The notes under the pieces: model-generated | Seen by the model: the letters and a program-made list of their open reading frames with translations, nothing else | The model's database searches: none | What the model was told of the DNA's origin: nothing | NCBI RefSeq assembly: GCF_014207095.1 | Contig: NZ_JACHBG010000001.1 | Location: forward strand, 62,001 to 126,000 | Source of the DNA: Martinezella lusitana | GTDB taxonomy: Bacteria; Pseudomonadota; Alphaproteobacteria; Rhizobiales; Rhizobiaceae | Reading direction: 5' to 3' | Length of the DNA stretch: 64,000 nucleotides | Part shown: piece after piece, positions 1 to 64,000 of the stretch | How the letters are laid out: the number at the start of each line of letters is the position of its first letter | How positions within the stretch are numbered: the first letter of the stretch is position 1 | Translations under genes and position numbers: made by a program

Positions 1-366
1 TCTGGCACAGTGACGACGCTTGCCGGCGTCCATCTCGATCTGCCGCGCTACGATCGGCGCCGGGTGGACGGCGTCTGGTTGTCGGATGATGAAGTGAGCG
101 CGATGCAGGCCAAGCTGCTGTCCTGGGATTTTGCCGGCCGGGCCGCCAATCCCTGCATCGGTCCGGATCGCGCCGATCTGGTTCTGGCGGGATGCGCCAT
201 TCTGGAGGCGATCCGCCGCCGCTGGCCGAGCCCGCGCATGCGTGTCGCCGATCGCGGCCTGCGCGAGGGATTGCTGACTGATATGATGGCGGATGACGGC
301 GTCTGGCGGCGGGGCCGCTCGCGCAGGGGGCATCGACCGAGGGATACGAAGGGGCCGCAGACGTGA
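1..366 (+). CDS. Ppx/GppA family phosphatase, C-terminal part (5' end outside window)
   Basis: The frame is open from the first base, so the gene starts upstream and only about 121 C-terminal residues are visible. These carry GTVTTLAG near the start and [18 protein letters not shown] followed by [12 protein letters not shown], which are typical C-terminal blocks of exopolyphosphatase/guanosine pentaphosphatase (Ppx/GppA) enzymes of the actin-like ATPase superfamily. Known family members hydrolyse polyphosphate or pppGpp in the cytoplasm. The TGA stop overlaps the GTG start of rlmE by 4 bases, so the two are probably co-translated. This ppx-rlmE order is, to my knowledge, common in Rhizobiales. 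The Arg-rich last 25 residues look disordered. Substrate preference cannot be read from this fragment. Confidence 0.8.
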
Positions 367-1082
367 CCAAGCCAACCATCGCCGGCAACCGCACGGGCCG
401 CAAGCTCGGCCAGCGCGTCAAGAAAAAGAAGCTGAAGGCCTCCTCGCGGCAATGGCTGCAGCGGCACATCAACGATCCCTATGTGCAGCGCGCCCAGCTT
501 GAAGGCTATCGCGCCCGCGCGGCCTTCAAGCTGCTGGAGATCGACGAGAAGCATCAGATTCTGAAGGGCGCGCGCCGCATCATCGATCTGGGCGCTGCAC
601 CGGGCAGCTGGTCGCAGATCGCCGCCAAGGTGACCGAATCGACCGAAGACGATATCCGCGTCGCCGCGATCGACTTCCTGGAAATGGCGCCCATTCCCGG
701 CGTGACGATCTTGCAGCTCGACTTCCTCGATCCGGAAGCGCCGCAGCGGCTGATCGATGCCGTCGGCGGTACGCCCGATCTCGTCATCTCCGATATGGCG
801 GCGCCGACCACAGGTCATCATCGCACCGATCACCTGCGCACCATGCATCTTTGCGAAGTTGCCGCGCATTTCGCCGTCGAAGTGCTGGGAGAGGGCGGGC
901 ATTTCCTTGCCAAGACCTTCCAGGGTGGCACGGAGCGCGATCTGCTGACCTTCCTCAAGCAGAATTTCCGTCAGGTCATCCATGTGAAGCCTGGCGCATC
1001 GCGAGCCGAATCGGTCGAAATGTTCTTGCTGGCGAAGGGCTTCAAGGGACGCAAGGCCGAAGAGGAAGCCGCGGAGGCTTGA
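363..1082 (+). CDS. rlmE: 23S rRNA (uridine-2'-O-)-methyltransferase RlmE (FtsJ/RrmJ)
   Basis: The 239-residue protein has the FtsJ fold. The SAM-binding loop [11 protein letters not shown] is at about residues 75-85, and the catalytic K-D-K-E tetrad can be placed at K56, D144 (ISDMAAP), K184 (LAKTF) and about E219. By family it 2'-O-methylates U2552 of the 23S rRNA A loop during late 50S assembly. A Lys/Arg-rich N-terminal extension of about 35 residues ([13 protein letters not shown]) precedes the core and probably binds RNA. It is longer than the 209-residue E. coli enzyme because of this extension and an acidic tail. The start is GTG, overlapping the ppx stop (GTGA), so translation is probably coupled. 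Confidence 0.93.
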
Positions 1083-1147
1083 TCTGACTGACTTTTTCGT
1101 TGGATGATACCGTTTCCCAAGGCATCACGGACGATCAAGATTCAATC

Positions 1148-1531
1148 ATGCTTCTCTACATAACGCTCGGTTCCAACGACATTACTCGCTCGCGCGGTTT
1201 TTACGACGCGGTCCTGCTCACGCTTGGCTATCAGTGCCTTCGCGAATCGGATGAGGAAATCGGCTATGCCGGTGAAGGCGATACGCGCTGCCGGCTCTGG
1301 GTGGTCAAGCCCTATGATCAGAGGGCAGCAACCATCGGCAATGGTTCCATGGTTGCCTTGAATGCCGAAAGCCGCGCTGCTGTCGATGCTTTCCATGCCG
1401 CGGCGCTCGCTAGCGGCGGCACCGATGAGGGAAAGCCGGGCCTGCGCTCCTTCCACGCCAATTTCTATGCCGCCTATGTCCGTGACCCCGACGGCAACAA
1501 GCTGAGTGCCGTCTGCGAAAGGCCGGAATAG
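1148..1531 (+). CDS. VOC family (glyoxalase/bleomycin resistance-like) protein
   Basis: This is a 127-residue single-domain VOC protein. It begins MLLYITLGSNDITRSRGFYDAVL, the usual first beta-strand and helix of the fold, and ends with YVRDPDGNKLSAVC, the typical last strand. The frame is open upstream to 1100, but the ATG at 1148 matches where the family starts. VOC proteins use a paired beta-alpha-beta-beta-beta fold to bind a metal and act as lyases, dioxygenases or resistance proteins. The substrate cannot be assigned here. It stands alone between rlmE and a convergent MFS gene. Confidence 0.85.
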   Translation: MLLYITLGSNDITRSRGFYDAVLLTLGYQCLRESDEEIGYAGEGDTRCRLWVVKPYDQRAATIGNGSMVALNAESRAAVDAFHAAALASGGTDEGKPGLRSFHANFYAAYVRDPDGNKLSAVCERPE

Positions 1532-1565
1532 GCTTCGATCGCGTCCAAGCGTCCGCCGGACGGCG

Positions 1566-3002
1566 TCACTTGGCGACCGGCTGCTGCACCTGCGGCTCAA
1601 GGCCTGAGACGCGTTTCAGGCCAGCCTTGTGGCCGGAAACCATGGCGCCGGCGCTGCGATCCATCCGGATGAAGGGAATGGTGGCGAGCACCGTCAGCAC
1701 AGAGATGCAGAAGAAGGCGACATGAAAGTCGCGAACCTGAAGTTCGGCTCTGTTGAAGAAGGTCGAGGTCTCGAGGATCATGGCTGCAACGGCGACGCCG
1801 AGCGCAAGGCTGATCTGCTGCATGACGGAACTCATGGATGTCGCCTGGCTGGCCTGCCTGTCGCTGATATCGGCGAAGGCGAGCGCGTTGATGCCGGTGA
1901 AGAAGAAAGAGCGCGAGAAGCCGCCGATCAGCAATATCGCGACGATGATAAGGTGCGAGGTCCACGGCTGGAAAAAACCGGTGCAGATCGTCGTGACTGT
2001 TGTAACGGCGGCCGCCGAAAGCAGCGCCGTTTTGAAGCCGACGGCGGTAAAGACGCGGCGGGCGATGAACTTTGTGGTGATCGCGCCGATCGCGCCGGCA
2101 AAGGTGATGAGGCCGGACTGGAACGGATTGAGGCCGAAGCCGAGCTGCAGCATCAGCGGCGTCAGGAAGGGCATGGCGCCGATACAGATGCGGAAGAGCG
2201 TGCCGCCGGTGACAGAAGCGCGGAAGGTGGCGTTCCCCAGCAATGACAGGTCCAGGATCGGTGCCGGATGGCGGCGCGCATGGGCGATATAGAGAATGCC
2301 GCAGATGGCACCGATGACGACGGCAGAGATGCCGATATAGGGCGGCAAGGCAGGCAGGCTGATGACGGACATGCCGAAGACGATGCCGGATGCGGCAAAG
2401 GACGTCAGCAGGAAGCCAATGATATCGAGTTTCGGCGGCATGGTCGCTTCCACATCCGGCAGAAAGATCGAAGCGAGGATGACGCCGAGGATGCCGACCG
2501 GCACGTTGATGAGGAAGATCCAGTGCCAGGAGGCATAGGTGGTGATGAAGCCGCCGAGCGGCGGCCCGGCAAGCGGGCCGACGAGCGCCGGAATGGACAG
2601 CAGCGCCATGGCCGAGACCAGATCGCTCTTCTGCGTGGTGCGTACCAGCACGAGGCGCCCGACCGGCGTCATCATCGAGCCGCCAACGCCCTGCAGGAAG
2701 CGGGCGAAGACGAATTCCAAGAGGCCGCCGGAAAAGGCGCACATGATGGAGCCGATGACGAAGACGCAGATGGCGACCCGGAAGATGTTCTTGGCGCCGA
2801 ACCGATCCGCCATCCAGCCACTGATCGGAATGAATACGGCCAGCGACACCATGTAGGAAGTCAGCGCCAGCTTGAGCGTGATCGGGCCGACATGGAGATC
2901 GTTGGCGATGGCCGGCAGTGCCGTCGCGATGACGGTGGAATCCATCTGTTCCATGAAAAGGGCAACGGCGAGGATCAACGGAACGATGCGATTCATAGGC
3001 AT
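1566..3002 (-). CDS. MFS multidrug-type transporter (DHA2/EmrB-like)
   Basis: This 478-residue integral membrane protein has many hydrophobic helices along its whole length. The N-terminal MEQMDSTVIATALP block (about residues 17-30) is the first-helix signature of drug:H+ antiporters with 14 helices. GWMADRFGAKNIF (about 62-74) is MFS motif A, and GPLAGPPLGG is motif C of exporters. It probably exports a toxic or signalling compound using proton motive force; the substrate is unknown. Two start codons lie 6 bases apart (ATG at 3002 and at 2996), and 2996 is equally possible. It is transcribed divergently from the MBL-fold hydrolase gene, and the 336-base gap between them holds a candidate operator. 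Confidence 0.88.
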   Translation of the reverse strand: MPMNRIVPLILAVALFMEQMDSTVIATALPAIANDLHVGPITLKLALTSYMVSLAVFIPISGWMADRFGAKNIFRVAICVFVIGSIMCAFSGGLLEFVFARFLQGVGGSMMTPVGRLVLVRTTQKSDLVSAMALLSIPALVGPLAGPPLGGFITTYASWHWIFLINVPVGILGVILASIFLPDVEATMPPKLDIIGFLLTSFAASGIVFGMSVISLPALPPYIGISAVVIGAICGILYIAHARRHPAPILDLSLLGNATFRASVTGGTLFRICIGAMPFLTPLMLQLGFGLNPFQSGLITFAGAIGAITTKFIARRVFTAVGFKTALLSAAAVTTVTTICTGFFQPWTSHLIIVAILLIGGFSRSFFFTGINALAFADISDRQASQATSMSSVMQQISLALGVAVAAMILETSTFFNRAELQVRDFHVAFFCISVLTVLATIPFIRMDRSAGAMVSGHKAGLKRVSGLEPQVQQPVAK

Positions 3003-3338
3003 CTGCCTTGATAGATCTGTCTTCGGGAAGGCTGCCGCTTGAGCGCGGCCAGCCGCTCTGTAGTCCTATGCGCGGCTGCTGCCAATCCCGGATTCTGCTC
3101 GATGAAGGCTTGGGGATCACGTCTTCGTGATATCGCTTGCCATAGGGCCGGAATGCAGGATTTGACATATGCTAAGAGCATGTAAATGCTAAACGCATAA
3201 AACGTTACCCGGTGTATTAGCGAATTTGGATTGGCTTGTCATGACCAAATTTCGGTCTAGCGCAAAGCTCTATCGAGCTGCAGCCGCCGGCGACGATAGG
3301 CGCAGCTTACGTTGCGCATCTACACAAGGAGTAAGATC
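3003..3338. other. divergent intergenic region between MFS and MBL genes
   Basis: The 336 bases hold no convincing gene; a 62-codon minus-strand frame at 2993-3181 looks random. The visible structure is a pair of ATGC-N5-GCAT dyads at 3169-3198 (listed separately). The promoters for both divergent genes should lie here, but I could not place clear -35/-10 boxes. Confidence 0.6.
3169..3198. promoter_or_regulatory. candidate operator: two tandem ATGC-N5-GCAT dyads
   Basis: ATGCTAAGAGCAT (3169-3181) is followed by ATGCTAAACGCAT (3186-3198). Each is a 13-base dyad ATGC-N5-GCAT, and the two share 11 of 13 bases as direct repeats 17 bases apart. They lie between the divergent MFS and MBL genes, 167 bases upstream of the first and about 140 upstream of the second. 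This suits a dimeric regulator that controls both genes. No regulator gene is adjacent, so the cognate factor is unknown. Confidence 0.5.
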
Positions 3339-4211
3339 TTGACGGCTGTCCCGCCCCTAGACATGCATCAGTTCAAATTGGGATCCTGTACCATTACCGT
3401 CGTCAAGGACGGTACCAGTATCATGGAGAATCCCTGGGAGACCTTCGGTTCGAACCAGGCACCGGATACCGTTCGCAAATTGCTGGAACAGAATTTCCTG
3501 CCAACAGAAAGGCTGGTCAACAGCTACGCGCCCGCGATCATCGATACGGGCTCGGATGTGATCGTCGTCGATACGGGCTTTGGTGCAGCCGGCCGCGCGC
3601 GCGGCCTCGGCCGTTTCCGCGAGGGGCTGAAGGCTGCGGGCTATGCGCCGGAGCAGGTCACCGTCGTTGCTCTCACGCATCTGCACGGCGATCATATCGG
3701 CGGCCTAATGGAGGAGGGCGCTCCGGCCTTTCCGAATGCCCGCTATGTCACCGGCGAGATCGAATACGGGTTCTGGACGGACAACGCGCGCGAAGGAACG
3801 CCGGCCGAAGGCGGTTACAAGGCAGTGCTGGCGAATGTCGCACCTTTTGCCGAAAAGATGACTTTCCTGAAGGACGGCGACCCTATCGTCAGCGGCATGA
3901 CCGCCATGCTGGCTCCCGGCCACACACCCGGCCATCTCGTTTTCCATCTCGAATCGGACGGCAAGCAGCTTGTCATGACTGGTGACACCGCCAATCACTA
4001 TGTCCTGTCGCTTGGTCGCCCGGACTGGGAGGTCCGCTTCGATGTCGATAAGGCCCAAGCCGCCAAGACCCGCCGGCGAATCTTCGACATGATTGCCGCC
4101 GACCGCATTCCCTTCCTCGGTTTCCACATGCCTTTCCCCGCCGTCGGCTTCGTCGAAAAGCAGGCGGAAGGTTTCCGTTACATTCCGAAGACCTACCAGT
4201 TCGACCTCTAG
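3339..4211 (+). CDS. MBL-fold metallo-hydrolase
   Basis: This 290-residue protein has the metallo-beta-lactamase fold. With the start used here, the HxHxDH metal motif (LTHLHGDHIGG) is at residues 114-119. Further ligands are in APGHTPGH (H195 or H199), GDTANH (D216) and near the C-terminus in LGFHMPFP. The arrangement resembles the methyl parathion hydrolase/lactonase branch, so it may open a lactone or phosphoester; that is inference. The best start is TTG at 3339, because AAGGAG (3326-3331) lies 7 bases upstream. A TTG at 3312 and an ATG at 3363 are less likely. It is divergent from the MFS exporter, so the pair may degrade and export related compounds. Confidence 0.85.
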   Translation: MTAVPPLDMHQFKLGSCTITVVKDGTSIMENPWETFGSNQAPDTVRKLLEQNFLPTERLVNSYAPAIIDTGSDVIVVDTGFGAAGRARGLGRFREGLKAAGYAPEQVTVVALTHLHGDHIGGLMEEGAPAFPNARYVTGEIEYGFWTDNAREGTPAEGGYKAVLANVAPFAEKMTFLKDGDPIVSGMTAMLAPGHTPGHLVFHLESDGKQLVMTGDTANHYVLSLGRPDWEVRFDVDKAQAAKTRRRIFDMIAADRIPFLGFHMPFPAVGFVEKQAEGFRYIPKTYQFDL

Positions 4212-4260
4212 GGGCAGATCGACCGGCCTAGTCCCGATCAGCCATGGTTCGCTAAGTTGT

Positions 4261-4296
4261 ACTACCGGGAAAAGCGCCAGGTATCTTCCCGGTAGT
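4261..4296. terminator. hairpin between convergent genes, probable bidirectional terminator
   Basis: A perfect 11-base inverted repeat is present: ACTACCGGGAA at 4261-4271 and TTCCCGGTAGT at 4286-4296, with a 14-base loop. It sits exactly between the stops of the MBL gene (plus) and nudI (minus). There is no run of T on either side, so termination strength is uncertain. Confidence 0.6.
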
Positions 4297-4299
4297 GCT

Positions 4300-4731
4300 C
4301 TAAGCCGGCAGCACGCCTTTGGCGGCGAAGGTGGATCTCGTGGCCTCGTTCAGATCGTAGTCTTTGAGATTTTGCGGCTCGACCCAGGCATATTCCTCGA
4401 ATTCTTCATTGATGGTGACCTCGCGATTTGCCGTCTCGCAGTCAAAAATCAGGTAGATCATGTGAAGTTCTTCGGTAGATCCGTCGGGATAGGATTTTGT
4501 CCTGACATCGTCGCGAAACGTCCAGGGCTGGATCTTGGCGATTTGCAGTTTCTCCCCGAGCTCCTCCCGTATTTCACGGCGCAACCCTTCCTCAAGGCGC
4601 TCTCCCGGCTCGAGGCCACCGCCGGAAAGTGCCCATTGGCCAGGAAACACGCCGCGATTCTGCGGCATCTTGCAGAGCAGATATGCCCCTTCGTTTTGAA
4701 TAAGCGGGCACACGATTATTCGCTGTCTCAA
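4300..4731 (-). CDS. nudI: nucleoside triphosphatase NudI (Nudix hydrolase)
   Basis: This 143-residue Nudix protein is close to E. coli NudI (141 residues). It shares [13 protein letters not shown] at the start, then [11 protein letters not shown], the Nudix box with [29 protein letters not shown] and [10 protein letters not shown]. The family hydrolyses pyrimidine deoxynucleoside triphosphates to monophosphates and is thought to clean the nucleotide pool. The frame is open further upstream to 4791, but alignment to the family places the start at TTG (4731-4729). A GGGAGAG ribosome-binding site precedes it by a few bases, so the rare TTG start is preferred over the longer ATG form. Confidence 0.85.
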
Positions 4732-5097
4732 ATGTCTCTCCCAATGACATGGGCTGGAGGCGCGCGTCGCCTGCTCCAACCTTTCGAACATCAGCTTTTC
4801 GCAGCCGCTGCAAGGTAGATCAAGGCGGCCGGGCTGAGGATCGCAACTTTGATCGGGGCATGCCCGTAACGGCCGTGCGCGAGGCTGGCAGGGAGCTATC
4901 CGACGACGCGAAGCTGTTTATTCGAGGCGATAGGCGAAGCCTGCGCGCCGGACATACCAGCCGGTAGCTTTTTGCTATTCCCTTCCTGTCATAGACGTGT
5001 TACCAGCCCTCGCCAACTTCCAAGCAACACTTGCAAGATCGCCCGGTAGACGATTCGTTCCGGGCTTTCCTGTTTTTCACAGACGAAGGAATTGGCC
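4732..5097. other. intergenic region and leader upstream of guaB
   Basis: About 366 bases separate nudI (minus) from guaB (plus). No convincing gene is present. A weak hairpin GCCCGG (5041-5046)/CCGGGC (5060-5065) followed by TTTCCTGTTTTT lies just 5' of the guaB ribosome-binding site (GAAGGA, 5085-5090). It may be a terminator-like leader element. Confidence 0.4.
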
Positions 5098-6582
5098 ATG
5101 GCACGCATCATTGAAACGCCAACCGGGTTGGATGCTCTGACATTCGACGACGTGCTCCTGCAGCCGGGACACTCCGAGGTCATGCCCGGCCAGACGAATG
5201 TCGCCACCCGCATCGCCCAGGATATCGATCTCAACCTGCCGATCATTTCAGCGGCGATGGATACGGTGACCGAAAGCCGTTTGGCGATCGCCATGGCGCA
5301 GGCCGGCGGTATCGGCGTTATCCACCGCAACCTGACGCCAGTGCAGCAGGCCGAAGAGGTTCGCCAGGTCAAGAAGTTCGAAAGCGGCATGGTGGTCAAT
5401 CCGGTCACCATCGGTCCGGACGCCACGCTTGCCGAAGCGCTCGCCTTGATGAAGGCGCACGGCATTTCCGGCATTCCGGTCGTCGAGAAGTCGCATCGCC
5501 TCGTCGGCATCCTCACCAACCGCGACGTCCGCTTCGCCTCCGATCCCAAGCAGAAGATCTACGAGCTGATGACCCGCGAAAATCTCGTGACGGTCAAGGA
5601 TGGCGTGCAACAGCAGGAAGCCAAGCGCCTGCTCCACACGCATCGTATCGAAAAGCTGCTCGTTGTTGACGGCGATGGCCGTCTGGTCGGCCTGATCACC
5701 GTCAAGGACATCGAGAAGTCGCAGCTTAACCCGAATGCTTCCAAGGATGCTCAGGGCCGCTTGCGCGCTGCCGCGGCCATCAATGTCGGCGACGATGGTT
5801 TCGAGCGTGCTGAACGCCTGATCGAGGCCGGCGTCGACCTTCTGGTCGTCGACACCGCCCATGGTCATTCGCAGCGCGTTCTCGACGCCGTCGCCCGCGT
5901 TAAGAAGCTTTCCAATTCCGTCCGTATCATGGCCGGCAACGTTGCCACTTATGACGGCACGCGCGCACTGATCGATGCTGGCGCCGATGCAGTCAAGGTC
6001 GGTATCGGCCCCGGTTCGATTTGCACCACCCGCATCGTTGCCGGTGTTGGCGTACCGCAGCTTGCCGCTATCATGTCGGCGGTCGAAGCGGCGCGGGAAC
6101 AGAATATCCCTGTCATTGCCGATGGCGGTATCAAATTCTCTGGCGACCTTGCCAAGGCGATCGCCGCCGGAGCATCGGCTGTCATGATCGGCTCGCTGCT
6201 TGCCGGCACGGACGAAAGCCCCGGCGAAGTCTTTCTTTACCAGGGCCGGTCCTTCAAGGCCTATCGCGGCATGGGCTCCGTCGGTGCCATGGCCCGCGGC
6301 TCGGCCGACCGCTACTTCCAGGCCGAGGTTCGCGACACGCTGAAGCTCGTGCCGGAAGGCATCGAAGGCCAGGTGCCTTACAAGGGTCCGGTTGCGGGTG
6401 TCCTGCATCAGCTCGCAGGCGGCCTCAAGGCCGCCATGGGCTACGTCGGCGGCGCCGATCTCAAGCAGTTCCAGGAGCGCGCGACCTTCGTGCGCATCTC
6501 CGGCGCTGGCTTGCGCGAAAGCCATGCCCACGACGTCACGATCACCCGCGAAAGCCCGAACTATCCGGGCTCAGGCGGCTGA
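5098..6582 (+). CDS. guaB: inosine-5'-monophosphate dehydrogenase
   Basis: This 494-residue enzyme converts IMP to XMP with NAD+, the rate-limiting step of GMP synthesis. The N-terminal catalytic barrel begins [17 protein letters not shown]. Two CBS domains, which bind regulatory nucleotides, follow at about residues 95-210. The catalytic Cys loop GPGSICTTR (about 300-308) and the mobile flap [17 protein letters not shown] are intact. The ATG at 5098 is preferred over the in-frame TTG at 5092, because GAAGGA lies 7 bases upstream and the family starts MARIIET. A small membrane protein gene follows 3 bases after the stop and may be co-transcribed. Confidence 0.97.
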
Positions 6583-6585
6583 TCG

Positions 6586-7176
6586 ATGGACGATCGCGCT
6601 CAGGGCAATGCCAGGTCCGTACAGGGCCTGGCGGCGATCCTAGCAGCTCTTTCCCTAGCACTATTCGCTTGGATCTACGCCGGCTTCGTGCGCGCCTTCA
6701 GCGAGGCGGCAGCCGGCCAACAGATGCTGGATGCGCGCATCGGCGGTTATGAGCGCGACGATGTCATCGTCATGCTGCGCTACCTCAAAGATCATCCCGA
6801 TCCGGCCGCCATCCTGCATTCCATGTATCTGGGGCCGGAGCTGATCTTTCCGCTCGTACTCGGCGGTCTGCTGTTCTGCCTGTTGCAGATGATCGGCCCA
6901 AACGGCTTCTTCTTCGGCCGCGCGATCCCGCCGGGCGCGAGGTTCTTTATTTTCTGCCTGCCGATCTTCTATGCCGTTGTCGACTATGCCGAGAATATCG
7001 CCGGCCTCATGCTGTATCCGCCGGCAACGCCATCGGATGCGACGGTGGCGCTTCTCTCAAGCGCGCTGCCTATTATCGTCAGGCTGAAGTTCCTGACCCT
7101 GGTGGTGACGGTTATTCTGCTGGCCCGCTTCGCGATTTTTCGCTACCTCTCGCGGGACGGCTCCAAACCGTCCTGA
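6586..7176 (+). CDS. conserved hypothetical membrane protein
   Basis: This 196-residue protein has about four hydrophobic segments, at roughly residues 14-36, 81-102, 117-140 and 163-184, so it is probably an inner-membrane protein. I recognise no domain or catalytic motif. It starts 3 bases after the guaB stop and is very likely in the same transcript, though this does not by itself suggest a role in purine metabolism. Its composition is like that of its neighbours. Confidence 0.75.
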   Translation: MDDRAQGNARSVQGLAAILAALSLALFAWIYAGFVRAFSEAAAGQQMLDARIGGYERDDVIVMLRYLKDHPDPAAILHSMYLGPELIFPLVLGGLLFCLLQMIGPNGFFFGRAIPPGARFFIFCLPIFYAVVDYAENIAGLMLYPPATPSDATVALLSSALPIIVRLKFLTLVVTVILLARFAIFRYLSRDGSKPS

Positions 7177-7274
7177 TCGACTACAGCGCCGTGCGTCATA
7201 CGTCATACGCAACGGTCGCTGTCGCATTTTAGATCTGCTGTATAGTTTTCGGAAATTCCAAAGGAGTTGGCGGT

Positions 7275-7697
7275 GTGACAGGCTATGAAATGTTCCGGCC
7301 CATGGTGGCGCATGCGGTGCTTGTCTTCGGCCTCTACGCGCTCCTTGGGTGGCGCCGCCATGTTCTGGTCAAGGCCGGTCGTATCCAGCCCGTGCAGTTT
7401 CGCGAGAACCATGCGGCGAACGAGCCTGCCGAGAGCCTTGCGGTGCGCAACAGCCTTGCCAACCAGTTCGAACTTCCCTTGCTCTTCCACGTCTGCTGCG
7501 TCCTGCTCTACACCACGCAGGCGGATAATCTCCCTTCCGTGATCCTCGCCTGGATTTTCGTTGCCACACGCTATGCCCATGCCTTCGTGCATGTAACCAG
7601 CAACGACCTGCGCTATCGCAGCCCGCTCTTTGCGCTCGGCTTCGTGGCTCTCGTCGGCATGTGGGTCTGGCTCGGCATCTGGCTCGCCTTCTCCTGA
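7275..7697 (+). CDS. MAPEG family membrane protein
   Basis: This 140-residue protein has four predicted membrane helices. The segment RNSLANQFELPLLFHVCCVLL matches the MAPEG family (membrane-associated proteins in eicosanoid and glutathione metabolism), which keeps conserved N and E residues in helix 2. Bacterial members are trimeric membrane proteins, some with glutathione transferase or peroxidase activity; the function here is not known. The start is GTG at 7275 with AAGGAG at 7261-7266. It is followed by a terminator-like hairpin, so it probably ends its own transcript. Confidence 0.85.
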   Translation: MTGYEMFRPMVAHAVLVFGLYALLGWRRHVLVKAGRIQPVQFRENHAANEPAESLAVRNSLANQFELPLLFHVCCVLLYTTQADNLPSVILAWIFVATRYAHAFVHVTSNDLRYRSPLFALGFVALVGMWVWLGIWLAFS

Positions 7698-7706
7698 TGC
7701 GGTCAG

Positions 7707-7748
7707 CGTGACTGTGGGCGCAACCCGCGGTCACGTCTTTGTGTTTTT
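7707..7748 (+). terminator. intrinsic terminator after the MAPEG gene
   Basis: CGTGACTGTGGG (7707-7718) pairs with CCCGCGGTCACG (7724-7735) over 12 positions including two G-U pairs, with a 5-base loop. TCTTTGTGTTTTT follows. It lies 10 bases after the MAPEG stop codon. Confidence 0.7.
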
Positions 7749-7842
7749 CCTTTACCGTTACGTCGTCGCTCGCTGACCTATCTTGTCAGCGGGTGGCCGG
7801 TCGTTTTCAGCTTGCTGCCAAGAAAACAGGGAGAACGGAACC

Positions 7843-8724
7843 ATGAGCACGGAAAAGCCTGTTGTGACGCAGGCGATGATCAACGCCTATGACGAATATA
7901 CGCATCTGACGCTCGATCGTCGGAGCTTCATGGACAAGCTGACCAAGCTCGCGGGCTCAGCCGGAGCTGCTGCCGCCATCGCGCCGCTGCTTGCTGCCAA
8001 CAAGGCGAGCGCCGAGGTCATCGCCGCAGACGACAACAGGCTTGCGACAAAGGACGTGACGTTTGCCGGCAGCAAGGGCGAGATGAAGGGCTATCTCGCC
8101 CAACCAAAGGAGGCGTCCGGCAAACTGGGCGGTGTCATCGTCATCCACGAGAATCGCGGCCTCAATGGGCATATCCGCGATATCGCTCGCCGCGTGGCGC
8201 TGGAAGGGTTCGTGGCGTTGGCGCCGGATTTTCTCTCCCCGCTTGGCGGCACGCCTGACGATGAAGACAAGGCGCGGGATATGTTCACCAATCTTGATCC
8301 GGCATTGACCGCGGCCAATGCCGAGGCAAGCCTGACCTATCTCGCCAAGCTCGATGGTTCCAACGGCAAGGTCGGTGCCGTCGGCTTCTGCTGGGGCGGT
8401 GGCCTCGTCAATCGTTTCGCGACGATCTCGCCCGAGCTGAAGGCAGGCATTGCCTATTATGGCGCACAGCCGGCGGCAAGCGAGGTGCCCAAGATCAAGG
8501 CAGCTCTGCTGCTGCATTACGCCGGCCTCGACGATCGCATCAATGCCGGTATCGACGCCTATCGCAAGGAGCTGCAGGCCGGCGGCAAGACCTTCGAGAT
8601 CTTCGTCTATGACGGCGTCAATCATGCCTTTAACAACGATACGTCGGCTGCCCGTTACGACAAGAAGGCTGCCGATCTGGCCTGGGGCAGGACGATCGAG
8701 TTTCTGAAGAAGCATCTGTCCTAG
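7843..8724 (+). CDS. Tat-exported dienelactone hydrolase family protein
   Basis: The protein has 293 residues. The N-terminus has a twin-arginine signal with a long n-region: DRRSFM around R26-R27, then a hydrophobic Ala-rich stretch and AANKASA before the likely cleavage site near residue 57. Export to the periplasm is therefore likely. The alpha/beta-hydrolase part has the dienelactone hydrolase triad: Cys in GFCWGGG (C183), Asp in AGLDDR (D230/231) and His in VNHAFNND (H261). Family members open lactone rings such as carboxymethylenebutenolide; the actual substrate is unknown. The ATG at 7843 follows CAGGGAGAACGG. The upstream in-frame ATG at 7783 lacks support. Confidence 0.87.
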   Translation: MSTEKPVVTQAMINAYDEYTHLTLDRRSFMDKLTKLAGSAGAAAAIAPLLAANKASAEVIAADDNRLATKDVTFAGSKGEMKGYLAQPKEASGKLGGVIVIHENRGLNGHIRDIARRVALEGFVALAPDFLSPLGGTPDDEDKARDMFTNLDPALTAANAEASLTYLAKLDGSNGKVGAVGFCWGGGLVNRFATISPELKAGIAYYGAQPAASEVPKIKAALLLHYAGLDDRINAGIDAYRKELQAGGKTFEIFVYDGVNHAFNNDTSAARYDKKAADLAWGRTIEFLKKHLS

Positions 8725-8775
8725 AATGATACGGTTGGCCTCCGCAGGCTCGCCGTTCACACGCTGATTACCCGG

Positions 8776-8792
8776 CCGAAACCATGTTTCGG
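8776..8792. terminator. short hairpin after the dienelactone hydrolase gene
   Basis: A perfect 7-base stem CCGAAAC/GTTTCGG with a CAT loop lies about 50 bases after the hydrolase stop codon. There is no T run, so this may be a terminator, an mRNA-stabilising hairpin or part of the operator region of the following tetR-type gene. Confidence 0.35.
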
Positions 8793-8933
8793 GCGCTGCT
8801 CCAGGCTTTGATCAAAGCTCCTAAGTAATGAGTAAAATTGGACTTTTCCCGTTTACGCACATTGAACCCGTCCGGTGGCATAGCGTTTGGCGCGCTTGAG
8901 CGCCGTTCAGCATGATAATGAAACGGGTAAAGA

Positions 8934-9566
8934 ATGACTCCGGATAATCCAGACCGCATCACGTTCCGAAAAAGGCCACAGCAGGAGCGGAGTATCCAAC
9001 GTGTCGATGCCATCCTCTCGGCCGCGGCGACACTGATCGCCGAAAAGGGCGTCAGCGCCATGAAGATGACCGAACTGGCTGTGGTCGCAGCGATTCCGAT
9101 CGGTTCCGTCTACCAGTATTTTCCGGACAAGGGCGCGATCGTCAGGGCCTTGCTCGATCGTCATGCCAAACTCATCCAGGAGAAGGTCGAGGAAGCTTTC
9201 TCCTCGGTGACATCGCTGGACCACGCCATCGAGCTGGTTTGCGGCATGATCGATTGGTATTATAGCGAGTTTCGCGGCGACCCGGCCTATCTTGGCGTCT
9301 GGCTCGGTACGGATATCGACAAGGATATCCTGCAGCTCAACATATTGCACAGCAATCGCGTCGCCGAGATCTTCCTGACCTGCATTCAGCCTTTCCTGCC
9401 GGCGGAAAGCCGCATCGACCTGAAGGCGCGCACCCAGCTTTTCAGCCATCTGATCGGTGCGTCCGTTCGCTTCGCCATCATGAGCGACGAGGGCATGGCA
9501 AAACGCATGCTTGGCGAATGGAAGCAGGTAATCCGCACCACATTGCTGGCGGAGCCGGCGCTCTAA
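8934..9566 (+). CDS. TetR/AcrR family transcriptional regulator
   Basis: The protein has 210 residues. The N-terminal helix-turn-helix spans about residues 22-70 (RVDAILSAAATLIAEKGVSAMKMTELA, then IPIGSVYQYFPDKGAIV), which is diagnostic of TetR family repressors. The C-terminal ligand-binding and dimerisation half is helical with a hydrophobic core. Such proteins usually repress their own gene and a neighbouring exporter or enzyme gene until a ligand binds. The Tat-exported hydrolase just upstream on the same strand is the only obvious candidate target. The ligand is unknown. Confidence 0.88.
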   Translation: MTPDNPDRITFRKRPQQERSIQRVDAILSAAATLIAEKGVSAMKMTELAVVAAIPIGSVYQYFPDKGAIVRALLDRHAKLIQEKVEEAFSSVTSLDHAIELVCGMIDWYYSEFRGDPAYLGVWLGTDIDKDILQLNILHSNRVAEIFLTCIQPFLPAESRIDLKARTQLFSHLIGASVRFAIMSDEGMAKRMLGEWKQVIRTTLLAEPAL

Positions 9567-9598
9567 CCAACGAGGGCGATCGGGTGGTGGGCCGCCAG

Positions 9599-9699
9599 AG
9601 CAATTCCAGGAAAAGTACGCGGCGGTTTTCCGTCCGGAATTGCTTAAAACAAAAGGATAGAGCGTTTTCGCGTTTCGAAGAAAAGTGAAAAGGCTCTAG
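9599..9699. repeat. RIME-like intergenic mosaic repeat, two palindromes
   Basis: The first palindrome runs from GCAATTCCAGG to CCGGAATTGC (9600-9643). A spacer follows, and then a second palindrome starts TAGAGC and ends GCTCTA, near 9658-9698. Related first-palindrome units occur at 18764-18807 and, more degenerate, at 33638-33680. A relative of the second unit lies at 54544-54628. The layout resembles the Rhizobium-specific intergenic mosaic elements; that family name is from memory. The copy here lies between the tetR-type gene and a convergent lysR-type gene. Confidence 0.65.
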
Positions 9700-9700
9700 C

Positions 9701-10654
9701 TCACCAACCCGGCAAGATCTGATTGGCGCGCTGGCGCGGATAGATACGCGCATAGGTCTTCACATCGCCATCGAGGTCATCATCAACAACGGCCGGCGTG
9801 ATATTGTCCAGGCAGGCGGAGATATGCGCGGTGATGGCGTTCATCAGCGATACCGAAAGCCCGGGCCGCTTCATGATGCCGATCTGTACGGGCGGCAGGG
9901 CCGGGAAGCCATCGGCCTGGGTCAGGACCTTCATGCCGGTTCGCAGAGCCGATTCAGGCATGACCGAGACAGCCATACCCGCCAGTACCGCGGCGGCAAC
10001 GACGGTGCAAGACCAGCTGGTGAACAGGATCTGATATTCGCGGCCGCCGGCATCGAGCGCCGAGCAGGCAAGCTGGCGCCACTGACAGTCGCGCCGGCCG
10101 ACGGCGAGCGGGATGGGCGCGTCGTCGCGCAGCGGGTGATTGGCCGACCCGACCCAGCAGAGCGGCTCCGTCCGCACGACATCAGACATGCGCTCGCGCG
10201 GATTGTGGGTGACGAGCGCGATATCGAGTTCGCCGCGATGCATGCGCTCGGCGAGATCCACCGAGGGTTCGCAGACGATGTAGAGCTCGACATTCGGATG
10301 CGTCTTGGCGAAACGGCCAATGATCTCGGGCATATAGCGGTCGGCGTAATCATCCGGCGTGCCGATGCGCAGCGTGCCTTCGAGACGGTTGTCGTCGAAG
10401 GCGGCGATAGCCTCGTTGTTGAGGCGAATGATCCGGCGGGCGTAGTTCAGAAGCTTTTCGCCCTCGGCCGTCAGCCGGTTGCCACGGCCGTCCTTGATGA
10501 AAAGCTGCTTGCCGACACGCTCCTCCAATCGGCGCATCTGCATGGAAACCGCCGACTGCGTCTTGAACACGCGGTCGGCTGCCTTGGTGAAGCTGCCGGA
10601 ATCCACGATTGCGATGAAGGTCTGCAACTGATCGATATCAAGCGGCGCGGACAT
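9701..10654 (-). CDS. LysR family transcriptional regulator (possibly LsrB-like)
   Basis: The protein has 317 residues. The winged helix-turn-helix at residues 5-65 (LDIDQLQTFIAIVDSGSFTKAADRVFKTQSAVSMQMRRLE) is typical LysR, followed by a substrate-binding effector domain. The opening LDIDQLQTFIAI and the GTPDDYADRYMPEIIGRFAKTHPNVEL segment recall LsrB of Sinorhizobium meliloti, a regulator tied to oxidative stress and symbiosis. I cannot confirm orthology without an alignment. The next gene upstream (DUF1127) is divergent and is a plausible target. The C-terminal 30 residues extend past the usual domain end. Confidence 0.88.
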   Translation of the reverse strand: MSAPLDIDQLQTFIAIVDSGSFTKAADRVFKTQSAVSMQMRRLEERVGKQLFIKDGRGNRLTAEGEKLLNYARRIIRLNNEAIAAFDDNRLEGTLRIGTPDDYADRYMPEIIGRFAKTHPNVELYIVCEPSVDLAERMHRGELDIALVTHNPRERMSDVVRTEPLCWVGSANHPLRDDAPIPLAVGRRDCQWRQLACSALDAGGREYQILFTSWSCTVVAAAVLAGMAVSVMPESALRTGMKVLTQADGFPALPPVQIGIMKRPGLSVSLMNAITAHISACLDNITPAVVDDDLDGDVKTYARIYPRQRANQILPGW

Positions 10655-10853
10655 GGTTCACCTATAAAGGAGTTTGATAGTTATCATTAGAAACATTCGT
10701 TGGACTGATCAATAGGGCTTTGGCATCTTCTGAATGCAATTCAGCATACCAATCGAACAGACATTCCTGTCGAACTCCTCCCGGCCTGTGCCCTTTCCCC
10801 GATCCCTGGGAAGGGGCTCGGCTGGCGTGTGCCCCAAGGAAAGGATTACGGAA

Positions 10854-11147
10854 ATGCGCGCGACAGATCAGACCCTCGGCCTTGTAACGCCATCGCTGTC
10901 TCTGACGGCTCGTATGACGGTTGCTTTTGGTAAAGCGGCTTCCGTCTGGCGTGCTCTCCGCAATCGTCGCGAGATCGACTATCTGAACGAGCTTGACGAC
11001 AGCCAGTTGAGAGATATCGGCTTGACTCGCCAGGACCTCAGCGCCGCGTTGACTACCTCGACCTTCTTCGAGGATCCGTCCAGCCATTTGACCCAGTCCG
11101 CGCGCCGCTGCGCGCGCTCTTCAGCCTTCACCAGCGCTCGTTGCTGA
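10854..11147 (+). CDS. DUF1127 domain-containing small protein
   Basis: This 97-residue basic protein has the DUF1127 (YjiS-like) motif RALRNRREIDYLNELDDSQLRDIGLTRQDL at about residues 37-66. Members are small Arg-rich proteins common in Rhizobiales. Some have been linked to phosphate metabolism and RNA turnover in Agrobacterium, as I recall. The ATG at 10854 is chosen because AAGGAAAGG lies just upstream and the frame before it shows no family similarity. It is divergent from the LysR gene at 9701-10654 and is followed by a strong terminator, so it is monocistronic. Confidence 0.85.
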   Translation: MRATDQTLGLVTPSLSLTARMTVAFGKAASVWRALRNRREIDYLNELDDSQLRDIGLTRQDLSAALTTSTFFEDPSSHLTQSARRCARSSAFTSARC

Positions 11148-11199
11148 TGTCGGGCAATCGTTTCCCCGCAGGGTGACAGCCAATAAGCCCTGCTTCTTT

Positions 11200-11240
11200 C
11201 CCGGTGTTCGGCCCAAGGGCCAACACCGGGTTTTTTCTTT
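11200..11240 (+). terminator. intrinsic terminator after the DUF1127 gene
   Basis: CCCGGTGTTCGGCCC pairs with GGGCCAACACCGGG across an AA loop with one bulged base, and TTTTTTCTTT follows directly. This is a textbook Rho-independent terminator about 50 bases after the DUF1127 stop. Confidence 0.9.
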
Positions 11241-11335
11241 AAGGGGTCCGTTCAGCGGGTGAATGTGCACGGATACGTTGCTTCCCCCATCAACTGTCTT
11301 ATCTTAGGGCCTGATCGAAATAGCAGGATACGACG

Positions 11336-11917
11336 ATGGCAACGGTGATCTTCTTCCACTCCGTCTACGGTTTGCGGCAGCTCGAACACGAGGCGGTGGA
11401 GCGTGTGCAGGCAGCAGGGCACAAGGCCTTCGCACCGGACCTCTACGACGGTCTGATCGCCCGGTCGATCGAGGAAGGATTCGCCTTCAAGGACGAAATC
11501 GGCTGGCCCACGATTTGTGAGCAAGCGGAATGGGCGCTGGCCGGTTTGCCTGCCTCAACCGTGCTTGCCGGGTTTTCCATGGGCGCTGCGGTTGCCGCAA
11601 GCCTATGGCCAAAGCGCCGCGAGACCGCCGGCATTCTGTTCCTGCATGGCATCGCCTCCATCGTCGAGAATGCGCGCAAGGGCTTGCCGCTGCAGCTGCA
11701 TCTGGCCGAGCCGGATCCATTCGAATCGGAGGAGGACGTTGCCGACTGGCGACGGGCCGTCGATCGCTCCGGGCTCGCGGCGGAGATTTTCCGATACCCG
11801 GGTGATGGCGGCCATCTCTACACCGATGCCAGCCTGCCGGACTACGATGCCAAGGCTGCCGACCTCACATGGAAGCGCGTCATCAGCTTCCTCGACGCCA
11901 TCGATGCGAAAGCGTGA
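11336..11917 (+). CDS. dienelactone hydrolase family / alpha-beta hydrolase protein
   Basis: This 193-residue alpha/beta hydrolase has no signal peptide. The nucleophile elbow is GFSMGAA (about residues 80-86), with Ser where many dienelactone hydrolases have Cys. The catalytic His is in GGHLYTD near residue 161. VIFFHSVYGLR at the N-terminus matches the first strand and oxyanion region of the family. It is cytoplasmic and of unknown substrate. It stands alone between the DUF1127 gene and the ABC-F gene, and is unlike the Tat-exported homologue at 7843-8724. Confidence 0.8.
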   Translation: MATVIFFHSVYGLRQLEHEAVERVQAAGHKAFAPDLYDGLIARSIEEGFAFKDEIGWPTICEQAEWALAGLPASTVLAGFSMGAAVAASLWPKRRETAGILFLHGIASIVENARKGLPLQLHLAEPDPFESEEDVADWRRAVDRSGLAAEIFRYPGDGGHLYTDASLPDYDAKAADLTWKRVISFLDAIDAKA

Positions 11918-12112
11918 CACCAGGACGCCTGGGCGGTGCTTGGATGGCATCCTTCGCTGTGTTTGATGCAGAGCCTGAACGATCTCGCCTTGAAACGACG
12001 CAACTTATCGCTTAGCTTATAGGCATCGCCAATACCAACAGGATGTGTGCCGCAATGGATTCTACCTCGACCGCAATGTCTTTCAGCCTTGCTATCGAGG
12101 AAATTCGTATTC

Positions 12113-13720
12113 ATGTCCATATCCATCGTTCTATCCAATCTTTCGTGGTCCACGCCTGACGGCCGGCCGCTCCTCTCCAATCTCGATCTGAGCTTCGGCG
12201 CCGAACGCACCGGTCTTGTCGGCCGCAACGGCGTCGGCAAGACGACGCTGATAAGGCTCGTCGCCGGAGATCTGCAGCCGCAATCCGGTACGATTTCCTT
12301 CAACCGCAAATTGGGAATCCTGCGCCAGAGCGTGCAGGTGCAGGCAGATGAAACCGTTGCCGATCTCTTTGGTGCGCGCGAGGCACTGGCCGTTCTGCAG
12401 CGCGCGGAGCTGGGCGAGGCGACGAATGAGGAGCTTGCCTCGGCCGACTGGACGCTTGAGCAGCGCATGGCTTCGGCACTCGATCGTGTCGGGCTCGAGG
12501 TCTTGCCGGAGACGCGTCTCGTCACCCTGTCCGGCGGGCAGCGCACCCGCTGCGCCCTTGTAGCCCTCATCCTCGACGATCCCGATTTTCTGGTCCTCGA
12601 TGAGCCAACCAACAATCTGGACCGCGACGGCCGCGCGGCTGTGATCGATCTGCTGGTGGGCTGGAGGGCAGGCGCCGTCGTCATCAGCCATGATCGCGAG
12701 TTGCTCGACACCATGGACGCGATCGTCGAGCTGACGTCGCTCGGCGCTTCGCGCTATGGCGGCAACTGGACACAGTATCGGGAGCGCAAAGCGCTGGAGC
12801 TATCCGCAGCCGAGCATGATTTCGCCGAGGCCGAGAAGCGCGTCGCCGAAGTGGAGAGAAGCGCCCAGGCGGCTGTCGAACGTCAGGCGAGACGCGACAA
12901 GGCCGGTCGGAAAATGGCGGCCAAGGGCGGCATACCGCGCATCCTGCTTGGCGGGATGAAAGAGCGGGCCGAGATGACGGGCGGCGAGAACACACGGCTT
13001 GCCGAACGGCGGCGTGGCCAGGCCCTGCAGGATGCCGCAGCTGCCCGCGAAAAGATCGAGATCCTGCAGCCCCTCACGGTCAAGGTTCCGACGTCCGGCT
13101 TGCCGGCAAATAGGGTCGTGCTCAGGCTGGAGGGTGTTACCGCCGGCTACGATCCCGAGCGGCCGATCTTTCGCAATCTCGATATCGTCATGACGGGACC
13201 GGAGCGCGTCGCGATCACCGGGCCGAACGGATCGGGCAAGACGACGCTCCTCGCGTTGATATCAGGCGCGCTGGAACCGTGGAAAGGGACGGTGCGTGTT
13301 CTTCCATTCGCTCTGTTGGACCAAAGGGTGAGTTTTCTCGATCCGTCGCTGTCGATCCGCGACAATTTCCGAAGGATCAATCCGGACGCAGACGAGAATG
13401 CCTGCCGCGCAGCCCTGGCACGGTTCATGTTCCGCGCTGATGCCGCGTTGCAGATCGTGTCCAGCTTGAGTGGCGGGCAGCTTCTGCGAGCCGGGCTCGC
13501 CTGCGTGCTCGGCGGCTCGGTGCCGCCCTCGCTGCTGATTCTGGACGAGCCAACAAACCATCTGGATATCGATTCCATCACCGCCGTCGAAGCGGGGTTG
13601 CGTGCCTATGATGGTGCGCTCCTGGTCGTCAGCCACGACGAAGTGTTTCTCGACAATATCGGCATAGAAAGACGGCTCGAGCTTCCAGCGCGAACCGTCT
13701 CGGCATTGCCGAATGCTTGA
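12113..13720 (+). CDS. ABC-F family ATP-binding protein
   Basis: This 535-residue protein has two fused ABC ATPase domains and no membrane segments, so it belongs to ABC-F. Domain 1 has Walker A GRNGVGKTT, signature LSGGQRTR and Walker B LVLDEPTNNLD. Domain 2 has GPNGSGKTT, LSGGQLLR and LILDEPTNHLD. The linker between them (about residues 225-320) is charged and helical, as expected for the P-site tRNA interaction motif. ABC-F proteins act on the ribosome as translation or antibiotic-resistance factors; which subtype this is cannot be told. The ATG at 12113 (MSISIVLSNLSW) fits the family start; the frame is open 22 codons upstream. Confidence 0.88.
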   Translation: MSISIVLSNLSWSTPDGRPLLSNLDLSFGAERTGLVGRNGVGKTTLIRLVAGDLQPQSGTISFNRKLGILRQSVQVQADETVADLFGAREALAVLQRAELGEATNEELASADWTLEQRMASALDRVGLEVLPETRLVTLSGGQRTRCALVALILDDPDFLVLDEPTNNLDRDGRAAVIDLLVGWRAGAVVISHDRELLDTMDAIVELTSLGASRYGGNWTQYRERKALELSAAEHDFAEAEKRVAEVERSAQAAVERQARRDKAGRKMAAKGGIPRILLGGMKERAEMTGGENTRLAERRRGQALQDAAAAREKIEILQPLTVKVPTSGLPANRVVLRLEGVTAGYDPERPIFRNLDIVMTGPERVAITGPNGSGKTTLLALISGALEPWKGTVRVLPFALLDQRVSFLDPSLSIRDNFRRINPDADENACRAALARFMFRADAALQIVSSLSGGQLLRAGLACVLGGSVPPSLLILDEPTNHLDIDSITAVEAGLRAYDGALLVVSHDEVFLDNIGIERRLELPARTVSALPNA

Positions 13721-13729
13721 TCGGCGTTG

Positions 13730-14608
13730 TCAGGCGTGGCTCGGACCCGCGATGCGATCGAGTTCCGCGATCGCATCGCCAGGCAGCGTCAGGCCCGCTG
13801 CGGCGATGTTCTGCTGCAGGTGGCTGAGCGACGAAGTACCCGGAATGAGGAGGATATTCGGGGCGCGATGCAGAAGCCAGGCGAGGGCGACCTGCATCGG
13901 CGTCGTGTTCACGCGGGTCGCAACATCGGAGAGCGTCGAAGATTGCAATGGTGTAAAGCCGCCGAGCGGGAAGAAGGGCACATAGGCGATCCCGTCGCGT
14001 CCCAGCTCGTCGATCAACGCGTCGTCCGTACGCTGTGCAAGATTGTAGAGGTTCTGCACGCAGACGATCTCTGTGATCTTGCGGCCTTCGGCGACTTGGC
14101 TGCGCGTGACGTTGCTAAGCCCGATATGCCGCACCAGCCCTTGACGCTGAAGCTCCGCAAGAGCCGTCAGCGGCGCTTCGATCGAACCTTCGCTCGGGTG
14201 ATGCGGATTGAGCATGATGCGGAGATTGACGACATCGATGACGTCGAGCTGAAGATTGCGCAGATTGTCGTGAACCGCCTGCCTTAGCTCGTCAGCTGAA
14301 AACGCCGGCAGCCAGGATGCATCGGCGCCGCGTCGCGCGCCGATCTTGGTGACGATGACCAGATCATCGCGATAGGGATGAAGCGCCTCGCGGATCAGTT
14401 GATTGGTGACATGCGGCCCATAGAAGTCGCTGGTGTCGATGTGATCGACGCCGGACGCCACGGCTTGGCGCAGAACTGCAATTGCAGTGTCGTGGTCCTT
14501 GGGCGGGCCGAAGACGCCGGGGCCAGCCAGTTGCATGGCGCCATAGCCGAGCCGTTTGACGCGGCGGTCGCCGAGAGTGAAGCTGCCGGATTGGTCGATG
14601 ATGGACAT
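13730..14608 (-). CDS. aldo/keto reductase, E. coli YdbC/PdxI-like
   Basis: This 292-residue TIM-barrel oxidoreductase closely resembles E. coli YdbC (PdxI, a pyridoxal reductase). Shared blocks include RLGYGAMQLAGPGVFGPP, HIDTSDFYGPHVTNQ, TKIGARRG.DASWLPAFS, HIGLSNVT and YVPFFPLGGFTPLQSS. Catalytic D58, Y63 and K88 are present. The position usually held by the tetrad His is Asn (VVNLRI), as I recall it is also in YdbC. It probably reduces an aldehyde, perhaps pyridoxal, with NADPH. It is convergent with the ABC-F gene, 9 bases away. Confidence 0.85.
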   Translation of the reverse strand: MSIIDQSGSFTLGDRRVKRLGYGAMQLAGPGVFGPPKDHDTAIAVLRQAVASGVDHIDTSDFYGPHVTNQLIREALHPYRDDLVIVTKIGARRGADASWLPAFSADELRQAVHDNLRNLQLDVIDVVNLRIMLNPHHPSEGSIEAPLTALAELQRQGLVRHIGLSNVTRSQVAEGRKITEIVCVQNLYNLAQRTDDALIDELGRDGIAYVPFFPLGGFTPLQSSTLSDVATRVNTTPMQVALAWLLHRAPNILLIPGTSSLSHLQQNIAAAGLTLPGDAIAELDRIAGPSHA

Positions 14609-14770
14609 GGGTATCTCCCTTCAAGATGAGTGAGAGATAGGCCGTGTCTCAGTGTCTGATAACTGGGTGCAATCCGCACGGGCTGTGCGGAATTTCGAAC
14701 AATGCCTGCAATTGGCATTGGCCTGCAAAGACGCCCAACCAGCATCCATGACGGGATATCGACTAAAGTG

Positions 14771-15640
14771 TTAGCTTTGCGTCGGCGCCGGCTTGCTGTC
14801 AGCTTGCAGATAGCTGTCGAATATCGCTTCCATGTTCTTTTGATAGTTCTTCTGCACTTCCAGGCCGCTGTCGAACATGGCGTTGAACATCTCGGTATAG
14901 GCCGCCATGTCGACACCGGCGGCGGGCTTGGCCTTCGGCTCTTCCTTTGCCGGGGCGACCGGCATCGGGAAGTTCCTCATCATGTCCTGGAACGCTTTGG
15001 CGAAAGGATTGTCGAGGAAGGGATTGGTTTGTGCGGCCTTCTCGTGCTTGGCCGGATCGGCGCCGAACATCAGTTCCATCGCCTGCGTGAAGGGATTGTC
15101 GAAAATGCTCGCCTGCGGCGTGGGCTTCTGCTTCGGCGCAAAACCGATGGTCTGCAGCCAGCCCTGCATCATCTCGCCCATGGCGGTATTAAGAAAGGGA
15201 TTGGCCATCTGCGGGATTTGGCCGCTGGTCTCCTTGAAGAGGCCGCCCATCAGCGTATCAGCCATGGCGGGCAGCATGCGCTTGTAGACTTCCTGGCCGA
15301 CGCCGGTCATCTGCGCAGCTTGTGTAGCGATCGCGCGGGAAACATCCTTGGAGCCGAACAGCCGCGCCAGCACGGTGTTGCCGTCGGCGATGCCCTCAGG
15401 CGTGAAGGCCTTGCTCATGTCCTCGAAATATTTGGCGTAGCTACCTGACGTGATGTCCTGCATCACGCCCATGAAATTATAGGGGTCCGTCGCGCTGCGC
15501 TTGAAGCCGGTCGAGAATGCGGGCATCAGCGCGGCCATCGCCTTCGCCGCTTGCTCTTGCGCGAGATTGAACTGCTTGGCCATGGCCTCCGTGGCGGCGC
15601 CGTTCTGTGCCTGCATCATCATGTCGAAGAGTGGCAGCAT
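14771..15640 (-). CDS. DUF937 domain-containing protein
   Basis: This 289-residue protein is rich in Ala, Met, Phe and Lys, with amphipathic helices and no signal peptide. The N-terminal half (LPLFDMMMQAQNG to about residue 150) looks like DUF937, an uncharacterised family found in alphaproteobacteria. The C-terminal half has Pro/Ala/Lys linkers around short helices (NPFLDNPFAKAFQDMM, MAAYTEMFNAMFDSGLEVQKN), the last of which resembles phasin-like segments. That could mean an association with polyhydroxyalkanoate granules, but this is only a hint. The ATG at 15640 has AAGGGA just upstream and is preferred over the in-frame GTG at 15658. A hairpin separates it from gshA. Confidence 0.72.
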   Translation of the reverse strand: MLPLFDMMMQAQNGAATEAMAKQFNLAQEQAAKAMAALMPAFSTGFKRSATDPYNFMGVMQDITSGSYAKYFEDMSKAFTPEGIADGNTVLARLFGSKDVSRAIATQAAQMTGVGQEVYKRMLPAMADTLMGGLFKETSGQIPQMANPFLNTAMGEMMQGWLQTIGFAPKQKPTPQASIFDNPFTQAMELMFGADPAKHEKAAQTNPFLDNPFAKAFQDMMRNFPMPVAPAKEEPKAKPAAGVDMAAYTEMFNAMFDSGLEVQKNYQKNMEAIFDSYLQADSKPAPTQS

Positions 15641-15733
15641 CGAAGTCCCTTTCCCCACAATGAGGCCGCTTCGGAATCAGGCGGCGCTTGATTCCGATAG
15701 TATAGCGGGAAAAAGGAGGGCGCATACCGGTTT

Positions 15734-15765
15734 CTGCCTTCATGCCGTCGAGGCGATGAAGGCAG
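15734..15765 (-). terminator. hairpin after gshA, possible terminator
   Basis: A perfect 10-base inverted repeat (CTGCCTTCAT at 15734-15743, ATGAAGGCAG at 15756-15765) with a 12-base loop lies just past the gshA stop. It has no T run on the gshA strand, so it may be a weak terminator or a 3' stabiliser. Confidence 0.45.
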
Positions 15766-15777
15766 GCAAGCCCGGTG

Positions 15778-17151
15778 TCAGTACTGATATTCCTCGAAGA
15801 TCGGCTCGACTGACTGGTTCCAGCGGCCGTTGTAGAGCATCAGAAGATCGTCGGCGAGCGTGCCCTTTTTGGCAAGCACCTCATCGAGCGGTGCCAGGAA
15901 CACGGTTTCGTCCTGCCCATCGCCGTTCAAGCGGCCGCGATTCTTGAGGCCGAGGCGGGAAATGCCGACCACTTCGCGCGCCACATCCATGAGGCTATGA
16001 CCCTTCATGGAAGCCTTCAATCCCTGCGACGGGACGACATCGCGCAGCGCATTGACCTCGTCGAAGCTCCAGTCCTTAGTCAGCGCGTCGGCTGCCGTCA
16101 GAGCCTCGTCGTCATAGAGCAGACCGACCCAGAAGGCCGGCAGTGCACAGATGCGGCGCCAGGGGCCGCCGTCTGCGCCGCGCATTTCGAGGAAGCGCTT
16201 GAGGCGCACGTCGGGGAACAGCGTCGAGAGATGGTTCGTCCAGTCGCCCATCGTCGGTTCCCAATCGGCGATTTCGCCCTTCAGGGCGCCGTCCATGAAC
16301 TGGCGGAAGGTGACATGCGTACAGTCGTGGTAACGACCGTCACGTACGACGAAATACATGGGAACGTCGAGCGCCCACTTCACATAGTCCTCAAAGCCGA
16401 AATCGTCGCGGAAGGTGAAATCGAGCAGGCCGCCGCGGCGATTGTCGGTGTCCTTCCAGATTTCGCCGCGCCAGGAAGAAAGCCCGTTCGGCTTGCCCTC
16501 GGTGAAGGGCGAGGAGGCGAAGAGCGCTGTTGCCAGCGATTGCAGCTTCATCGACACGCGCATCTTGCGGCGCATATCGGCTTCCGACGAGAAGTCGAGG
16601 TTCACCTGGATCGTACAGGTGCGGTACATCATGTCGAGACCCTTGGTGCCGACCTTCGGCATGTAACGGGTCATGATCTCGTAGCGCGATTTCGGCATGC
16701 GCGGCGTTTCGGCCAGCGTCCATTTCGGGCTGCCGCCGACGCCGAGGAAGCGGATCCCCATCGGCTCGGCGATTTCGCGCACTGCCGCTAGATGGTTGTT
16801 CGATTCCTTGCAGGTCTCGTGGATGGTTTCGAGCGGCGCGCCGGAGAGTTCGAACTGGCCGCCCGGCTCGATCGAAATCGCGCCCATGCCTGTGGGTTCG
16901 CCGAGCCCGATGATGTTCTCGCCGTCCATGATCGGGTCCCAGCCGCTCTTTGCCTGCAGCCCCTTGAGGAGCGCGGAAATGCTGGCGTCGCCGAAATAGG
17001 GCACGGGGCTGTTGTCGGCACGGAAGAATACGAATTTCTCGTGCTCCGTGCCGATGCGGAATTTTTCCTTCGGCTTGTTGCCGGCCGCCAGATAGGCCGT
17101 CATTTCCGAGACCGAGCTGAGCGGAGTCTGGTCGGTAGTATCGCGCGCCAT
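15778..17151 (-). CDS. gshA: glutamate--cysteine ligase (plant/alphaproteobacterial type)
   Basis: This 457-residue enzyme makes gamma-glutamylcysteine from Glu and Cys with ATP, the first step of glutathione synthesis. Family blocks are FRIGTEHEKFVF near residue 32, EPTGMGAISIEPGGQFELSGAPLETIHET (about 85-113), RYMPKVGTKGLDMMYRTCTIQVNLDF, and the C-terminal GRWNQSVEPIFEEYQY. This type is shared by plants and alphaproteobacteria and differs from the E. coli enzyme. It is cytoplasmic. rsmE, its usual partner in this group as I recall, lies nearby on the same strand but is separated by a lysE gene on the opposite strand. Confidence 0.95.
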   Translation of the reverse strand: MARDTTDQTPLSSVSEMTAYLAAGNKPKEKFRIGTEHEKFVFFRADNSPVPYFGDASISALLKGLQAKSGWDPIMDGENIIGLGEPTGMGAISIEPGGQFELSGAPLETIHETCKESNNHLAAVREIAEPMGIRFLGVGGSPKWTLAETPRMPKSRYEIMTRYMPKVGTKGLDMMYRTCTIQVNLDFSSEADMRRKMRVSMKLQSLATALFASSPFTEGKPNGLSSWRGEIWKDTDNRRGGLLDFTFRDDFGFEDYVKWALDVPMYFVVRDGRYHDCTHVTFRQFMDGALKGEIADWEPTMGDWTNHLSTLFPDVRLKRFLEMRGADGGPWRRICALPAFWVGLLYDDEALTAADALTKDWSFDEVNALRDVVPSQGLKASMKGHSLMDVAREVVGISRLGLKNRGRLNGDGQDETVFLAPLDEVLAKKGTLADDLLMLYNGRWNQSVEPIFEEYQY

Positions 17152-17391
17152 GGTATTACCTTAGATCTCGGAGGAGAACCCGCGCCGGTCGCAGGTCAAT
17201 TGGAGGGTGATTGACGCGGATTGAGGTACGGTGCAAGTGAATTTCTTTCAAGGGTCGTTCAAAAAAATAGGATTTTATGTCTCGCAAGTGCATCGCACTC
17301 GTGTCTGCCGACGGCATATTGCACAAGCGTTCAAGACATCTCGCTATTCGCGCCGATAATTTGCCTCCACTGACATCAGCGGAGCATATCG

Positions 17392-18006
17392 ATGAACGGC
17401 CCAAACGGCTTTTATTATCCCATATTGACGTTGCTTTTGGCTTCACTGGTCATCATGGGAAGTCCCGGCCCCTCGACGATCAGCGCGACGGCAATGGGGG
17501 CGGCCTATGGCTTCCGGCGGTCGCTTGGCTATGTCTGCGGCCTGATCGCGGGCACAGTCGCGGTCTTGCTGGCCGTGGCGGCCGGCGTCGTTGCGATCGT
17601 CCTGTCCGTGCCGCACGGTGCCTTCGTGCTGACCACGGTCTCGGCCGTCTACATCCTCTATCTCGCCTTCAAGATCGCCACCGCACCGCCGCTGTCGCGC
17701 AGTAACGACAATAAGGCGGCTCCAGCCTTCTCCGGCGGCTTTCTGCTCGCCGTCGCCAATCCCAAGGCCTATCTGGCGATTGCAGCCGTCTTTGCCGCCG
17801 TCAGCCTGTTTCAGGATCAACGCTTGCTCGACGCCACCGTCAAGATCGCGTTGCTGACCGGCATGATCATTACCATCCATATGGTCTGGCTTCTCGTCGG
17901 CGCGTCGCTCTCGCGCTTTCTACAAGATCCGACGGTGTCGCGGATCGTCAACATCTCGCTGGCGATCCTGCTGATCGTCGCGACCGTCGTCGCCGTATTG
18001 GAGTGA
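17392..18006 (+). CDS. LysE family translocator
   Basis: This 204-residue membrane protein has about six hydrophobic helices. The first loop has GSPGPSTI, the LysE/RhtB family signature, and the second half has FLLAVANPKAYLAIAAVFA, also typical. The family exports amino acids or related compounds; the substrate is not predictable here. The gene lies on the opposite strand between gshA and rsmE. Its stop is 3 bases from the convergent rsmE stop, leaving no room for a separate terminator, so the two transcripts probably overlap. Confidence 0.88.
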   Translation: MNGPNGFYYPILTLLLASLVIMGSPGPSTISATAMGAAYGFRRSLGYVCGLIAGTVAVLLAVAAGVVAIVLSVPHGAFVLTTVSAVYILYLAFKIATAPPLSRSNDNKAAPAFSGGFLLAVANPKAYLAIAAVFAAVSLFQDQRLLDATVKIALLTGMIITIHMVWLLVGASLSRFLQDPTVSRIVNISLAILLIVATVVAVLE

Positions 18007-18009
18007 AAC

Positions 18010-18747
18010 TCAGTTCCAGTCGCCGATCGCCGCCTGTATCACCGCCATGGCGGCAACGGCGGCCGTGTCGGCGCGCAGGATGCGCGGCCCGAGTGGAATG
18101 GCGGTAACGAAATCTAGGCTGCGCAGCAGAGCACGTTCTTCTTCGGAAAAACCGCCCTCGGGCCCGACCAGCAGCGCCAGATGCTTCTCCTTTACCTGCG
18201 ACAGCAGCGGCAGCGGATTCTGGCCGGCATCGCCCTCGTCGCAATAGATGATGCGACGATCGCGCGGCCAGCCGGCAAGCAGGTCGGTCAGCTTTACCGG
18301 TTCGGCGACAGCGGGAATGCCGAGGATGCCGCATTGCTCCGCTGCCTCGATGACATTGGCCTTGACCTTGTCGAGATTGGTGATCTTGCCCTGCACATGC
18401 TGCGTCATGACCGGCTGCAGCAGGCCGGCACCCATTTCGACGGCCTTCTGCACGAGATAATCGAGCCGTCCCACCTTCAGCGGCGCGAAGAGATAGTGCA
18501 GATCGGAAGGGCTCGGCTGCGGCCGCGTTTCTTCGACCGGCGTCAGCAGGATGCGCTTGCGGGAGGGGAACGAGACGCTGACTTTCCACTCACCGTCGCG
18601 GCCGTTGAAGATCAGAAGCTCGGCACCATCCTCCATGCGCAGCACATTGGCGAGATAGTTGAACTGATCCTGATCGGCCTCGATGGCAGAGCCTGCCTTG
18701 ATATCTGATGTCACGAACAGCCGCTGCATGCGGAAATTGGCGCGCAT
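18010..18747 (-). CDS. rsmE: 16S rRNA (uracil(1498)-N(3))-methyltransferase
   Basis: This 245-residue SPOUT-class methyltransferase has an N-terminal PUA-like RNA-binding part ([12 protein letters not shown] to about residue 75). The C-terminal knot carries [12 protein letters not shown] and the ending [20 protein letters not shown], both diagnostic of RsmE. It methylates N3 of U1498 in assembled 30S subunits. A RIME-like palindrome lies directly upstream at 18764-18807. The last residues (QAAIGDWN) fit the family length. Confidence 0.94.
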
Positions 18748-18763
18748 GGATTACCCCCCTAAA

Positions 18764-18807
18764 GCAATTCCGCGAAAAGTCCGCAGCGGTCTTCCCTGCG
18801 GAATTGC
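18764..18807. repeat. RIME-like palindromic repeat unit
   Basis: A 44-base palindrome GCAATTCCGC...GCGGAATTGC with an inner CGAAAAG/CTTCCC part. It matches the first palindrome of the element at 9599-9699. It sits between the rsmE start and the phosphate transporter stop, both on the minus strand. Confidence 0.6.
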
Positions 18808-18859
18808 GCAAATACAAATGACGAGGCGGTACGAGGATCCGATGAGAAGCCCAACCGTC

Positions 18860-20395
18860 CTAAATGAAGAGCGCGACCATAACCCAATATACGACGGCGG
18901 CAAGCAGGGCCGCAACCGGAACGGTAATCGCCCAGGCGGCGATGATGGTCATGAAGTGCGAGCGGCGCACCAGGCGGCGGCGATGGATTTCGTCGGGATT
19001 GCGCTCGTCGGTGGTTTCCGGCTCGTTCCAGGGAATGCCCGCGGCTTCGGCTCTCTTGCGCATGTAGGCGAGGCGCCGCTTCGAGCCGACAGTCGACCAT
19101 TCGCGGAAAAAGCCGACCCCGAAAACCGCCCCGACGGCAATATGCGTCGAGCTCACCGGAAAGCCGAACCATGCGGCGACGATAACGGTAAGTGCTGCGG
19201 ACACGGCTACGCAATAGGCCCGCATCGGATTGAGCTTGGTGATCTGCTCGCCAAGAAGGCGAATCAGGCGCGGCCCGTAAAGCAGCACGCCCACGGAGAT
19301 GCCGCAGCCGCCGATCATGACCACCCAGAAAGGCGCCTTGTGGGCAGTCGTCTCGGCCACAAGGTTGAGCGAGCCGCCGATGCCGATGTCGCGCACGATA
19401 GCCGCCAGCGGGCCGATGGCATTGGCGATGTCGTTGGCGCCATGGGCAAAGGACATCAGCGCTGCGGAACAGATCAGTGGCAGACGGAAAAGCTTGCGCA
19501 GCGAGCTGTTCTTGTTTTCGAGCCCGACGGACTGCGCCGCGACCAGCGGTCGTGCAACGAGCCAGGTGATGATGCCGACGCTGACACCGATCGCCACGTT
19601 CCCGATATTGGGGATTGCCCCCTTCGGTTCCAGCTGGACGACGAGATAGCCCGCAAAGGCACCGGCCATCAGTCCGATCAGGATCGGAATCCAATGTCGC
19701 GCGGCGGCAATCTTATCATCGCGATAGATGATGAAGGTTTCGATGAAATAGAGGATGCCGGCGGCGATGGTGCCGCCAAGGAAAGGGGTTATCACCCAGC
19801 CCGCAGATATTGCCGCCAGGACATGCCAGTTCACCAGTTCCGGGCCGACCGATGCAGCACCTGCACCAACGACAGCCCCGACGATCGTGTGCGTGGTTGA
19901 GACCGGCGCTTTGAGCCAGGTCGCGAAATTGATCCAGAGGGCCGCGGCCAGCAGCGCCGCCATCATCAGCCAGGCCAGTTTGCCGACGCTGATGATCCGG
20001 TCGGTATCGACGATATGCGTTGAGATCGTGTTGATGACCGGACCACCGGCGATGGTCGCGCCGAGGATCTCGAAGATGGCCGCCATGACCAGCGCCTGTG
20101 TCATGGTAATCGCACGCGCCCCCACCGCCGCGCCGACATTGTTGGCCACGTCCTTCGCGCCGATGTTCATGGCCATGTAGCCGGCAAGCGCGACGGCTGC
20201 AAAGATCACTGTGGCGCGCGGATTGTCGAACACGTAGATGCCGGCGAAGACCATAGCGAGGCCGAGAAAGATCAGGCCCAGTCCCGGTGCCACGAGACGC
20301 CTGGTGACATGGTAGGTCGCATCCTCGACATAGGTGAATTTGTCGAGGTCCTTATCGAGCGTCCGTTTTACTGGTGTGGCCGGTCGGTCGGGCAT
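18860..20395 (-). CDS. inorganic phosphate transporter, PiT family
   Basis: This 511-residue membrane protein has two inverted PiT repeats. GAKDVANNVGAAVGARA is in the first half and FAHGANDIANAIGPLAA in the second, matching the PiT signature GANDVANA. The motifs PVSTTHTIVGAVVGAG and PVSSTHIAVGAVFGVG, one per repeat, are also typical. It probably imports phosphate (as metal phosphate) with protons at low affinity. A hydrophilic domain (about residues 215-235 and 425-475) and an N-terminal extension make it longer than the roughly 334-residue Pit of Sinorhizobium. No DUF47/PhoU-like partner is adjacent. A clear Pho box was not found upstream. Confidence 0.92.
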   Translation of the reverse strand: MPDRPATPVKRTLDKDLDKFTYVEDATYHVTRRLVAPGLGLIFLGLAMVFAGIYVFDNPRATVIFAAVALAGYMAMNIGAKDVANNVGAAVGARAITMTQALVMAAIFEILGATIAGGPVINTISTHIVDTDRIISVGKLAWLMMAALLAAALWINFATWLKAPVSTTHTIVGAVVGAGAASVGPELVNWHVLAAISAGWVITPFLGGTIAAGILYFIETFIIYRDDKIAAARHWIPILIGLMAGAFAGYLVVQLEPKGAIPNIGNVAIGVSVGIITWLVARPLVAAQSVGLENKNSSLRKLFRLPLICSAALMSFAHGANDIANAIGPLAAIVRDIGIGGSLNLVAETTAHKAPFWVVMIGGCGISVGVLLYGPRLIRLLGEQITKLNPMRAYCVAVSAALTVIVAAWFGFPVSSTHIAVGAVFGVGFFREWSTVGSKRRLAYMRKRAEAAGIPWNEPETTDERNPDEIHRRRLVRRSHFMTIIAAWAITVPVAALLAAVVYWVMVALFI

Positions 20396-20491
20396 GCTAT
20401 TCTCTGAAACAAAACTCTCGTATTGCGCCGGCTGCGAGGCCGCGCAATATCCACCGTCGATCCTGACACAATTTCTTGTGACTAATGTGGC

Positions 20492-20950
20492 TTACTTTAT
20501 CTGCGCGATAGCGCTGGTTTGCGTCATCCGCTGTGCGAAGGCAAGGATCAGATCCCGCAATTCAGGCTCGCGCACGCGCTTGACCGCTTCGTCGCAGGAA
20601 ACCCACTCCATCGAGCGCTCGCCCTTCTCCTTGAAGTTCTTGACGAGTTCATTGACCTCAAGCGCGTAGACCTGCACACGGCAGGGCACCTGAATGCCGT
20701 CTTTCAGCACCTTGTCGTAACCGAAGGAGCCGAGCGGTGTTGTTTCCACCGCCCCGCGCACGCCTGCCTCTTCATAGGCTTCGCGCGCCGCGACTTCGTG
20801 GGAGAGTTTGCCGGGCATCGGCCATCCCTTCGGAATGACCCACCGGCCGGTGTCGCGGCTGGTAAGCAGCAGCATCTCCAGCTCACCCGTCTTCTTCTTC
20901 AGCCGATAACAGAGCGCGGCATACTGTTGTCGCGGCGGACGCCGAAACAT
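20492..20950 (-). CDS. Nudix hydrolase (diphosphoinositol polyphosphate phosphohydrolase-like)
   Basis: This 152-residue Nudix protein is of the RWVIPKGWP type, common in alphaproteobacteria and related to diphosphoinositol polyphosphate/Ap4A hydrolases. The Nudix box reads GWPMPGKLSHEVAAREAYEEAGV. The catalytic REAYEEAG part is intact, but the first conserved Glu position is Lys, which I think is normal in this subgroup. The substrate is unknown. The frame continues upstream to 21187, but the ATG at 20950 (MFRRPPRQQYAALCY) matches the usual start, and the upstream part is AT-rich non-coding sequence. It lies upstream of, and on the same strand as, the PiT gene. Confidence 0.83.
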   Translation of the reverse strand: MFRRPPRQQYAALCYRLKKKTGELEMLLLTSRDTGRWVIPKGWPMPGKLSHEVAAREAYEEAGVRGAVETTPLGSFGYDKVLKDGIQVPCRVQVYALEVNELVKNFKEKGERSMEWVSCDEAVKRVREPELRDLILAFAQRMTQTSAIAQIK

Positions 20951-21253
20951 GAGTTGCACATCATTTGCTATACGGCTGAGTATGGCCAATTGTCGGTTCA
21001 CCTTTGGGGTTGGGGATTCTGCTTTGCTTCGATCATAACATTGTGTGGAAAAAAATTGCGTTCCATATATGGAGATATGGTATTTCCCCACAAATTTATT
21101 GAGAGGTGAGTAGATAAAAGTAACAGGACTTGCTCCCTGATATTCGCCAGGGATTGTGCTGGAAGCGACATTCAACAGCATTTTCATGCCGCAGATGGCG
21201 CAGTTGCTTGGGCCTATGCGTTATTGCCTTGGAAAGAAAGATAAAACCTTGCC
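20951..21253. other. AT-rich divergent intergenic region
   Basis: About 300 bases lie between the Nudix gene (minus) and a LysR gene (plus). The centre is clearly more AT-rich than its surroundings. It contains a perfect 12-base palindrome TCCATATATGGA (21062-21073) nested inside an outer inverted repeat, TGTGGAA (21044-21050) and TTCCCCACA (21084-21092). I see no gene. It is probably promoter and operator sequence for one or both genes. Confidence 0.45.
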
Positions 21254-22162
21254 ATGCCCGATCGTGTCGTGCCTCAACGCCTCCCGCCCTTGAACGCGCT
21301 GCGCGCCTTTGATGCCGTGGCGCGCCGTGGCAGCATCCTGAAGGCGGCGGAGGAACTCGGCGTCGTGCGCGGTGCCGTCAGGCAGCAATTGAACCTGCTC
21401 GAAACCCATTTCGGCGTGCCCTTGTTCGATCGGGAAAACGGCCGGCTCGTGCTGACGGCGAAGGGCCGGGCCTTTGCCGATTCTATAGGCGTTGCCTTCG
21501 GTATTCTCGCGCGGGCATCCGCGGAACTGTCGGAGGGAAATCGCCGCACGCTTCGCCTTGGCGTTCCCTCGGCCTTCGCCGTCTGGTGGCTGATGCCGCG
21601 GGTGGCCGATCTGCAGGCAACCCTCGACGGCATCGATATAGACATCGTGCCGATGGCGATGGTCGAGCCGCTGGCGAGGCGCGCCGATCTCGAAGCGGTC
21701 ATCATGGGCGGGGAATACAGGCCGACGCGGGATATCACGGCCATACGTTTCATGGAGGACGAATTCGGTCCTGTTGCCACGTCGGACGTCTCGTCGCGCC
21801 TGAGTCTTGGTTCCGGCGTCGCCGCCCTGGCCGGTGCGGTCGCGCTCGGCAGCCGTTCCGCTCCAAGCCTCTGGGATGACTGGTTTTCGGAAAGCGGCCG
21901 CGCGCCTGTCCGGTTCGCCCGCAAGCGCGAATTCGAGGATTTGCTGCTGGCCATCGGCGCCGCCCGCTCCGGCCTCGGCGTTGCCATCGCGCCCCGGACG
22001 GCCATTGGTGACGATCTCGTGCGCGGGACGCTGGTCGCGCCCTATGGCTTCATTCACCGGCCGGCAGGCTACAGCCTCAGCATTCGCAGCAGCGACACGA
22101 AGGATCCCGCGCTCGTCCGCCTGGCTGACTGGCTGAGCCGGGCAGGGGCGGCGCAATCCTAG
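21254..22162 (+). CDS. LysR family transcriptional regulator, GcvA-like
   Basis: The protein has 302 residues. It begins PQRLPPLNALRAFDAVARRGSILKAAEELGVVRGAVRQQLNLLE, the helix-turn-helix style of GcvA-like LysR proteins (LPPLNALRAFEA). The effector domain follows (LRLGVPSAFAVWWLMPRVADLQ). The S-adenosylhomocysteine hydrolase-like gene starts 136 bases downstream on the same strand. That gene is a natural target candidate, although LysR targets are more often divergent. Confidence 0.88.
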   Translation: MPDRVVPQRLPPLNALRAFDAVARRGSILKAAEELGVVRGAVRQQLNLLETHFGVPLFDRENGRLVLTAKGRAFADSIGVAFGILARASAELSEGNRRTLRLGVPSAFAVWWLMPRVADLQATLDGIDIDIVPMAMVEPLARRADLEAVIMGGEYRPTRDITAIRFMEDEFGPVATSDVSSRLSLGSGVAALAGAVALGSRSAPSLWDDWFSESGRAPVRFARKREFEDLLLAIGAARSGLGVAIAPRTAIGDDLVRGTLVAPYGFIHRPAGYSLSIRSSDTKDPALVRLADWLSRAGAAQS

Positions 22163-22297
22163 TAGGACATTCGGCCATATATTGGTCTCCCACGGGCATG
22201 GCAGATTTTCTGCCATGCGGCCTATTCCAATGTCCATCGACAGGCCGTTGCCCATCGTGCCAGATCGGCCCAACGAACCAGCCGCCAGGAGCACGTC

Positions 22298-23461
22298 ATG
22301 CATCAGCCTTCTTCTTTGTCTCGCATCGATTGGGTTGCCCATAGCTGCCGGTTGCTCGCCGCCACGGCCAGAGAATTTCGCGAAACGAAGCCCTTTGCCG
22401 GCCTGACCATCGGCTCCGGCATTCATCTGGAGCCGAAGACGGTCGCGCTGCTGATGACTTTGCGCGCCGGCGGTGCCGGTCTCGTCTGCACCGGCAATCT
22501 CAATAGCACCCAGCCGGAAACAGTGGATTATCTGCGCGCCCAAGGCATCAAGGTCTTTGCGACGCAGACCAGCGATGCCGATGAGCATGGCGCGAGCCTC
22601 GATGCGATCCTGGCGGAAAAACCGGATCTGCTGCTCGACAATGGCGGCGATCTCTTTGCCCGTGCAGCCGACAAGCCCTATGCTAATCTTCTTGGCGGCA
22701 CCGAGGAAACCACCTCCGGCCGCACCCGGCTAATGCCGATGCGCGATAAGCTCAACATGCCGATCCTCGTCATCAACGACAGCCCGATCAAGCAAGTCGC
22801 CGAAAACCGCCATGCCGTCGGGCAGAGCCTATTCGAGAGCTATCTGCGCTTCACCAATCGCTCCACCAACGGCAAGCGCGTCACCGTCTTCGGTTACGGC
22901 GCCTGCGGCAAGGGGACGGCAGCCTGTTTCCGCAATGCCTTTTCCGCTGTCAGTGTCGTTGACATCGATCCGGTCACCACGCTCGAAGCCCATCTCGATG
23001 GCTTCACGACGCCATTGCGCGAAGCGGCGATCCGCTCTGCCGATGTCCTCGTGACCGTTACCGGCTATCCGAACATCATCACCGCGGCCGATCTGTCACT
23101 TATCAAGGATGGCGCGATCCTGATGAATGGCGGCCACTTCCCGCATGAGATCGACGTCGAGGCATTCCGCAGTAGCCCTGAGGTCGCCGGCATCGATCGC
23201 TACGAGGCCGAATATATCGAGACCGTGCGTATGCGTGACGGCCGGGCCTTCCACATTCTCGGCGGTGGCCACATGGCCAATCTCGCCGGTCCGCGCCCGC
23301 TCGGCAACACGGTCGAATCCATGGATCTCGGCTTTACCTTGCAGGCTCGCTGCCTGGAGCGCGTCGCCAAGGGCGGGCTCGGCAGGGAAGCCTGCGTCAT
23401 CCCTGTTCCCGCCGATATCGACGCCATGGTTGCCTCCGCCTATCTGGATTTGGCGCGCTAA
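22298..23461 (+). CDS. divergent, shortened S-adenosylhomocysteine hydrolase-like protein
   Basis: The 387 residues align end to end with AdoHcy hydrolase blocks: HLEPKTVALLMTL near residue 43, LLLDNGGDLF (111-120), GGTEETTSG (133-141), INDSPIKQVAEN (159-170), the NAD loop VFGYGACGKG (197-206), VDIDPVTTLEAHLDGF, and MNGGHFPHEID (276-286). It is much shorter than the usual rhizobial enzyme of about 466 residues. It lacks the C-terminal KPxHYRY tail that completes the NAD site of the neighbouring subunit. The DDGGD motif has one Asp changed to Asn, and the Asp of the K-x-x-x-D pair is Glu169. It probably binds NAD and a related thioether nucleoside, but canonical activity is doubtful. The start has GGAGCACGTC upstream. 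Confidence 0.8.
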   Translation: MHQPSSLSRIDWVAHSCRLLAATAREFRETKPFAGLTIGSGIHLEPKTVALLMTLRAGGAGLVCTGNLNSTQPETVDYLRAQGIKVFATQTSDADEHGASLDAILAEKPDLLLDNGGDLFARAADKPYANLLGGTEETTSGRTRLMPMRDKLNMPILVINDSPIKQVAENRHAVGQSLFESYLRFTNRSTNGKRVTVFGYGACGKGTAACFRNAFSAVSVVDIDPVTTLEAHLDGFTTPLREAAIRSADVLVTVTGYPNIITAADLSLIKDGAILMNGGHFPHEIDVEAFRSSPEVAGIDRYEAEYIETVRMRDGRAFHILGGGHMANLAGPRPLGNTVESMDLGFTLQARCLERVAKGGLGREACVIPVPADIDAMVASAYLDLAR

Positions 23462-23473
23462 CGGGCGGCACCA

Positions 23474-24037
23474 TCAGGCGCTCGCCAGCGCTTCCGGCAG
23501 CAGTCGATCATAGAGCCCGGCCATCTCGTCGCCGAAGCAGCAGAAGATGATCTCGCTGAAAGCGCCATCGGTACTTTCAGCAACGGCGATGCGCGTGGCG
23601 ATCTCTGCGGCGGGCAAAACGGGAAAGCGGTAGACACCCGTGGAAATTGCGGGAAAGGCGATGCTCTTCAGGCCATGCTCGCGGGCTAGGCCGAGGCTGT
23701 TGCGATAGCAGGCCGCAAGCAGCCCGTCCTCGCCATTGCCGCCGCCGTTCCAGACGGGACCGACCGTGTGGATGACATGCCTGGCCTGCAGGCGATATCC
23801 CTTGGTGATCTTCGCTTGCCCGGTCTTGCAGCCGTTCAGCATCCGGCATTCGGCAACAAGCTCCGGCCCGGCAGCCCGGTGGATCGCGCCATCGACGCCG
23901 CCTCCGCCGAGAAGGCTGCTATTTGCGGCATTGACGATGGCGTCGACGGAAAGCCTGGTAATGTCGCCGAGAACGACGGTGAAGCGTGTCCGCGTGATGT
24001 TCGAAAGATCGGAGCGAATGGTTTCAAGCGCGGACAT
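23474..24037 (-). CDS. macro domain-containing protein (O-acetyl-ADP-ribose deacetylase-like)
   Basis: This 187-residue protein is one macro domain. [37 protein letters not shown] (about residues 21-57) is the ADP-ribose-binding region with the catalytic Asn and Asp of YmdB-type enzymes. [10 protein letters not shown] and [13 protein letters not shown] are the other family blocks. Members remove acetyl from O-acetyl-ADP-ribose or ADP-ribose from proteins. It is cytoplasmic. It is convergent with the AdoHcy hydrolase-like gene (13 bases between stops) and upstream of nothing obvious on its strand. Confidence 0.92.
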
Positions 24038-24067
24038 GCTGATCTCCTCGATTTTCGAAGACCTCTC

Positions 24068-24964
24068 TTATCGCTCCCAATAGGGCACGGGGCCATAAAG
24101 TTCCGTCAGGAAGTCGATGAAGACGCGCACTTTCGCCGGCAGGAACTGCCTGGTCGGATAGACTGCCGAAAGCGTGACGCTGTGCGACCCCTCATAAGCC
24201 GGCAGCACCTGGACGAGACGACCGTCGCGCAATTCGGGGCCGATGTCCCAGGTCGAGCGCAGCGCAATGCCGAAGCCGGCAATCACGGCCTCACGGATGA
24301 CCTCGCTGGAATTGGTGATCAGCTTGCCCTCGGGACGGAAGGTAAGGCCTCCCTTGGGGCCATCCAGCCGCCAGGGATCGTGGTTGTGCGCCGGCAGGCA
24401 GATATGCCGGCGCAAATCCTCTATATCCACGGGCATGCCGTGGGTTTCGATATAGGAGGGGGCCGCGCAGAGCACCCTGCGCACGGGAGCAAGCCTACGC
24501 GCGACGAGACTCGAATCGGTGAGTTCGGCAATGCGGATGGCGATATCGAAGCCGCCGCCGACGATATCGACGAATTCGTCGCTGAGCACCAGATTGATCG
24601 CCAGGTCCGGATGCGCCTGCATGAAGGATTTCAAGTGCGGGGCGATGTGCAGCCGGCCGAAGGAGGTGGGCGCGGAGATTTTCAGCGTACCTTGCATCTG
24701 CGCCGAGCGGCCGGCGATATAGGCTTCCGCCTCTTCCAGCCCGGCCAGGATGGCAAGCACCCGGTCATAGAAGCCCTGGCCGGCCTCCGTCAGCGAAATC
24801 TGCCGCGTCGTGCGTTGCAAAAGCCGCGTGCCGAGCCTGTCTTCCAGGCGCTTGATGCGTTTCGAAATGACGGCGGGAGAAAAGCCGAGCGCGCGGCCGG
24901 CCAGCGACATGCTGCCTGTGGCGACGACGCTGGCGAAGATTTCAAGATCCCCAAGATTGGTCAT
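24068..24964 (-). CDS. LysR family regulator divergent from glcDEF
   Basis: The protein has 298 residues. The helix-turn-helix (GDLEIFASVVATGSMSLAGRALGFSPAVISKRIKRLEDRLGTRLLQRTTRQISLTEAG, residues 5-62) and the effector domain (LKISAPTSFGRLHIAPHL) are of the LysR subgroup whose members often control a divergent oxidoreductase operon. The glcD gene starts 122 bases away in the opposite direction, so it probably regulates glycolate oxidation. An imperfect dyad (24970-24993) next to its own start may be its operator. Confidence 0.88.
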   Translation of the reverse strand: MTNLGDLEIFASVVATGSMSLAGRALGFSPAVISKRIKRLEDRLGTRLLQRTTRQISLTEAGQGFYDRVLAILAGLEEAEAYIAGRSAQMQGTLKISAPTSFGRLHIAPHLKSFMQAHPDLAINLVLSDEFVDIVGGGFDIAIRIAELTDSSLVARRLAPVRRVLCAAPSYIETHGMPVDIEDLRRHICLPAHNHDPWRLDGPKGGLTFRPEGKLITNSSEVIREAVIAGFGIALRSTWDIGPELRDGRLVQVLPAYEGSHSVTLSAVYPTRQFLPAKVRVFIDFLTELYGPVPYWER

Positions 24965-24969
24965 GCACT

Positions 24970-24993
24970 ATTATTTCCTGTTTTGGAATAAAT
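24970..24993. promoter_or_regulatory. candidate LysR operator upstream of glcD
   Basis: ATTATTTCC (24970-24978) and GGAATAAAT (24985-24993) form an imperfect inverted repeat (7 of 9 bases) with a 6-base centre, starting 6 bases from the LysR start codon. LysR proteins commonly bind T-N11-A type dyads in such divergent regions. Assignment is tentative. Confidence 0.35.
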
Positions 24994-25085
24994 GCTTATC
25001 ATTTGCGCCAATTTTGGGAAAGCGCTAAGCCTGTAATGCGTTAAAAGGAGCCGACGCCCCAAATCGGACGCAGGAGGAGGACGGC

Positions 25086-26525
25086 ATGGCCGAGGCTATT
25101 TCATTTCTGGAGCCGCGCGCGGATGTTCTCGCCCGCCGCAGCACGATCGTAGCCGACCTTGCCGATCTTCTTGCGCCGGAATGTCTCATTCATGAGGCGC
25201 GCGAACTTGTTCCCTTTGAAACCGATGCTTTCGTGTCCTATCGGCGCGTGCCGCTTGCGGTCGCATTGCCGCGTTCGACCGCGGAAGTGGCGGCTGTCAT
25301 GAAATATTGCCACCGCTACGGCATTCCCGTTGTGCCGCGGGGCGCCGGCACCTCGCTTTCCGGCGGCGCGATCCCGCAGGAGGATGCCGTCGTTCTCGGG
25401 CTTTCCAAGATGAACCGCATCCTTGATATCGATTATGCCAATCGCACGGCGACGATGCAGGCGGGTGTCACGAACCTGAATGTTTCCGAAAGCGTCTCGG
25501 CCGATGGCTTCTTCTATGCACCGGATCCAAGCTCGCAGCTGGCCTGCACCATCGGCGGCAATATCGGCATGAATTCCGGCGGGGCACACTGTCTGAAATA
25601 TGGCGTCACCACCAACAACCTGCTGGGTGTGAAGCTCGTCCTGACCGACGGCACGATCGTCGATCTTGGCGGCAAGGCGCTGGATTCAGCCGGATATGAT
25701 CTGCTTGGCCTCGTCTGCGGCTCGGAAGGTCAGCTCGGCATCGTGACGGAAGCGACTGTGCGGCTGATCGCCAAGCCGGAAGGCGCGCGGCCGGTGCTGT
25801 TCGGTTTCGATACCTCGGAAGAAGCAGGTGCCTGTGTTGCCGATGTCATTGCGGCCGGTATCGTTCCGGTCGCCATCGAATTCATGGACAAGCCGGCGAT
25901 CGAGATCTGCGAGGCCTTTGCAAAAGCGGGCTATCCGCTTGATGTCGGCGCGCTGCTGATCGTCGAGGTCGAAGGCTCGGAGGCGGAAATGGACGACATG
26001 CTGAAAAGTATCGTCGCCATTGCCCGCACCCATAGCGTCAAGACGGTGCGGGAGTGCCAGTCGGCAACAGAAGCGGCCTTGATCTGGAAGGGCCGGAAAT
26101 CCGCCTTCGGCGCCACTGGCCGCATCGCCGATTATATCTGCATGGATGGCACCGTGCCGCTCAGCCAGCTGTCCTATGTGCTGAAGAAGACGGCTGAGAT
26201 CATCGACGGCTACGGTTTGCGTGTCGCCAATGTCTTCCATGCCGGCGACGGCAATATGCATCCGCTCATCCTCTTCAATGCCAACGATCCCGAGGACGCC
26301 GCCAAGGCAGAGGCGGCCGGCAACGACATCCTGCGGCTTTGCGTCGATGCCGGTGGCTGTCTCACCGGTGAGCATGGGGTCGGCATCGAGAAGCGCGACC
26401 TGATGCGGCACCAGTATGACAAGGTCGATCTCGACCAGATGATGGCGGTGCGGGCGGCCTTCGATCCCGGCTGGATCCTCAATCCTTCCAAGGTGTTTCC
26501 GCTGGATGGGCGTGACGCCGCATGA
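25086..26525 (+). CDS. glcD: glycolate oxidase subunit GlcD (FAD-linked)
   Basis: This 479-residue FAD-binding oxidase (PCMH type) has the FAD loop IPVVPRGAGTSLSGGAIP (about residues 80-97) and TIGGNIGMNSGGAHCLKYG (about 156-174). The C-terminal domain has NVFHAGDGNMHPLILF and the GEHGVGIEKRDLM ending typical of GlcD. It oxidises glycolate (or D-lactate) to the 2-oxo acid and passes electrons through GlcE and GlcF to the quinone pool. The strong ribosome site AGGAGGAGG lies just upstream. It is the first gene of glcDEF and overlaps glcE by 4 bases (ATGA). Confidence 0.95.
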   Translation: MAEAISFLEPRADVLARRSTIVADLADLLAPECLIHEARELVPFETDAFVSYRRVPLAVALPRSTAEVAAVMKYCHRYGIPVVPRGAGTSLSGGAIPQEDAVVLGLSKMNRILDIDYANRTATMQAGVTNLNVSESVSADGFFYAPDPSSQLACTIGGNIGMNSGGAHCLKYGVTTNNLLGVKLVLTDGTIVDLGGKALDSAGYDLLGLVCGSEGQLGIVTEATVRLIAKPEGARPVLFGFDTSEEAGACVADVIAAGIVPVAIEFMDKPAIEICEAFAKAGYPLDVGALLIVEVEGSEAEMDDMLKSIVAIARTHSVKTVRECQSATEAALIWKGRKSAFGATGRIADYICMDGTVPLSQLSYVLKKTAEIIDGYGLRVANVFHAGDGNMHPLILFNANDPEDAAKAEAAGNDILRLCVDAGGCLTGEHGVGIEKRDLMRHQYDKVDLDQMMAVRAAFDPGWILNPSKVFPLDGRDAA

Positions 26526-27721
26526 ACGAGTTCCATCCCACGACCGAGGCGGAAGCCGCCTCCATCATCAGCGATCACGCGGCACGCGGCGCGGCTCTTG
26601 CCGTCGTCGGCGGCAACACGCGATCCGGCTTCGGCAATGCGGTTGCTGCGGAGGCGGTGCTGTCATCCCGAGGTCTTGCCGGCATCGTTGCCTATAATCC
26701 GGGTGAGATGGTGATGACCGCGCGTGCGGGCACGCCGGTTGCCGAAATCGAAGCGGCACTGGCCGAAGGCGGCCAGATGATGACGTTCGAGCCCATGGAT
26801 CATCGCGCGCTGATGGCGACGGAAGGTGAGCCGACGATTGGCGGGATTTTCGCGGCCAATATTTCCGGCCCGCGCCGCTTCGTCAGCGGTGCCGCGCGCG
26901 ACAGCCTGCTCGGCGTTCGCTTCGTCAATGGCAGAGGCGAAATCGTCAAGGCCGGCGGGCGGGTGATGAAGAACGTCACCGGCCTCGATCTCGTCAAGCT
27001 GATGGCCGGCTCGCACGGAACGCTCGGCCTTCTGACGGAGGTGACCTTCCGTGTGCCGCCACGGCCGAAGACCGAGGAGACGATCGTCGTTACCGGCCTT
27101 AACGATGCCGAGGCGGCGCGAGCGATGGCTGCCGCCATGGCATTGCCGCTGGAAGTATCGGGAGCGGCCCATCTGCCGCTTACCGTCGGCTGGTCCTTTC
27201 TCGACGGCAAGCTGCCGAGAGGGGAGGCGACGGTATTGCGCATCGAGGGGCTTGCCGGCTCCGTCTCGGTGCGGGCGGAGAAGTTGACAGCCGCCATGAG
27301 TCGCCTTGGTTCGGTGGCACGCCTTGGCGAAGATGACAGCCGCAGGCTTTGGCGCGAAATCCGCGACGTGAAGCCCTATTGCGACGGCACGATGCGCCCC
27401 ATCTGGCGCGTGTCGGTTGCGCCGGGCACGGGCCACCAGCTTGTCGCCGCTCTGCGCCTCGAAGCGGGGGTTGATGCCTATTATGATTGGCAGGGCGGCC
27501 TCGTCTGGATGCGAATGGAAGCCGAGCCGGAAGGTGACGTACTACGCCGCTATATTCATGCCTTGGGCGGCGGACATGCGACCTTGCTGCGCGCCACGCC
27601 GGCCCACCGCGCGACGACACCGGCCTTCCAGCCGCAGCCCGAGGCCGTGGCGCTGCTTTCGGCGCGCGTGAAGGAAAAGTTCGATCCGGCCGGGATTTTC
27701 AACCCGGGCAAGATGGCGTGA
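26522..27721 (+). CDS. glcE: glycolate oxidase subunit GlcE
   Basis: This 399-residue FAD-binding protein resembles GlcD but is shorter. VVGGNTRSGFGN (about residues 28-39), EPTIGGIFAANISGPRRFVSGAARDSLLGVRFVNGRGE and GRVMKNVTGLDLVKLMAGSHGTLGLLTEVTF are the characteristic blocks of GlcE. It ends FDPAGIFNPGKMA. It works in the membrane-associated GlcDEF complex. The ATGA overlaps at both ends with glcD and near glcF show tight operon organisation and probable translational coupling. Confidence 0.95.
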   Translation: MNEFHPTTEAEAASIISDHAARGAALAVVGGNTRSGFGNAVAAEAVLSSRGLAGIVAYNPGEMVMTARAGTPVAEIEAALAEGGQMMTFEPMDHRALMATEGEPTIGGIFAANISGPRRFVSGAARDSLLGVRFVNGRGEIVKAGGRVMKNVTGLDLVKLMAGSHGTLGLLTEVTFRVPPRPKTEETIVVTGLNDAEAARAMAAAMALPLEVSGAAHLPLTVGWSFLDGKLPRGEATVLRIEGLAGSVSVRAEKLTAAMSRLGSVARLGEDDSRRLWREIRDVKPYCDGTMRPIWRVSVAPGTGHQLVAALRLEAGVDAYYDWQGGLVWMRMEAEPEGDVLRRYIHALGGGHATLLRATPAHRATTPAFQPQPEAVALLSARVKEKFDPAGIFNPGKMA

Positions 27722-27735
27722 CGGGGCTCTGTTCG

Positions 27736-29055
27736 ATGCAAACCAATTTCACTCCTGAACAGCTTACCGATCCGCATGTGGCCGAGTCCGAGGCTATCCT
27801 GCGCAAATGCGTGCATTGCGGCTTCTGCACCGCCACCTGTCCCACCTATGTGACGCTTGGCAACGAGCTCGATAGCCCGCGCGGCCGCATCTATCTCATC
27901 AAGGACATGCTGGAAAACGGCCGGCCCGCCGATGCCGAGGTGACGACGCATATAGACCGCTGTCTTTCCTGCCTTGCCTGCACGACGACCTGTCCTTCGG
28001 GTGTCGATTACATGCACCTGATCGATCACGCCCGCGCCCATATCGAGAACACCTACAAGCGGCCGTTGATGGACCGGATCACACGCAATGTGTTGGCGGC
28101 GGTCCTGCCTTATCCTAGCCGCTTCCGCTTCGCTCTGCGTCTTGCGCGCCTCGGCCAGCCGTTGAAGGGTCTGTTGAGGCGTATCCCGTCGCTGAAGCCC
28201 TTTGCGGCGATGCTCGACCTCGCGCCGCGCAGCGTGCCGGCGCCGTCCCCATTTTCCAGGCCCCGCCGGCATGAGCCGCAGGCCGAGCGGCGCGGTCGCG
28301 TGGCGATCCTGACCGGTTGCGCGCAGCCGGTGCTCGATCCCGGGATCAACGAAGCGACCATTCGCCTGCTGACGCGCCTTGGTGTCGAGGTCGTAGCGCC
28401 GGAAGGGGAGGTCTGCTGCGGTTCGCTGGTACACCATATGGGGCGCGAAGAGCAGGCGCTTGCCGCCGCCCGCGCCAATATCGACGTATGGACGCGCGAG
28501 ATCGAAGCCGGCGGGCTCGATGCGATCATCATTACGGCATCCGGCTGCGGCACGACGATCAAGGATTACGGGCACATGCTGCGCCTCGATCCCGCCTATG
28601 CCGGAAAGGCGGCGAAGGTATCCGCGCTTGCCAAGGATATCACCGAATATCTCGCCAGCCTCGATCTGCCCTCGCATATGCCGCGCGGCGTCACCGTCGC
28701 TTATCATTCCGCCTGTTCCATGCAGCATGGGCAGAAGATCACCATGGCGCCGAAGCTCCTCTTGAAGGCCGCCGGCTTTACGGTGCGCGACCCCGCGGAA
28801 GGGCATCTCTGCTGCGGCTCGGCCGGCACCTATAACATTATGCAGCCGGAGATTTCAGCCGAGCTGAAGGCCCGCAAGGTCAGGAATATCGAGGCGACGA
28901 AGGCCGATGTCATCGCAACGGGCAATATCGGCTGCATCACGCAGATCGCCACCGGAACGGGCATCCCGATCCTGCATACGGTAGAATTGCTCGATTGGGC
29001 CTATGGCGGCGAAGTCCCGGCCAAGCTGAAGGGATTGCAGCCGACTGCCGTCTGA
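27736..29055 (+). CDS. glcF: glycolate oxidase iron-sulfur subunit GlcF
   Basis: This 439-residue protein has two 4Fe-4S clusters: CVHCGFCTATCPTY near residue 24 and CLSCLACTTTCPSG near residue 76. Two CCG-type domains follow (EVCCGSLVHHMG, GHLCCGSAGTYNIMQPE), as in heterodisulfide reductase-like electron carriers. It transfers electrons from GlcDE to the respiratory chain at the membrane. ATG at 27736 gives MQTNFTPEQL, matching the MQT start of E. coli GlcF. A GTG at 27718, overlapping the glcE stop, would add six residues. It is the last gene of the operon. Confidence 0.95.
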   Translation: MQTNFTPEQLTDPHVAESEAILRKCVHCGFCTATCPTYVTLGNELDSPRGRIYLIKDMLENGRPADAEVTTHIDRCLSCLACTTTCPSGVDYMHLIDHARAHIENTYKRPLMDRITRNVLAAVLPYPSRFRFALRLARLGQPLKGLLRRIPSLKPFAAMLDLAPRSVPAPSPFSRPRRHEPQAERRGRVAILTGCAQPVLDPGINEATIRLLTRLGVEVVAPEGEVCCGSLVHHMGREEQALAAARANIDVWTREIEAGGLDAIIITASGCGTTIKDYGHMLRLDPAYAGKAAKVSALAKDITEYLASLDLPSHMPRGVTVAYHSACSMQHGQKITMAPKLLLKAAGFTVRDPAEGHLCCGSAGTYNIMQPEISAELKARKVRNIEATKADVIATGNIGCITQIATGTGIPILHTVELLDWAYGGEVPAKLKGLQPTAV

Positions 29056-29098
29056 CCCATCTCCGGTGAAGCTGTTTTCGGCGTGTCGGCGATCTGCA

Positions 29099-29437
29099 TC
29101 AACGTGACTCTGCTGTACGATGCGTCTGCCATTCGATCTCGAATTTGTCGGCGGCGATGCGCGTCATGCTGATGCGTTCCTGACCATCCTCGAAGAAGAG
29201 GCCGTCGATCAGGCCCGCTATGCCATCGTAGAACGAGCCTTCGACCAGGCTGGTGACGCGTTGCCTGTTCGGTCCCAGCAAGGCGAAATCGACAATCGAC
29301 ATGCATTGCCGCCGGCCGTCAGCGAACACGTCGATGAGCCGCGGAACATCACCGGCCACATCAACCTCGTAATAGACGACGACAGGATCCTCGTTCTCCG
29401 GATGGATCCAGTCACATCGATAATAGGAAAGGCTCAT
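29099..29437 (-). CDS. small conserved protein, DUF6881-like
   Basis: This is a 112-residue acidic soluble protein. MSLSYYRCDWIHPENEDPVVVYYEVDVAGDVPRLIDVFADGR resembles the start of DUF6881-type proteins, which are often found as immunity-like proteins of polymorphic toxin systems; the match is from memory and moderate. No toxin gene is visible nearby, so it may be an orphan immunity gene or serve another role. It stands alone between glcF (convergent) and the lpxQ-like gene. Confidence 0.6.
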   Translation of the reverse strand: MSLSYYRCDWIHPENEDPVVVYYEVDVAGDVPRLIDVFADGRRQCMSIVDFALLGPNRQRVTSLVEGSFYDGIAGLIDGLFFEDGQERISMTRIAADKFEIEWQTHRTAESR

Positions 29438-29512
29438 AGGCCATTATATAACACACAATCCCCCAAGCCAGAACTGGTCTGGGGAATCGGTCAAGCCTAG
29501 GGCGATGCAGTC

Positions 29513-30184
29513 TTAGAAATTGAAGGAGACGCCGAAGTTGATGGCGTGGGTGAAGACCCGGGCCTTCAGCGTATCGCCGCTGTCAATCGAGACATTGTTT
29601 ACGAAGTTATAGTTGCCCTTGTATTCGACGAAAGTCGACCAGTGCTTGGCGAACTGGTAGCTGACGCCGGCCTGGGCCTGCAGCGATGGGCCGCCGAACT
29701 GATAGTCGAAGGTCGTACCAGAGGCGCGGGTGACTTCGACATGCGGCACGTTGATACCGGCGCCGAGGCCGACATAGGGCGTCCAGTTGCGGCTCGGATC
29801 CTGAAAGCGATACAGCGCGTTCAACGTCAGCATGTTCAGGCCGTCGGTGAATTCAAAATGCGACCAGCCCGGCGTATTGCCGAGGTCGCCGTAGACCTTG
29901 GCATGGCTGTAGTCGAGCGAGACACCCCAGTTCGGCTTGTCGAACTGATCGAGCCACCAGATGCCGCGGAAGCCGAAATAGGGTGGCATCTTGAAGGATT
30001 TACCCGACCAATTCGGGTCGAAATCCGCCCCATCGGATGTCGTCACATTGCCGCCGGTCGCGCCCTGAAAGCCACCATAGGCCGAGAACTGCATTTCCGC
30101 CGAAGCAGAGCCGGCCGCAAACAGGAATGCCGAAATCGCAACTGCGGTCATGGCCGGTTGCTTGATACGAAATGCACGATGCAT
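29513..30184 (-). CDS. lpxQ: outer-membrane beta-barrel protein, probable lipid A oxidase LpxQ
   Basis: The protein has 223 residues. It has a cleavable signal peptide (hydrophobic core, then AAGSASA-E near residue 29) and alternating beta strands ending in aromatic FNFGVSFNF, as in small outer-membrane barrels. The segments FSAYGGFQGA, WSGKSFKMPPYFGFRGIWWLDQFDKPNWGVSLDYSHAKVYGD and TPYVGLGAGINVPHVEVTR fit rhizobial LpxQ. LpxQ oxidises the proximal glucosamine of lipid A to 2-aminogluconate with O2. That assignment is from remembered family features; OmpW-like function is the alternative. Monocistronic. Confidence 0.65.
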   Translation of the reverse strand: MHRAFRIKQPAMTAVAISAFLFAAGSASAEMQFSAYGGFQGATGGNVTTSDGADFDPNWSGKSFKMPPYFGFRGIWWLDQFDKPNWGVSLDYSHAKVYGDLGNTPGWSHFEFTDGLNMLTLNALYRFQDPSRNWTPYVGLGAGINVPHVEVTRASGTTFDYQFGGPSLQAQAGVSYQFAKHWSTFVEYKGNYNFVNNVSIDSGDTLKARVFTHAINFGVSFNF

Positions 30185-30483
30185 GAAGAATCCCCGGATG
30201 GCGAATGTGTTACTTAGCTAAGCACGCTACAATTACGCTTCCATTACAGTCACTAGTGGCTAGAGACCGCTTAGGCAGAAGAACTGACATGAAACTGAAT
30301 GTAAATGGCCCTATCGGTAGGGCAGCACGATAGGCTCGCGGCTGTAGCCGTGGCGCAACAGTGTGTTGCTGCGGATAGCAAGGAATGCGCGATATTCCGG
30401 TGGAAAACGTCCCGGAGTTGCCGGCAATTGCCGAAACATCCCCGGGATGATCATTGCGGTCGGACTTGGGTGGCCGTAGCCGA
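30185..30483. other. intergenic region between the lpxQ-like gene and an L,D-transpeptidase gene
   Basis: About 299 bases. No gene, repeat or convincing terminator was recognised. The side next to 30185 is AT-richer and probably carries the lpxQ-like gene promoter on the minus strand. Confidence 0.4.
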
Positions 30484-31182
30484 TCAGCCGCCGAACATGG
30501 TTCTCAGCAGATCGACGCCGCGATCCTCATAGCTGACTTCGCCCTGCTTGTTGCCGGGGCCGACGACGATGACCTTCGTGCCGATCGGAACACGATCATA
30601 AAGATCCGTCACATCCTTGTTCATCATGCGGATGCAGCCGGAAGACATGTTCAGGCCGATGCTCCAGGGCTGATTGGTGCCGTGGATGCGGAAGGCTGTG
30701 TCGTTGCCGTTGCGATAAAGATACATGGCACGCGCGCCGAGCGGATTATCCTCGCCGCCTTCCTGATAGGCCGGCAGCTTGTGGCCCTTCTTGGCCTCGC
30801 GGACGCGCATTTCCGGCGGCGGCGTCCAGCCCGGCCATTCCGCCTTGCGGCCGACCTTGACCACGCCGGACCATCCGAAGCCTTCGCGGCCGACGCCGAT
30901 GCCGTAGCGTCTTGCGCGGTTGTTGCCCTCGACGAGATAGAGATACTTGTTGTTGGTATCGATGATGATCGTGCCGGGCACTTCGTTGGTCGACAGCCGG
31001 ACCAACCGCCGCTGGAACTGAGGCTTAACCTGGCCCTGGGGCTGCACGGCAACCCGGATGACATCGCTGCGGGTGGCCGGTGCGACGCTGGGAGCAGAAG
31101 CGGTGAAGGCTGCGGCATTCGAAGCCGCAAGAAGAAGAGCCGCAACGGCGCCGGCCGCCACGACGGATAGTCCTGTTTTCAT
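30484..31182 (-). CDS. L,D-transpeptidase (YkuD domain), exported
   Basis: This 232-residue protein has a signal peptide ([25 protein letters not shown]). The YkuD catalytic domain spans about residues 68-220, with [23 protein letters not shown]: His167 and catalytic Cys183 in SxGCIR. Periplasmic L,D-transpeptidases form 3-3 cross-links in peptidoglycan or attach outer-membrane proteins to it. It is followed upstream on the same strand by a paralogue (31405-32184), with 222 bases between. Confidence 0.92.
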
Positions 31183-31404
31183 ATGTCATTCCCCTCGCTG
31201 ATTTCGGCAAGAAACTACCGGAACCTGCGGGCGGATCAAGATCAAAATGCTCGCGGCAAAGAATCGTCCGAGAATCCGGAGGTTTCTTCTATCATTGGGC
31301 GAGAAATAGTCGCCTCAATATTATAGGGCGAGGGCGGATGGGCGCGGCGAACTCTCGGCCTCGACCGACCATGCTCGCCACACCTTTCGCCGATGCCTCA
31401 CTGA

Positions 31405-32184
31405 CTACATCACGACGACTCGGGTTCCGACCTTCACGCGGTTGTAGAGATCGGTGACATCTTCGTTGCGCAGGCGGATGCAGCCGGAGGAAACGGCGCT
31501 GCCGATCGTCCAGGGCGCATTGGTGCCATGGATGCGATAGAGGGTGGAGCCGAGATACATGGCGCGCGCGCCGAGCGGATTGGCTTCGCCGCCATCCATG
31601 CGGGCCGGCAGGTAATGTCCTTTTGCAGCTTCTCGCGCCACCATTTCGGACGGCGGCGTCCAATCCGGCCATTCCTGCTTGCGGGTAATGGTGTGAGCGC
31701 CAGCCCATTCGAAGCCGGGCTTGCCGACACCGACGCCATAGCGCCGCGCCTTGCCGCCGTCCATCACCAGATAGAGGAAGCGGTTGTTGGTGTCGATGAC
31801 GATGCTGCCCGGCTTTTCCTTGGTCTGGTAGTCGACGATCTGCGGCAGGAATTGCGGGTCGACCTGACCGCGGACGGCCGGATACTGCGGACGGGCCATG
31901 GCGACCTGCTGTACGACGGGGCGCGAGAACAGCCCGCGTGGCTGCACGACCCGACGAACCTGCGGATCGCCTTGCTGTTCCATTCGAGGATCGGCTGCGC
32001 GGCGCACCATCGGACGGGCGTAGACGACCGGCTGCACGCCGCCGCCAAGCTGCGTCACCCAGGGAGCGGTCAGATCGGGGCTGACAATAACGGGCGGGCG
32101 CGACTGATAACGATCACTTGCAAGGGCGGAAGAGGCAAGCAGGCTCAGAGCGCCGGCAGCGCACAGAACGGCATGTTTCATCAT
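31405..32184 (-). CDS. L,D-transpeptidase (YkuD domain), exported
   Basis: This 259-residue protein has a signal peptide ending SSALAS near residue 23. An Arg/Pro/Gln-rich linker (about residues 25-115) may span the periplasm, and the YkuD domain follows with YRIHGTNAPWTIGSAVSSGCIRL: His219 and Cys235. It shares most of its catalytic domain with the neighbour at 30484-31182 (for example [36 protein letters not shown]), so the two are tandem duplicates that differ mainly in the linker. Two ATG codons are adjacent at the start. Confidence 0.92.
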   Translation of the reverse strand: MMKHAVLCAAGALSLLASSALASDRYQSRPPVIVSPDLTAPWVTQLGGGVQPVVYARPMVRRAADPRMEQQGDPQVRRVVQPRGLFSRPVVQQVAMARPQYPAVRGQVDPQFLPQIVDYQTKEKPGSIVIDTNNRFLYLVMDGGKARRYGVGVGKPGFEWAGAHTITRKQEWPDWTPPSEMVAREAAKGHYLPARMDGGEANPLGARAMYLGSTLYRIHGTNAPWTIGSAVSSGCIRLRNEDVTDLYNRVKVGTRVVVM

Positions 32185-32486
32185 CGGACAAACTCTCTAC
32201 ATATGGGCCGAGGATGGGCGCATCGGCGCCCGGTCGAAGCCATGGTGCCACTTGCGCGCGAGCGAATGGTAAACATCTATTCATCAAAATGCCGAGAAGC
32301 CGATAAAGCTTTATCAGGGTTACCGCTTGGTTTTGAAAGATGGTTTTCAAGTGGTAAATCATGAATCGGAATGCGCGATCATCGAAACCGGCTTATGAAT
32401 TTAAGCGTTTGATTGATCTGGTTTTATCCGATAATTGCATACCGGTTTCCGGTGGCGCACGCCGAAATAGGGGACGAATCGCGAAA
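32185..32486. other. divergent intergenic region before tag
   Basis: About 302 bases between the transpeptidase gene (minus) and tag (plus). The tag frame stays open back to 32361, but the predicted extension (42 residues, Arg-rich) is unlike the family. I see no repeat or clear operator. Confidence 0.4.
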
Positions 32487-33116
32487 ATGGCCGAAACGGG
32501 CATCATCACCGGTGAAGATGGCAAGGACCGCTGCTTCTGGCATGGTAACCTACCGGAATATCAGCGCTATCACGACGACGAATGGGGTCGCCCTGTTGTC
32601 AGCGACATCAGGCTCTTCGAAAAGATCTGCCTCGAAGGTTTCCAGTCGGGCCTGTCCTGGCTGACGATTCTGCGCAAGCGCGAGAATTTCCGCGCCGCTT
32701 TCGCAGGTTTCGATTTCGAGAAGGTGGCCAGGTTCGACGATGCCGATATCGAGCGCTGCGTCACAGATGCCGGCATCATCCGCCATCGCGGCAAGATCGT
32801 CTCCACCATCAACAATGCCCGCCGCGCCATCGAGATGCGTGGCGAATTCGGATCGCTTGCACGCTATTTCTGGAGCCACGAGCCGGCTGCGGCCGAACGT
32901 CCCGAAATCTTCGACCTCGCGCATCTTCGCGCCAACCCGACGACGCCGGCCTCCGTTCGGATTTCGAAGGACCTGAAGAAGCGCGGCTGGACCTTTGTCG
33001 GCCCGACCACGGTCTATGCCTTCATGCAGGCGATGGGCCTCGTCAACGATCACCTTGAAGGTTGCTACTGCCGGAAAGAGGTCGAGGCGATGCGCTGCGA
33101 ATTGGTGCGGCCATGA
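32487..33116 (+). CDS. tag: DNA-3-methyladenine glycosylase I
   Basis: This 209-residue base-excision repair enzyme removes 3-methyladenine from alkylated DNA. The motifs are DRCFWHGNLPEYQRYHDDEWGRPV (N-terminal zinc ligands Cys and His), FEKICLEGFQSGLSWLTILRKR (active-site region with Glu and Trp) and the C-terminal NDHLEGCYCRKE (His and Cys ligands). The ATG at 32487 is chosen because it matches the family length. Its TGA overlaps the ATG of the next gene (ATGA), so the two are probably co-translated. Confidence 0.93.
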   Translation: MAETGIITGEDGKDRCFWHGNLPEYQRYHDDEWGRPVVSDIRLFEKICLEGFQSGLSWLTILRKRENFRAAFAGFDFEKVARFDDADIERCVTDAGIIRHRGKIVSTINNARRAIEMRGEFGSLARYFWSHEPAAAERPEIFDLAHLRANPTTPASVRISKDLKKRGWTFVGPTTVYAFMQAMGLVNDHLEGCYCRKEVEAMRCELVRP

Positions 33117-33637
33117 AGAGTACGCTCCTCGGCATGTCATTGACAATATCAGCCCTGTTCGGTGCCTCCGCAGCGCTGGCTCAAAGCGACACCCAGCAGC
33201 AGCTGCCGCAGCTCGACCGCGGCGAGAAGATCGAGAAGCTCGGCTTCCCGGCCGTGCTCGAGAAATTGACGGGATGGACGAAGTTCGGCAAGGGCAAGGT
33301 CTACACGCTGCCGCTCAAAAAGGGCCAGCATGTGCGGATCACCTTCAGCTCGAAGAGCAAATATACCTTCATGGCAATCTTCGATCTGTCTTCGAATGAC
33401 GACGAATCCTTCTTCGGCACGGATGAGGATGGCAACACCGCCGATGTGGCCGTCAACCAGGACACGACCTGGCTGATCAAGCCTTACTATTCGCGCGTCA
33501 CCCGCCGCCGCGGTCTCGGCGCCCCCTATGAAATCCTTATCGATCCCAATCCGCCGGCGGCACAGCAGGCGCCCGCCGACCAGCAGAAGGATCAGGGACC
33601 GACGCTGTTCCCACCGCGCTCCAAGCAGGGGCAGTAA
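33113..33637 (+). CDS. exported conserved hypothetical protein
   Basis: The protein has 174 residues. The signal peptide (hydrophobic core then ASAALAQ, cleavage near residue 23) directs it to the periplasm or beyond. The mature part (KVYTLPLKKGQHVRITFSSKSKYTFMAIFDLSS...TTWLIKPYYSR) looks like a small beta-sandwich, somewhat like bacterial pre-peptidase C-terminal domains. The last 30 residues are Pro/Gln-rich and disordered. It overlaps tag by 4 bases; a functional link between DNA repair and an exported protein is not evident. A degenerate RIME-like unit follows the gene. Confidence 0.75.
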   Translation: MKSTLLGMSLTISALFGASAALAQSDTQQQLPQLDRGEKIEKLGFPAVLEKLTGWTKFGKGKVYTLPLKKGQHVRITFSSKSKYTFMAIFDLSSNDDESFFGTDEDGNTADVAVNQDTTWLIKPYYSRVTRRRGLGAPYEILIDPNPPAAQQAPADQQKDQGPTLFPPRSKQGQ

Positions 33638-33680
33638 GCAGTTTCAGGAAAAGCGCGTCGCCGCTTTCCGTCCGGAGTTG
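33638..33680. repeat. degenerate RIME-like palindrome
   Basis: GCAGTTTCAGG...CCGGAGTTG keeps the layout of the first palindrome at 9599-9699, including GAAAAGCGCG and CTTTCCGTCCGGA, but with several substitutions. It starts at the stop codon of the upstream gene. Confidence 0.5.
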
Positions 33681-33702
33681 TTTATGACAACGGCTCCGAG
33701 GC

Positions 33703-34407
33703 TCAGGACAGCGCCTGTATGACCTCGGACAATTCTCCGAGATGGCCGATCTTACGAAAGCGCGGCGCTTCCGTTGGCTCCTCCACATGCTCGAAGGCCC
33801 AGGTAAGCTCGTGCGGCACGAAGACACCGTAGCTGCCGGCCGCAAGCGCCGGCACGATATCAGACTTCAGTGAGTTGCCGATCATCATCGCCCGTTCCGG
33901 GCCGTCGCCGACCTTGGAGAAGATGCGGCGATAGGTGGAAGCATTCTTGTCGGAGACGATCTCGATCGCATCGAAGAGGTCGCCGAGGCCGGATTGGGCA
34001 AGCTTGCGTTCCTGGTCGAAAAGGTCGCCCTTTGTGATCAGGACAAGCAGATAGTTGCCGGACAGGGCCTCCAGCGTCTGGCGCACATGCGGCAGCGTTT
34101 CGACGGGATGTGCGAGAAGATCGCGGCCGATATCAAGGATCTGCGCGATGACGCTCGCTGGCACATCGCCCTCGGTGATCTCGATGGCCGTTTCGATCAT
34201 CGAAAGCGTGAAGCCCTTGATGCCGAATCCGTAGTGGCGGAGGTTGCGCTTTTCTGCTTCGAGCAGGCGCGCAGAAATATGGTCGCTATCGGCATGGTCG
34301 GCGAGCAGATCGGTAAATTGCAGTTCCGTGAGCCGGTAGAACTGTTCGTTCTGCCAGAGCGTGTCGTCGGCGTCGAAGCCGATCGTGGTCAAGGGGCGTT
34401 GCGACAT
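33703..34407 (-). CDS. HAD family hydrolase
   Basis: The protein has 234 residues. Motif I is FDADDTLW (nucleophile Asp and acid/base Asp, about residues 10-17 from the chosen start), motif II LITKGD, and motif IV GNSLKSDI with the metal-binding Asp. The cap (C1 type) lies between. It is probably a phosphatase on a small metabolite; the substrate is unknown. The frame also has an ATG at 34425; neither has a strong ribosome site, and 34407 (MSQRPLTTIGFDADD) was taken because it starts close to motif I. Monocistronic, convergent with the tag pair. Confidence 0.83.
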   Translation of the reverse strand: MSQRPLTTIGFDADDTLWQNEQFYRLTELQFTDLLADHADSDHISARLLEAEKRNLRHYGFGIKGFTLSMIETAIEITEGDVPASVIAQILDIGRDLLAHPVETLPHVRQTLEALSGNYLLVLITKGDLFDQERKLAQSGLGDLFDAIEIVSDKNASTYRRIFSKVGDGPERAMMIGNSLKSDIVPALAAGSYGVFVPHELTWAFEHVEEPTEAPRFRKIGHLGELSEVIQALS

Positions 34408-34709
34408 GGTATTTGCGTTCCGCATAAGGATGAGGACCGGAGTCTATCCTCCGTTGGCGGGGAAGCAAGAGTAAGTAGCGGTAACTGCATCGTGATCGCC
34501 CGCGGCTCTCGCGTTGAAATCGGATTGTGATGCATTATGTCGTTGTTGTCTCGATCGCCGCGGAGCCAGAGCCGGGTATCGACGACCGTCTTACGACCTC
34601 TCCAGGGCAGCGCCATCGCGGCTGCAATGCCGAGGCCAATTCATAGCCAAGAGAATAAGAGTCCACCGGCCGGAAGCGTCTTCCGGTTGACCACAAGGGA
34701 ATTTCTCCT

Positions 34710-35759
34710 ATGCGTTACAACCAACTCGGCAATACCGGCATGTTCGTTTCCGAACTTTGCCTGGGCACGATGACCTTCGGTGAGGCCAATCCCAACAGCA
34801 GCTGGGGCTCTATCGCGGATGTCGACCAGGCGCTGGCCGACAAGATCGTGGAAAACTCGCTCGCCGCCGGCATCAATTTCATCGATACCGCCGACGTCTA
34901 CTCCTTCGGCAACTCGGAAAAGCTGCTCGGGCAGGCGCTGAAAAACCTCAACGTGCCCCGCAAGGATGTCGTCATCGCCACCAAGGTCTATGGCGTCATG
35001 GGCGACAAGCCTAACGATCGCGGCGCCTCGCGCGGCCATATCATGGATTCCGTGCAGGCCAGCCTTGATCGCCTGCAGACCGATCACATCGACCTCTATC
35101 AGATCCACGCCACGGATCGGGTAACCCCGATCGACGAGACGCTGCGGGCGTTGGATGATCTCGTGTCCCGCGGGCTGGTCCGCTATGTCGGCGTCTCCAA
35201 CTGGCAGGCCTGGCGCATCGCCAAGGCGCTCGGCATTTCCGAGCGCCGCGGCTTTGCCCGTTTTGAAACCGTGCAGGCCTATTATTCCATCGCCGGCCGC
35301 GATCTGGAGCGTGAGATCGTGCCGCTGATGGCGGAGGAAAAGCTCGGGTTGATGGTCTGGTCGCCGCTCGCCGGCGGTCTACTCTCGGGTAAATACGGTC
35401 CCGGCGCTCCCGGCAATGGCGAGGGACGGCGTGCAAGCTTCGATTTTCCGCCGGTCGATAAGGACCGTGCCTGGGCCTGCGTCGCAGCCATGCGAGAAGT
35501 GGCGGAAAAGCACGGCTCCAGCGTCGCCACGGTCGCGCTTGCCTGGATCCTGGCGAAGCCTTTCGTCACCAGCATTATCATCGGCGCGAAGCGCCTCGAT
35601 CAGCTCGACCAGAACCTTGCAGCCGTCAAGCTGAAGCTCGATGTCGACGATATTGCGAAACTCGATGACGTCAGTGCCCTTGCGCCCGAATATCCCGGCT
35701 GGATGCTAGCTCGCCAGGGCGCTCAGCGCGTGCCGCAGCCCTTCGAGCCGAAGGCCTGA
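34710..35759 (+). CDS. aldo/keto reductase
   Basis: The protein has 349 residues in a TIM-barrel fold. The catalytic tetrad residues are visible: Asp and Tyr in NFIDTADVYSFGNSEK, Lys in VVIATKVYG, and His in DLYQIHATD. IIIGAKRLDQLDQNL near the C-terminus is the NADPH-binding region. It reduces an unknown carbonyl compound. Only a short hairpin separates it from a convergent alcohol dehydrogenase-like gene. Confidence 0.9.
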   Translation: MRYNQLGNTGMFVSELCLGTMTFGEANPNSSWGSIADVDQALADKIVENSLAAGINFIDTADVYSFGNSEKLLGQALKNLNVPRKDVVIATKVYGVMGDKPNDRGASRGHIMDSVQASLDRLQTDHIDLYQIHATDRVTPIDETLRALDDLVSRGLVRYVGVSNWQAWRIAKALGISERRGFARFETVQAYYSIAGRDLEREIVPLMAEEKLGLMVWSPLAGGLLSGKYGPGAPGNGEGRRASFDFPPVDKDRAWACVAAMREVAEKHGSSVATVALAWILAKPFVTSIIIGAKRLDQLDQNLAAVKLKLDVDDIAKLDDVSALAPEYPGWMLARQGAQRVPQPFEPKA

Positions 35760-35771
35760 TATCGTGGAGAG

Positions 35772-35802
35772 GCCGGGCCGTCATGTCTCGTGGCGGCCCG
35801 GC
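35772..35802. terminator. hairpin between convergent genes
   Basis: GCCGGGCCG (35772-35780) and CGGCCCGGC (35794-35802) form a perfect 9-base GC-rich stem with a 13-base loop, between the stops of the aldo/keto reductase and the convergent dehydrogenase. There is no T run. Confidence 0.5.
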
Positions 35803-35807
35803 GGCGA

Positions 35808-36833
35808 TTACAGCTCGATGACGATCTTGCCGAAAGGGCCGCGATCGAGATGATCGAAGGCTGCCGGAACCTCATCAAGCGCATAGCGGTGGTCGATGAC
35901 CGGCTTCAGGCCGATGCTGTCAACCGCATGCACGAGATCTTCCAGCGCGCGCCGATGGCCGACGCCGATGCCTTGTACGGTAGGAGATTTCAATAATAGC
36001 GGTGCCGCCGGGCCGGAGATGTCGAAGCCCTCGAGGACGCCGATGACGGAAATCCGGCCATGCGGCGCGACCGCCTTCAGCGACTGCGCAAAATTCGGCC
36101 CGCCGGCGATTTCGATGATGTGATCGATGCCCTGATCGTTGGTGAGGCGGTAGACCTCTTCCACCCAGTCGCTGGTGTTGCGGTCGATGCCGTGATGCGC
36201 GCCGAGCGCCTTCGCCCGAGCGAGCTTTTCCGGACCCGAGGAGGTGACGAACACCTCAGCACCCTGAGCGGCGGCGATCTGCAGGCCGAACAGCGCCACG
36301 CCGCCGGTGCCCTGCACCAGGACACGATCGCCGGGCTTGATCTTGCCGCGCTCGACCAGCGCAAACCACGCCGTCAGACCAGCACAAGGAAGCGTGCTCG
36401 CCTCGGCGTCATCCAGACTCGTCGGCGCCGATGCGAGCCAATCCTGCGGCACGGAGATATATTCGGCGAGCACCCCCGCATAGAAGCCGCCAAATGTCTT
36501 GTAGGGAGGTTTGCGGGCGTCGCCGAGCGGCTTGCCGTCGATCCAGCCGGGATGGAAGGTCGAAATGACGCGATCACCGGTCGAGAATCTGGTGACATCG
36601 TCTCCGATCGCCTCGACCACGCCCGCCATGTCGGATGCCGGCACGAACGGAAACTGGATCGGCAGGCCCATGCCCGTCTCGCGCACGAGCTTGTCGCGAT
36701 AGTTCAGCGAAACGGCCTTCACCCGCACGAGCACTTCGCCGCGCGCAGGCGTGGGAACCGCCGTTTCCGTAAGGTTCAAAGGGGCGCCGACGGCGATCTT
36801 ATCGAGGGTCCAGCGCTTCATGCTCTTCGTCAT
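35808..36833 (-). CDS. MDR-superfamily NAD(P)-dependent alcohol dehydrogenase/quinone oxidoreductase
   Basis: This 341-residue protein has an N-terminal GroES-like fold (GEVLVRVKAVSLNYRDKLVRETG...PFVPASDMAGVVEAIGDDV) and a C-terminal Rossmann fold (VLVQGTGGVALFGLQIAAAQGAEV, about residues 160-183). I do not see the Cys cluster of structural zinc or a clear catalytic zinc triad, so it is closer to quinone oxidoreductase-like members. The second of two adjacent ATG codons (36833) has the better spacing from AGGAG. It is divergent from a LysR gene that probably regulates it. Confidence 0.86.
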   Translation of the reverse strand: MTKSMKRWTLDKIAVGAPLNLTETAVPTPARGEVLVRVKAVSLNYRDKLVRETGMGLPIQFPFVPASDMAGVVEAIGDDVTRFSTGDRVISTFHPGWIDGKPLGDARKPPYKTFGGFYAGVLAEYISVPQDWLASAPTSLDDAEASTLPCAGLTAWFALVERGKIKPGDRVLVQGTGGVALFGLQIAAAQGAEVFVTSSGPEKLARAKALGAHHGIDRNTSDWVEEVYRLTNDQGIDHIIEIAGGPNFAQSLKAVAPHGRISVIGVLEGFDISGPAAPLLLKSPTVQGIGVGHRRALEDLVHAVDSIGLKPVIDHRYALDEVPAAFDHLDRGPFGKIVIEL

Positions 36834-36889
36834 CATGATCTCCTGAGAGGAATTGGAAGGAATGAGCGCAGCATATCGTTGCTTGTATG

Positions 36890-36902
36890 TCGCCAGTGGC
36901 GA
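36890..36902. promoter_or_regulatory. candidate LysR operator in divergent promoter
   Basis: The perfect palindrome TCGCCA-G-TGGCGA lies between the dehydrogenase start (36833, minus) and the LysR start (36944, plus). Its position suits autoregulation and control of the divergent gene. Only the symmetry is seen; binding is inference. Confidence 0.45.
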
Positions 36903-36943
36903 TATTATTTCCGCTAAATGGTTCCCTGAAGGAAGCAATCGTC

Positions 36944-37843
36944 ATGAATGACATGCTCAACGGCATTCCGGAATTTGTGGAGGCGGTCGAAGCAGGCGGC
37001 TTTTCGGCAGCGGCGGCGCGCATGAACCTGTCGCGTTCGGCGATCGGCAAGACCATTGCGAAGTTGGAGCGGCGTTTGAACACGCGTCTGTTCCATCGCA
37101 CAACGCGGATGCAGAGCCTGACCGACGAAGGGCAGGCCTTTTACGAGCGCTGCCGCCGGGCTCTGGACGAGATACAGTCGGGCGAAGCCATGCTGGAATC
37201 AGGCAAGCGTGAGGTCAACGGCCGCCTGCGCATCTCGATGCCCGTGCTTTTCGGCCGCCGCTGCCTCGCGCCGCTGCTGCTCGAGCTTGCTCGCATGCAT
37301 CCTAAACTGGAACTCGACCTCTCCTTCAGCGATCGCGTGGTCGATCTCTTCGATGAAGGCTTCGATCTCGCCATTCGCAACGGCGTGCTGCGCGACGAAG
37401 CCGGTCTCGTTGCGCGCAAGATCGCTTTCCACCGCATGACGTTATGCGCATCGCCGGATTATCTGGCTGCAAGGGGAGTGCCGCAGACCATCGAGGAGCT
37501 CGGCGGCCATGATCTGGTCGTTTACGCACGATCCGGCGAGACGAAGCGATGGACCTTCCTGCAGGGTGACGGCACGGCCGTTGACTACCTCCCGGAAACG
37601 CGGCTGCGCTTTGACGATCTGGAGGTCATTGCAGATGCGGCTGTTGCCGGGATGGGGATTACCTGGCTACCCTGCTGGCTGGTGCGGGACCATGTATATG
37701 CCGGCAGGCTCGCGCAGGTGCTGAACGTCTCCAGCCGGCCGGTCAATATTTATGCCGTCTGGCCGCAGACGCCGCATCTTCCGCTGAAGATGCGCGTGAT
37801 CATCGATCTGCTGGCCGCCCGCCTGCCTGGAATCATGGATTGA
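36944..37843 (+). CDS. LysR family transcriptional regulator
   Basis: The protein has 299 residues. The helix-turn-helix (NGIPEFVEAVEAGGFSAAAARMNLSRSAIGKTIAKLERRLNTRLFHRTTRMQSLTDEG) is of the large LysR subgroup that often controls a divergent oxidoreductase, here the dehydrogenase at 35808-36833. The effector domain begins LRISMPVLFGRRCLAPLL. The ATG at 36944 is preceded by GAAGGA; the longer frame from 36887 runs through the intergenic dyad and is unlikely. Confidence 0.9.
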   Translation: MNDMLNGIPEFVEAVEAGGFSAAAARMNLSRSAIGKTIAKLERRLNTRLFHRTTRMQSLTDEGQAFYERCRRALDEIQSGEAMLESGKREVNGRLRISMPVLFGRRCLAPLLLELARMHPKLELDLSFSDRVVDLFDEGFDLAIRNGVLRDEAGLVARKIAFHRMTLCASPDYLAARGVPQTIEELGGHDLVVYARSGETKRWTFLQGDGTAVDYLPETRLRFDDLEVIADAAVAGMGITWLPCWLVRDHVYAGRLAQVLNVSSRPVNIYAVWPQTPHLPLKMRVIIDLLAARLPGIMD

Positions 37844-37892
37844 GCCGCAAGAAGCAGGCGGCACTTGCTTGCCACCTGCCGTCGTGGATGAA

Positions 37893-38261
37893 TTACTTGC
37901 CGTGCTTCTTCAGCCAGGCCTTCATTTCCTTGATCTCGGCTTCCTGCGCGGTGACGACCGCTTTCGCCAGCTTGCGCAGTTCCGGATCCTTTCCGTATTT
38001 CAACTCGATCTTGGCCATGTCGATCGCGCCCTGATGATGCGGGATCATGCCGCGGACGAAATCCGCGTCGGCATCGCCGCTATAGTGGATCATCATGTCC
38101 TTGTGCATCTTGCCCATGGCGTCGTTGTAGGCCTTGCTGGAGGCGCCTTGGTCACCCATGGGCTTGCTCATATCCATGCCCGGCATGTCTTCGGCGAAGG
38201 CGGGAAGGCCGAGGGCGAAAGCAAAGGCACCGGCAAGCACAAGCGATTTTGAAGTGGACAT
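37893..38261 (-). CDS. DUF305 family protein, CopM-like periplasmic metallochaperone
   Basis: This 122-residue protein has a signal peptide ([18 protein letters not shown]). Methionine-rich [11 protein letters not shown] follows directly, then the DUF305 motif [24 protein letters not shown] (about residues 66-89), whose His and Met residues are known to bind copper in CopM-type proteins. It is probably a periplasmic copper-binding protein. The next gene upstream on the same strand codes for another small exported Cys/His/Met-rich protein, so the pair may handle copper together. Confidence 0.85.
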
Positions 38262-38335
38262 AGCTATTCTCTCCGTTTCTGGACGGTATCCGGATTTGAG
38301 CGGACGGTCGCTCGTTGATGGAATGCAGATGATCG

Positions 38336-38707
38336 TCAGGCAAATCGGGGAGGGGGCTGTGTCGGCTGCGACCGGGAGTCGGCGAGGCGCTGGCCGGGCT
38401 CGGGCGCGGGATAGGAGAATGCAAGCTTGCCGCCTGTGACCGCAAGCGTCGGCATCAAGGCGAGACAGGCCGCGCAGGATGCCACGTGATCCATCCCGCC
38501 GGCGCAGGGATTTTCCGGCTTCTTGTCCTGATGCTGCATCATGCCGCCTGTCATGCCAGCCATATCGGCGATGCCGCCATGCATGGTCATCGTCGATGTC
38601 GGGGGCGCTGCGGACATGGAATCGCAGATGGGACAGTTCGCGAGCGCCGGCATGGCGCCGTAGAACAGCCAGGCAACTACCATCGTCAGGATCGCAAACA
38701 AGCGCAT
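38336..38707 (-). CDS. small exported Cys/Met/His-rich protein, possibly copper-related
   Basis: This 123-residue protein has a signal peptide ([23 protein letters not shown]). The mature part is rich in Cys (CPIC, NPCAGG, SCAACL), Met and His ([19 protein letters not shown]) and ends in a Pro/Ser/Gln-rich tail. The general plan recalls DUF2946-type small exported proteins linked to copper loci, but I cannot assign the family surely. The ATG at 38707 is used because the signal peptide begins there; an upstream ATG at 38764 adds residues of no likely function. It lies 74 bases before the DUF305 gene. Confidence 0.68.
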
Positions 38708-38776
38708 GAATCGGAACCTAGATGCGCTCGCGGCAAAGACAAGCGCAAATTGCGATCCCCCCACGTTGGGAGACGA

Positions 38777-39304
38777 TCAAGGTAGCAGTTTGACTTCTCT
38801 CAGGACTTCGACAGGCGGAAAGCTGATGCAATCCACGACGTTAAAGGTGAGGGTGAATCGGCCTGGCGTTGCCGCGGCCCATTTCAGCGCCTGGTCCGCC
38901 GAGCCCGAGGGGATCTTCATCGCTATGGTGCAATGCGGCACCCAGCGATCCGGGCGGGAATGCTCGTGGCAGAGTGCGGGGTCGATCTCGTCGTGAATGG
39001 CGGCATGTATGTTCTTCAGGATCCGATCATCCGCCGGGCGTGCCCAAAGCACCAGCATCTCGTTCGGAAAATGGCCGATGCCCGAAAACTCGATCGGCAA
39101 GGATCGCATCGCGCCGAAGACCTTCTCGGCAGCTGCAAACAGCAAGGAGGGAGCGATATCCGCATAGACGGCAAGCGTGAGATGCGGTGCGTAGTTCAGC
39201 GCCTCCATCGATGGAGCGGCTTCGAACCGGCTCGCCTCCCGCCAGAGATCCAAAACCGGGGCGGCGTTGTCGTTGGCGCATTTCAGAACGATCGCATATG
39301 GCAT
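38777..39304 (-). CDS. 2'-5' RNA ligase/2H phosphoesterase family protein
   Basis: This 175-residue protein has two HxT motifs, HLTLAV (about residues 41-46) and HCTIAM (about 124-129), the paired catalytic signature of the 2H phosphoesterase superfamily (ThpR/LigT-like). It likely opens or forms 2',5' or cyclic phosphodiester bonds in RNA or nucleotides; the true substrate is unknown. It is cytoplasmic and monocistronic, and its promoter region is shared with the divergent hisS. Confidence 0.83.
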   Translation of the reverse strand: MPYAIVLKCANDNAAPVLDLWREASRFEAAPSMEALNYAPHLTLAVYADIAPSLLFAAAEKVFGAMRSLPIEFSGIGHFPNEMLVLWARPADDRILKNIHAAIHDEIDPALCHEHSRPDRWVPHCTIAMKIPSGSADQALKWAAATPGRFTLTFNVVDCISFPPVEVLREVKLLP

Positions 39305-39420
39305 GGTATCTATGTCGCCTTGTCTGGTTTTTGTCCGTCGTTAGCATAGAACAATCCTTGCCGCACTCAGCCCAATCCGCTAGTTAACCGCGACTGTTCC
39401 CGTACCGGATTACCCTAGAT

Positions 39421-40935
39421 ATGAGCGACAAACAGAAGAAACCGCAGAAGCTCAAGGCCCGCCTGCCGCGTGGCTTTGTCGATCGTTCGGCCAGCGACAT
39501 TCGTGCCGTCAACGAAATGACCTCTAAGATCCGTAGGGTATACGAGCATTATGGTTTCGATCCTGTCGAAACGCCGCTGTTCGAATATACCGATGCGCTC
39601 GGCAAGTTCCTGCCCGATAGCGACCGGCCGAACGAGGGCGTGTTCTCGCTTCAGGATGATGACGAGCAGTGGATGTCGCTGCGTTACGACCTGACGGCGC
39701 CGCTTGCCCGTCATGTCGCCGAGAACTTCAACGAGATCCAGCTTCCCTACCGCACCTATCGTGCCGGCTATGTTTTCCGCAACGAGAAGCCGGGCCCAGG
39801 CCGTTTCCGCCAGTTCATGCAGTTCGACGCCGATACCGTCGGCGCACCGGGCGTGCAGGCGGATGCCGAAATGTGCATGATGATGGCTGACACGCTGGAA
39901 GCTTTGGGCATCAAGCGTGGCGACTATGTGATCCGCGTCAACAACCGCAAGGTTCTCGACGGCGTGCTGGAAGCCATCGGTCTCGGCGGCGACGACAAGG
40001 CCGGCCAGCGCCTGAACGTACTGCGCGCCATCGACAAGCTCGATAAGTTCGGCCCGGAAGGCGTGGCGCTGCTTCTCGGCCCCGGCCGCAAGGACGAGTC
40101 CGGCGACTTCACCAAGGGTGCCGGCCTCAATGCCGATCAGATCGAGAAGGTGCTCTTCTTCGTCGGCATCAAGGACTACGCCGAAAGCGCTGTTCAGCTT
40201 GCGGAGCTTGTTGCCGGCACGTCCAACGGCGTCGAGGGCGTCGACGAGCTGAATTTCATCGGCAGCCTCGTGACCAGCGCCGGATATCAGGCCGATCGCA
40301 TCAAGATCGATCCATCCGTCGTTCGCGGCCTCGAATATTACACCGGTCCGGTCTACGAAGCCGAGCTGCTGTTCGACGTCACCAACGAGAAGGGCGAAAA
40401 GGTCGTCTTCGGCTCGGTCGGCGGCGGCGGCCGTTATGACGGGCTCGTCTCGCGCTTCATGGGTCAGCCGGTGCCGGCCACCGGCTTCTCCATCGGCGTG
40501 TCGCGCCTGATGACGGCGCTGAAGAACCTCGGCAAGCTCGGCACGGAAGAAGTGATCGAGCCAGTGCTCGTCACCGTCATGGATGGCGATGTCGACGCCA
40601 TGGGGCGCTATCAACGCTTCACGCAGCAGCTGCGCGCCGCCGGCATCCGCGCCGAGATGTTCCAGGGCAACTGGAAGAAGTTCGGCAACCAGCTGAAATA
40701 TGCCGATCGCCGCGGCTGCCCGATCGCCATCATCCAGGGTGGCGATGAGCGCGCCCAGGGCGTCGTCCAGATCAAGGATCTGATCGAAGGCAAGCGCCTC
40801 TCCGGTGAGATCGAGGACAATGCCAGCTGGCGCGAGGCTCGCGTGGCGCAGGAAACCGTGCCGGAATCCGAGCTGATCGCGAAGGTGCAGGAAATATTGG
40901 CGGCGCACGCGGAAGACCGGAAGAGGGCGGGCTGA
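39421..40935 (+). CDS. hisS: histidine--tRNA ligase
   Basis: This 504-residue class II synthetase charges tRNA-His. Motif 2 is [29 protein letters not shown] (about residues 104-132); the histidine loop [13 protein letters not shown] and motif 3 [19 protein letters not shown] are intact. The C-terminal anticodon-binding domain begins near residue 380. It is the first gene of hisS-hisZ-hisG; its stop overlaps the hisZ start by one base (TGATG), so translation is probably coupled. The upstream 116 bases show no His-codon leader peptide. Confidence 0.96.
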
Positions 40936-42053
40936 TGCCCCTGATCAACCTTCCGGATTTCGCCGGCGATTTGCTTGATGAGTTTACCCTCCGCGGGACG
41001 GAGAGGGTGGATACACCCATCATCCAGCCGGCTGAACCCTTTCTCGATATGGCCGGCGAAGATCTTCGCCGGCGTATCTTCATGACCGAGAGCGAAACCG
41101 GCGCTAGCCTGTGCTTGCGTCCGGAGTTCACCATCCCGGTCTGCCTGCGCCATATCGAAACCGCTACCGGTACGCCGAAGCGCTATTCCTATCTCGGCGA
41201 GATCTTTCGCCAGCGCCGCGAAGGCGGTCATGAGTTCTATCAGGCTGGGATCGAGGATCTAGGCGATGGCGACACGGCCAGCGCCGACGCCCGCGCCATC
41301 GGCGATGCCATCGGCATTCTGAACCGTTTGGTCCCCGGCAAGCCGCTCTCGGTCACGCTTGGCGATCAGGCCGTTTTCGAGGCCGTGGTACAGGCGCTCG
41401 GCCTGCCGTCAGGCTGGCAGAAGCGGCTGATCCACGCCTTCGGCAACATGATGCAGCTCGAAACCCTGCTGGCGCGGCTCGCAAGCCCGCAGCCGGTCAC
41501 GGGGCTCGATGCGCATGTGCTGGATTTCCTCAATCGTGGTGACGAGCAGGGGCTGGTCAAGCATATCGACGCCACCATGCAGGCAACCGGATATTCCACC
41601 AATGCCAGCCGCTCGCCGCAGGAAATCGCCCGCCGCCTTCGCGAGAAGCTGGTGCTGTCGGAAACCCGGCTCGATGATGCCGCATTCCTCGTATTGGAGG
41701 AATTCCTGTCCTTGAGCGTGCCGCTGGCGGATGCCTCTGCCGCGCTTGCCGGCTTTGCCGATGCGGCAGGCCTGAAGCTCGGCAAGGCATTGCAGAGCTT
41801 CGATGCCCGCGTCGCCGCATTGGCCAAGGCCGGCGTCGATGCCACGAAGATTGATTATCGCGCCGCCTTCGGCCGCCCGCTCGATTACTATACCGGCCTC
41901 GTTTTCGAGGTGACGGTGGCCGGATCGAGCGCAGTGCTTGCCGGCGGCGGCCGGTTCGACCGGCTGATGACATTGCTCGGCGCCAAGGACCATATCCCGG
42001 CCGTCGGTTTCGCGCTTTGGCTCGACCGGATCGAAAATGCGAGGGCCGCCTGA
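40935..42053 (+). CDS. hisZ: ATP phosphoribosyltransferase regulatory subunit
   Basis: This 372-residue protein is a paralogue of class II HisRS that lacks aminoacylation. It keeps the fold ([65 protein letters not shown]) and serves as the regulatory subunit of the short HisG, forming a hetero-octamer that senses histidine. It overlaps both neighbours by one base (TGATG on both sides), which suits the fixed stoichiometry of HisZ and HisG. Confidence 0.95.
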
Positions 42054-42748
42054 TGACCATCACCATTGCGCTGCCCTCCAAGGGCCGGATGAAGGACGAT
42101 TGTTCGGCCGTTTTCGAGCGCGCCGGCATGCCCATCGTCGCCGTTGGCAACGACCGCTCCTATCGCGGCCGTGTCGAGGGCTGGGATGGTGTCGAAATCG
42201 CCTTCCTGTCGGCCTCGGAAATCTCCCGCGAGATCGGCAATGGCAGCGTCGATTTCGGCATCACCGGCGAGGATCTGGTGCGTGAGGGCATGGCGGAAGC
42301 CGACCGCCGCGTCGAATTCTGCGCAAGGCTTGGCTTCGGTCACGCCGATGTCGTCGTCGCCGTGCCGGAGATCTGGCTCGATGTCGATACGATGGCCGAC
42401 CTCGGCGACGTCGCCGCCGATTTCCGTGCTCGTCATGGCCACAGACTGACGGTTGCGACGAAATACTGGCGCCTGACCCAACAGTTCTTCTCCAGCCAGC
42501 ACGGCATCCAACTCTACCGCATCGTCGAAAGCCTCGGCGCGACGGAAGGCGCTCCTGCTGCCGGTTCAGCCGATATCATCGTCGACATCACCTCGACGGG
42601 TTCGACCTTGCGGGCCAATCACCTGAAGATCCTGTCGGATGGCATCATCCTTCGCTCGGAAGCCTGCCTGGTGCGCGCCCGCAAGGAAAGCCATGAGGGC
42701 GACCCGATGGTTCAGCGCATCATTGCGGCGGTGCGCAGCGTGCTCTGA
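42053..42748 (+). CDS. hisG: ATP phosphoribosyltransferase, short form
   Basis: This 231-residue protein catalyses the first step of histidine synthesis (ATP plus PRPP to phosphoribosyl-ATP). It is the short form that needs His[30 protein letters not shown] and [25 protein letters not shown] (the PRPP-binding loop) are the family blocks. It starts inside the hisZ stop codon and is followed by a perfect terminator, marking the end of the operon. Confidence 0.96.
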
Positions 42749-42770
42749 TCTTTCTGTTTCCTATTCACGC

Positions 42771-42808
42771 AAAAAAAGCCCGCCTGGATGTTCCAGGCGG
42801 GCTTTTTG
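42771..42808. terminator. bidirectional intrinsic terminator between hisG and doxX
   Basis: The perfect 11-base stem GCCCGCCTGGA (42778-42788)/TCCAGGCGGGC (42792-42802) with a 3-base loop is flanked by AAAAAAA on the left and TTTTT on the right. It can therefore stop transcription of both hisG (plus) and the convergent DoxX gene (minus). Confidence 0.95.
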
Positions 42809-42829
42809 TCTTGGGAAGCATACGGTCAA

Positions 42830-43273
42830 TCAAGCCGTCGCGTAGACACCGCGGCGTGCGTCGAGCGAGTAGGCGCCTGCGCCATTGGTGGCGAGCATGA
42901 TGTAGGCACCGGCCAGTGTGATGTTCTTCAGGAAGTTCACGAAGTTCAGGCCGTTGATCCAGCCGTTGGCGGCTGCCGGGAAATCCGGAACATTGATTGT
43001 GCCCAGATGGAAGACGATGCCGGTGAAGACGCAGAAGGCGGCGAGCAGCCAGCCGACGATGCGGATCTGGAAGCCGATCAGAACGCAGACGCCGGTGACG
43101 AATTCAAACGCGCCAGCAAGATAGGTGAGCAGCGTTGCGGCCGGCATTCCGGCGCCGGCGATCATGCCGGCCGTGCCTGCCGGGTCGGTCAGCTTGCCGA
43201 AACCGGCAAAGATGAACATGAAGGCGAGCAGGATGCGCGCCACAAGAATGACGATGTTGTTGGTATTGGACAT
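42830..43273 (-). CDS. DoxX family membrane protein
   Basis: This 147-residue protein has four hydrophobic helices. VARILLAFMFIFAGFGKLTDPAGTAGMIAGAGMPAATLLTYLAGAFEFVTGVCVLIG is the DoxX core. DoxX-like proteins are inner-membrane proteins of unclear function, some tied to redox or thiol stress. The ATG at 43273 (MSNTNNIVILVA) is chosen over an earlier in-frame start at 43369, which lies in non-coding AT-rich sequence; a GGAGAC-like site precedes it. Confidence 0.87.
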   Translation of the reverse strand: MSNTNNIVILVARILLAFMFIFAGFGKLTDPAGTAGMIAGAGMPAATLLTYLAGAFEFVTGVCVLIGFQIRIVGWLLAAFCVFTGIVFHLGTINVPDFPAAANGWINGLNFVNFLKNITLAGAYIMLATNGAGAYSLDARRGVYATA

Positions 43274-43484
43274 GACAGTCTCCAGTGAAGTCGTTTTGGT
43301 TCGGTGGCGACAATTTCTGGCGACAGATATCCGTGATTTTTCAGAGGCTGGAAAGATAAACAACTGCATACAATTAGTTCACAATCATTGAACAATGGTG
43401 CTGGCAGGCCTCTTCCCATATGCGCGGTATCGGCTATGGTGGCGCCAATTCATTGCCAAATCATAGTCTTAAGGAGCGAGTTCC

Positions 43485-44192
43485 ATGGCCGATCTCTCGT
43501 CATTTCCGATCACGAAGCGCTGGCCCGCCAGCAATCCGGATATCATTCAGCTCTACTCGCTGCCGACGCCGAATGGCGTCAAGGTTTCCATCGCTCTTGA
43601 AGAACTGGGTCTGCCTTACGAGCCGCATCTCGTCTCTTTTGGCACCAATGACCAGAAGTCGCCTGAATTCTTATCGCTCAATCCAAATGGCCGCATCCCT
43701 GCGATCATCGATCCCAATGGTCCGGGCGCCAAGCCGCTCGGCCTGTTCGAATCCGGCGCGATCCTTGTCTACCTCGCGGAAAAAACCGGCAAGCTCATCC
43801 CAAGTGATGCTGCGGCCCGCTACGAGACGCTGGAATGGGTTTTCTTCCAGATGGCAGGCGTCGGCCCCATGTTCGGTCAGTTCGGTCATTTCTTCAAATT
43901 TGCCGCCGATAAGGTCGCCAACAACTCATATCCGGTAGAGCGCTACCGCGACGAAGCCAAGCGTCTCCTGAGTATTCTCGAAAGCCGCCTGCAGGGGCGC
44001 GAGTGGATCATGGGCGACGAATATACCATTGCTGATATCACCACCTTCCCGTGGGTGCGCGGAGTCGATGTCTTCTACGGCGGTCGTGAGGTGTTGGAGT
44101 TTGAAAGCTTCCCCGCAGTCATGGCTTGGCTCGACCGTGCGCTTGCACGCCCGGCCAGCCAGCGCGGCCTGAACATTCCGAAGCGGGATTGA
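43485..44192 (+). CDS. glutathione S-transferase family protein, nu-class (YfcG/YghU-like)
   Basis: This 235-residue GST has an N-terminal thioredoxin fold (IIQLYSLPTPNGVKVSIALEELGLPYEPHLVSFG) where the TPNG motif replaces the usual Ser/Cys/Tyr, as in the nu class. It continues LNPNGRIPAIIDPNGPG and LGLFESGAILVYLAEKTGKLIP. The helical domain has YTIADITTFPWV. Nu-class enzymes act as disulfide-bond reductases with two glutathiones. An AAGGAG ribosome site precedes the ATG. A hairpin follows the gene. Confidence 0.9.
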   Translation: MADLSSFPITKRWPASNPDIIQLYSLPTPNGVKVSIALEELGLPYEPHLVSFGTNDQKSPEFLSLNPNGRIPAIIDPNGPGAKPLGLFESGAILVYLAEKTGKLIPSDAAARYETLEWVFFQMAGVGPMFGQFGHFFKFAADKVANNSYPVERYRDEAKRLLSILESRLQGREWIMGDEYTIADITTFPWVRGVDVFYGGREVLEFESFPAVMAWLDRALARPASQRGLNIPKRD

Positions 44193-44206
44193 CGGCGTCT
44201 GGCGAA

Positions 44207-44226
44207 GCGAGGGCAGGAGCCCTCGC
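44207..44226. terminator. hairpin between convergent genes
   Basis: GCGAGGGC (44207-44214) and GCCCTCGC (44219-44226) form a perfect 8-base stem with an AGGA loop, between the GST stop and the stop of the convergent unknown gene. The T-rich ACTTATTGTGCTT follows on the plus strand. Confidence 0.6.
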
Positions 44227-44244
44227 ACTTATTGTGCTTCAGCC

Positions 44245-44730
44245 TTACTGCCGGGTCGCCAATTGGCTGCCCGGCTCCAGCTTGAAGCGTGGAAACAGGA
44301 AGACGCCGACCATGCTGCCGGAATGCCGTTCGTCCGCAGCGATCGATTCGCCGACGCAGAAGATCGGCTGGCGATTACCGTTGGCGCCGCGGGTCGTTGT
44401 CGAGTAGCAGAAAGACGACGTGGCCGTTGCCGCCTGCTCGAAAAGATCGAGGATGCGCGCGCGATCCTGCGCATCGTAGCAGTGCATCAGGCTCAGGAGC
44501 CCGCATTCCGAAGAGCTCAACCCATGCAGCATGGTGCTCCACTGCCCGAGCTTGATAAGCCCGCTCGACAGGTCGCCGGTCCAGCCTTCGGAAACACAGA
44601 ATTGCGCGAGGAGATCGGGATCTTGGCTGTCAAACGCCAGCGAGCCAGGCGCAAACGGCGCCGCAAAATTTGCTTTGGCAATCTTGAACAAGCTGATCCC
44701 CACCACTTGAGCGCAAGGGCTCCTGCGCAC
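44245..44730 (-). CDS. conserved hypothetical protein
   Basis: This 161-residue soluble protein belongs to no family I recognise. The region from FAAPFAPGSLAFDSQDPDLLAQFCVSEG to TATSSFCYSTTTRG could form a PAS-like alpha/beta fold, but this is weak. It has no signal peptide or membrane segment. The start is uncertain: GTG at 44730 gives the full frame but has no ribosome site, and later start codons are possible. Its codon use is like that of genuine neighbours, and the frame is uninterrupted. Confidence 0.55.
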   Translation of the reverse strand: MRRSPCAQVVGISLFKIAKANFAAPFAPGSLAFDSQDPDLLAQFCVSEGWTGDLSSGLIKLGQWSTMLHGLSSSECGLLSLMHCYDAQDRARILDLFEQAATATSSFCYSTTTRGANGNRQPIFCVGESIAADERHSGSMVGVFLFPRFKLEPGSQLATRQ

Positions 44731-45092
44731 TGCGTTTGAATTCCATATGTCGTCGGATTGAAGGTCTGACTGCCTGCTGCACCGTCATGAAGAAAACAGA
44801 ACCGCGCCTCCGCTATTGTCGTCTTTCAACAAAGTTCCCGGATGGCGAGCCGACCTGCGAAGTCATTTTCAAGTAATAAATTTGGACGAACCCAACCTCG
44901 AAGGTCATGGCTAAGCCACGCCGCAGGTTAATCCTGCCCAAAATCAGTAAAATTTTCGTGTATTGCAGCTTACTCTCCAAAATCGCTGCGCTGCGAGTTA
45001 TAGGGGCTTTTTCTAAAACGGCAATGGGGAAGTTGCACAAAATTGCATTGCCAGGAGAGCTTGCGGGATTTGCGCATGGATCGGTTTGGCAC
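44731..45092. other. intergenic region 3' of groESL
   Basis: About 360 bases with no convincing gene. It is AT-richer than its flanks. Short frames on both strands (44813-45097 minus, 44907-45146 plus) run into the groEL terminator and have no ribosome site or recognisable product. A small RNA cannot be excluded, but I see no direct sign of one. Confidence 0.45.
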
Positions 45093-45122
45093 AACAAAAA
45101 GGGCGGCCCGAGAGCCGCCCTT
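45093..45122 (-). terminator. intrinsic terminator of groESL
   Basis: On the minus strand AAGGGCGGC, a 6-base loop and GCCGCCCTT are followed by TTTGTTG. The stem is perfect over 9 bases (45099-45107 with 45114-45122). It lies about 155 bases past the groEL stop because of the inserted segment at 45193-45274. Confidence 0.9.
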
Positions 45123-45169
45123 CGTCAATTCCGGATGCCGGATTGAACAATCGAATAAGGCTAAGGCCT

Positions 45170-46950
<1,781 letters not shown>

Positions 46951-46993
46951 TTATGGCCCGTCAGCTGTATCGGAAAAGGGGAAACCGGCTGGA

Positions 46994-47287
46994 TTAGCCG
47001 ATGATACCCATGATGTCGGCTTCCTTCATGATGAGAAGGTCTTCGCCATCAAGCTTGACTTCGGTGCCCGACCACTTGCCGAACAGAATGCGATCGCCGG
47101 CCTTGACGTCGAGCGGGATGACCTTGCCGGATTCATCACGAACGCCAGAGCCTACAGCGACGATTTCGCCTTCCTGCGGCTTTTCCTTGGCGGTATCGGG
47201 AATGATGATACCACCCTTGGTCTTTGCTTCGGACTCAACGCGACGAACGACGACGCGGTCATGAAGGGGGCGGAAATTGGTTGCCAT
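46994..47287 (-). CDS. groES: 10 kDa chaperonin GroES
   Basis: This 97-residue co-chaperonin begins [35 protein letters not shown]; the [10 protein letters not shown] part is the mobile loop that contacts GroEL. It continues [33 protein letters not shown], which completes the family. It is the first gene of groESL. The upstream region has a CIRCE operator and a promoter, so expression is heat-inducible through HrcA and probably RpoH. Confidence 0.98.
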
Positions 47288-47345
47288 TGTCTAATCCCTC
47301 GATCAAATGACTTCACGGATCAGCGGGGGATCCGTATGGGCTTTG

Positions 47346-47372
47346 TTAGCACTCAGCATCGGCGAGTGCTAG
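47346..47372. promoter_or_regulatory. CIRCE operator (HrcA binding site)
   Basis: TTAGCACTC, then 9 bases, then GAGTGCTAG (consensus GAGTGCTAA). This matches the CIRCE element with only the final base different and the standard 9-base spacer. It lies about 60 bases upstream of the groES start, between the promoter and the gene, as expected for repression by HrcA. Confidence 0.95.
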
Positions 47373-47380
47373 CGACCGTG

Positions 47381-47409
47381 ATTTAGGGGTGGCTACTGGG
47401 TGAGTCAAG
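47381..47409 (-). promoter_or_regulatory. probable groESL promoter
   Basis: On the minus strand, CTTGACT (-35, complement of 47403-47409) is followed after 16 bases by CTAAAT (-10, complement of 47381-47386), with CIRCE just downstream. CTTGA with CCCCTAAAT resembles alphaproteobacterial RpoH promoters as well as housekeeping ones. Confidence 0.6.
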
Positions 47410-47711
47410 AACAGCACTGTGAAATTTTTACGGCGCTGGTCACCTTGTTTCTAGGATGATTAATGCCCATCGCGATCCCGCTTAGCATCCCGTTGCATGT
47501 ACTCCACCACTTTTGGGCTCATGGAGAAGGGTGTCGCGCCGCTCTTTCTTGGCAGTCTTGCTGATGCCTAACTCGCGTTATTTGCGCTTCGCCGAGGTTG
47601 CCGGTGCCTGTCATTCCGGCCTTGTGCGGCGCAAAAACCTCGCGTGCCGCTCTTGTAATTTGCCGGCCGGTTTGCGATGTCAGCCCGTGATTTATGTAAT
47701 GCGAGGATGGC
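47410..47711. other. intergenic region between groESL promoter and the HAD gene
   Basis: About 300 bases with no convincing gene; plus and minus frames here are random-looking. The ribosome site for the HAD gene (GAGGATGGC) is at the end. No repeat was seen. Confidence 0.4.
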
Positions 47712-48560
47712 ATGGGCAAACGGATCGAGAGCTTTCGCGAGATTGGCGGACTTTATGATGTTGCGCTCTGCGACGTCTGGGGCGTGCTTCACAATGGCGT
47801 CACCGCCTACAAGGAAGCCTCGATCGCGCTAGAAGCCGCCCGCGCTGAAGGTCTAACCGTCGTCCTCATCACCAACTCTCCGCGTGTCGCTCCCAAAGTG
47901 GTCGAGCAGTTGCGGGCGATCGGCGTTCCAGACAGCGTCTACGACCGTATCATCACGTCGGGCGATGTCACCCGCAAGCTGATTGCCGAAGGCCCGAAGA
48001 AGGTGTTTCTGCTCGGTCCGGAGCGGGATACCGGCATCCTCGAAGGGCTGGATGTCCAGCGCGTCGATGTCGGTGAGGCCGAAAGCATCGTCTGCACCGG
48101 CTTCTTCGACGACGAGACCGAAACGCCTGACGACTATACGGACATGCTGATGGCTTGGTCCGTCCGCAACGTGCCGCTCATCTGCGCCAATCCGGACCTC
48201 GTGGTCGAACGCGGCCATCGGATGATCCCCTGCGCTGGTGCCATGGCGGCCTATTACGAGCGCCTCGGCGGCCAGACGCGTATCGCCGGCAAGCCGCATC
48301 AGCCGATCTACAATGCGGCGATTGCCGCGGCCCGCGAGGTCAGGAGTGAGTTTCCGCTGTCGCGCGTCGTCGCCATCGGCGATGGCATGCCGACCGATGT
48401 GCGCGGAGCGCTCGATTACGGCCTTGATCTTCTTTATATCAGCCATGGCATCCACGCTCGCGAATATATGGTCGACGGGCATACGGATGAGGCTGCTCTC
48501 GGTGCCTTTCTGGCGCGCGAGCAGGCCTCACCGAAGTGGTGGATGCCGCGCCTAGTCTGA
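47712..48560 (+). CDS. HAD-superfamily hydrolase, TIGR01459 type
   Basis: The protein has 282 residues. ALCDVWGVLHNG (about residues 17-28) is motif I with the nucleophile Asp, VLITNSPR is motif II, and VAIGDGMPTDVRGALDYGLD (about 220-239) is motif IV. The C2-type cap lies between, as in NagD-like phosphatases. This matches the alphaproteobacterial family TIGR01459 of unknown substrate. It is 15 bases before ribF on the same strand, so the two form an operon. A role in flavin metabolism is possible but only from position. Confidence 0.88.
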   Translation: MGKRIESFREIGGLYDVALCDVWGVLHNGVTAYKEASIALEAARAEGLTVVLITNSPRVAPKVVEQLRAIGVPDSVYDRIITSGDVTRKLIAEGPKKVFLLGPERDTGILEGLDVQRVDVGEAESIVCTGFFDDETETPDDYTDMLMAWSVRNVPLICANPDLVVERGHRMIPCAGAMAAYYERLGGQTRIAGKPHQPIYNAAIAAAREVRSEFPLSRVVAIGDGMPTDVRGALDYGLDLLYISHGIHAREYMVDGHTDEAALGAFLAREQASPKWWMPRLV

Positions 48561-48575
48561 CCGGAGTGGTAGCCG

Positions 48576-49559
48576 ATGACCGTTTTCCATCGCAACGAGA
48601 CGCGCGACGCGCTTCCGGATGCTCTCAAGGGCGGTGTCGTCGCCATCGGCAATTTCGACGGCGTTCATCGCGGTCATCAATCGGTGCTTGATCGCGCGCT
48701 GGAGATTGCCAGGGAGCGCGGCATTCCGGCTCTCGTGCTGACTTTCGAGCCGCATCCGCGCACCGTGTTTCGCCCGGATCACCCCGTATTCCGCCTGACG
48801 CCGGCGCCGCTGAAGGCGCGTCTGCTCGAAGCCATCGGTTTCAATGCCGTCATCGAATATCCATTCGACCGCGCTTTCTCTCAACGCTCGGCCGATGAGT
48901 TCGTTCATTCGATCCTGATCGATTGGCTGCACGCTTCCGAAGTCGTCACCGGCTTCGACTTCCATTTCGGCCATGATCGCCAGGGTGGCCCGGCCTTCCT
49001 GATGAACGCCGGCAGCCGCAACGGTTTCGGCGTAACGCTCATCGATGCTTTTCGCGATGAAAATGCCGAGGTTATCTCCTCAAGCCGCATCCGCACATTG
49101 CTCGCCGACGGGGAGGTGGCCCAGGTCGCCGGGATGCTCGGTTATCGCTATACCGTCGAAGCGCCCATCATCGGCGGCGAGAAGCTCGGTCGTACGCTCG
49201 GCTTCCCAACGGCAAACATGCAGCTTCCGCCGGAAATATCGCTGAAGGCCGGCATTTATGCCGTGAGGTTCCGCGCAGCCGACGGCATCATTCGCGATGC
49301 TGTTGCGAGCTATGGTCGCCGCCCAACGGTGACGGACAATGGCGCGCCGCTGCTTGAAACCTTCGTCTTCGATTTCAGCGGCGATCTCTATGGCCAAATC
49401 TGTTCGGTGTCCTTCTTCGGCTATCTCCGCCCGGAACTGAAATTCGACGGGCTGGATCCTCTGGTCGCACAGATCCGAAAAGATGAAGAAGAGGCAAGGG
49501 CGCTTCTTGCCGGCGTCCAGCCACTGAGCGACATCGATCGCTGCATCGCCTTCTCCTGA
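48576..49559 (+). CDS. ribF: bifunctional riboflavin kinase/FAD synthetase
   Basis: This 327-residue enzyme makes FMN from riboflavin and then FAD. The N-terminal adenylyltransferase part has VVAIGNFDGVHRGHQSVLDRA (HxGH motif) and SSRIRTLLADGEV. The C-terminal kinase part (about residues 190-310) has GRTLGFPTANMQLP and VTDNGAPLLETFVFDFSGDLYGQ, with the catalytic Glu. It is cytoplasmic and essential in most bacteria. It lies downstream of the HAD gene in the same operon. Confidence 0.96.
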   Translation: MTVFHRNETRDALPDALKGGVVAIGNFDGVHRGHQSVLDRALEIARERGIPALVLTFEPHPRTVFRPDHPVFRLTPAPLKARLLEAIGFNAVIEYPFDRAFSQRSADEFVHSILIDWLHASEVVTGFDFHFGHDRQGGPAFLMNAGSRNGFGVTLIDAFRDENAEVISSSRIRTLLADGEVAQVAGMLGYRYTVEAPIIGGEKLGRTLGFPTANMQLPPEISLKAGIYAVRFRAADGIIRDAVASYGRRPTVTDNGAPLLETFVFDFSGDLYGQICSVSFFGYLRPELKFDGLDPLVAQIRKDEEEARALLAGVQPLSDIDRCIAFS

Positions 49560-49692
49560 CTTCATTATAGAAAACTGCGCGCAGGGATTGCGGCAGTGCG
49601 GTATCTTTTTGCCTTGAGCGCGTGGAAAGATGCTGCAATGCTCATATTGCAGGGCGCGAGTCGCCGCGTCCCTTTTCCGAAAGGCGCAGGTA

Positions 49693-49890
49693 ATGGACAA
49701 ACGTTTTGGAACGGCGGCCTGCTGGCTGCTCGTCATCCCCTATATAGGCTTGCTTTGGGTCCCCTTCTATAACGCTCACGATCCGGTTCTGCTCGGCTTC
49801 CCCTTCTTCTACTGGTATCAACTGGCCTGGGTGCCGATCACCGCTCTGCTGACGTGGATCGCTTATCGGAGCATGCGCAATGACGACTGA
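49693..49890 (+). CDS. DUF3311 small membrane protein (MctP partner)
   Basis: The protein has 65 residues with two membrane helices (ACWLLVIPYIGLLWVPFY and FFYWYQLAWVPITALLTWIAY). DUF3311 proteins are found next to sodium/solute symporters such as MctP and are thought to be small accessory subunits. It overlaps the mctP start by 11 bases (mctP ATG at 49880), showing tight coupling. The ATG at 49693 follows GCAGGTA, a weak ribosome site. Confidence 0.85.
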   Translation: MDKRFGTAACWLLVIPYIGLLWVPFYNAHDPVLLGFPFFYWYQLAWVPITALLTWIAYRSMRNDD

Positions 49891-51355
49891 TATCGATCCG
49901 ACAGCACTTGCAGTCTTCATCTTCTTTCTGGCGCTCGTGACCGTCATGGGCTTCGTGGCCGCCCGCTGGCGCCGGCCGAAGACCCTTGCCCATATCGACG
50001 AGTGGGGCCTTGGCGGCCGCACCTTCGGCACCTGGATCACCTGGTTCCTCGTCGGGGGTGACTTCTACACGGCCTATACCGTGATCGCCGTACCGGCACT
50101 GGTCTACACGGTCGGCGCTTACGGCTTTTTCGCGCTGCCCTATACGATCGTCGTCTACCCCTTCGTCTTCATGGTCATGCCGCTGCTGTGGCGGCGCGCG
50201 AAGGATCATGGCTACGTCACGGCAGGCGATGTCGTGCACGGCCAATACGGCTCCCGTGCGCTCGAACTGGCGGTTGCGCTTACCGGGGTCATCGCGACCA
50301 TGCCCTATATCGCTCTGCAGCTCGTCGGCATGACGGCGGTGTTCAAGGCTCTCGGGCTTCACGGTGAATTGCCGCTCGCCGTCGCCTTCATCATCCTGGC
50401 GCTCTACACCTACTCTGCAGGCCTTCGTGCGCCGGCGCTGATCGCCTTCGTCAAAGACATCATGATCTATATCGTTGTCATTGCCGCCATTGCGCTCATC
50501 CCGGCCAAACTCGGCGGTTATGCCAATGTCTTTGCCGCGGCCGATGCGGATTTCAAGGCCAAGGGAGCGGGCAGTCTGCTGCTTGGCGGCAACCAGTATG
50601 TCGCCTATGCGACCCTGGCGCTCGGCTCGGCGCTTGCGGCCTTCATGTATCCGCATACGCTCACCGGCATCTTCGCCTCCAACAGCGGCAACACCATTCG
50701 CAAGAATGCCGTGCTACTGCCGGCCTATACGCTGCTGCTCGGTCTGCTGGCCTTGCTCGGCTACATGGGCCACGCGGCAAACCTGAAGCTGGACAGCGCT
50801 AATGATGTCGTCCCGGCCCTGTTCCAGAACTTGTTCTCAAGCTGGTTTGCCGGCTTTGCCTTTGCGGCAATCGCCATCGGCGCGCTCGTCCCTGCCGCCG
50901 TGATGAGCATCGGCGCTGCCAACCTCTTCACCCGTAACTTCTGGAAGGCCTATATCGATCCGCAGGTTTCCGATGCCGGCGAGGCAAAGGTCGCCAAGAT
51001 GACCTCGCTCATCGTCAAAATCGGCGCGCTTCTCGTCATCATTTTCCTGCCGACGCAATTTGCACTCGATCTGCAGCTTTTAGGCGGGATCTGGATATTG
51101 CAAACCCTGCCGGCCCTGGTCTTCGGCCTTTATACCAAATGGTTCCGGGCGCCTGCGCTGCTGGCCGGCTGGTTCGTCGGCTTCTTCGGCGGCACCTACC
51201 TTGTCTGGGATGCCGGCTGGAAGCCGCTGCATATGGTTCCCCTCGGAGATGCCGGTTTCACGGCCTATACGGGGCTTTTGGCGCTGGCGGCAAACATCGT
51301 CGTTGCCGTCATCCTCAATGCAGTCATGCCGGCACGCGCCACCGCGCGCGCCTGA
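49880..51355 (+). CDS. mctP: monocarboxylate uptake permease MctP (SSS family)
   Basis: This 491-residue sodium/solute symporter family protein has about 13 membrane helices. HIDEWGLGGRTFGTWITWFLVGGDFYTAYTVIAVPALVY and GALVPAAVMSIGAANLFTRNFW are family signatures. The length and the DUF3311 partner fit MctP of Rhizobium leguminosarum, which takes up lactate, pyruvate, propionate and alanine. The MctSR two-component regulator reported for that gene is not in this window. A hairpin with T-rich tail follows the gene. Confidence 0.85.
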   Translation: MTTDIDPTALAVFIFFLALVTVMGFVAARWRRPKTLAHIDEWGLGGRTFGTWITWFLVGGDFYTAYTVIAVPALVYTVGAYGFFALPYTIVVYPFVFMVMPLLWRRAKDHGYVTAGDVVHGQYGSRALELAVALTGVIATMPYIALQLVGMTAVFKALGLHGELPLAVAFIILALYTYSAGLRAPALIAFVKDIMIYIVVIAAIALIPAKLGGYANVFAAADADFKAKGAGSLLLGGNQYVAYATLALGSALAAFMYPHTLTGIFASNSGNTIRKNAVLLPAYTLLLGLLALLGYMGHAANLKLDSANDVVPALFQNLFSSWFAGFAFAAIAIGALVPAAVMSIGAANLFTRNFWKAYIDPQVSDAGEAKVAKMTSLIVKIGALLVIIFLPTQFALDLQLLGGIWILQTLPALVFGLYTKWFRAPALLAGWFVGFFGGTYLVWDAGWKPLHMVPLGDAGFTAYTGLLALAANIVVAVILNAVMPARATARA

Positions 51356-51373
51356 TACGCGCAACACCCTATC

Positions 51374-51403
51374 GACCGCTGGCGGAAACGTCCGCGGTCT
51401 TTC
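51374..51403 (+). terminator. weak hairpin after mctP
   Basis: GACC (51374-51377) and GCGGA (51382-51386) pair with TCCGC and GGTC (51391-51399) around an AACG loop, with a bulge on the 5' side. TTTCT follows. It lies 19 bases after the mctP stop and may be its terminator; the stronger hairpin at 51508-51552 could also serve that role. Confidence 0.5.
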
Positions 51404-51466
51404 TATGTGCCGCGCGCGTTGTTTCCTCTTCCTTTCCTTGGAAAAAACGCCTATGAACCGGCGGCT

Positions 51467-51529
51467 ATGACCCAATTTCGGCTGAGCCTATCGATACGAA
51501 TTATTGGCCCGGCCTTCCGCGCGCTTTAA
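51467..51529 (+). CDS. candidate Ile-rich leader peptide upstream of ileS
   Basis: This 20-codon frame begins MTQFRLSLSIRII and has three Ile codons (ATA, ATT, ATT) at 51494-51505, followed by GPAFRAL and TAA at 51527-51529. The Ile codons end 2 bases before the left arm of a strong terminator (51508-51519), and the stop lies in its loop. Its ATG overlaps the stop of a 5-codon frame (ATG at 51453). No strong ribosome site is present (GGCGG lies close before it). This fits an attenuator leader that senses charged tRNA-Ile, but the evidence is only positional. Confidence 0.4.
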   Translation: MTQFRLSLSIRIIGPAFRAL

Positions 51530-51552
51530 GCTGCCGGAAGGTCCGGGTTTTT
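51508..51552 (+). terminator. intrinsic terminator/attenuator in the ileS leader
   Basis: CCCGGCCTTCCG (51508-51519) pairs with CGGAAGG-T-CCGGG (51535-51547) over 12 base pairs with one bulged T, and TTTTT follows at 51548-51552. It ends about 100 bases before the ileS start. It may end mctP transcription or, together with the Ile-rich frame it overlaps, regulate read-through into ileS. Confidence 0.75.
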
Positions 51553-51652
51553 GGCGCCCGCTCCCAGGGCGCTTTCCGCCGCCGAAAAATCCCCATATGG
51601 CTGCGCTTTTCAAGCGCAAGACGCCCGAGACACCGAGGCAATTGTCAGAACT

Positions 51653-54538
51653 ATGACCGATACCACCGAAAAGATGGACTATTCCAAGACCCTTTACCTG
51701 CCGGAAACTGATTTTCCGATGCGCGCCGGCCTGCCGCAAAAGGAGCCGGAGCTGGTGGGCCGCTGGCAGCAGATGGACCTCTACAAAAAGCTGCGCGCCT
51801 CCGCCGCCGGCCGTGAGAAGTTCGTCCTGCATGACGGCCCTCCCTATGCAAACGGCCACATCCATATCGGCCACGCGCTTAACAAGATCCTGAAGGACGT
51901 CATCACCCGCTCATTCCAGATGCGCGGCTATGACAGCAATTACGTTCCGGGCTGGGACTGCCACGGCCTGCCGATCGAGTGGAAGATCGAGGAAAAGTAT
52001 CGCGAGAAGGGCAAGAACAAGGACGAGGTTCCGGTGAACGAGTTTCGCCAGGAATGCCGCGACTTTGCCGCCGGCTGGATCAAGATCCAGTCCGAGGAGT
52101 TCAAGCGCCTCGGCATCGTCGGCGATTTCGACAATCCCTATCTCACCATGAACTTCCATGCGGAATCCCGCATCGCCGGCGAGCTTTTGAAGATCGCCCG
52201 TACCGGCCAGCTTTACCGTGGCTCCAAGCCGGTCATGTGGTCGGTGGTCGAGCGCACCGCGCTCGCCGAAGCCGAAGTCGAATATGCCGATGTCGAGAGC
52301 GACATGATCTGGGTTAAGTTCCCGGTGGCCGAAGGCTCTGCACATCTTGCCGGCGCCTTCGTCGTCATCTGGACGACGACCCCTTGGACGATCCCCGGCA
52401 ACCGTGCGATCGCCTATTCGTCGCGCGTGTCCTACGGGCTTTACGAAGTTACGGAAGCCGCCAACGATTTCGGCCCGCGCCCCGGCGAGAAGCTGATCTT
52501 CGCCGATAAGCTTGCGGAAGAATCCTTCGCCAAGGCAAAACTGCAGTACAAGCGTCTGGCCGATGTCTCTGCCGACGATCTGGCTGCTATCACCTGCGCG
52601 CATCCGCTCGCCTCTCTCGGCTACGACTTCAAGGTGCCGCTGCTCGATGGCGATCACGTCACCGACGATGCTGGTACGGGCTTCGTGCACACCGCACCGA
52701 GCCACGGTCGCGAGGACTTTGACGCCTGGATGTCGCATGCGCGTGATCTCGAAAAGCGCGGTATCTCGGCCACCATCCCGTTCCCGGTCGATGACGCCGG
52801 CTTCTATACGGCCGACGCTCCCGGCTTCGAGGGTGGCCGCGTCATGGACGACAACGGCAAGAAGGGCAACGCCAACGACATAGTCATCAAGGCGCTGATC
52901 GAGACGAACACGCTCTTTGCGCGCGGCAGGCTGAAGCATTCCTACCCGCATTCCTGGCGCTCGAAGAAGCCGGTCATCTTCCGCAATACGCCGCAGTGGT
53001 TCGTCTATATGGACAAGGACTTCGATGACGGCTCGACGCTGCGTAGTCGTGCCCTGAAGGCGATCGACGACACCCGCTTCGTACCGGCTGCCGGCCAGAA
53101 CCGTCTGCGCGCCATGATCGAGCAGCGCCCGGATTGGGTCCTTTCGCGCCAGCGCGCCTGGGGCGTGCCGATCGCGATCTTCGTCGATGAGCAGGGCAAG
53201 ATCCTGCAGGACGACGACGTCAATGCCCGCGTCCTCGAAGCCTTCGAAAAGGAAGGGGCTGATGCCTGGTTTGCCGAAGGTGCTCGCGAGCGCTTCCTCG
53301 GCGCGAAGGCCAACGAGCCCTGGACGCAGGTCATGGACATTCTCGACGTCTGGTTCGACTCGGGCTCGACCCACACCTTTACCCTGGAGGACCGCCCGGA
53401 TCTGAAATGGCCGGCCGATCTCTATCTCGAAGGCTCCGACCAGCATCGCGGCTGGTTCCATTCGTCGCTGCTCGAAAGTGCGGCGACGCGTGGCCGCGCG
53501 CCCTATGATGCCGTCCTCACCCATGGTTTCACCATGGACGAGAAGGGCGAAAAGATGTCGAAGTCCAAGGGCAATGTCACGTCGCCGCAGGAAGTGATGA
53601 AGGATGCCGGCGCTGATATTCTGCGCCTCTGGGTCATGACCTCGGACTATGCCGAAGACCTCCGCGTCGGCAAAGCCATCATCCAGACCAATGTCGACGC
53701 CTATCGCAAGCTGCGCAACACCATCCGCTGGATGCTCGGCACGCTGGCGCACGACAAGGGTGAGGTCATCGCCTATGCCGATATGCCGGAGCTAGAGCAG
53801 CTGATGCTGCACCGTCTTGCCGAGCTCGACGAGCTGGTGCGCGAAAGTTACGACGCCTTCGACTTCAAGCGCATCGCCCGCGCCCTGATCGATTTCGCCA
53901 ATGTCGAGCTGTCGGCCTTCTACTTCGATGTCCGCAAGGACGCGCTCTACTGCGATGCGCCATCGAGCCTGCGCCGCCGCGCCTCGCTCGCCGTCATCCG
54001 CACGATCTTCGACTGCATGGTGACGTGGCTGGCGCCGATGCTGCCGTTCACGACGGAAGAGGCATGGCTGTCGCGCAATCCGTCGGCTGTTTCCGTGCAT
54101 CTCGAGCAGTTCGTGACCGTTCCTTCCGAATGGAAGAACGAAGCGCTCGCCGAGAAGTGGAAGACAATCCGCGCTGTGCGCAGCGTCGTTACCGGCGCGC
54201 TTGAAATCGAGCGCAAGGACAAGCGGATCGGCTCCTCGCTGGAAGCCGCCCCGGTCGTCTATGTCGCCGATCCTGAGCTGTTGAAGGCGCTTGAAGGGCA
54301 GGATTTCTCGGAAATCTGCATCACGTCGAGCATCACCATCGAGAGCGGCGAAGGCCCGGCGGATGCATTCCGTCTCGACGATGCCGCCAAGGTCAGCGTG
54401 CTTCCGAAGCTTGCCGAAGGCCGCAAATGTGCCCGTTCGTGGCGCATCACGACCGACGTCGGCTCAGACCCGGAATACCCGGATGTCTCGGCGCGTGACG
54501 CTTTGGCGCTGCGCGAACTCGCTACAGCATCGGCCTGA
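51653..54538 (+). CDS. ileS: isoleucine--tRNA ligase
   Basis: This 961-residue class I synthetase charges tRNA-Ile and edits misactivated valine. The HIGH motif is [10 protein letters not shown] near residue 68, and KMSKS is at residue 634 ([10 protein letters not shown]). The CP1 editing domain (about residues 200-410) has [15 protein letters not shown] and [16 protein letters not shown]. The C-terminus lacks the zinc-binding Cys cluster of E. coli IleRS. The ATG at 51653 ([23 protein letters not shown]) is chosen; the frame open back to 51551 reads through the leader terminator. The leader suggests regulation by attenuation. A RIME-like element follows the gene. Confidence 0.97.
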
Positions 54539-54543
54539 AGATA

Positions 54544-54628
54544 GGAATCGATTTTCGAAAAGCCTGATGCGTAGAGTAAAAGAGGTAGAGCGTCCTTTGT
54601 GCTTCCAAAAGGAAGCACGGCGCTCTAG
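54544..54628. repeat. RIME-like intergenic repeat, second-palindrome type
   Basis: It starts GAATCGATTTTCGAAAAG and ends with a near-perfect palindrome from TAGAGCG through GTGCTTCC-AAAA-GGAAGCAC to CGCTCTA (54586-54627). The TAGAGC...GCTCTA frame is shared with the second palindrome at 9658-9698. It lies just after ileS and may double as its terminator, though no T run follows. Confidence 0.6.
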
Positions 54629-54772
54629 TGTCAACTGAAGAATATTACCGGGTGAATTGCCTTTGCAGTGTTCATCCGGTAAAAGCTGCCTGAAATTGGC
54701 CTGATTTTTGCGGCAGTTGCCGTGAAATGGGGTTCTGTTACGTTTATTCCGGCATGGCTGGGAAGGGTATTC

Positions 54773-55402
54773 ATGAGAGCGATGCATAGCGTTCGTGTCG
54801 GCGTCAGCTTGACGGCACTTGTGATTGGCTGCGGCGTGATGTCCGGCTGCCTCAGCAGCCCGACTTACGGTACCGGCAAGACGGCTGGCGTGCAGCTCAT
54901 GGACGATCTTGGCGATATCGCTTCCGTTTCGGCCGCGACGCCGAAGGATAAGGGCGTGAAGTATCCGAACCGCCCCGGCCTTGTCGTGGGTGGAGACAAA
55001 GACGCGCTCACGGTGCCGCAGCAGTCGCTGGCAAGCAAGGACAATCCGGCTTGGCTGGAATCGCCAGAAGACGCCCGTAAGCGCCTCGCAGCGGAAGCCG
55101 ACGCGAAGAAGAACGACGTCAACTATCGTTCGCCGCTGGCTCAGGCCGACACCAGCAAGAACCGCATGACCGAAGCGCAGCAGACGGCCGCCTATCGCGC
55201 CGCCCGCCAGGATCAGGCCGGTACTTACATCGATCAGCGCCGCTACCTCATCGACCCGCCGCAGGAATATCGTCAGGTTTCCGATCCGGCAGCTCTTAAC
55301 GACGTCGGCACGCCCGAGTCGAAGAAGGAAAAGAAGCGCAAGAAGGATGCCGAAGCTGCGCAGCAGTCCAACAACAGCAGTTGGTGGAAGCCCTTCCAGT
55401 AA
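54773..55402 (+). CDS. putative lipoprotein, conserved hypothetical
   Basis: The protein has 209 residues. The N-terminus is a lipoprotein signal with lipobox VMSGC (Cys26 as the lipidated residue). The mature part is polar, rich in Ala, Lys, Gln and Asp, and largely disordered (KKNDVNYRSPLAQADTSKNR, ESKKEKKRKKDAEAAQQSNN), ending in WWKPFQ. No known domain was recognised. It is probably anchored to the inner or outer membrane. The ATG at 54773 has AAGGG upstream; a longer frame from 54722 has no signal-like start. It is followed by a terminator shared with tadA. Confidence 0.8.
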   Translation: MRAMHSVRVGVSLTALVIGCGVMSGCLSSPTYGTGKTAGVQLMDDLGDIASVSAATPKDKGVKYPNRPGLVVGGDKDALTVPQQSLASKDNPAWLESPEDARKRLAAEADAKKNDVNYRSPLAQADTSKNRMTEAQQTAAYRAARQDQAGTYIDQRRYLIDPPQEYRQVSDPAALNDVGTPESKKEKKRKKDAEAAQQSNNSSWWKPFQ

Positions 55403-55412
55403 GCAACTTGAG

Positions 55413-55440
55413 AAAGCGGCGGCGCCAGCTCCGCCGCTTT
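55413..55440. terminator. terminator between convergent lipoprotein and tadA genes
   Basis: AAAGCGGCGG (55413-55422) and CCGCCGCTTT (55431-55440) form a perfect 10-base stem with an 8-base loop. A bases at the left and T bases at the right of the stem suit termination in both directions. The tadA stop starts right after it. Confidence 0.75.
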
Positions 55441-55899
55441 TCAGTCTTCGGAGCGTTTCGCTTGAAAGAAGCGTCTCAGAATTTCGGCGGAACTAATCTC
55501 GCCGAGGCCGGAATAGACCTCCGGCGCATGATGGCAAGTTGGTTGCTGATAGAATCGCACGCCATTGTCGACACCGCCACCCTTCGGATCCTCGGCGCCA
55601 TAGTAAAGACGGCGGATGCGCGCGAACGAAATGGCCGCGGCGCACATGGTGCAGGGCTCCAGCGTGACATAGAGATCGGCGCCTGCAAGCCGCTCCTGGC
55701 TGAGCTCTTCGCAGGCCAGGCGGATGGCGACGATTTCGGCATGGGCGGTGACGTCATTGAGTTCGCGGGTGCGATTGCCGGCCCTGGCGATGATCTTGCC
55801 GTCGAGGACGACGACGGCACCGATCGGCACTTCGCCACGCTCTCCGGCACTGCGCGCTTCGGCGAGTGCAAGCTCCATGAAATGATTTGTAGCCGCCAT
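55441..55899 (-). CDS. tadA: tRNA-specific adenosine deaminase TadA
   Basis: This 152-residue deaminase converts A34 to inosine in tRNA-Arg(ACG). The zinc site is THAEIVAI (His53, catalytic Glu55) with EPCTMCAAA (Cys83, Cys86). The family block FARIRRLYYGAEDPKGGGVDNG follows. It is cytoplasmic and usually essential. It is divergent from the rluB-type gene, with 72 bases between, and both products modify RNA. Confidence 0.93.
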   Translation of the reverse strand: MAATNHFMELALAEARSAGERGEVPIGAVVVLDGKIIARAGNRTRELNDVTAHAEIVAIRLACEELSQERLAGADLYVTLEPCTMCAAAISFARIRRLYYGAEDPKGGGVDNGVRFYQQPTCHHAPEVYSGLGEISSAEILRRFFQAKRSED

Positions 55900-55971
55900 T
55901 CAAGATTTTCCACTTAACCGCAGGGGCGCGACCTGATAGGAACACGCCTTAAAAATTCAGGCAAACAACAA

Positions 55972-58023
55972 ATGACAATGAATGACAAGCCCAAGCGGCC
56001 TGGGTCGAAACCCTTTGCTGGCGACAAGAAGACGATAAAGCGCGATGCTGCGAAGCCGGCGAAGGCTTCGGCCGCAGGCGCTGTAGCCGAGGCGGCAGCC
56101 GGAGATGGAAAGGCTGAGCGCATTTCCAAGGTCATGGCGCGCGCCGGCGTAGCCTCGCGTCGTGACATCGAGCGCATGATCCTCGACGGTCGCGTCACGC
56201 TCAATGGCGTCCTCTTGGAAACGCCGGTGGTCAACGTGACCCTTTCGGACAAGATCGAGGTCGATGGCGTGCCGATCCGCGGCATCGAGCGCACGCGTCT
56301 GTGGCTCTACCACAAGCCGGCCGGCCTGGTGACGACCAATGCCGACCCGGAAGGGCGCCCGACCGTTTTCGACAACCTGCCGGAAGAACTGCCGCGCGTC
56401 ATGTCGATCGGCCGTCTCGATATCAACACCGAAGGTTTGCTGCTGCTGACCAATGACGGCGGCCTTGCGCGCGTTCTCGAGCTGCCGACGACAGGCTGGC
56501 TGCGCCGCTACCGCGTCCGCGCCCATGGCGAGATCGATCAGGAAGCGCTCGACAAGCTGAAGGAAGGCATCGCCGTCGACGGCGTGCTCTACGGCTCGAT
56601 CGAGGCGACGCTCGACCGCACGCAGGGATCCAACGTCTGGATCACCATGGGCCTGCGCGAAGGCAAGAACCGCGAAATCAAGAACGTGCTGGGCGCGCTC
56701 GGCCTTGATGTCAATCGCCTCATCCGCATTTCCTACGGTCCGTTCCAGCTGGGCGAGTTGCCGGAAGGGCGCGTGCTCGAAGTCCGCGGTCGTACGCTGC
56801 GCGATCAGCTCGGCCCGCGTCTGGTTGAGGATGCCAAGGCGAATTTCGACGCACCGCTCTACAATGCTCCGGCTGTTGCTGATGCCGAAGAGGTGGAGGC
56901 GAAGCCTGCGCGCACGGCCTCCGCACGCCCGACCAAGGAAGAACGTCCTCGTCGCGAGCGCCCGGAAGACAAGCGCGAGCGGGCCTTGAGCCGTCTCGAT
57001 ACCAAGCGCGATGATCGCCGGGATGAAGGCCGTCGAGAAGGTGGCCGCAAGGACGAGGACCGGCCGCAGCGCCAGCCGCTTGGCGCGCGCCGCAACGCCA
57101 ATGTCTGGATGGCGCCTGGCGCCCGCCCACTCGGCGAAAAAGCAGCTGCAAAGGCCGCTAAGAATATCAAGACCGCCACAAGGCGCGGCGAACCTGAGCG
57201 TCCCCAGCGCGGCGGCTTCGACCGCCCGGACGAGGGGCCCCGCGTTCGCATCAATCGCGTCGACGAGGGTGATGGCGAATGGATCCGTTCGAGCGAGGAA
57301 GCGCCGCGCAGGTCGCGCGGCGATGACGAAGGCTTCGATCGTAAGCGCTCCTCTGACCGCCCCCGCGGCGATCGCCCTCAGGGTGATCGTCCGCCGCGCG
57401 ACCGTCCATTTGGCGACCGTCCTCCGCGTGGCGACCGGTCCTTTGGCGACAAGCCTCGTGGGGATCGTGCCTATGGCGACAAACCCCGCGGCTCGCGACC
57501 AGAGGGTGGCGACCGTCCTCGTGCGAAGTCCTTCGGCGGCGAAGCCCGTTCCGAACGTCCCCGCAGCGACCGCCCGTTTGGGGATCGTCCACCACGCGGT
57601 GACCGTCCTATTGGTGACAAGCCCCGTGGTGACCGGCGTCCGCGTGCCGGGGGAGACGAGCGTCCGCGCGCCAGGTCCTTCGATGGCGAGCAGCGCTCCG
57701 AGCGTCCCCGCGGTGACCGTCCTTTTGGTGATAAGCCTCGGGGTGATCGCCCATTTGGGGACCGCCCGCCGCGTAGCGATCGGCCCTTCGGTGACCGTCC
57801 GCAGGGAGAGCGTTCCTTCGGTGATCGGCCGGCCGGCAAGCCCTTCGGCAAGAAGCCGGGTGGTGGTAAATCCTTTGGCGGCAAACCGGGTGGCAAGCCC
57901 GGCGGCCCGCGCGGCTTTGGCGGCAAGCCCGGTGGCGGCGGTCGTCCGTCCGGTGGCCCGGGCCGTGGTGGTCCCGGTCGCGGTGGCGCCGGCAGGGGCG
58001 GCCCCAAGGGCGGAAGGGGCTGA
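55972..58023 (+). CDS. rluB: pseudouridine synthase, RluB/RsuA family, with long Arg/Asp/Gly-rich tail
   Basis: The protein has 683 residues. An S4 RNA-binding domain (ERISKVMARAGVASRRDIERMILDGRVTLNG, about residues 49-79) is followed by the RsuA/RluB catalytic domain with GRLDINTEGLLLLTNDG (catalytic Asp near residue 149) and MGLREGKNREIKNVLGALGL. It makes pseudouridine in 23S rRNA (near position 2605 by RluB homology). From about residue 300 to the end it is low-complexity: acidic/Arg-rich, then many GDRPxGDRP repeats (about 460-620), then a Gly-rich tail. The catalytic core is normal; the tail nearly doubles the size and is likely disordered. rsmD starts 6 bases after the stop. Confidence 0.92.
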   Translation: MTMNDKPKRPGSKPFAGDKKTIKRDAAKPAKASAAGAVAEAAAGDGKAERISKVMARAGVASRRDIERMILDGRVTLNGVLLETPVVNVTLSDKIEVDGVPIRGIERTRLWLYHKPAGLVTTNADPEGRPTVFDNLPEELPRVMSIGRLDINTEGLLLLTNDGGLARVLELPTTGWLRRYRVRAHGEIDQEALDKLKEGIAVDGVLYGSIEATLDRTQGSNVWITMGLREGKNREIKNVLGALGLDVNRLIRISYGPFQLGELPEGRVLEVRGRTLRDQLGPRLVEDAKANFDAPLYNAPAVADAEEVEAKPARTASARPTKEERPRRERPEDKRERALSRLDTKRDDRRDEGRREGGRKDEDRPQRQPLGARRNANVWMAPGARPLGEKAAAKAAKNIKTATRRGEPERPQRGGFDRPDEGPRVRINRVDEGDGEWIRSSEEAPRRSRGDDEGFDRKRSSDRPRGDRPQGDRPPRDRPFGDRPPRGDRSFGDKPRGDRAYGDKPRGSRPEGGDRPRAKSFGGEARSERPRSDRPFGDRPPRGDRPIGDKPRGDRRPRAGGDERPRARSFDGEQRSERPRGDRPFGDKPRGDRPFGDRPPRSDRPFGDRPQGERSFGDRPAGKPFGKKPGGGKSFGGKPGGKPGGPRGFGGKPGGGGRPSGGPGRGGPGRGGAGRGGPKGGRG

Positions 58024-58029
58024 CGCGCT

Positions 58030-58596
58030 GTGAGGATCGTCGGCGGTGAGTTTCGCGGTCGCTCGCTTGCAACGCCGAAGTCGAACGACATTCGTCCGAC
58101 GGCGGATCGCACGCGCGAGAGCCTGTTCAATATTCTGAGCCATGCCTATCCGGAGGCCATCGACAGCACCCGGATGATGGATGTTTTCGCCGGCACGGGT
58201 GCGGTCGGCCTGGAGGCAGCCTCCCGCGGCTGCCGCCATGTGCTGTTCGTCGAAAGCAGTGTCGAAGGCAGGGGCCTGCTCTGGGAAAACATCGATGCGC
58301 TCGGCTTGCATGGCCGCACACGCATGTTGCGGCGGGACGCGACCGATCTCGGCAGCGTCGGCAATCTCGAGCCTTTCGATTTTCTCTTTGCGGATCCGCC
58401 TTATGGCAAGGGTTTTGGCGAAAAGGCCTTTGCCGCTGCCGCAGCAGGCGGCTGGCTGGTGCCGGGAGCCCTCGCGATCCTTGAGGAGCGCGCCGATGTG
58501 ACCGTTGCAGTGCCGCCGGACTTCCTGTTTCTGGAGGTGCGCACCTTCGGCGACAGCAAGATGCATTTCTTCCGTTATCAGCCGCGATCGGCATAG
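58030..58596 (+). CDS. rsmD: 16S rRNA (guanine(966)-N(2))-methyltransferase
   Basis: This 188-residue methyltransferase starts with GTG (MRIVGGEFRGRSLATP). It has the typical RsmD opening with RPTADRTRESLFNIL, the SAM-binding MMDVFAGTGAVGLEAASRG (about residues 49-67) and the catalytic FLFADPPYGKGF. It methylates N2 of G966 in 16S rRNA. It lies 6 bases after rluB and before a patatin gene, in a likely operon. Confidence 0.94.
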   Translation: MRIVGGEFRGRSLATPKSNDIRPTADRTRESLFNILSHAYPEAIDSTRMMDVFAGTGAVGLEAASRGCRHVLFVESSVEGRGLLWENIDALGLHGRTRMLRRDATDLGSVGNLEPFDFLFADPPYGKGFGEKAFAAAAAGGWLVPGALAILEERADVTVAVPPDFLFLEVRTFGDSKMHFFRYQPRSA

Positions 58597-58614
58597 CGGT
58601 GGAAGGAGAAGGAA

Positions 58615-59481
58615 ATGGGCGACTACGCTGATTTCGTCGGCAGCGACTATCCGGCTGCCGCCTCCGGCACGCCGAGCGTCGCGGTTGCCTTCGGCTGCGG
58701 CGGTGCGCGGGGCCTCGCTCATATCCACATCATAGAAGCGCTGGACGAACTCGGCATCCGTCCGGTTGCGATTGCGGGTGCCTCGATCGGCTCGATCATG
58801 GGCGCGGCCATGGCCGCCGGCATGAGCGGTGCCGAAATCCGGGATTATACGCTGGCAACGGTCGGCAACCGGCCCGCCGTGCTCAACAAGATCTGGAGCT
58901 TGCGGCCGGTCAACATGCGCAGCATCCGTTTCGGCCAGTTCAATCTCGAACGCATTCTCCGGGCTTTCTTGCCCCCCGCTTTTCCCGAGGATTTCTCGGG
59001 GCTGCATATCCCGATGAAGGTGGTGACGACAGATTATTACGGCCAGGCCGAGGTGGTGATCGAAAAGGGAGAGCTGTTTCCGGTTCTCGCCGCATCCGCC
59101 GCAATTCCCGCCGTTTTCATGCCGGTAAAGCTCGGTGATTGCGTGATGATCGATGGCGGCATCATGAACCCGGTTCCCTACGAGCATCTGGCTGGGCTCG
59201 CCGATATCATCATCGGCGTCGACGTCGTCGGCGGCCCGGAAGGTGGTGGCCGGCACATTCCGAACCGCATCGAAAGCCTGTTCGGCGCGGGCCAGCTGAC
59301 CATGCAGTCCAACATCGCCTTGAAATTGCGCCTCCAGGCGCCGCAAATCTTCCTGCGTCCGATTGTCGGCCGCACCGGCGTTCTCGATTTTCTGAAGGCC
59401 CGCGATATTCTCGCCATGTCCGCCGGCGTCAAGGACGAACTCAAATTCGCCCTGGACCGGGTGATAATGGCGAAAAACTAG
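58615..59481 (+). CDS. patatin-like phospholipase family protein
   Basis: The protein has 288 residues. The catalytic dyad is Ser in GASIGS (about residues 61-66) and Asp in MIDGGIMNP (about 179-187). The oxyanion loop is GCGGARGLAHI near residue 28. It resembles the cytoplasmic RssA-type patatins. It probably acts as a lipid acyl hydrolase; the substrate is unknown. It is 18 bases after rsmD and the last gene of the rluB-rsmD cluster, convergent with the antiporter gene. Confidence 0.88.
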   Translation: MGDYADFVGSDYPAAASGTPSVAVAFGCGGARGLAHIHIIEALDELGIRPVAIAGASIGSIMGAAMAAGMSGAEIRDYTLATVGNRPAVLNKIWSLRPVNMRSIRFGQFNLERILRAFLPPAFPEDFSGLHIPMKVVTTDYYGQAEVVIEKGELFPVLAASAAIPAVFMPVKLGDCVMIDGGIMNPVPYEHLAGLADIIIGVDVVGGPEGGGRHIPNRIESLFGAGQLTMQSNIALKLRLQAPQIFLRPIVGRTGVLDFLKARDILAMSAGVKDELKFALDRVIMAKN

Positions 59482-59543
59482 GGCATTTCCCTTTTCCCGA
59501 AGTTGCTTTGCCGAACTCCGCAAAGCCGCCTAATGACAGCCAG

Positions 59544-61364
59544 CTAAGCCCGCTCCGGCTCCTCCTCTGGCAAGGCCACCAGATCGTCGGCATCGCTGTA
59601 GGTCTCGGCCGCGCGCTTCGGCTTGACCAGCGGCTCTGGCTTGACCGGTCGCGAGTAGAGCATGTCGGTGCCGGCTTGCAGCCCCTCGCTCACCTGCAGC
59701 ACGAGCCGTTGCTCGTCGCGCTTGCGGATATCCTCGCCGATCTCATAGGCCTCCGCCTCGCTGACACCCAGCGCCTCAAGGGTGCGGCGGCCGAAGAGCA
59801 GACCGGATTCCAGCGTTTCGCGCAGCTCGTAATCGACGCCCTTGTGGCGCAGCTCGATCGAGTGAACGCGGTCATAGGAGCGCACGAAGATGCGCGCATG
59901 CGGGTAGTCCGTCTGCACGAGTTCGACGATCTTGTCCGTCACCTCGCGCAGATGCGTGCTGACGACGACGATCTTGGCTCGGTCGATGCCGGCGGAGCGC
60001 AGCACGTCCTTGCGGGTGCCGTCGCCGAAATAGATGCGGAAGCCGAAGCTCGATGCCTGGCGGATACGATCGGCGGAGAAGTCGATCACGGTGACATCGC
60101 GGCCGCTGGCGAGCAGGATCTGCGCGGCGATCTGGCCGAAACGCGAAAAGCCGATCATCAGCACATCGGAGCCCGCGCCCTCGAAATCCTCTTCCAGCTC
60201 TTCCTGCGCATCGCCCTTGATCAGGCGCTTCGCGAGCGCGGAGCTGAGCGGCGTCAGCGCCATGGAGAGCGTCACCATGGCAATCAGCGTCGATGCGGTA
60301 TTGGCAGAGAAGAGCCCGCCGCTGGCGCTCGCAGCGCTGAAGAGCACGAAGCCGAATTCGCCGCCTTGCGGCAGGAGGCCGGCGATGCGCACTGCATCAT
60401 TTTGCGGCGAGCCGGTGACGCGGCAAAGCGCATAGATCACCACCGCCTTGATGACCATCATGACAGGCACGGCAAGCACGATCAGCAACCAGTTGTCGAG
60501 GATCACTTCCAATTTCAGCGACAGGCCGACAGCAATGAAGAAAATGGCAAGCAGGACGCCACGGAAGGGTTCGATATCGGCTTCCAGCTCGTGGCGGTAA
60601 GAAGATTCCGCCAGCATCACGCCCGAGAGAAAGGCGCCCATCGCCATGGAGAGGCCGGCAAGCTGCATCAGCGTTGCCGATCCCATGACGACGAAGAGGG
60701 CAGCGGCAATCATCGCTTCGCGGGCGCCGGTGCGTGCGATCACCTGAAACAGCGGCGTCAGCAGATAGCGGCCGGCGATGATCATCGCCGCCACCGCGCC
60801 GACGGCGATCGCAAGGCTCGGCAGTGGGTTGGAGGTTTCCTTCGCGCCGTCGAGGACGGTGATCAGCGCCAGCAAGGGCACGATGGCCAGATCCTGCAGC
60901 AGCAGCATGGAGAACGAGCGCTGTCCGTATCTCGTATTGACGTCTCCCTGCTGCTCGAGGATCTGCATGGCAAAGGCTGTCGAGGAGAGCGCCAGGCCGA
61001 AACCGATGATGATGCTGCCTTTCCAGCCGGCTATGCCGCCGAGATAGGAGGCGACCATCAAGGCCACGCCGCTGAAGACGACCTGTGCCGTTCCGAGGCC
61101 GAAAATATCGCGGCGCATCTGCCAGAGGCGGGACGGCTTCAATTCCAGGCCGATAATGAACAGCAGGAAGACGACGCCGAGTTCGGCGACCGCCAACACG
61201 GCTTCGCTGTCGCCGATGCTGTGGAGGATCGGGCCGATCACCACGCCGGCGGCCAGATAGCCAAGCACCGTGCCGAGCCCCAATTTCTTGAATATCGGCG
61301 CCGTGACGACGGCACCTCCGAGCAGCAGCAGGGTTTCGGTGAAAAGCGTATTGGGGGCGGACAT
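59544..61364 (-). CDS. monovalent cation:proton antiporter-2 (KefB/KefC-like)
   Basis: This 606-residue protein has an N-terminal membrane domain of about 12 helices (residues 1-385; LGYLAAGVVIGP, ELGVVFLLFIIGLELKPSRLW, QDLAIVPLLALI, GLLPQGGEFGFVLFSAA). A cytoplasmic TrkA-N/RCK nucleotide-binding domain follows (VLMIGFSRFGQIAAQILLASGRDVTVID, about 408-435). It most likely exports K+ in exchange for H+, gated by NAD(H) or glutathione adducts as in KefB/KefC. The ATG at 61364 (MSAPNTLFTETLLLLGG) suits the family; the longer frame to 61511 lacks similarity. Confidence 0.9.
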   Translation of the reverse strand: MSAPNTLFTETLLLLGGAVVTAPIFKKLGLGTVLGYLAAGVVIGPILHSIGDSEAVLAVAELGVVFLLFIIGLELKPSRLWQMRRDIFGLGTAQVVFSGVALMVASYLGGIAGWKGSIIIGFGLALSSTAFAMQILEQQGDVNTRYGQRSFSMLLLQDLAIVPLLALITVLDGAKETSNPLPSLAIAVGAVAAMIIAGRYLLTPLFQVIARTGAREAMIAAALFVVMGSATLMQLAGLSMAMGAFLSGVMLAESSYRHELEADIEPFRGVLLAIFFIAVGLSLKLEVILDNWLLIVLAVPVMMVIKAVVIYALCRVTGSPQNDAVRIAGLLPQGGEFGFVLFSAASASGGLFSANTASTLIAMVTLSMALTPLSSALAKRLIKGDAQEELEEDFEGAGSDVLMIGFSRFGQIAAQILLASGRDVTVIDFSADRIRQASSFGFRIYFGDGTRKDVLRSAGIDRAKIVVVSTHLREVTDKIVELVQTDYPHARIFVRSYDRVHSIELRHKGVDYELRETLESGLLFGRRTLEALGVSEAEAYEIGEDIRKRDEQRLVLQVSEGLQAGTDMLYSRPVKPEPLVKPKRAAETYSDADDLVALPEEEPERA

Positions 61365-61514
61365 CGTCTTTTTCTTTCCGTGGGGCAGGCGGTCTTGCAA
61401 CGCATGGCCATCATAAACAACCAGGCGTGAAGGGATTAGAACAAGAATCGGCTTTGCCGCCCTTGATGCTTTATGTAGTGCACAATAAATGGAACGCGAA
61501 GGAAAGGCCAAATC

Positions 61515-62867
61515 ATGACCTCAGAAATCGATTCCGCCACTCTGCTTTCCCGTGCCAGCCAGTTGATCGATCTCGCCCGGAAAGCCGGTGCGGATGCGGC
61601 CGATGCCGTCGTCGTGCGATCGCGCGCACACTCCGTCAGCGTTCGCCTCGGCAAGGTCGAGGGCACTGAATCCTCCGAGAGCGACGATTTCTCGCTCAGG
61701 GTCTTTGTCGGCAATCGTGTCGCCAGCGTTTCGGCCAATCCGGGCTTCGATCTGAACGCACTTGCCGAGCGCGCCGTGGCCATGGCCAAGGTTTCGCCGG
61801 AAGATCCCTTTGCTTGCCTCGCCGAAGAGGCAGATCTCGCCAAGAGCTACCCCGATCTCGAATTGTTCGACCCGACCGAGGTTTCGACACAGCAGCTGTG
61901 GGAAGCGGCGCTTGCGACCGAGGCGGCAGCGCTTGCCGTTCCCGGCGTCACCAACTCTTCCGGCGCCGGCGCTTCCGCCGGCATGGGCGGCCTCGTGCTT
62001 GTGACGTCGCATGGTTTTGCCGGCCACTACATGGGCTCGCGCTTCGGGCGCTCCGTCAGCGTCATTGCCGGCGAGGGCACTGGCATGGAGCGCGACTATG
62101 ATTTCGACAGCCGCCTCTATTTCGCCGATCTCGACGCTGCCGAGGAAATCGGCCGCCGTGCCGGCGAGCGTGTGGTCAAGCGCGTCAACCCGCGTCAGGT
62201 TCCGACGGACAGGAACGTCACCGTCATCTTCGATCCGCGCGTTGCCCGCGGCTTCGTCGGCCATATTGCCGGCGCGATCAACGGTGCATCCGTCGCCCGC
62301 AAAACCAGCTTCCTGCGCGACAAGATGGGCCAGCAGGTGCTGAAGGCAGGCCTTTCGATCACCGACGATCCGCTGATCGTACGTGGCCCGTCCTCACGTC
62401 CCTTCGATGGTGAAGGCGTGTCCGGCAAGCGGCTGGTCATGATCGAGGATGGCGCGCTGAAGTCCTGGTTCCTCTCGACCGCGACCGCGCGCGAAATCGG
62501 CGGCGGCCTGAAGACCAACGGCCGCGGCGTGCGCGGTGGCACGGCGGTATCGCCCGCATCCACCAATCTCGCGCTGGAGCCGGGCGATATCTCGCCCGAG
62601 GAACTGATCCGCAACGTCGGGACGGGCTTCTATGTCACCGAACTGATCGGCCAGGGCGTCAATATGATAACAGGCGAATATAGCCGTGGCGCCACCGGCT
62701 TCTGGATCGAGAATGGCGAATTGACCTTCCCGGTGTCGGAGGTGACCATCGCCTCCAATCTGAAGGAGATGTTCATGCGCGTGACGCCGGCGAACGACAT
62801 CGATCGCGATTTCGGCGTTGCCGCCCCCACGCTTGCCATTGAGGGCATGACGCTTGCCGGACGTTAA
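61515..62867 (+). CDS. pmbA: TldD/PmbA family protein, PmbA
   Basis: The protein has 450 residues. RARKAGADAADAVVVRSRAHSVSVRLGKVEGTES-type N-terminal sequence, VNPRQVPTDRNVTVIFDPRVARGFVGHIAGAINGASVARKTSFLRDKMGQQV and GLKTNGRGVRGGTAVSPASTNLALEPGD are PmbA/TldE blocks. PmbA pairs with TldD to form a protease complex that matures some peptides; PmbA itself lacks the HExxxH zinc motif, and none is seen here. TldD is not in the window. It is divergent from the antiporter gene, and a phosphatase gene follows 25 bases later. Confidence 0.93.
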   Translation: MTSEIDSATLLSRASQLIDLARKAGADAADAVVVRSRAHSVSVRLGKVEGTESSESDDFSLRVFVGNRVASVSANPGFDLNALAERAVAMAKVSPEDPFACLAEEADLAKSYPDLELFDPTEVSTQQLWEAALATEAAALAVPGVTNSSGAGASAGMGGLVLVTSHGFAGHYMGSRFGRSVSVIAGEGTGMERDYDFDSRLYFADLDAAEEIGRRAGERVVKRVNPRQVPTDRNVTVIFDPRVARGFVGHIAGAINGASVARKTSFLRDKMGQQVLKAGLSITDDPLIVRGPSSRPFDGEGVSGKRLVMIEDGALKSWFLSTATAREIGGGLKTNGRGVRGGTAVSPASTNLALEPGDISPEELIRNVGTGFYVTELIGQGVNMITGEYSRGATGFWIENGELTFPVSEVTIASNLKEMFMRVTPANDIDRDFGVAAPTLAIEGMTLAGR

Positions 62868-62892
62868 CGACCGGCAGAGATTGGAACTGTAA

Positions 62893-63702
62893 ATGAGCGA
62901 TGACCAGACGGCCGGCCGGCCTAATGATGTGGACCTGATTGTTGAGGCCGCACTCGAGGCGGGCAGAATCGCTCTCGGTTTCTTTCGGCAATCGCCTGAG
63001 GTCTGGTGGAAGAATAACGGCCAGTCGCCCGTCAGCGCGGCCGATTTCGCCGCCAACGAGAGCCTGGCCGCCATTCTGCGTTCGGCGCGGCCCGATTATG
63101 GCTGGCTCTCCGAGGAAACGGACGACGATGAGCAGCGCTTGTCGCAGGCGACTGTTTTCGTCGTTGATCCGATCGACGGTACGAGGGGGTTTCTCTCTGG
63201 CCTGGAACTATGGTGTGTCAGCGTCGCCATCGTCACCGACGGACGGCCTGTGGCGGGTGTACTCTACGCACCGGCGTTGGACGAGCTGTTTGTCGCGACT
63301 GCCGGTGGTCCGGCGCTGAAGAATGGCAAGCCCATCAGCGTTTCGCAAAGGCTTGGTGACGATCCGCATCGACTGGCGACCGGCGAAGACATGCTCAAGA
63401 GTTTCGATCCTGATTTTCGCAGGAACGTCGAGCGCGTGAAGCATATCCCTTCGCTTGCCTATCGCCTCGCCATGGTGGCGGATGGGCGCCTCGAAGGAAC
63501 GATCGTCAAGCGCAACTCCCATGATTGGGATCTGGCCGCCGCCGATCTCATTCTGGAGCGGGCAGGCGGAGCGCTTGTGGATCTCTCAGGCAGTATGTTG
63601 CGCTACAATCGCCAGCAAGTGTCCCATGACGAACTCTGTGGCGCGTCGGCAGCGCAATTGCCGGAGTTTCTCCGCCAGCTTTCCCACCGAAGAGACGGTT
63701 GA
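62893..63702 (+). CDS. inositol monophosphatase family protein (CysQ-like 3'(2'),5'-bisphosphate nucleotidase)
   Basis: This 269-residue Li+-sensitive phosphatase-fold protein has the metal-binding WLSEET (Glu), DPIDGTRGF (about residues 95-103) and the C-terminal HDWDLAAADLILERAGG (about 202-218). These fit 3'(2'),5'-bisphosphate nucleotidase/inositol monophosphatases of alphaproteobacteria; PAP recycling during sulfate assimilation is the likely role but is not certain. It is 25 bases after pmbA and about 60 before a DUF4170 gene, probably one operon. Confidence 0.87.
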   Translation: MSDDQTAGRPNDVDLIVEAALEAGRIALGFFRQSPEVWWKNNGQSPVSAADFAANESLAAILRSARPDYGWLSEETDDDEQRLSQATVFVVDPIDGTRGFLSGLELWCVSVAIVTDGRPVAGVLYAPALDELFVATAGGPALKNGKPISVSQRLGDDPHRLATGEDMLKSFDPDFRRNVERVKHIPSLAYRLAMVADGRLEGTIVKRNSHDWDLAAADLILERAGGALVDLSGSMLRYNRQQVSHDELCGASAAQLPEFLRQLSHRRDG

Positions 63703-63763
63703 CCTTTGCGTCAAAATCCCTCAGATGAAGAGCGGAGGGGGACGATAGTAGAAAGAGACGAAA

Positions 63764-64000
63764 ATGACTGATACCAGCGGCAAAAAGCAGCTCCTGCACC
63801 TCGTCTTCGGTGGTGAACTGGAGAACCTCGAAGAAGTTCAATTCCGTAACCTCAAGGAACTCGACATCGTCGGCATGTATCCCGACTATGCGAGCGCACT
63901 GACGGCCTGGAAGTCCAAGGCGCAGCAGACTGTCGACAACGCCCACATGCGTTACTTCATCGTCCATCTGCATCGTTTGCTCGATCCGCAGGAAAAGGCG
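63764..64000 (+). CDS. DUF4170 domain-containing protein (3' end outside window)
   Basis: The first 79 residues are visible with no stop before the window ends. MTDTSGKKQLLHLVFGGELENLEEVQFRNLKELDIVGMYPDYASALTAWKSKAQQTVDNAHMRYFIVHLHRLLDP matches DUF4170, a small alphaproteobacterial family of unknown function often found after an inositol monophosphatase-type gene, as here. GAAAGAGACG precedes the ATG. It is soluble and has no signal peptide. Confidence 0.85.
   Translation, partial: MTDTSGKKQLLHLVFGGELENLEEVQFRNLKELDIVGMYPDYASALTAWKSKAQQTVDNAHMRYFIVHLHRLLDPQEKA

Follow-up and report, generated by a model that had tools for sequence, protein, structure and literature searches.

The window, by which we mean the whole stretch of 64,000 nucleotides analysed here, carries on its forward strand the gene ileS for isoleucine--tRNA ligase (51653-54538; NCBIfam TIGR00392, 808 bits at a cut-off of 621), and in front of this presumably controlled gene, on the same strand, a leader reading frame of 20 codons, MTQFRLSLSIRIIGPAFRAL and a stop codon, can be read at 51467-51529. 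Its isoleucine codons are ATA at 51494-51496 and ATT at 51500-51502 and 51503-51505. The middle one belongs to what we call the box, CGA-ATT-A (51497-51503), i.e. the arginine codon CGA, the isoleucine codon ATT as putative specifier, and a following A, and a four-base spacer (51504-51507) leads from it to the foot of a hairpin of 12 pairs with one bulge. The left arm (51508-51519) is made of the foot CCCGG (51508-51512) and the upper stem CCTTCCG, the right arm (51535-51547) of the upper stem CGGAAGG, the bulged T51542 and the foot CCGGG (51543-51547); the stop codon of the leader (51527-51529) sits in the loop, and a run TTTTT follows at 51548-51552, which together with the hairpin is terminator-like in this genus. 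The frame, its three isoleucine codons, the arms, the T run and the position of the stop codon had all been named in the original prediction, and all were confirmed in the window sequence. A separate hairpin, probably the terminator of mctP itself, lies directly 3' of that gene at about 51374-51397 on the same strand.

Taken alone, the window is weak evidence for such an element. At least three isoleucines within five codons occur in 3 of its 588 short ATG frames, the ileS leader frame included, and, as to the fold, the stretch 51506-51552 reaches -30.1 kcal/mol and the 121-nt leader folds 1.6 sd better than its shuffles, 14 of 200 of which do at least as well. We regard the element as more than chance because it is conserved across genomes. 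As a separate observation, a tadA-like gene, assigned by eye, is found about 1 kb past ileS (55441-55899, reverse strand); its product would be a tRNA adenosine deaminase, which we take to be required for the reading of CGA codons, and the proximity is probably a coincidence.

For the comparison, regions upstream of ileS were picked by the position of ileS, with no use of the motif for the choice, from 29 further genomes of the genus (of 147 with ileS), from 90 family genomes, that of the window being one, and from 60 genera elsewhere in the order, among the matches listed. The core, defined as CGAATTA-NNN-GCCCGG with at least 11 of 13 bases, was present in 29/29 genus, 90/90 family and 35/60 order regions, the remaining 25 of the order being below the threshold, and the reverse strands of these 179 regions nowhere came up to 11 of 13 bases. 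Of twelve additional family genomes six have the element and six lack it, the latter with sizes of 1.1-2.0 Mb, which makes 96 of 102 family genomes in total, the 102 coming from 147 in the family that have ileS. In small family genomes (L368-L374 and L220, 1.1-2.0 Mb) the element looks as if decaying, and in one of them, L374, the box is altered to CGA-ATG-A.

A covariance model made from 36 leaders matched 117 of 297 order genomes (E 0.05), with at least four weak matches (G297, G301, G420, G542) not adjoining ileS, and a model from 73 leaders matched 92 of 337 genomes of the class (E 0.02). A pattern scan of named genomes returned at least 118 stretches, and among the 80 matches listed 75 are labelled alphaproteobacterial; 62 of the 80 precede ileS, six precede a gene for an ACT-domain protein (below, the ACT gene), and 12 are without assignment, five of these being chance (records labelled otherwise), six lying at the edge of a stretch, and one being L326 of Pseudovibrio exalbescens. 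The latter (core at 297) has an ATT box, and neither ileS nor an ACT gene follows in the 7.7 kb downstream. Named carriers of the element before ileS include Rhizobium, Agrobacterium pusense, Mesorhizobium, Bosea, Methylobacterium, Roseibium, Roseovarius and Paracoccus, three Caulobacterales records (L260, L291, L310) also have the box before ileS, and in Azospirillum soli it is the ACT gene that the element precedes. Within the genome of the window the ileS site is the only good match of the model, the next one having E = 1.1; the pattern CGANNNANNNGCCCGG has 37 matches there versus 24 for the reversed control, and one further match carries CGAATTA (L427). In other genera the sequence further upstream differs and the element stays with ileS. 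Judged by these comparisons, the ileS leader element is real and widespread in Alphaproteobacteria; the original prediction had considered it within Rhizobiales, where it is indeed present, but the order is not its limit.

The frame that runs from the ATG through the core is open in 89 of 90 family and 33 of 35 order leaders, i.e. in 122 of 125 and in spite of changes in leader length, versus 3 and 10 of 90 and 3 and 3 of 35 for the two other frames. One exception has an intact core and a TGA two codons before it (L220, one of the small genomes mentioned above), another has no in-frame ATG (L126), and the third has TAA directly after ATT (L142). All seven bases of CGAATTA agree in 29/29 genus, 89/90 family and 34/35 order cores, and exact patterns for box versions with CGC, CGG, CGT, AGA, AGG, ATC or ATA had no hit in the 179 regions. 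Codon usage in seven genes of the window shows 4 CGA among 266 arginine codons and 20 ATT among 148 isoleucine codons. Wherever CGAATTA has CCCGG no more than 20 bases away (145 occurrences), the distance between box and foot is four bases; ten further occurrences are without CCCGG in that range. Among the 125 family and order cores, 123 have a codon for I, T, S or M after ATT, and in the core peptide R and I are fixed and P is nearly fixed, the residue before P being G, C, R, S, V, I or A. The leader body is hypervariable. The pairs of the hairpin foot are invariant or nearly so and the upper stem covaries, a sign that the original prediction had named as support: 6 of 10 pairs change on both sides, with 71 such cells versus 14.2 in shuffles in an alignment fitted to the hairpin model, and sliding the arms lowers the counts. 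RNAalifold on 36 leaders predicted this helix only and no mutually exclusive antiterminator hairpin, in agreement with the earlier remark that a clear antiterminator is lacking.

The conserved signal is the CGA-ATT-A box four bases before the foot CCCGG...CCGGG. Of the conserved isoleucine codons expected before the hairpin, one at a fixed distance held up, and the run of three did not. The run was rejected as the signal, many leaders of the order and class having just the isoleucine of the box (e.g. L110, L133, L145). Isoleucine sensing alone does not account for a nearly invariant CGA or for the equally constant A that follows the codon.

Isoleucine is nevertheless in excess in the leader peptides outside the box. 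It was counted between the ATG and CGA and compared with base-shuffled leaders, one family and one order leader without ATG being omitted; the shuffle tests treat leaders as unrelated, i.e. kinship is uncorrected in all of these figures. For ileS leaders we obtained 130 isoleucines versus 42.7 expected in 89 family, 38 versus 11.0 in 34 order, 84 versus 25.3 in 62 named and 27 versus 5.9 in 14 class leaders, with none of 500 shuffles as high in any set. In all four sets isoleucine is the residue most in excess, being three- to fourfold over-represented. Leaders of the ACT gene gave 11 versus 3.6 in 12 class leaders, where methionine is slightly higher by z, and 3 versus 1.3, not significant, in five named ones. 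A leader of the marine type reads, for example, MTRMMAIIIRITCPAL up to its stop codon (L317, Donghicola).

The strongest evidence for how the element may be read comes from the swap of the box codon with the gene behind it. The downstream gene was read at 57 of the 121 class matches listed, and it is ileS at 26 sites, ribF and then ileS at one, the ACT gene at 21, leuA at five and a kinase-like gene at two; two further sites are not elements. The box codon is CTT at five of five leuA sites and ATT at the ileS sites, and of the 21 ACT sites 19 have ATT, one a tandem of CTT and GTT boxes (G614) and one CGA-CTC-ATT-A (L393). The exact CTT form occurs in 6 of 337 class genomes, five times before leuA and once in G614, whose tandem has a like in G744. 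All seven CTT leaders without a GTT box, coming from five families, precede leuA, including two found by the model, in one of which the box ends in C instead of A (G743) and in the other the foot is one base off (G679). Three leuA fragments were identified by NCBIfam as 2-isopropylmalate synthase, with fragment scores below the whole-protein cut-offs, and the remaining ones by the DLRDGNQ motif. In eight leuA leaders, one of them from the genome of the window, leucine was counted 23 times versus 8.5 expected (0 of 2000 shuffles as high), and isoleucine 4 times versus 5.0. The leader from the window's genome belongs to a leuA paralogue; it reads MSVRELLSIALRLSGGRRD up to the stop codon, its CGACTTA lies 107 bases upstream of the leuA match, and its hairpin is of another kind. 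A blind scan for NNT in the box position matched in 48 of 210 genomes, and the 69 matches listed comprise 32 ATT, 4 CTT, 2 GTT and 31 over ten other codons; as CTT and GTT are not above the background codons there (at most 6 each), the weight of these forms rests on gene context. The leucine and valine forms of the CGA-NTT-A box were seen before leuA and ACT genes, and the window has the whole arrangement of CGA-NTT-A, four-base spacer and hairpin, in frame with an ATG.

The box was not found at every branched-chain gene. Among 30 leuA loci it is in frame at four, one more (L480) has CGACTTA without an in-frame ATG, and at the other 25 no in-frame box was found, four of these, read by eye, having a leader with a run of leucines. 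Leaders of the acetohydroxyacid synthase (AHAS) large subunit (ilvI-like) were considered as further members; at 29 loci no in-frame box was found, and 17 show a run-type leader.

Several variants were met beside the regular sites. A second CGACTTA is found further down leuA leaders, before a different hairpin (L471-L473, L401, L404, L398), and two ATT boxes 180-200 bases apart stand before one ACT gene in three genomes (L232-L234; G746, G618, G843). The leader of L393 (G610), beginning MRVSREPSVVVVRLITGPVSLG, precedes an ACT gene and has, along with CGA-CTC-ATT-A for the plain box, a run of valine codons. ATT-box leaders precede a P-loop kinase-like gene at L382 and L406 (cores at 138; G618, G863), and the one such gene tested had no match in NCBIfam; the two kinase-like genes and the gene of L326, all behind ATT boxes, have no known link to isoleucine. 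At L394 (G641) the leader stands before ribF, and ileS follows 1.4 kb downstream of the core; the site L248 lies before ileS.

The ACT gene encodes a product of about 90 residues that has no confident family match; the profile by which more copies were recognised was built from the first 11. A PDB sequence search was weak, with the small subunit of AHAS III as the best hit (E 0.18). The AlphaFold model has the order beta-alpha-beta-beta-alpha-beta with a mean pLDDT of 88, and this predicted fold matches ACT domains in the PDB, that of Rel first and IlvN, the AHAS small subunit, next. The protein may have a regulatory role in branched-chain metabolism.

As to the start of the transcript, the window has a -10-like hexamer TATGAA, 15 to 10 bases before the leader ATG (51452-51457, forward strand), and a putative -35-like region CCTCTTCCTTTC (51425-51436, forward strand); a T-rich block about 35 bases before the ATG is conserved in the 29 genus and 89 family leaders. 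TANRNN starting 10-17 bases before the ATG is present in 29/29 genus, 85/89 family, 22/34 order and 53/61 named ileS leaders, and a Shine-Dalgarno-like sequence in 0/29, 8/89, 4/34 and 11/61 of them, respectively. The hexamer suggests that the transcript starts at or beside the leader ATG, i.e. that the mRNA is leaderless. The mapped start of PileS in Methylorubrum extorquens DM4, which belongs to the same order, as given in the accessible text, shows TAGAAG, seven bases and then A, 150 nt before ileS (PMC9320726), and Methylobacterium haplocladii (L284) reads TAGAAGcgcaccATG, by analogy with which the Methylorubrum start would coincide with the leader ATG. For this relative, at least, ileS transcription would then not begin downstream of the hairpin, a possibility under which the original prediction would have failed.

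We propose that the ileS leader is a ribosome-mediated attenuator which acts by direct occlusion and has the box codon as its specifier, and we give this reading a probability of roughly 0.78. An isoleucine-sensing attenuator had been suggested from the window, and the maintained frame, the fixed isoleucine codon, the covariation, the isoleucine excess and the swap to CTT before leuA all argue for it. Transcription would begin at or beside the leader ATG, as the mapped start in a relative supports, and the 20-codon frame would be translated by a ribosome trailing the RNA polymerase. When charged tRNA-Ile is scarce, this ribosome would wait with its P site on CGA and its A site on ATT, and its leading edge would cover the foot CCCGG, so that the hairpin would stay open and transcription would continue into ileS. 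When it is plentiful, the ribosome would pass, reach the stop codon in the loop and leave, and the hairpin would close; in Rhizobium the U-tract would then end transcription. A competing antiterminator would not be required. The specifier would be ATT before ileS and the ACT gene, CTT before leuA, and, for another ACT gene, CTT together with GTT.

On its leading side a ribosome shields about 15-16 bases. With CGA in the P site the foot starts 11 bases past the first base of the P-site codon, so its five bases would be just covered, and this geometry of box and foot fits direct occlusion. The earlier proposal that a stall at the isoleucine codons covers the left arm can be kept for the box codon only, since a stall further upstream, e.g. 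at the ATA at 51494, would leave the foot free; strong starvation could then even reverse the sign of the response. It also counts against the occlusion model that a ribosome at the stop codon would cover the stem too until it is released. In the Salmonella his leader CGA is a slowly translated codon, according to the part of the source concerned with it (PMC4046918), and may likewise make the box the slowest step, which would probably give the ribosome its sensitivity at this place.

Most doubt concerns the output step. At least four T in the eight bases after the foot are found in 26/29 genus, 43/84 family, 3/30 order and 13/62 named ileS leaders, those without a clear foot being omitted from the counts, and outside the family T is mildly enriched after the foot. 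As the U-tract is mostly absent outside the family, intrinsic termination cannot be the general output, and termination at the hairpin seems plausible to us only near Rhizobium. The leader could sense isoleucine by translation and, outside and perhaps within Rhizobium, have its effect by Rho-dependent termination, by processing of the RNA or by the stability of the mRNA: most order and named leaders lack the U-tract yet have box, frame and foot, and CGAAUUA beside a stem resembles what we take to be a site of RNase E. The T-rich 26 of 29 genus leaders have just what terminators need, however, and the fixed spacing fits occlusion, so we hold this alternative for quite possible, at distinctly less than even odds. 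In another explanation CGAAUUA would be the seed of a trans-acting RNA, the terminated leader serving as a small RNA, or a site for a protein, and the frame would be secondary; seven fixed bases, both wobble positions included, 5' of a terminator-like hairpin would suit this, and rnTrpL of Sinorhizobium, as far as the accessible text describes it, is a precedent (PMC10117765). It is unlikely to our mind, given that the frame is kept through changes of leader length, that the isoleucine enrichment falls outside the motif, and that the first base of the middle codon becomes C or G with the gene, which is unexpected for a common seed. Pairing of CGAAUUA with 16S rRNA was also considered, on what we presume to be the complementary sequence.

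The fixed R and I and nearly fixed P would agree as well with an arrest peptide, nascent R-I-x-x-P stalling the ribosome regardless of tRNA charging. Selection on the peptide would permit synonymous codons for R and I, none of which were found, the residue before P varies, and I is exchanged for L or V along with the gene, which makes such arrest very improbable. Hardly credible, finally, is the simpler alternative raised at the outset, that the hairpin merely terminates mctP and the isoleucine codons are chance. mctP does lie upstream on the same strand, but it has its own hairpin, a promoter-like box stands between it and the ileS leader, and the comparative data, with an element that keeps to ileS in genera whose further upstream sequence is another one, contradict it.

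The best reading of the ileS element, as we see it, would be ribosome-mediated attenuation in a variant form whose specifier is a branched-chain codon. Going further, we somewhat favour the view that Alphaproteobacteria share a family of attenuators that each read a single codon: a slow CGA would hold the ribosome over the foot and NTT alone would set the residue that is sensed, ATT standing for isoleucine, CTT for leucine and GTT for valine, so that one base could re-address the switch from ileS to leuA or to the ACT gene similar to the AHAS small subunit. If true, this would be a simple modular switch for branched-chain charging across the class, including plant symbionts and Rhodobacteraceae, and would explain the control of ileS in bacteria where no T-box has been found at this gene. 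It would also allow one to test cleanly how the sensitivity of the ribosome is tuned by codon context, here CGA ahead of a wobble-read NTT; a single base should re-address the sensor, and the near-invariant CGA and following A are a constraint open to direct test.

Our searches of an open-access full-text library gave no description of the box or of an ileS attenuator in Alphaproteobacteria; the standard survey, Vitreschak et al. 2004, may mention one. What is already known is a small leader CDS before ileS in Caulobacter crescentus, CCNA_03934 of a ribosome-profiling map, which in the accessible part of that paper serves only as a negative control, with no mechanism, motif or family stated (PMC4117421). 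In Rhizobiaceae, trpL/rnTrpL of Sinorhizobium likewise combines a leaderless leader frame and an attenuator RNA; unlike the ileS leader it concerns tryptophan, and its trans-acting RNA and peptide are known, to go by the sections of the source dealing with them (PMC10117765). Synthetase genes with codons for their own amino acid in a translated leader are exemplified by the attenuators of E. coli pheST and Streptomyces leuS and trpS (PMC1262725, in part), but those are of the classical type with antiterminators (leuS of Streptomyces) and belong to other amino acids and other taxa. With the classical branched-chain attenuators, E. coli ilvGMEDA and leuABCD, as outlined in the available text (PMC6123439), the ileS leader shares a short frame of cognate codons, to which the conservation of the frame, the isoleucine excess and the leucine of the leuA leaders point here, followed by a hairpin that is terminator-like at least in the genus. 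Unlike them it needs no run of cognate codons, a CGA-NTT-A box supplying the one fixed codon; a conserved antiterminator was not found in it, and it is probably leaderless. Run-type leaders exist in Rhizobium as well, namely MKNSIILIVVGRRMGRMV up to the stop codon before the AHAS large-subunit gene (L526, G000) and, before leuA of the main type, ...TSLLLLGLTRG... and ...LTSLLLLGLTRGCRVL up to the stop codon (four loci read; L502, L503, L483, L488). Rfam had no T-box match in the window at 51300-51700 up to E = 1 and no match at gathering score in nine related loci; a T-box or other Rfam family was rejected, the window having given one chance snoRNA match below gathering score. In a T-box the tRNA to be sensed is set by a single specifier codon. 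T-boxes have ileS among their targets, including the translational ileS T-boxes of Actinobacteria, as far as the accessible text goes (PMC1262725). The one-codon family proposed here would be alike in its specifier codon, but its reader would be the translating ribosome, as the conserved open frame suggests, and not a directly bound uncharged tRNA.
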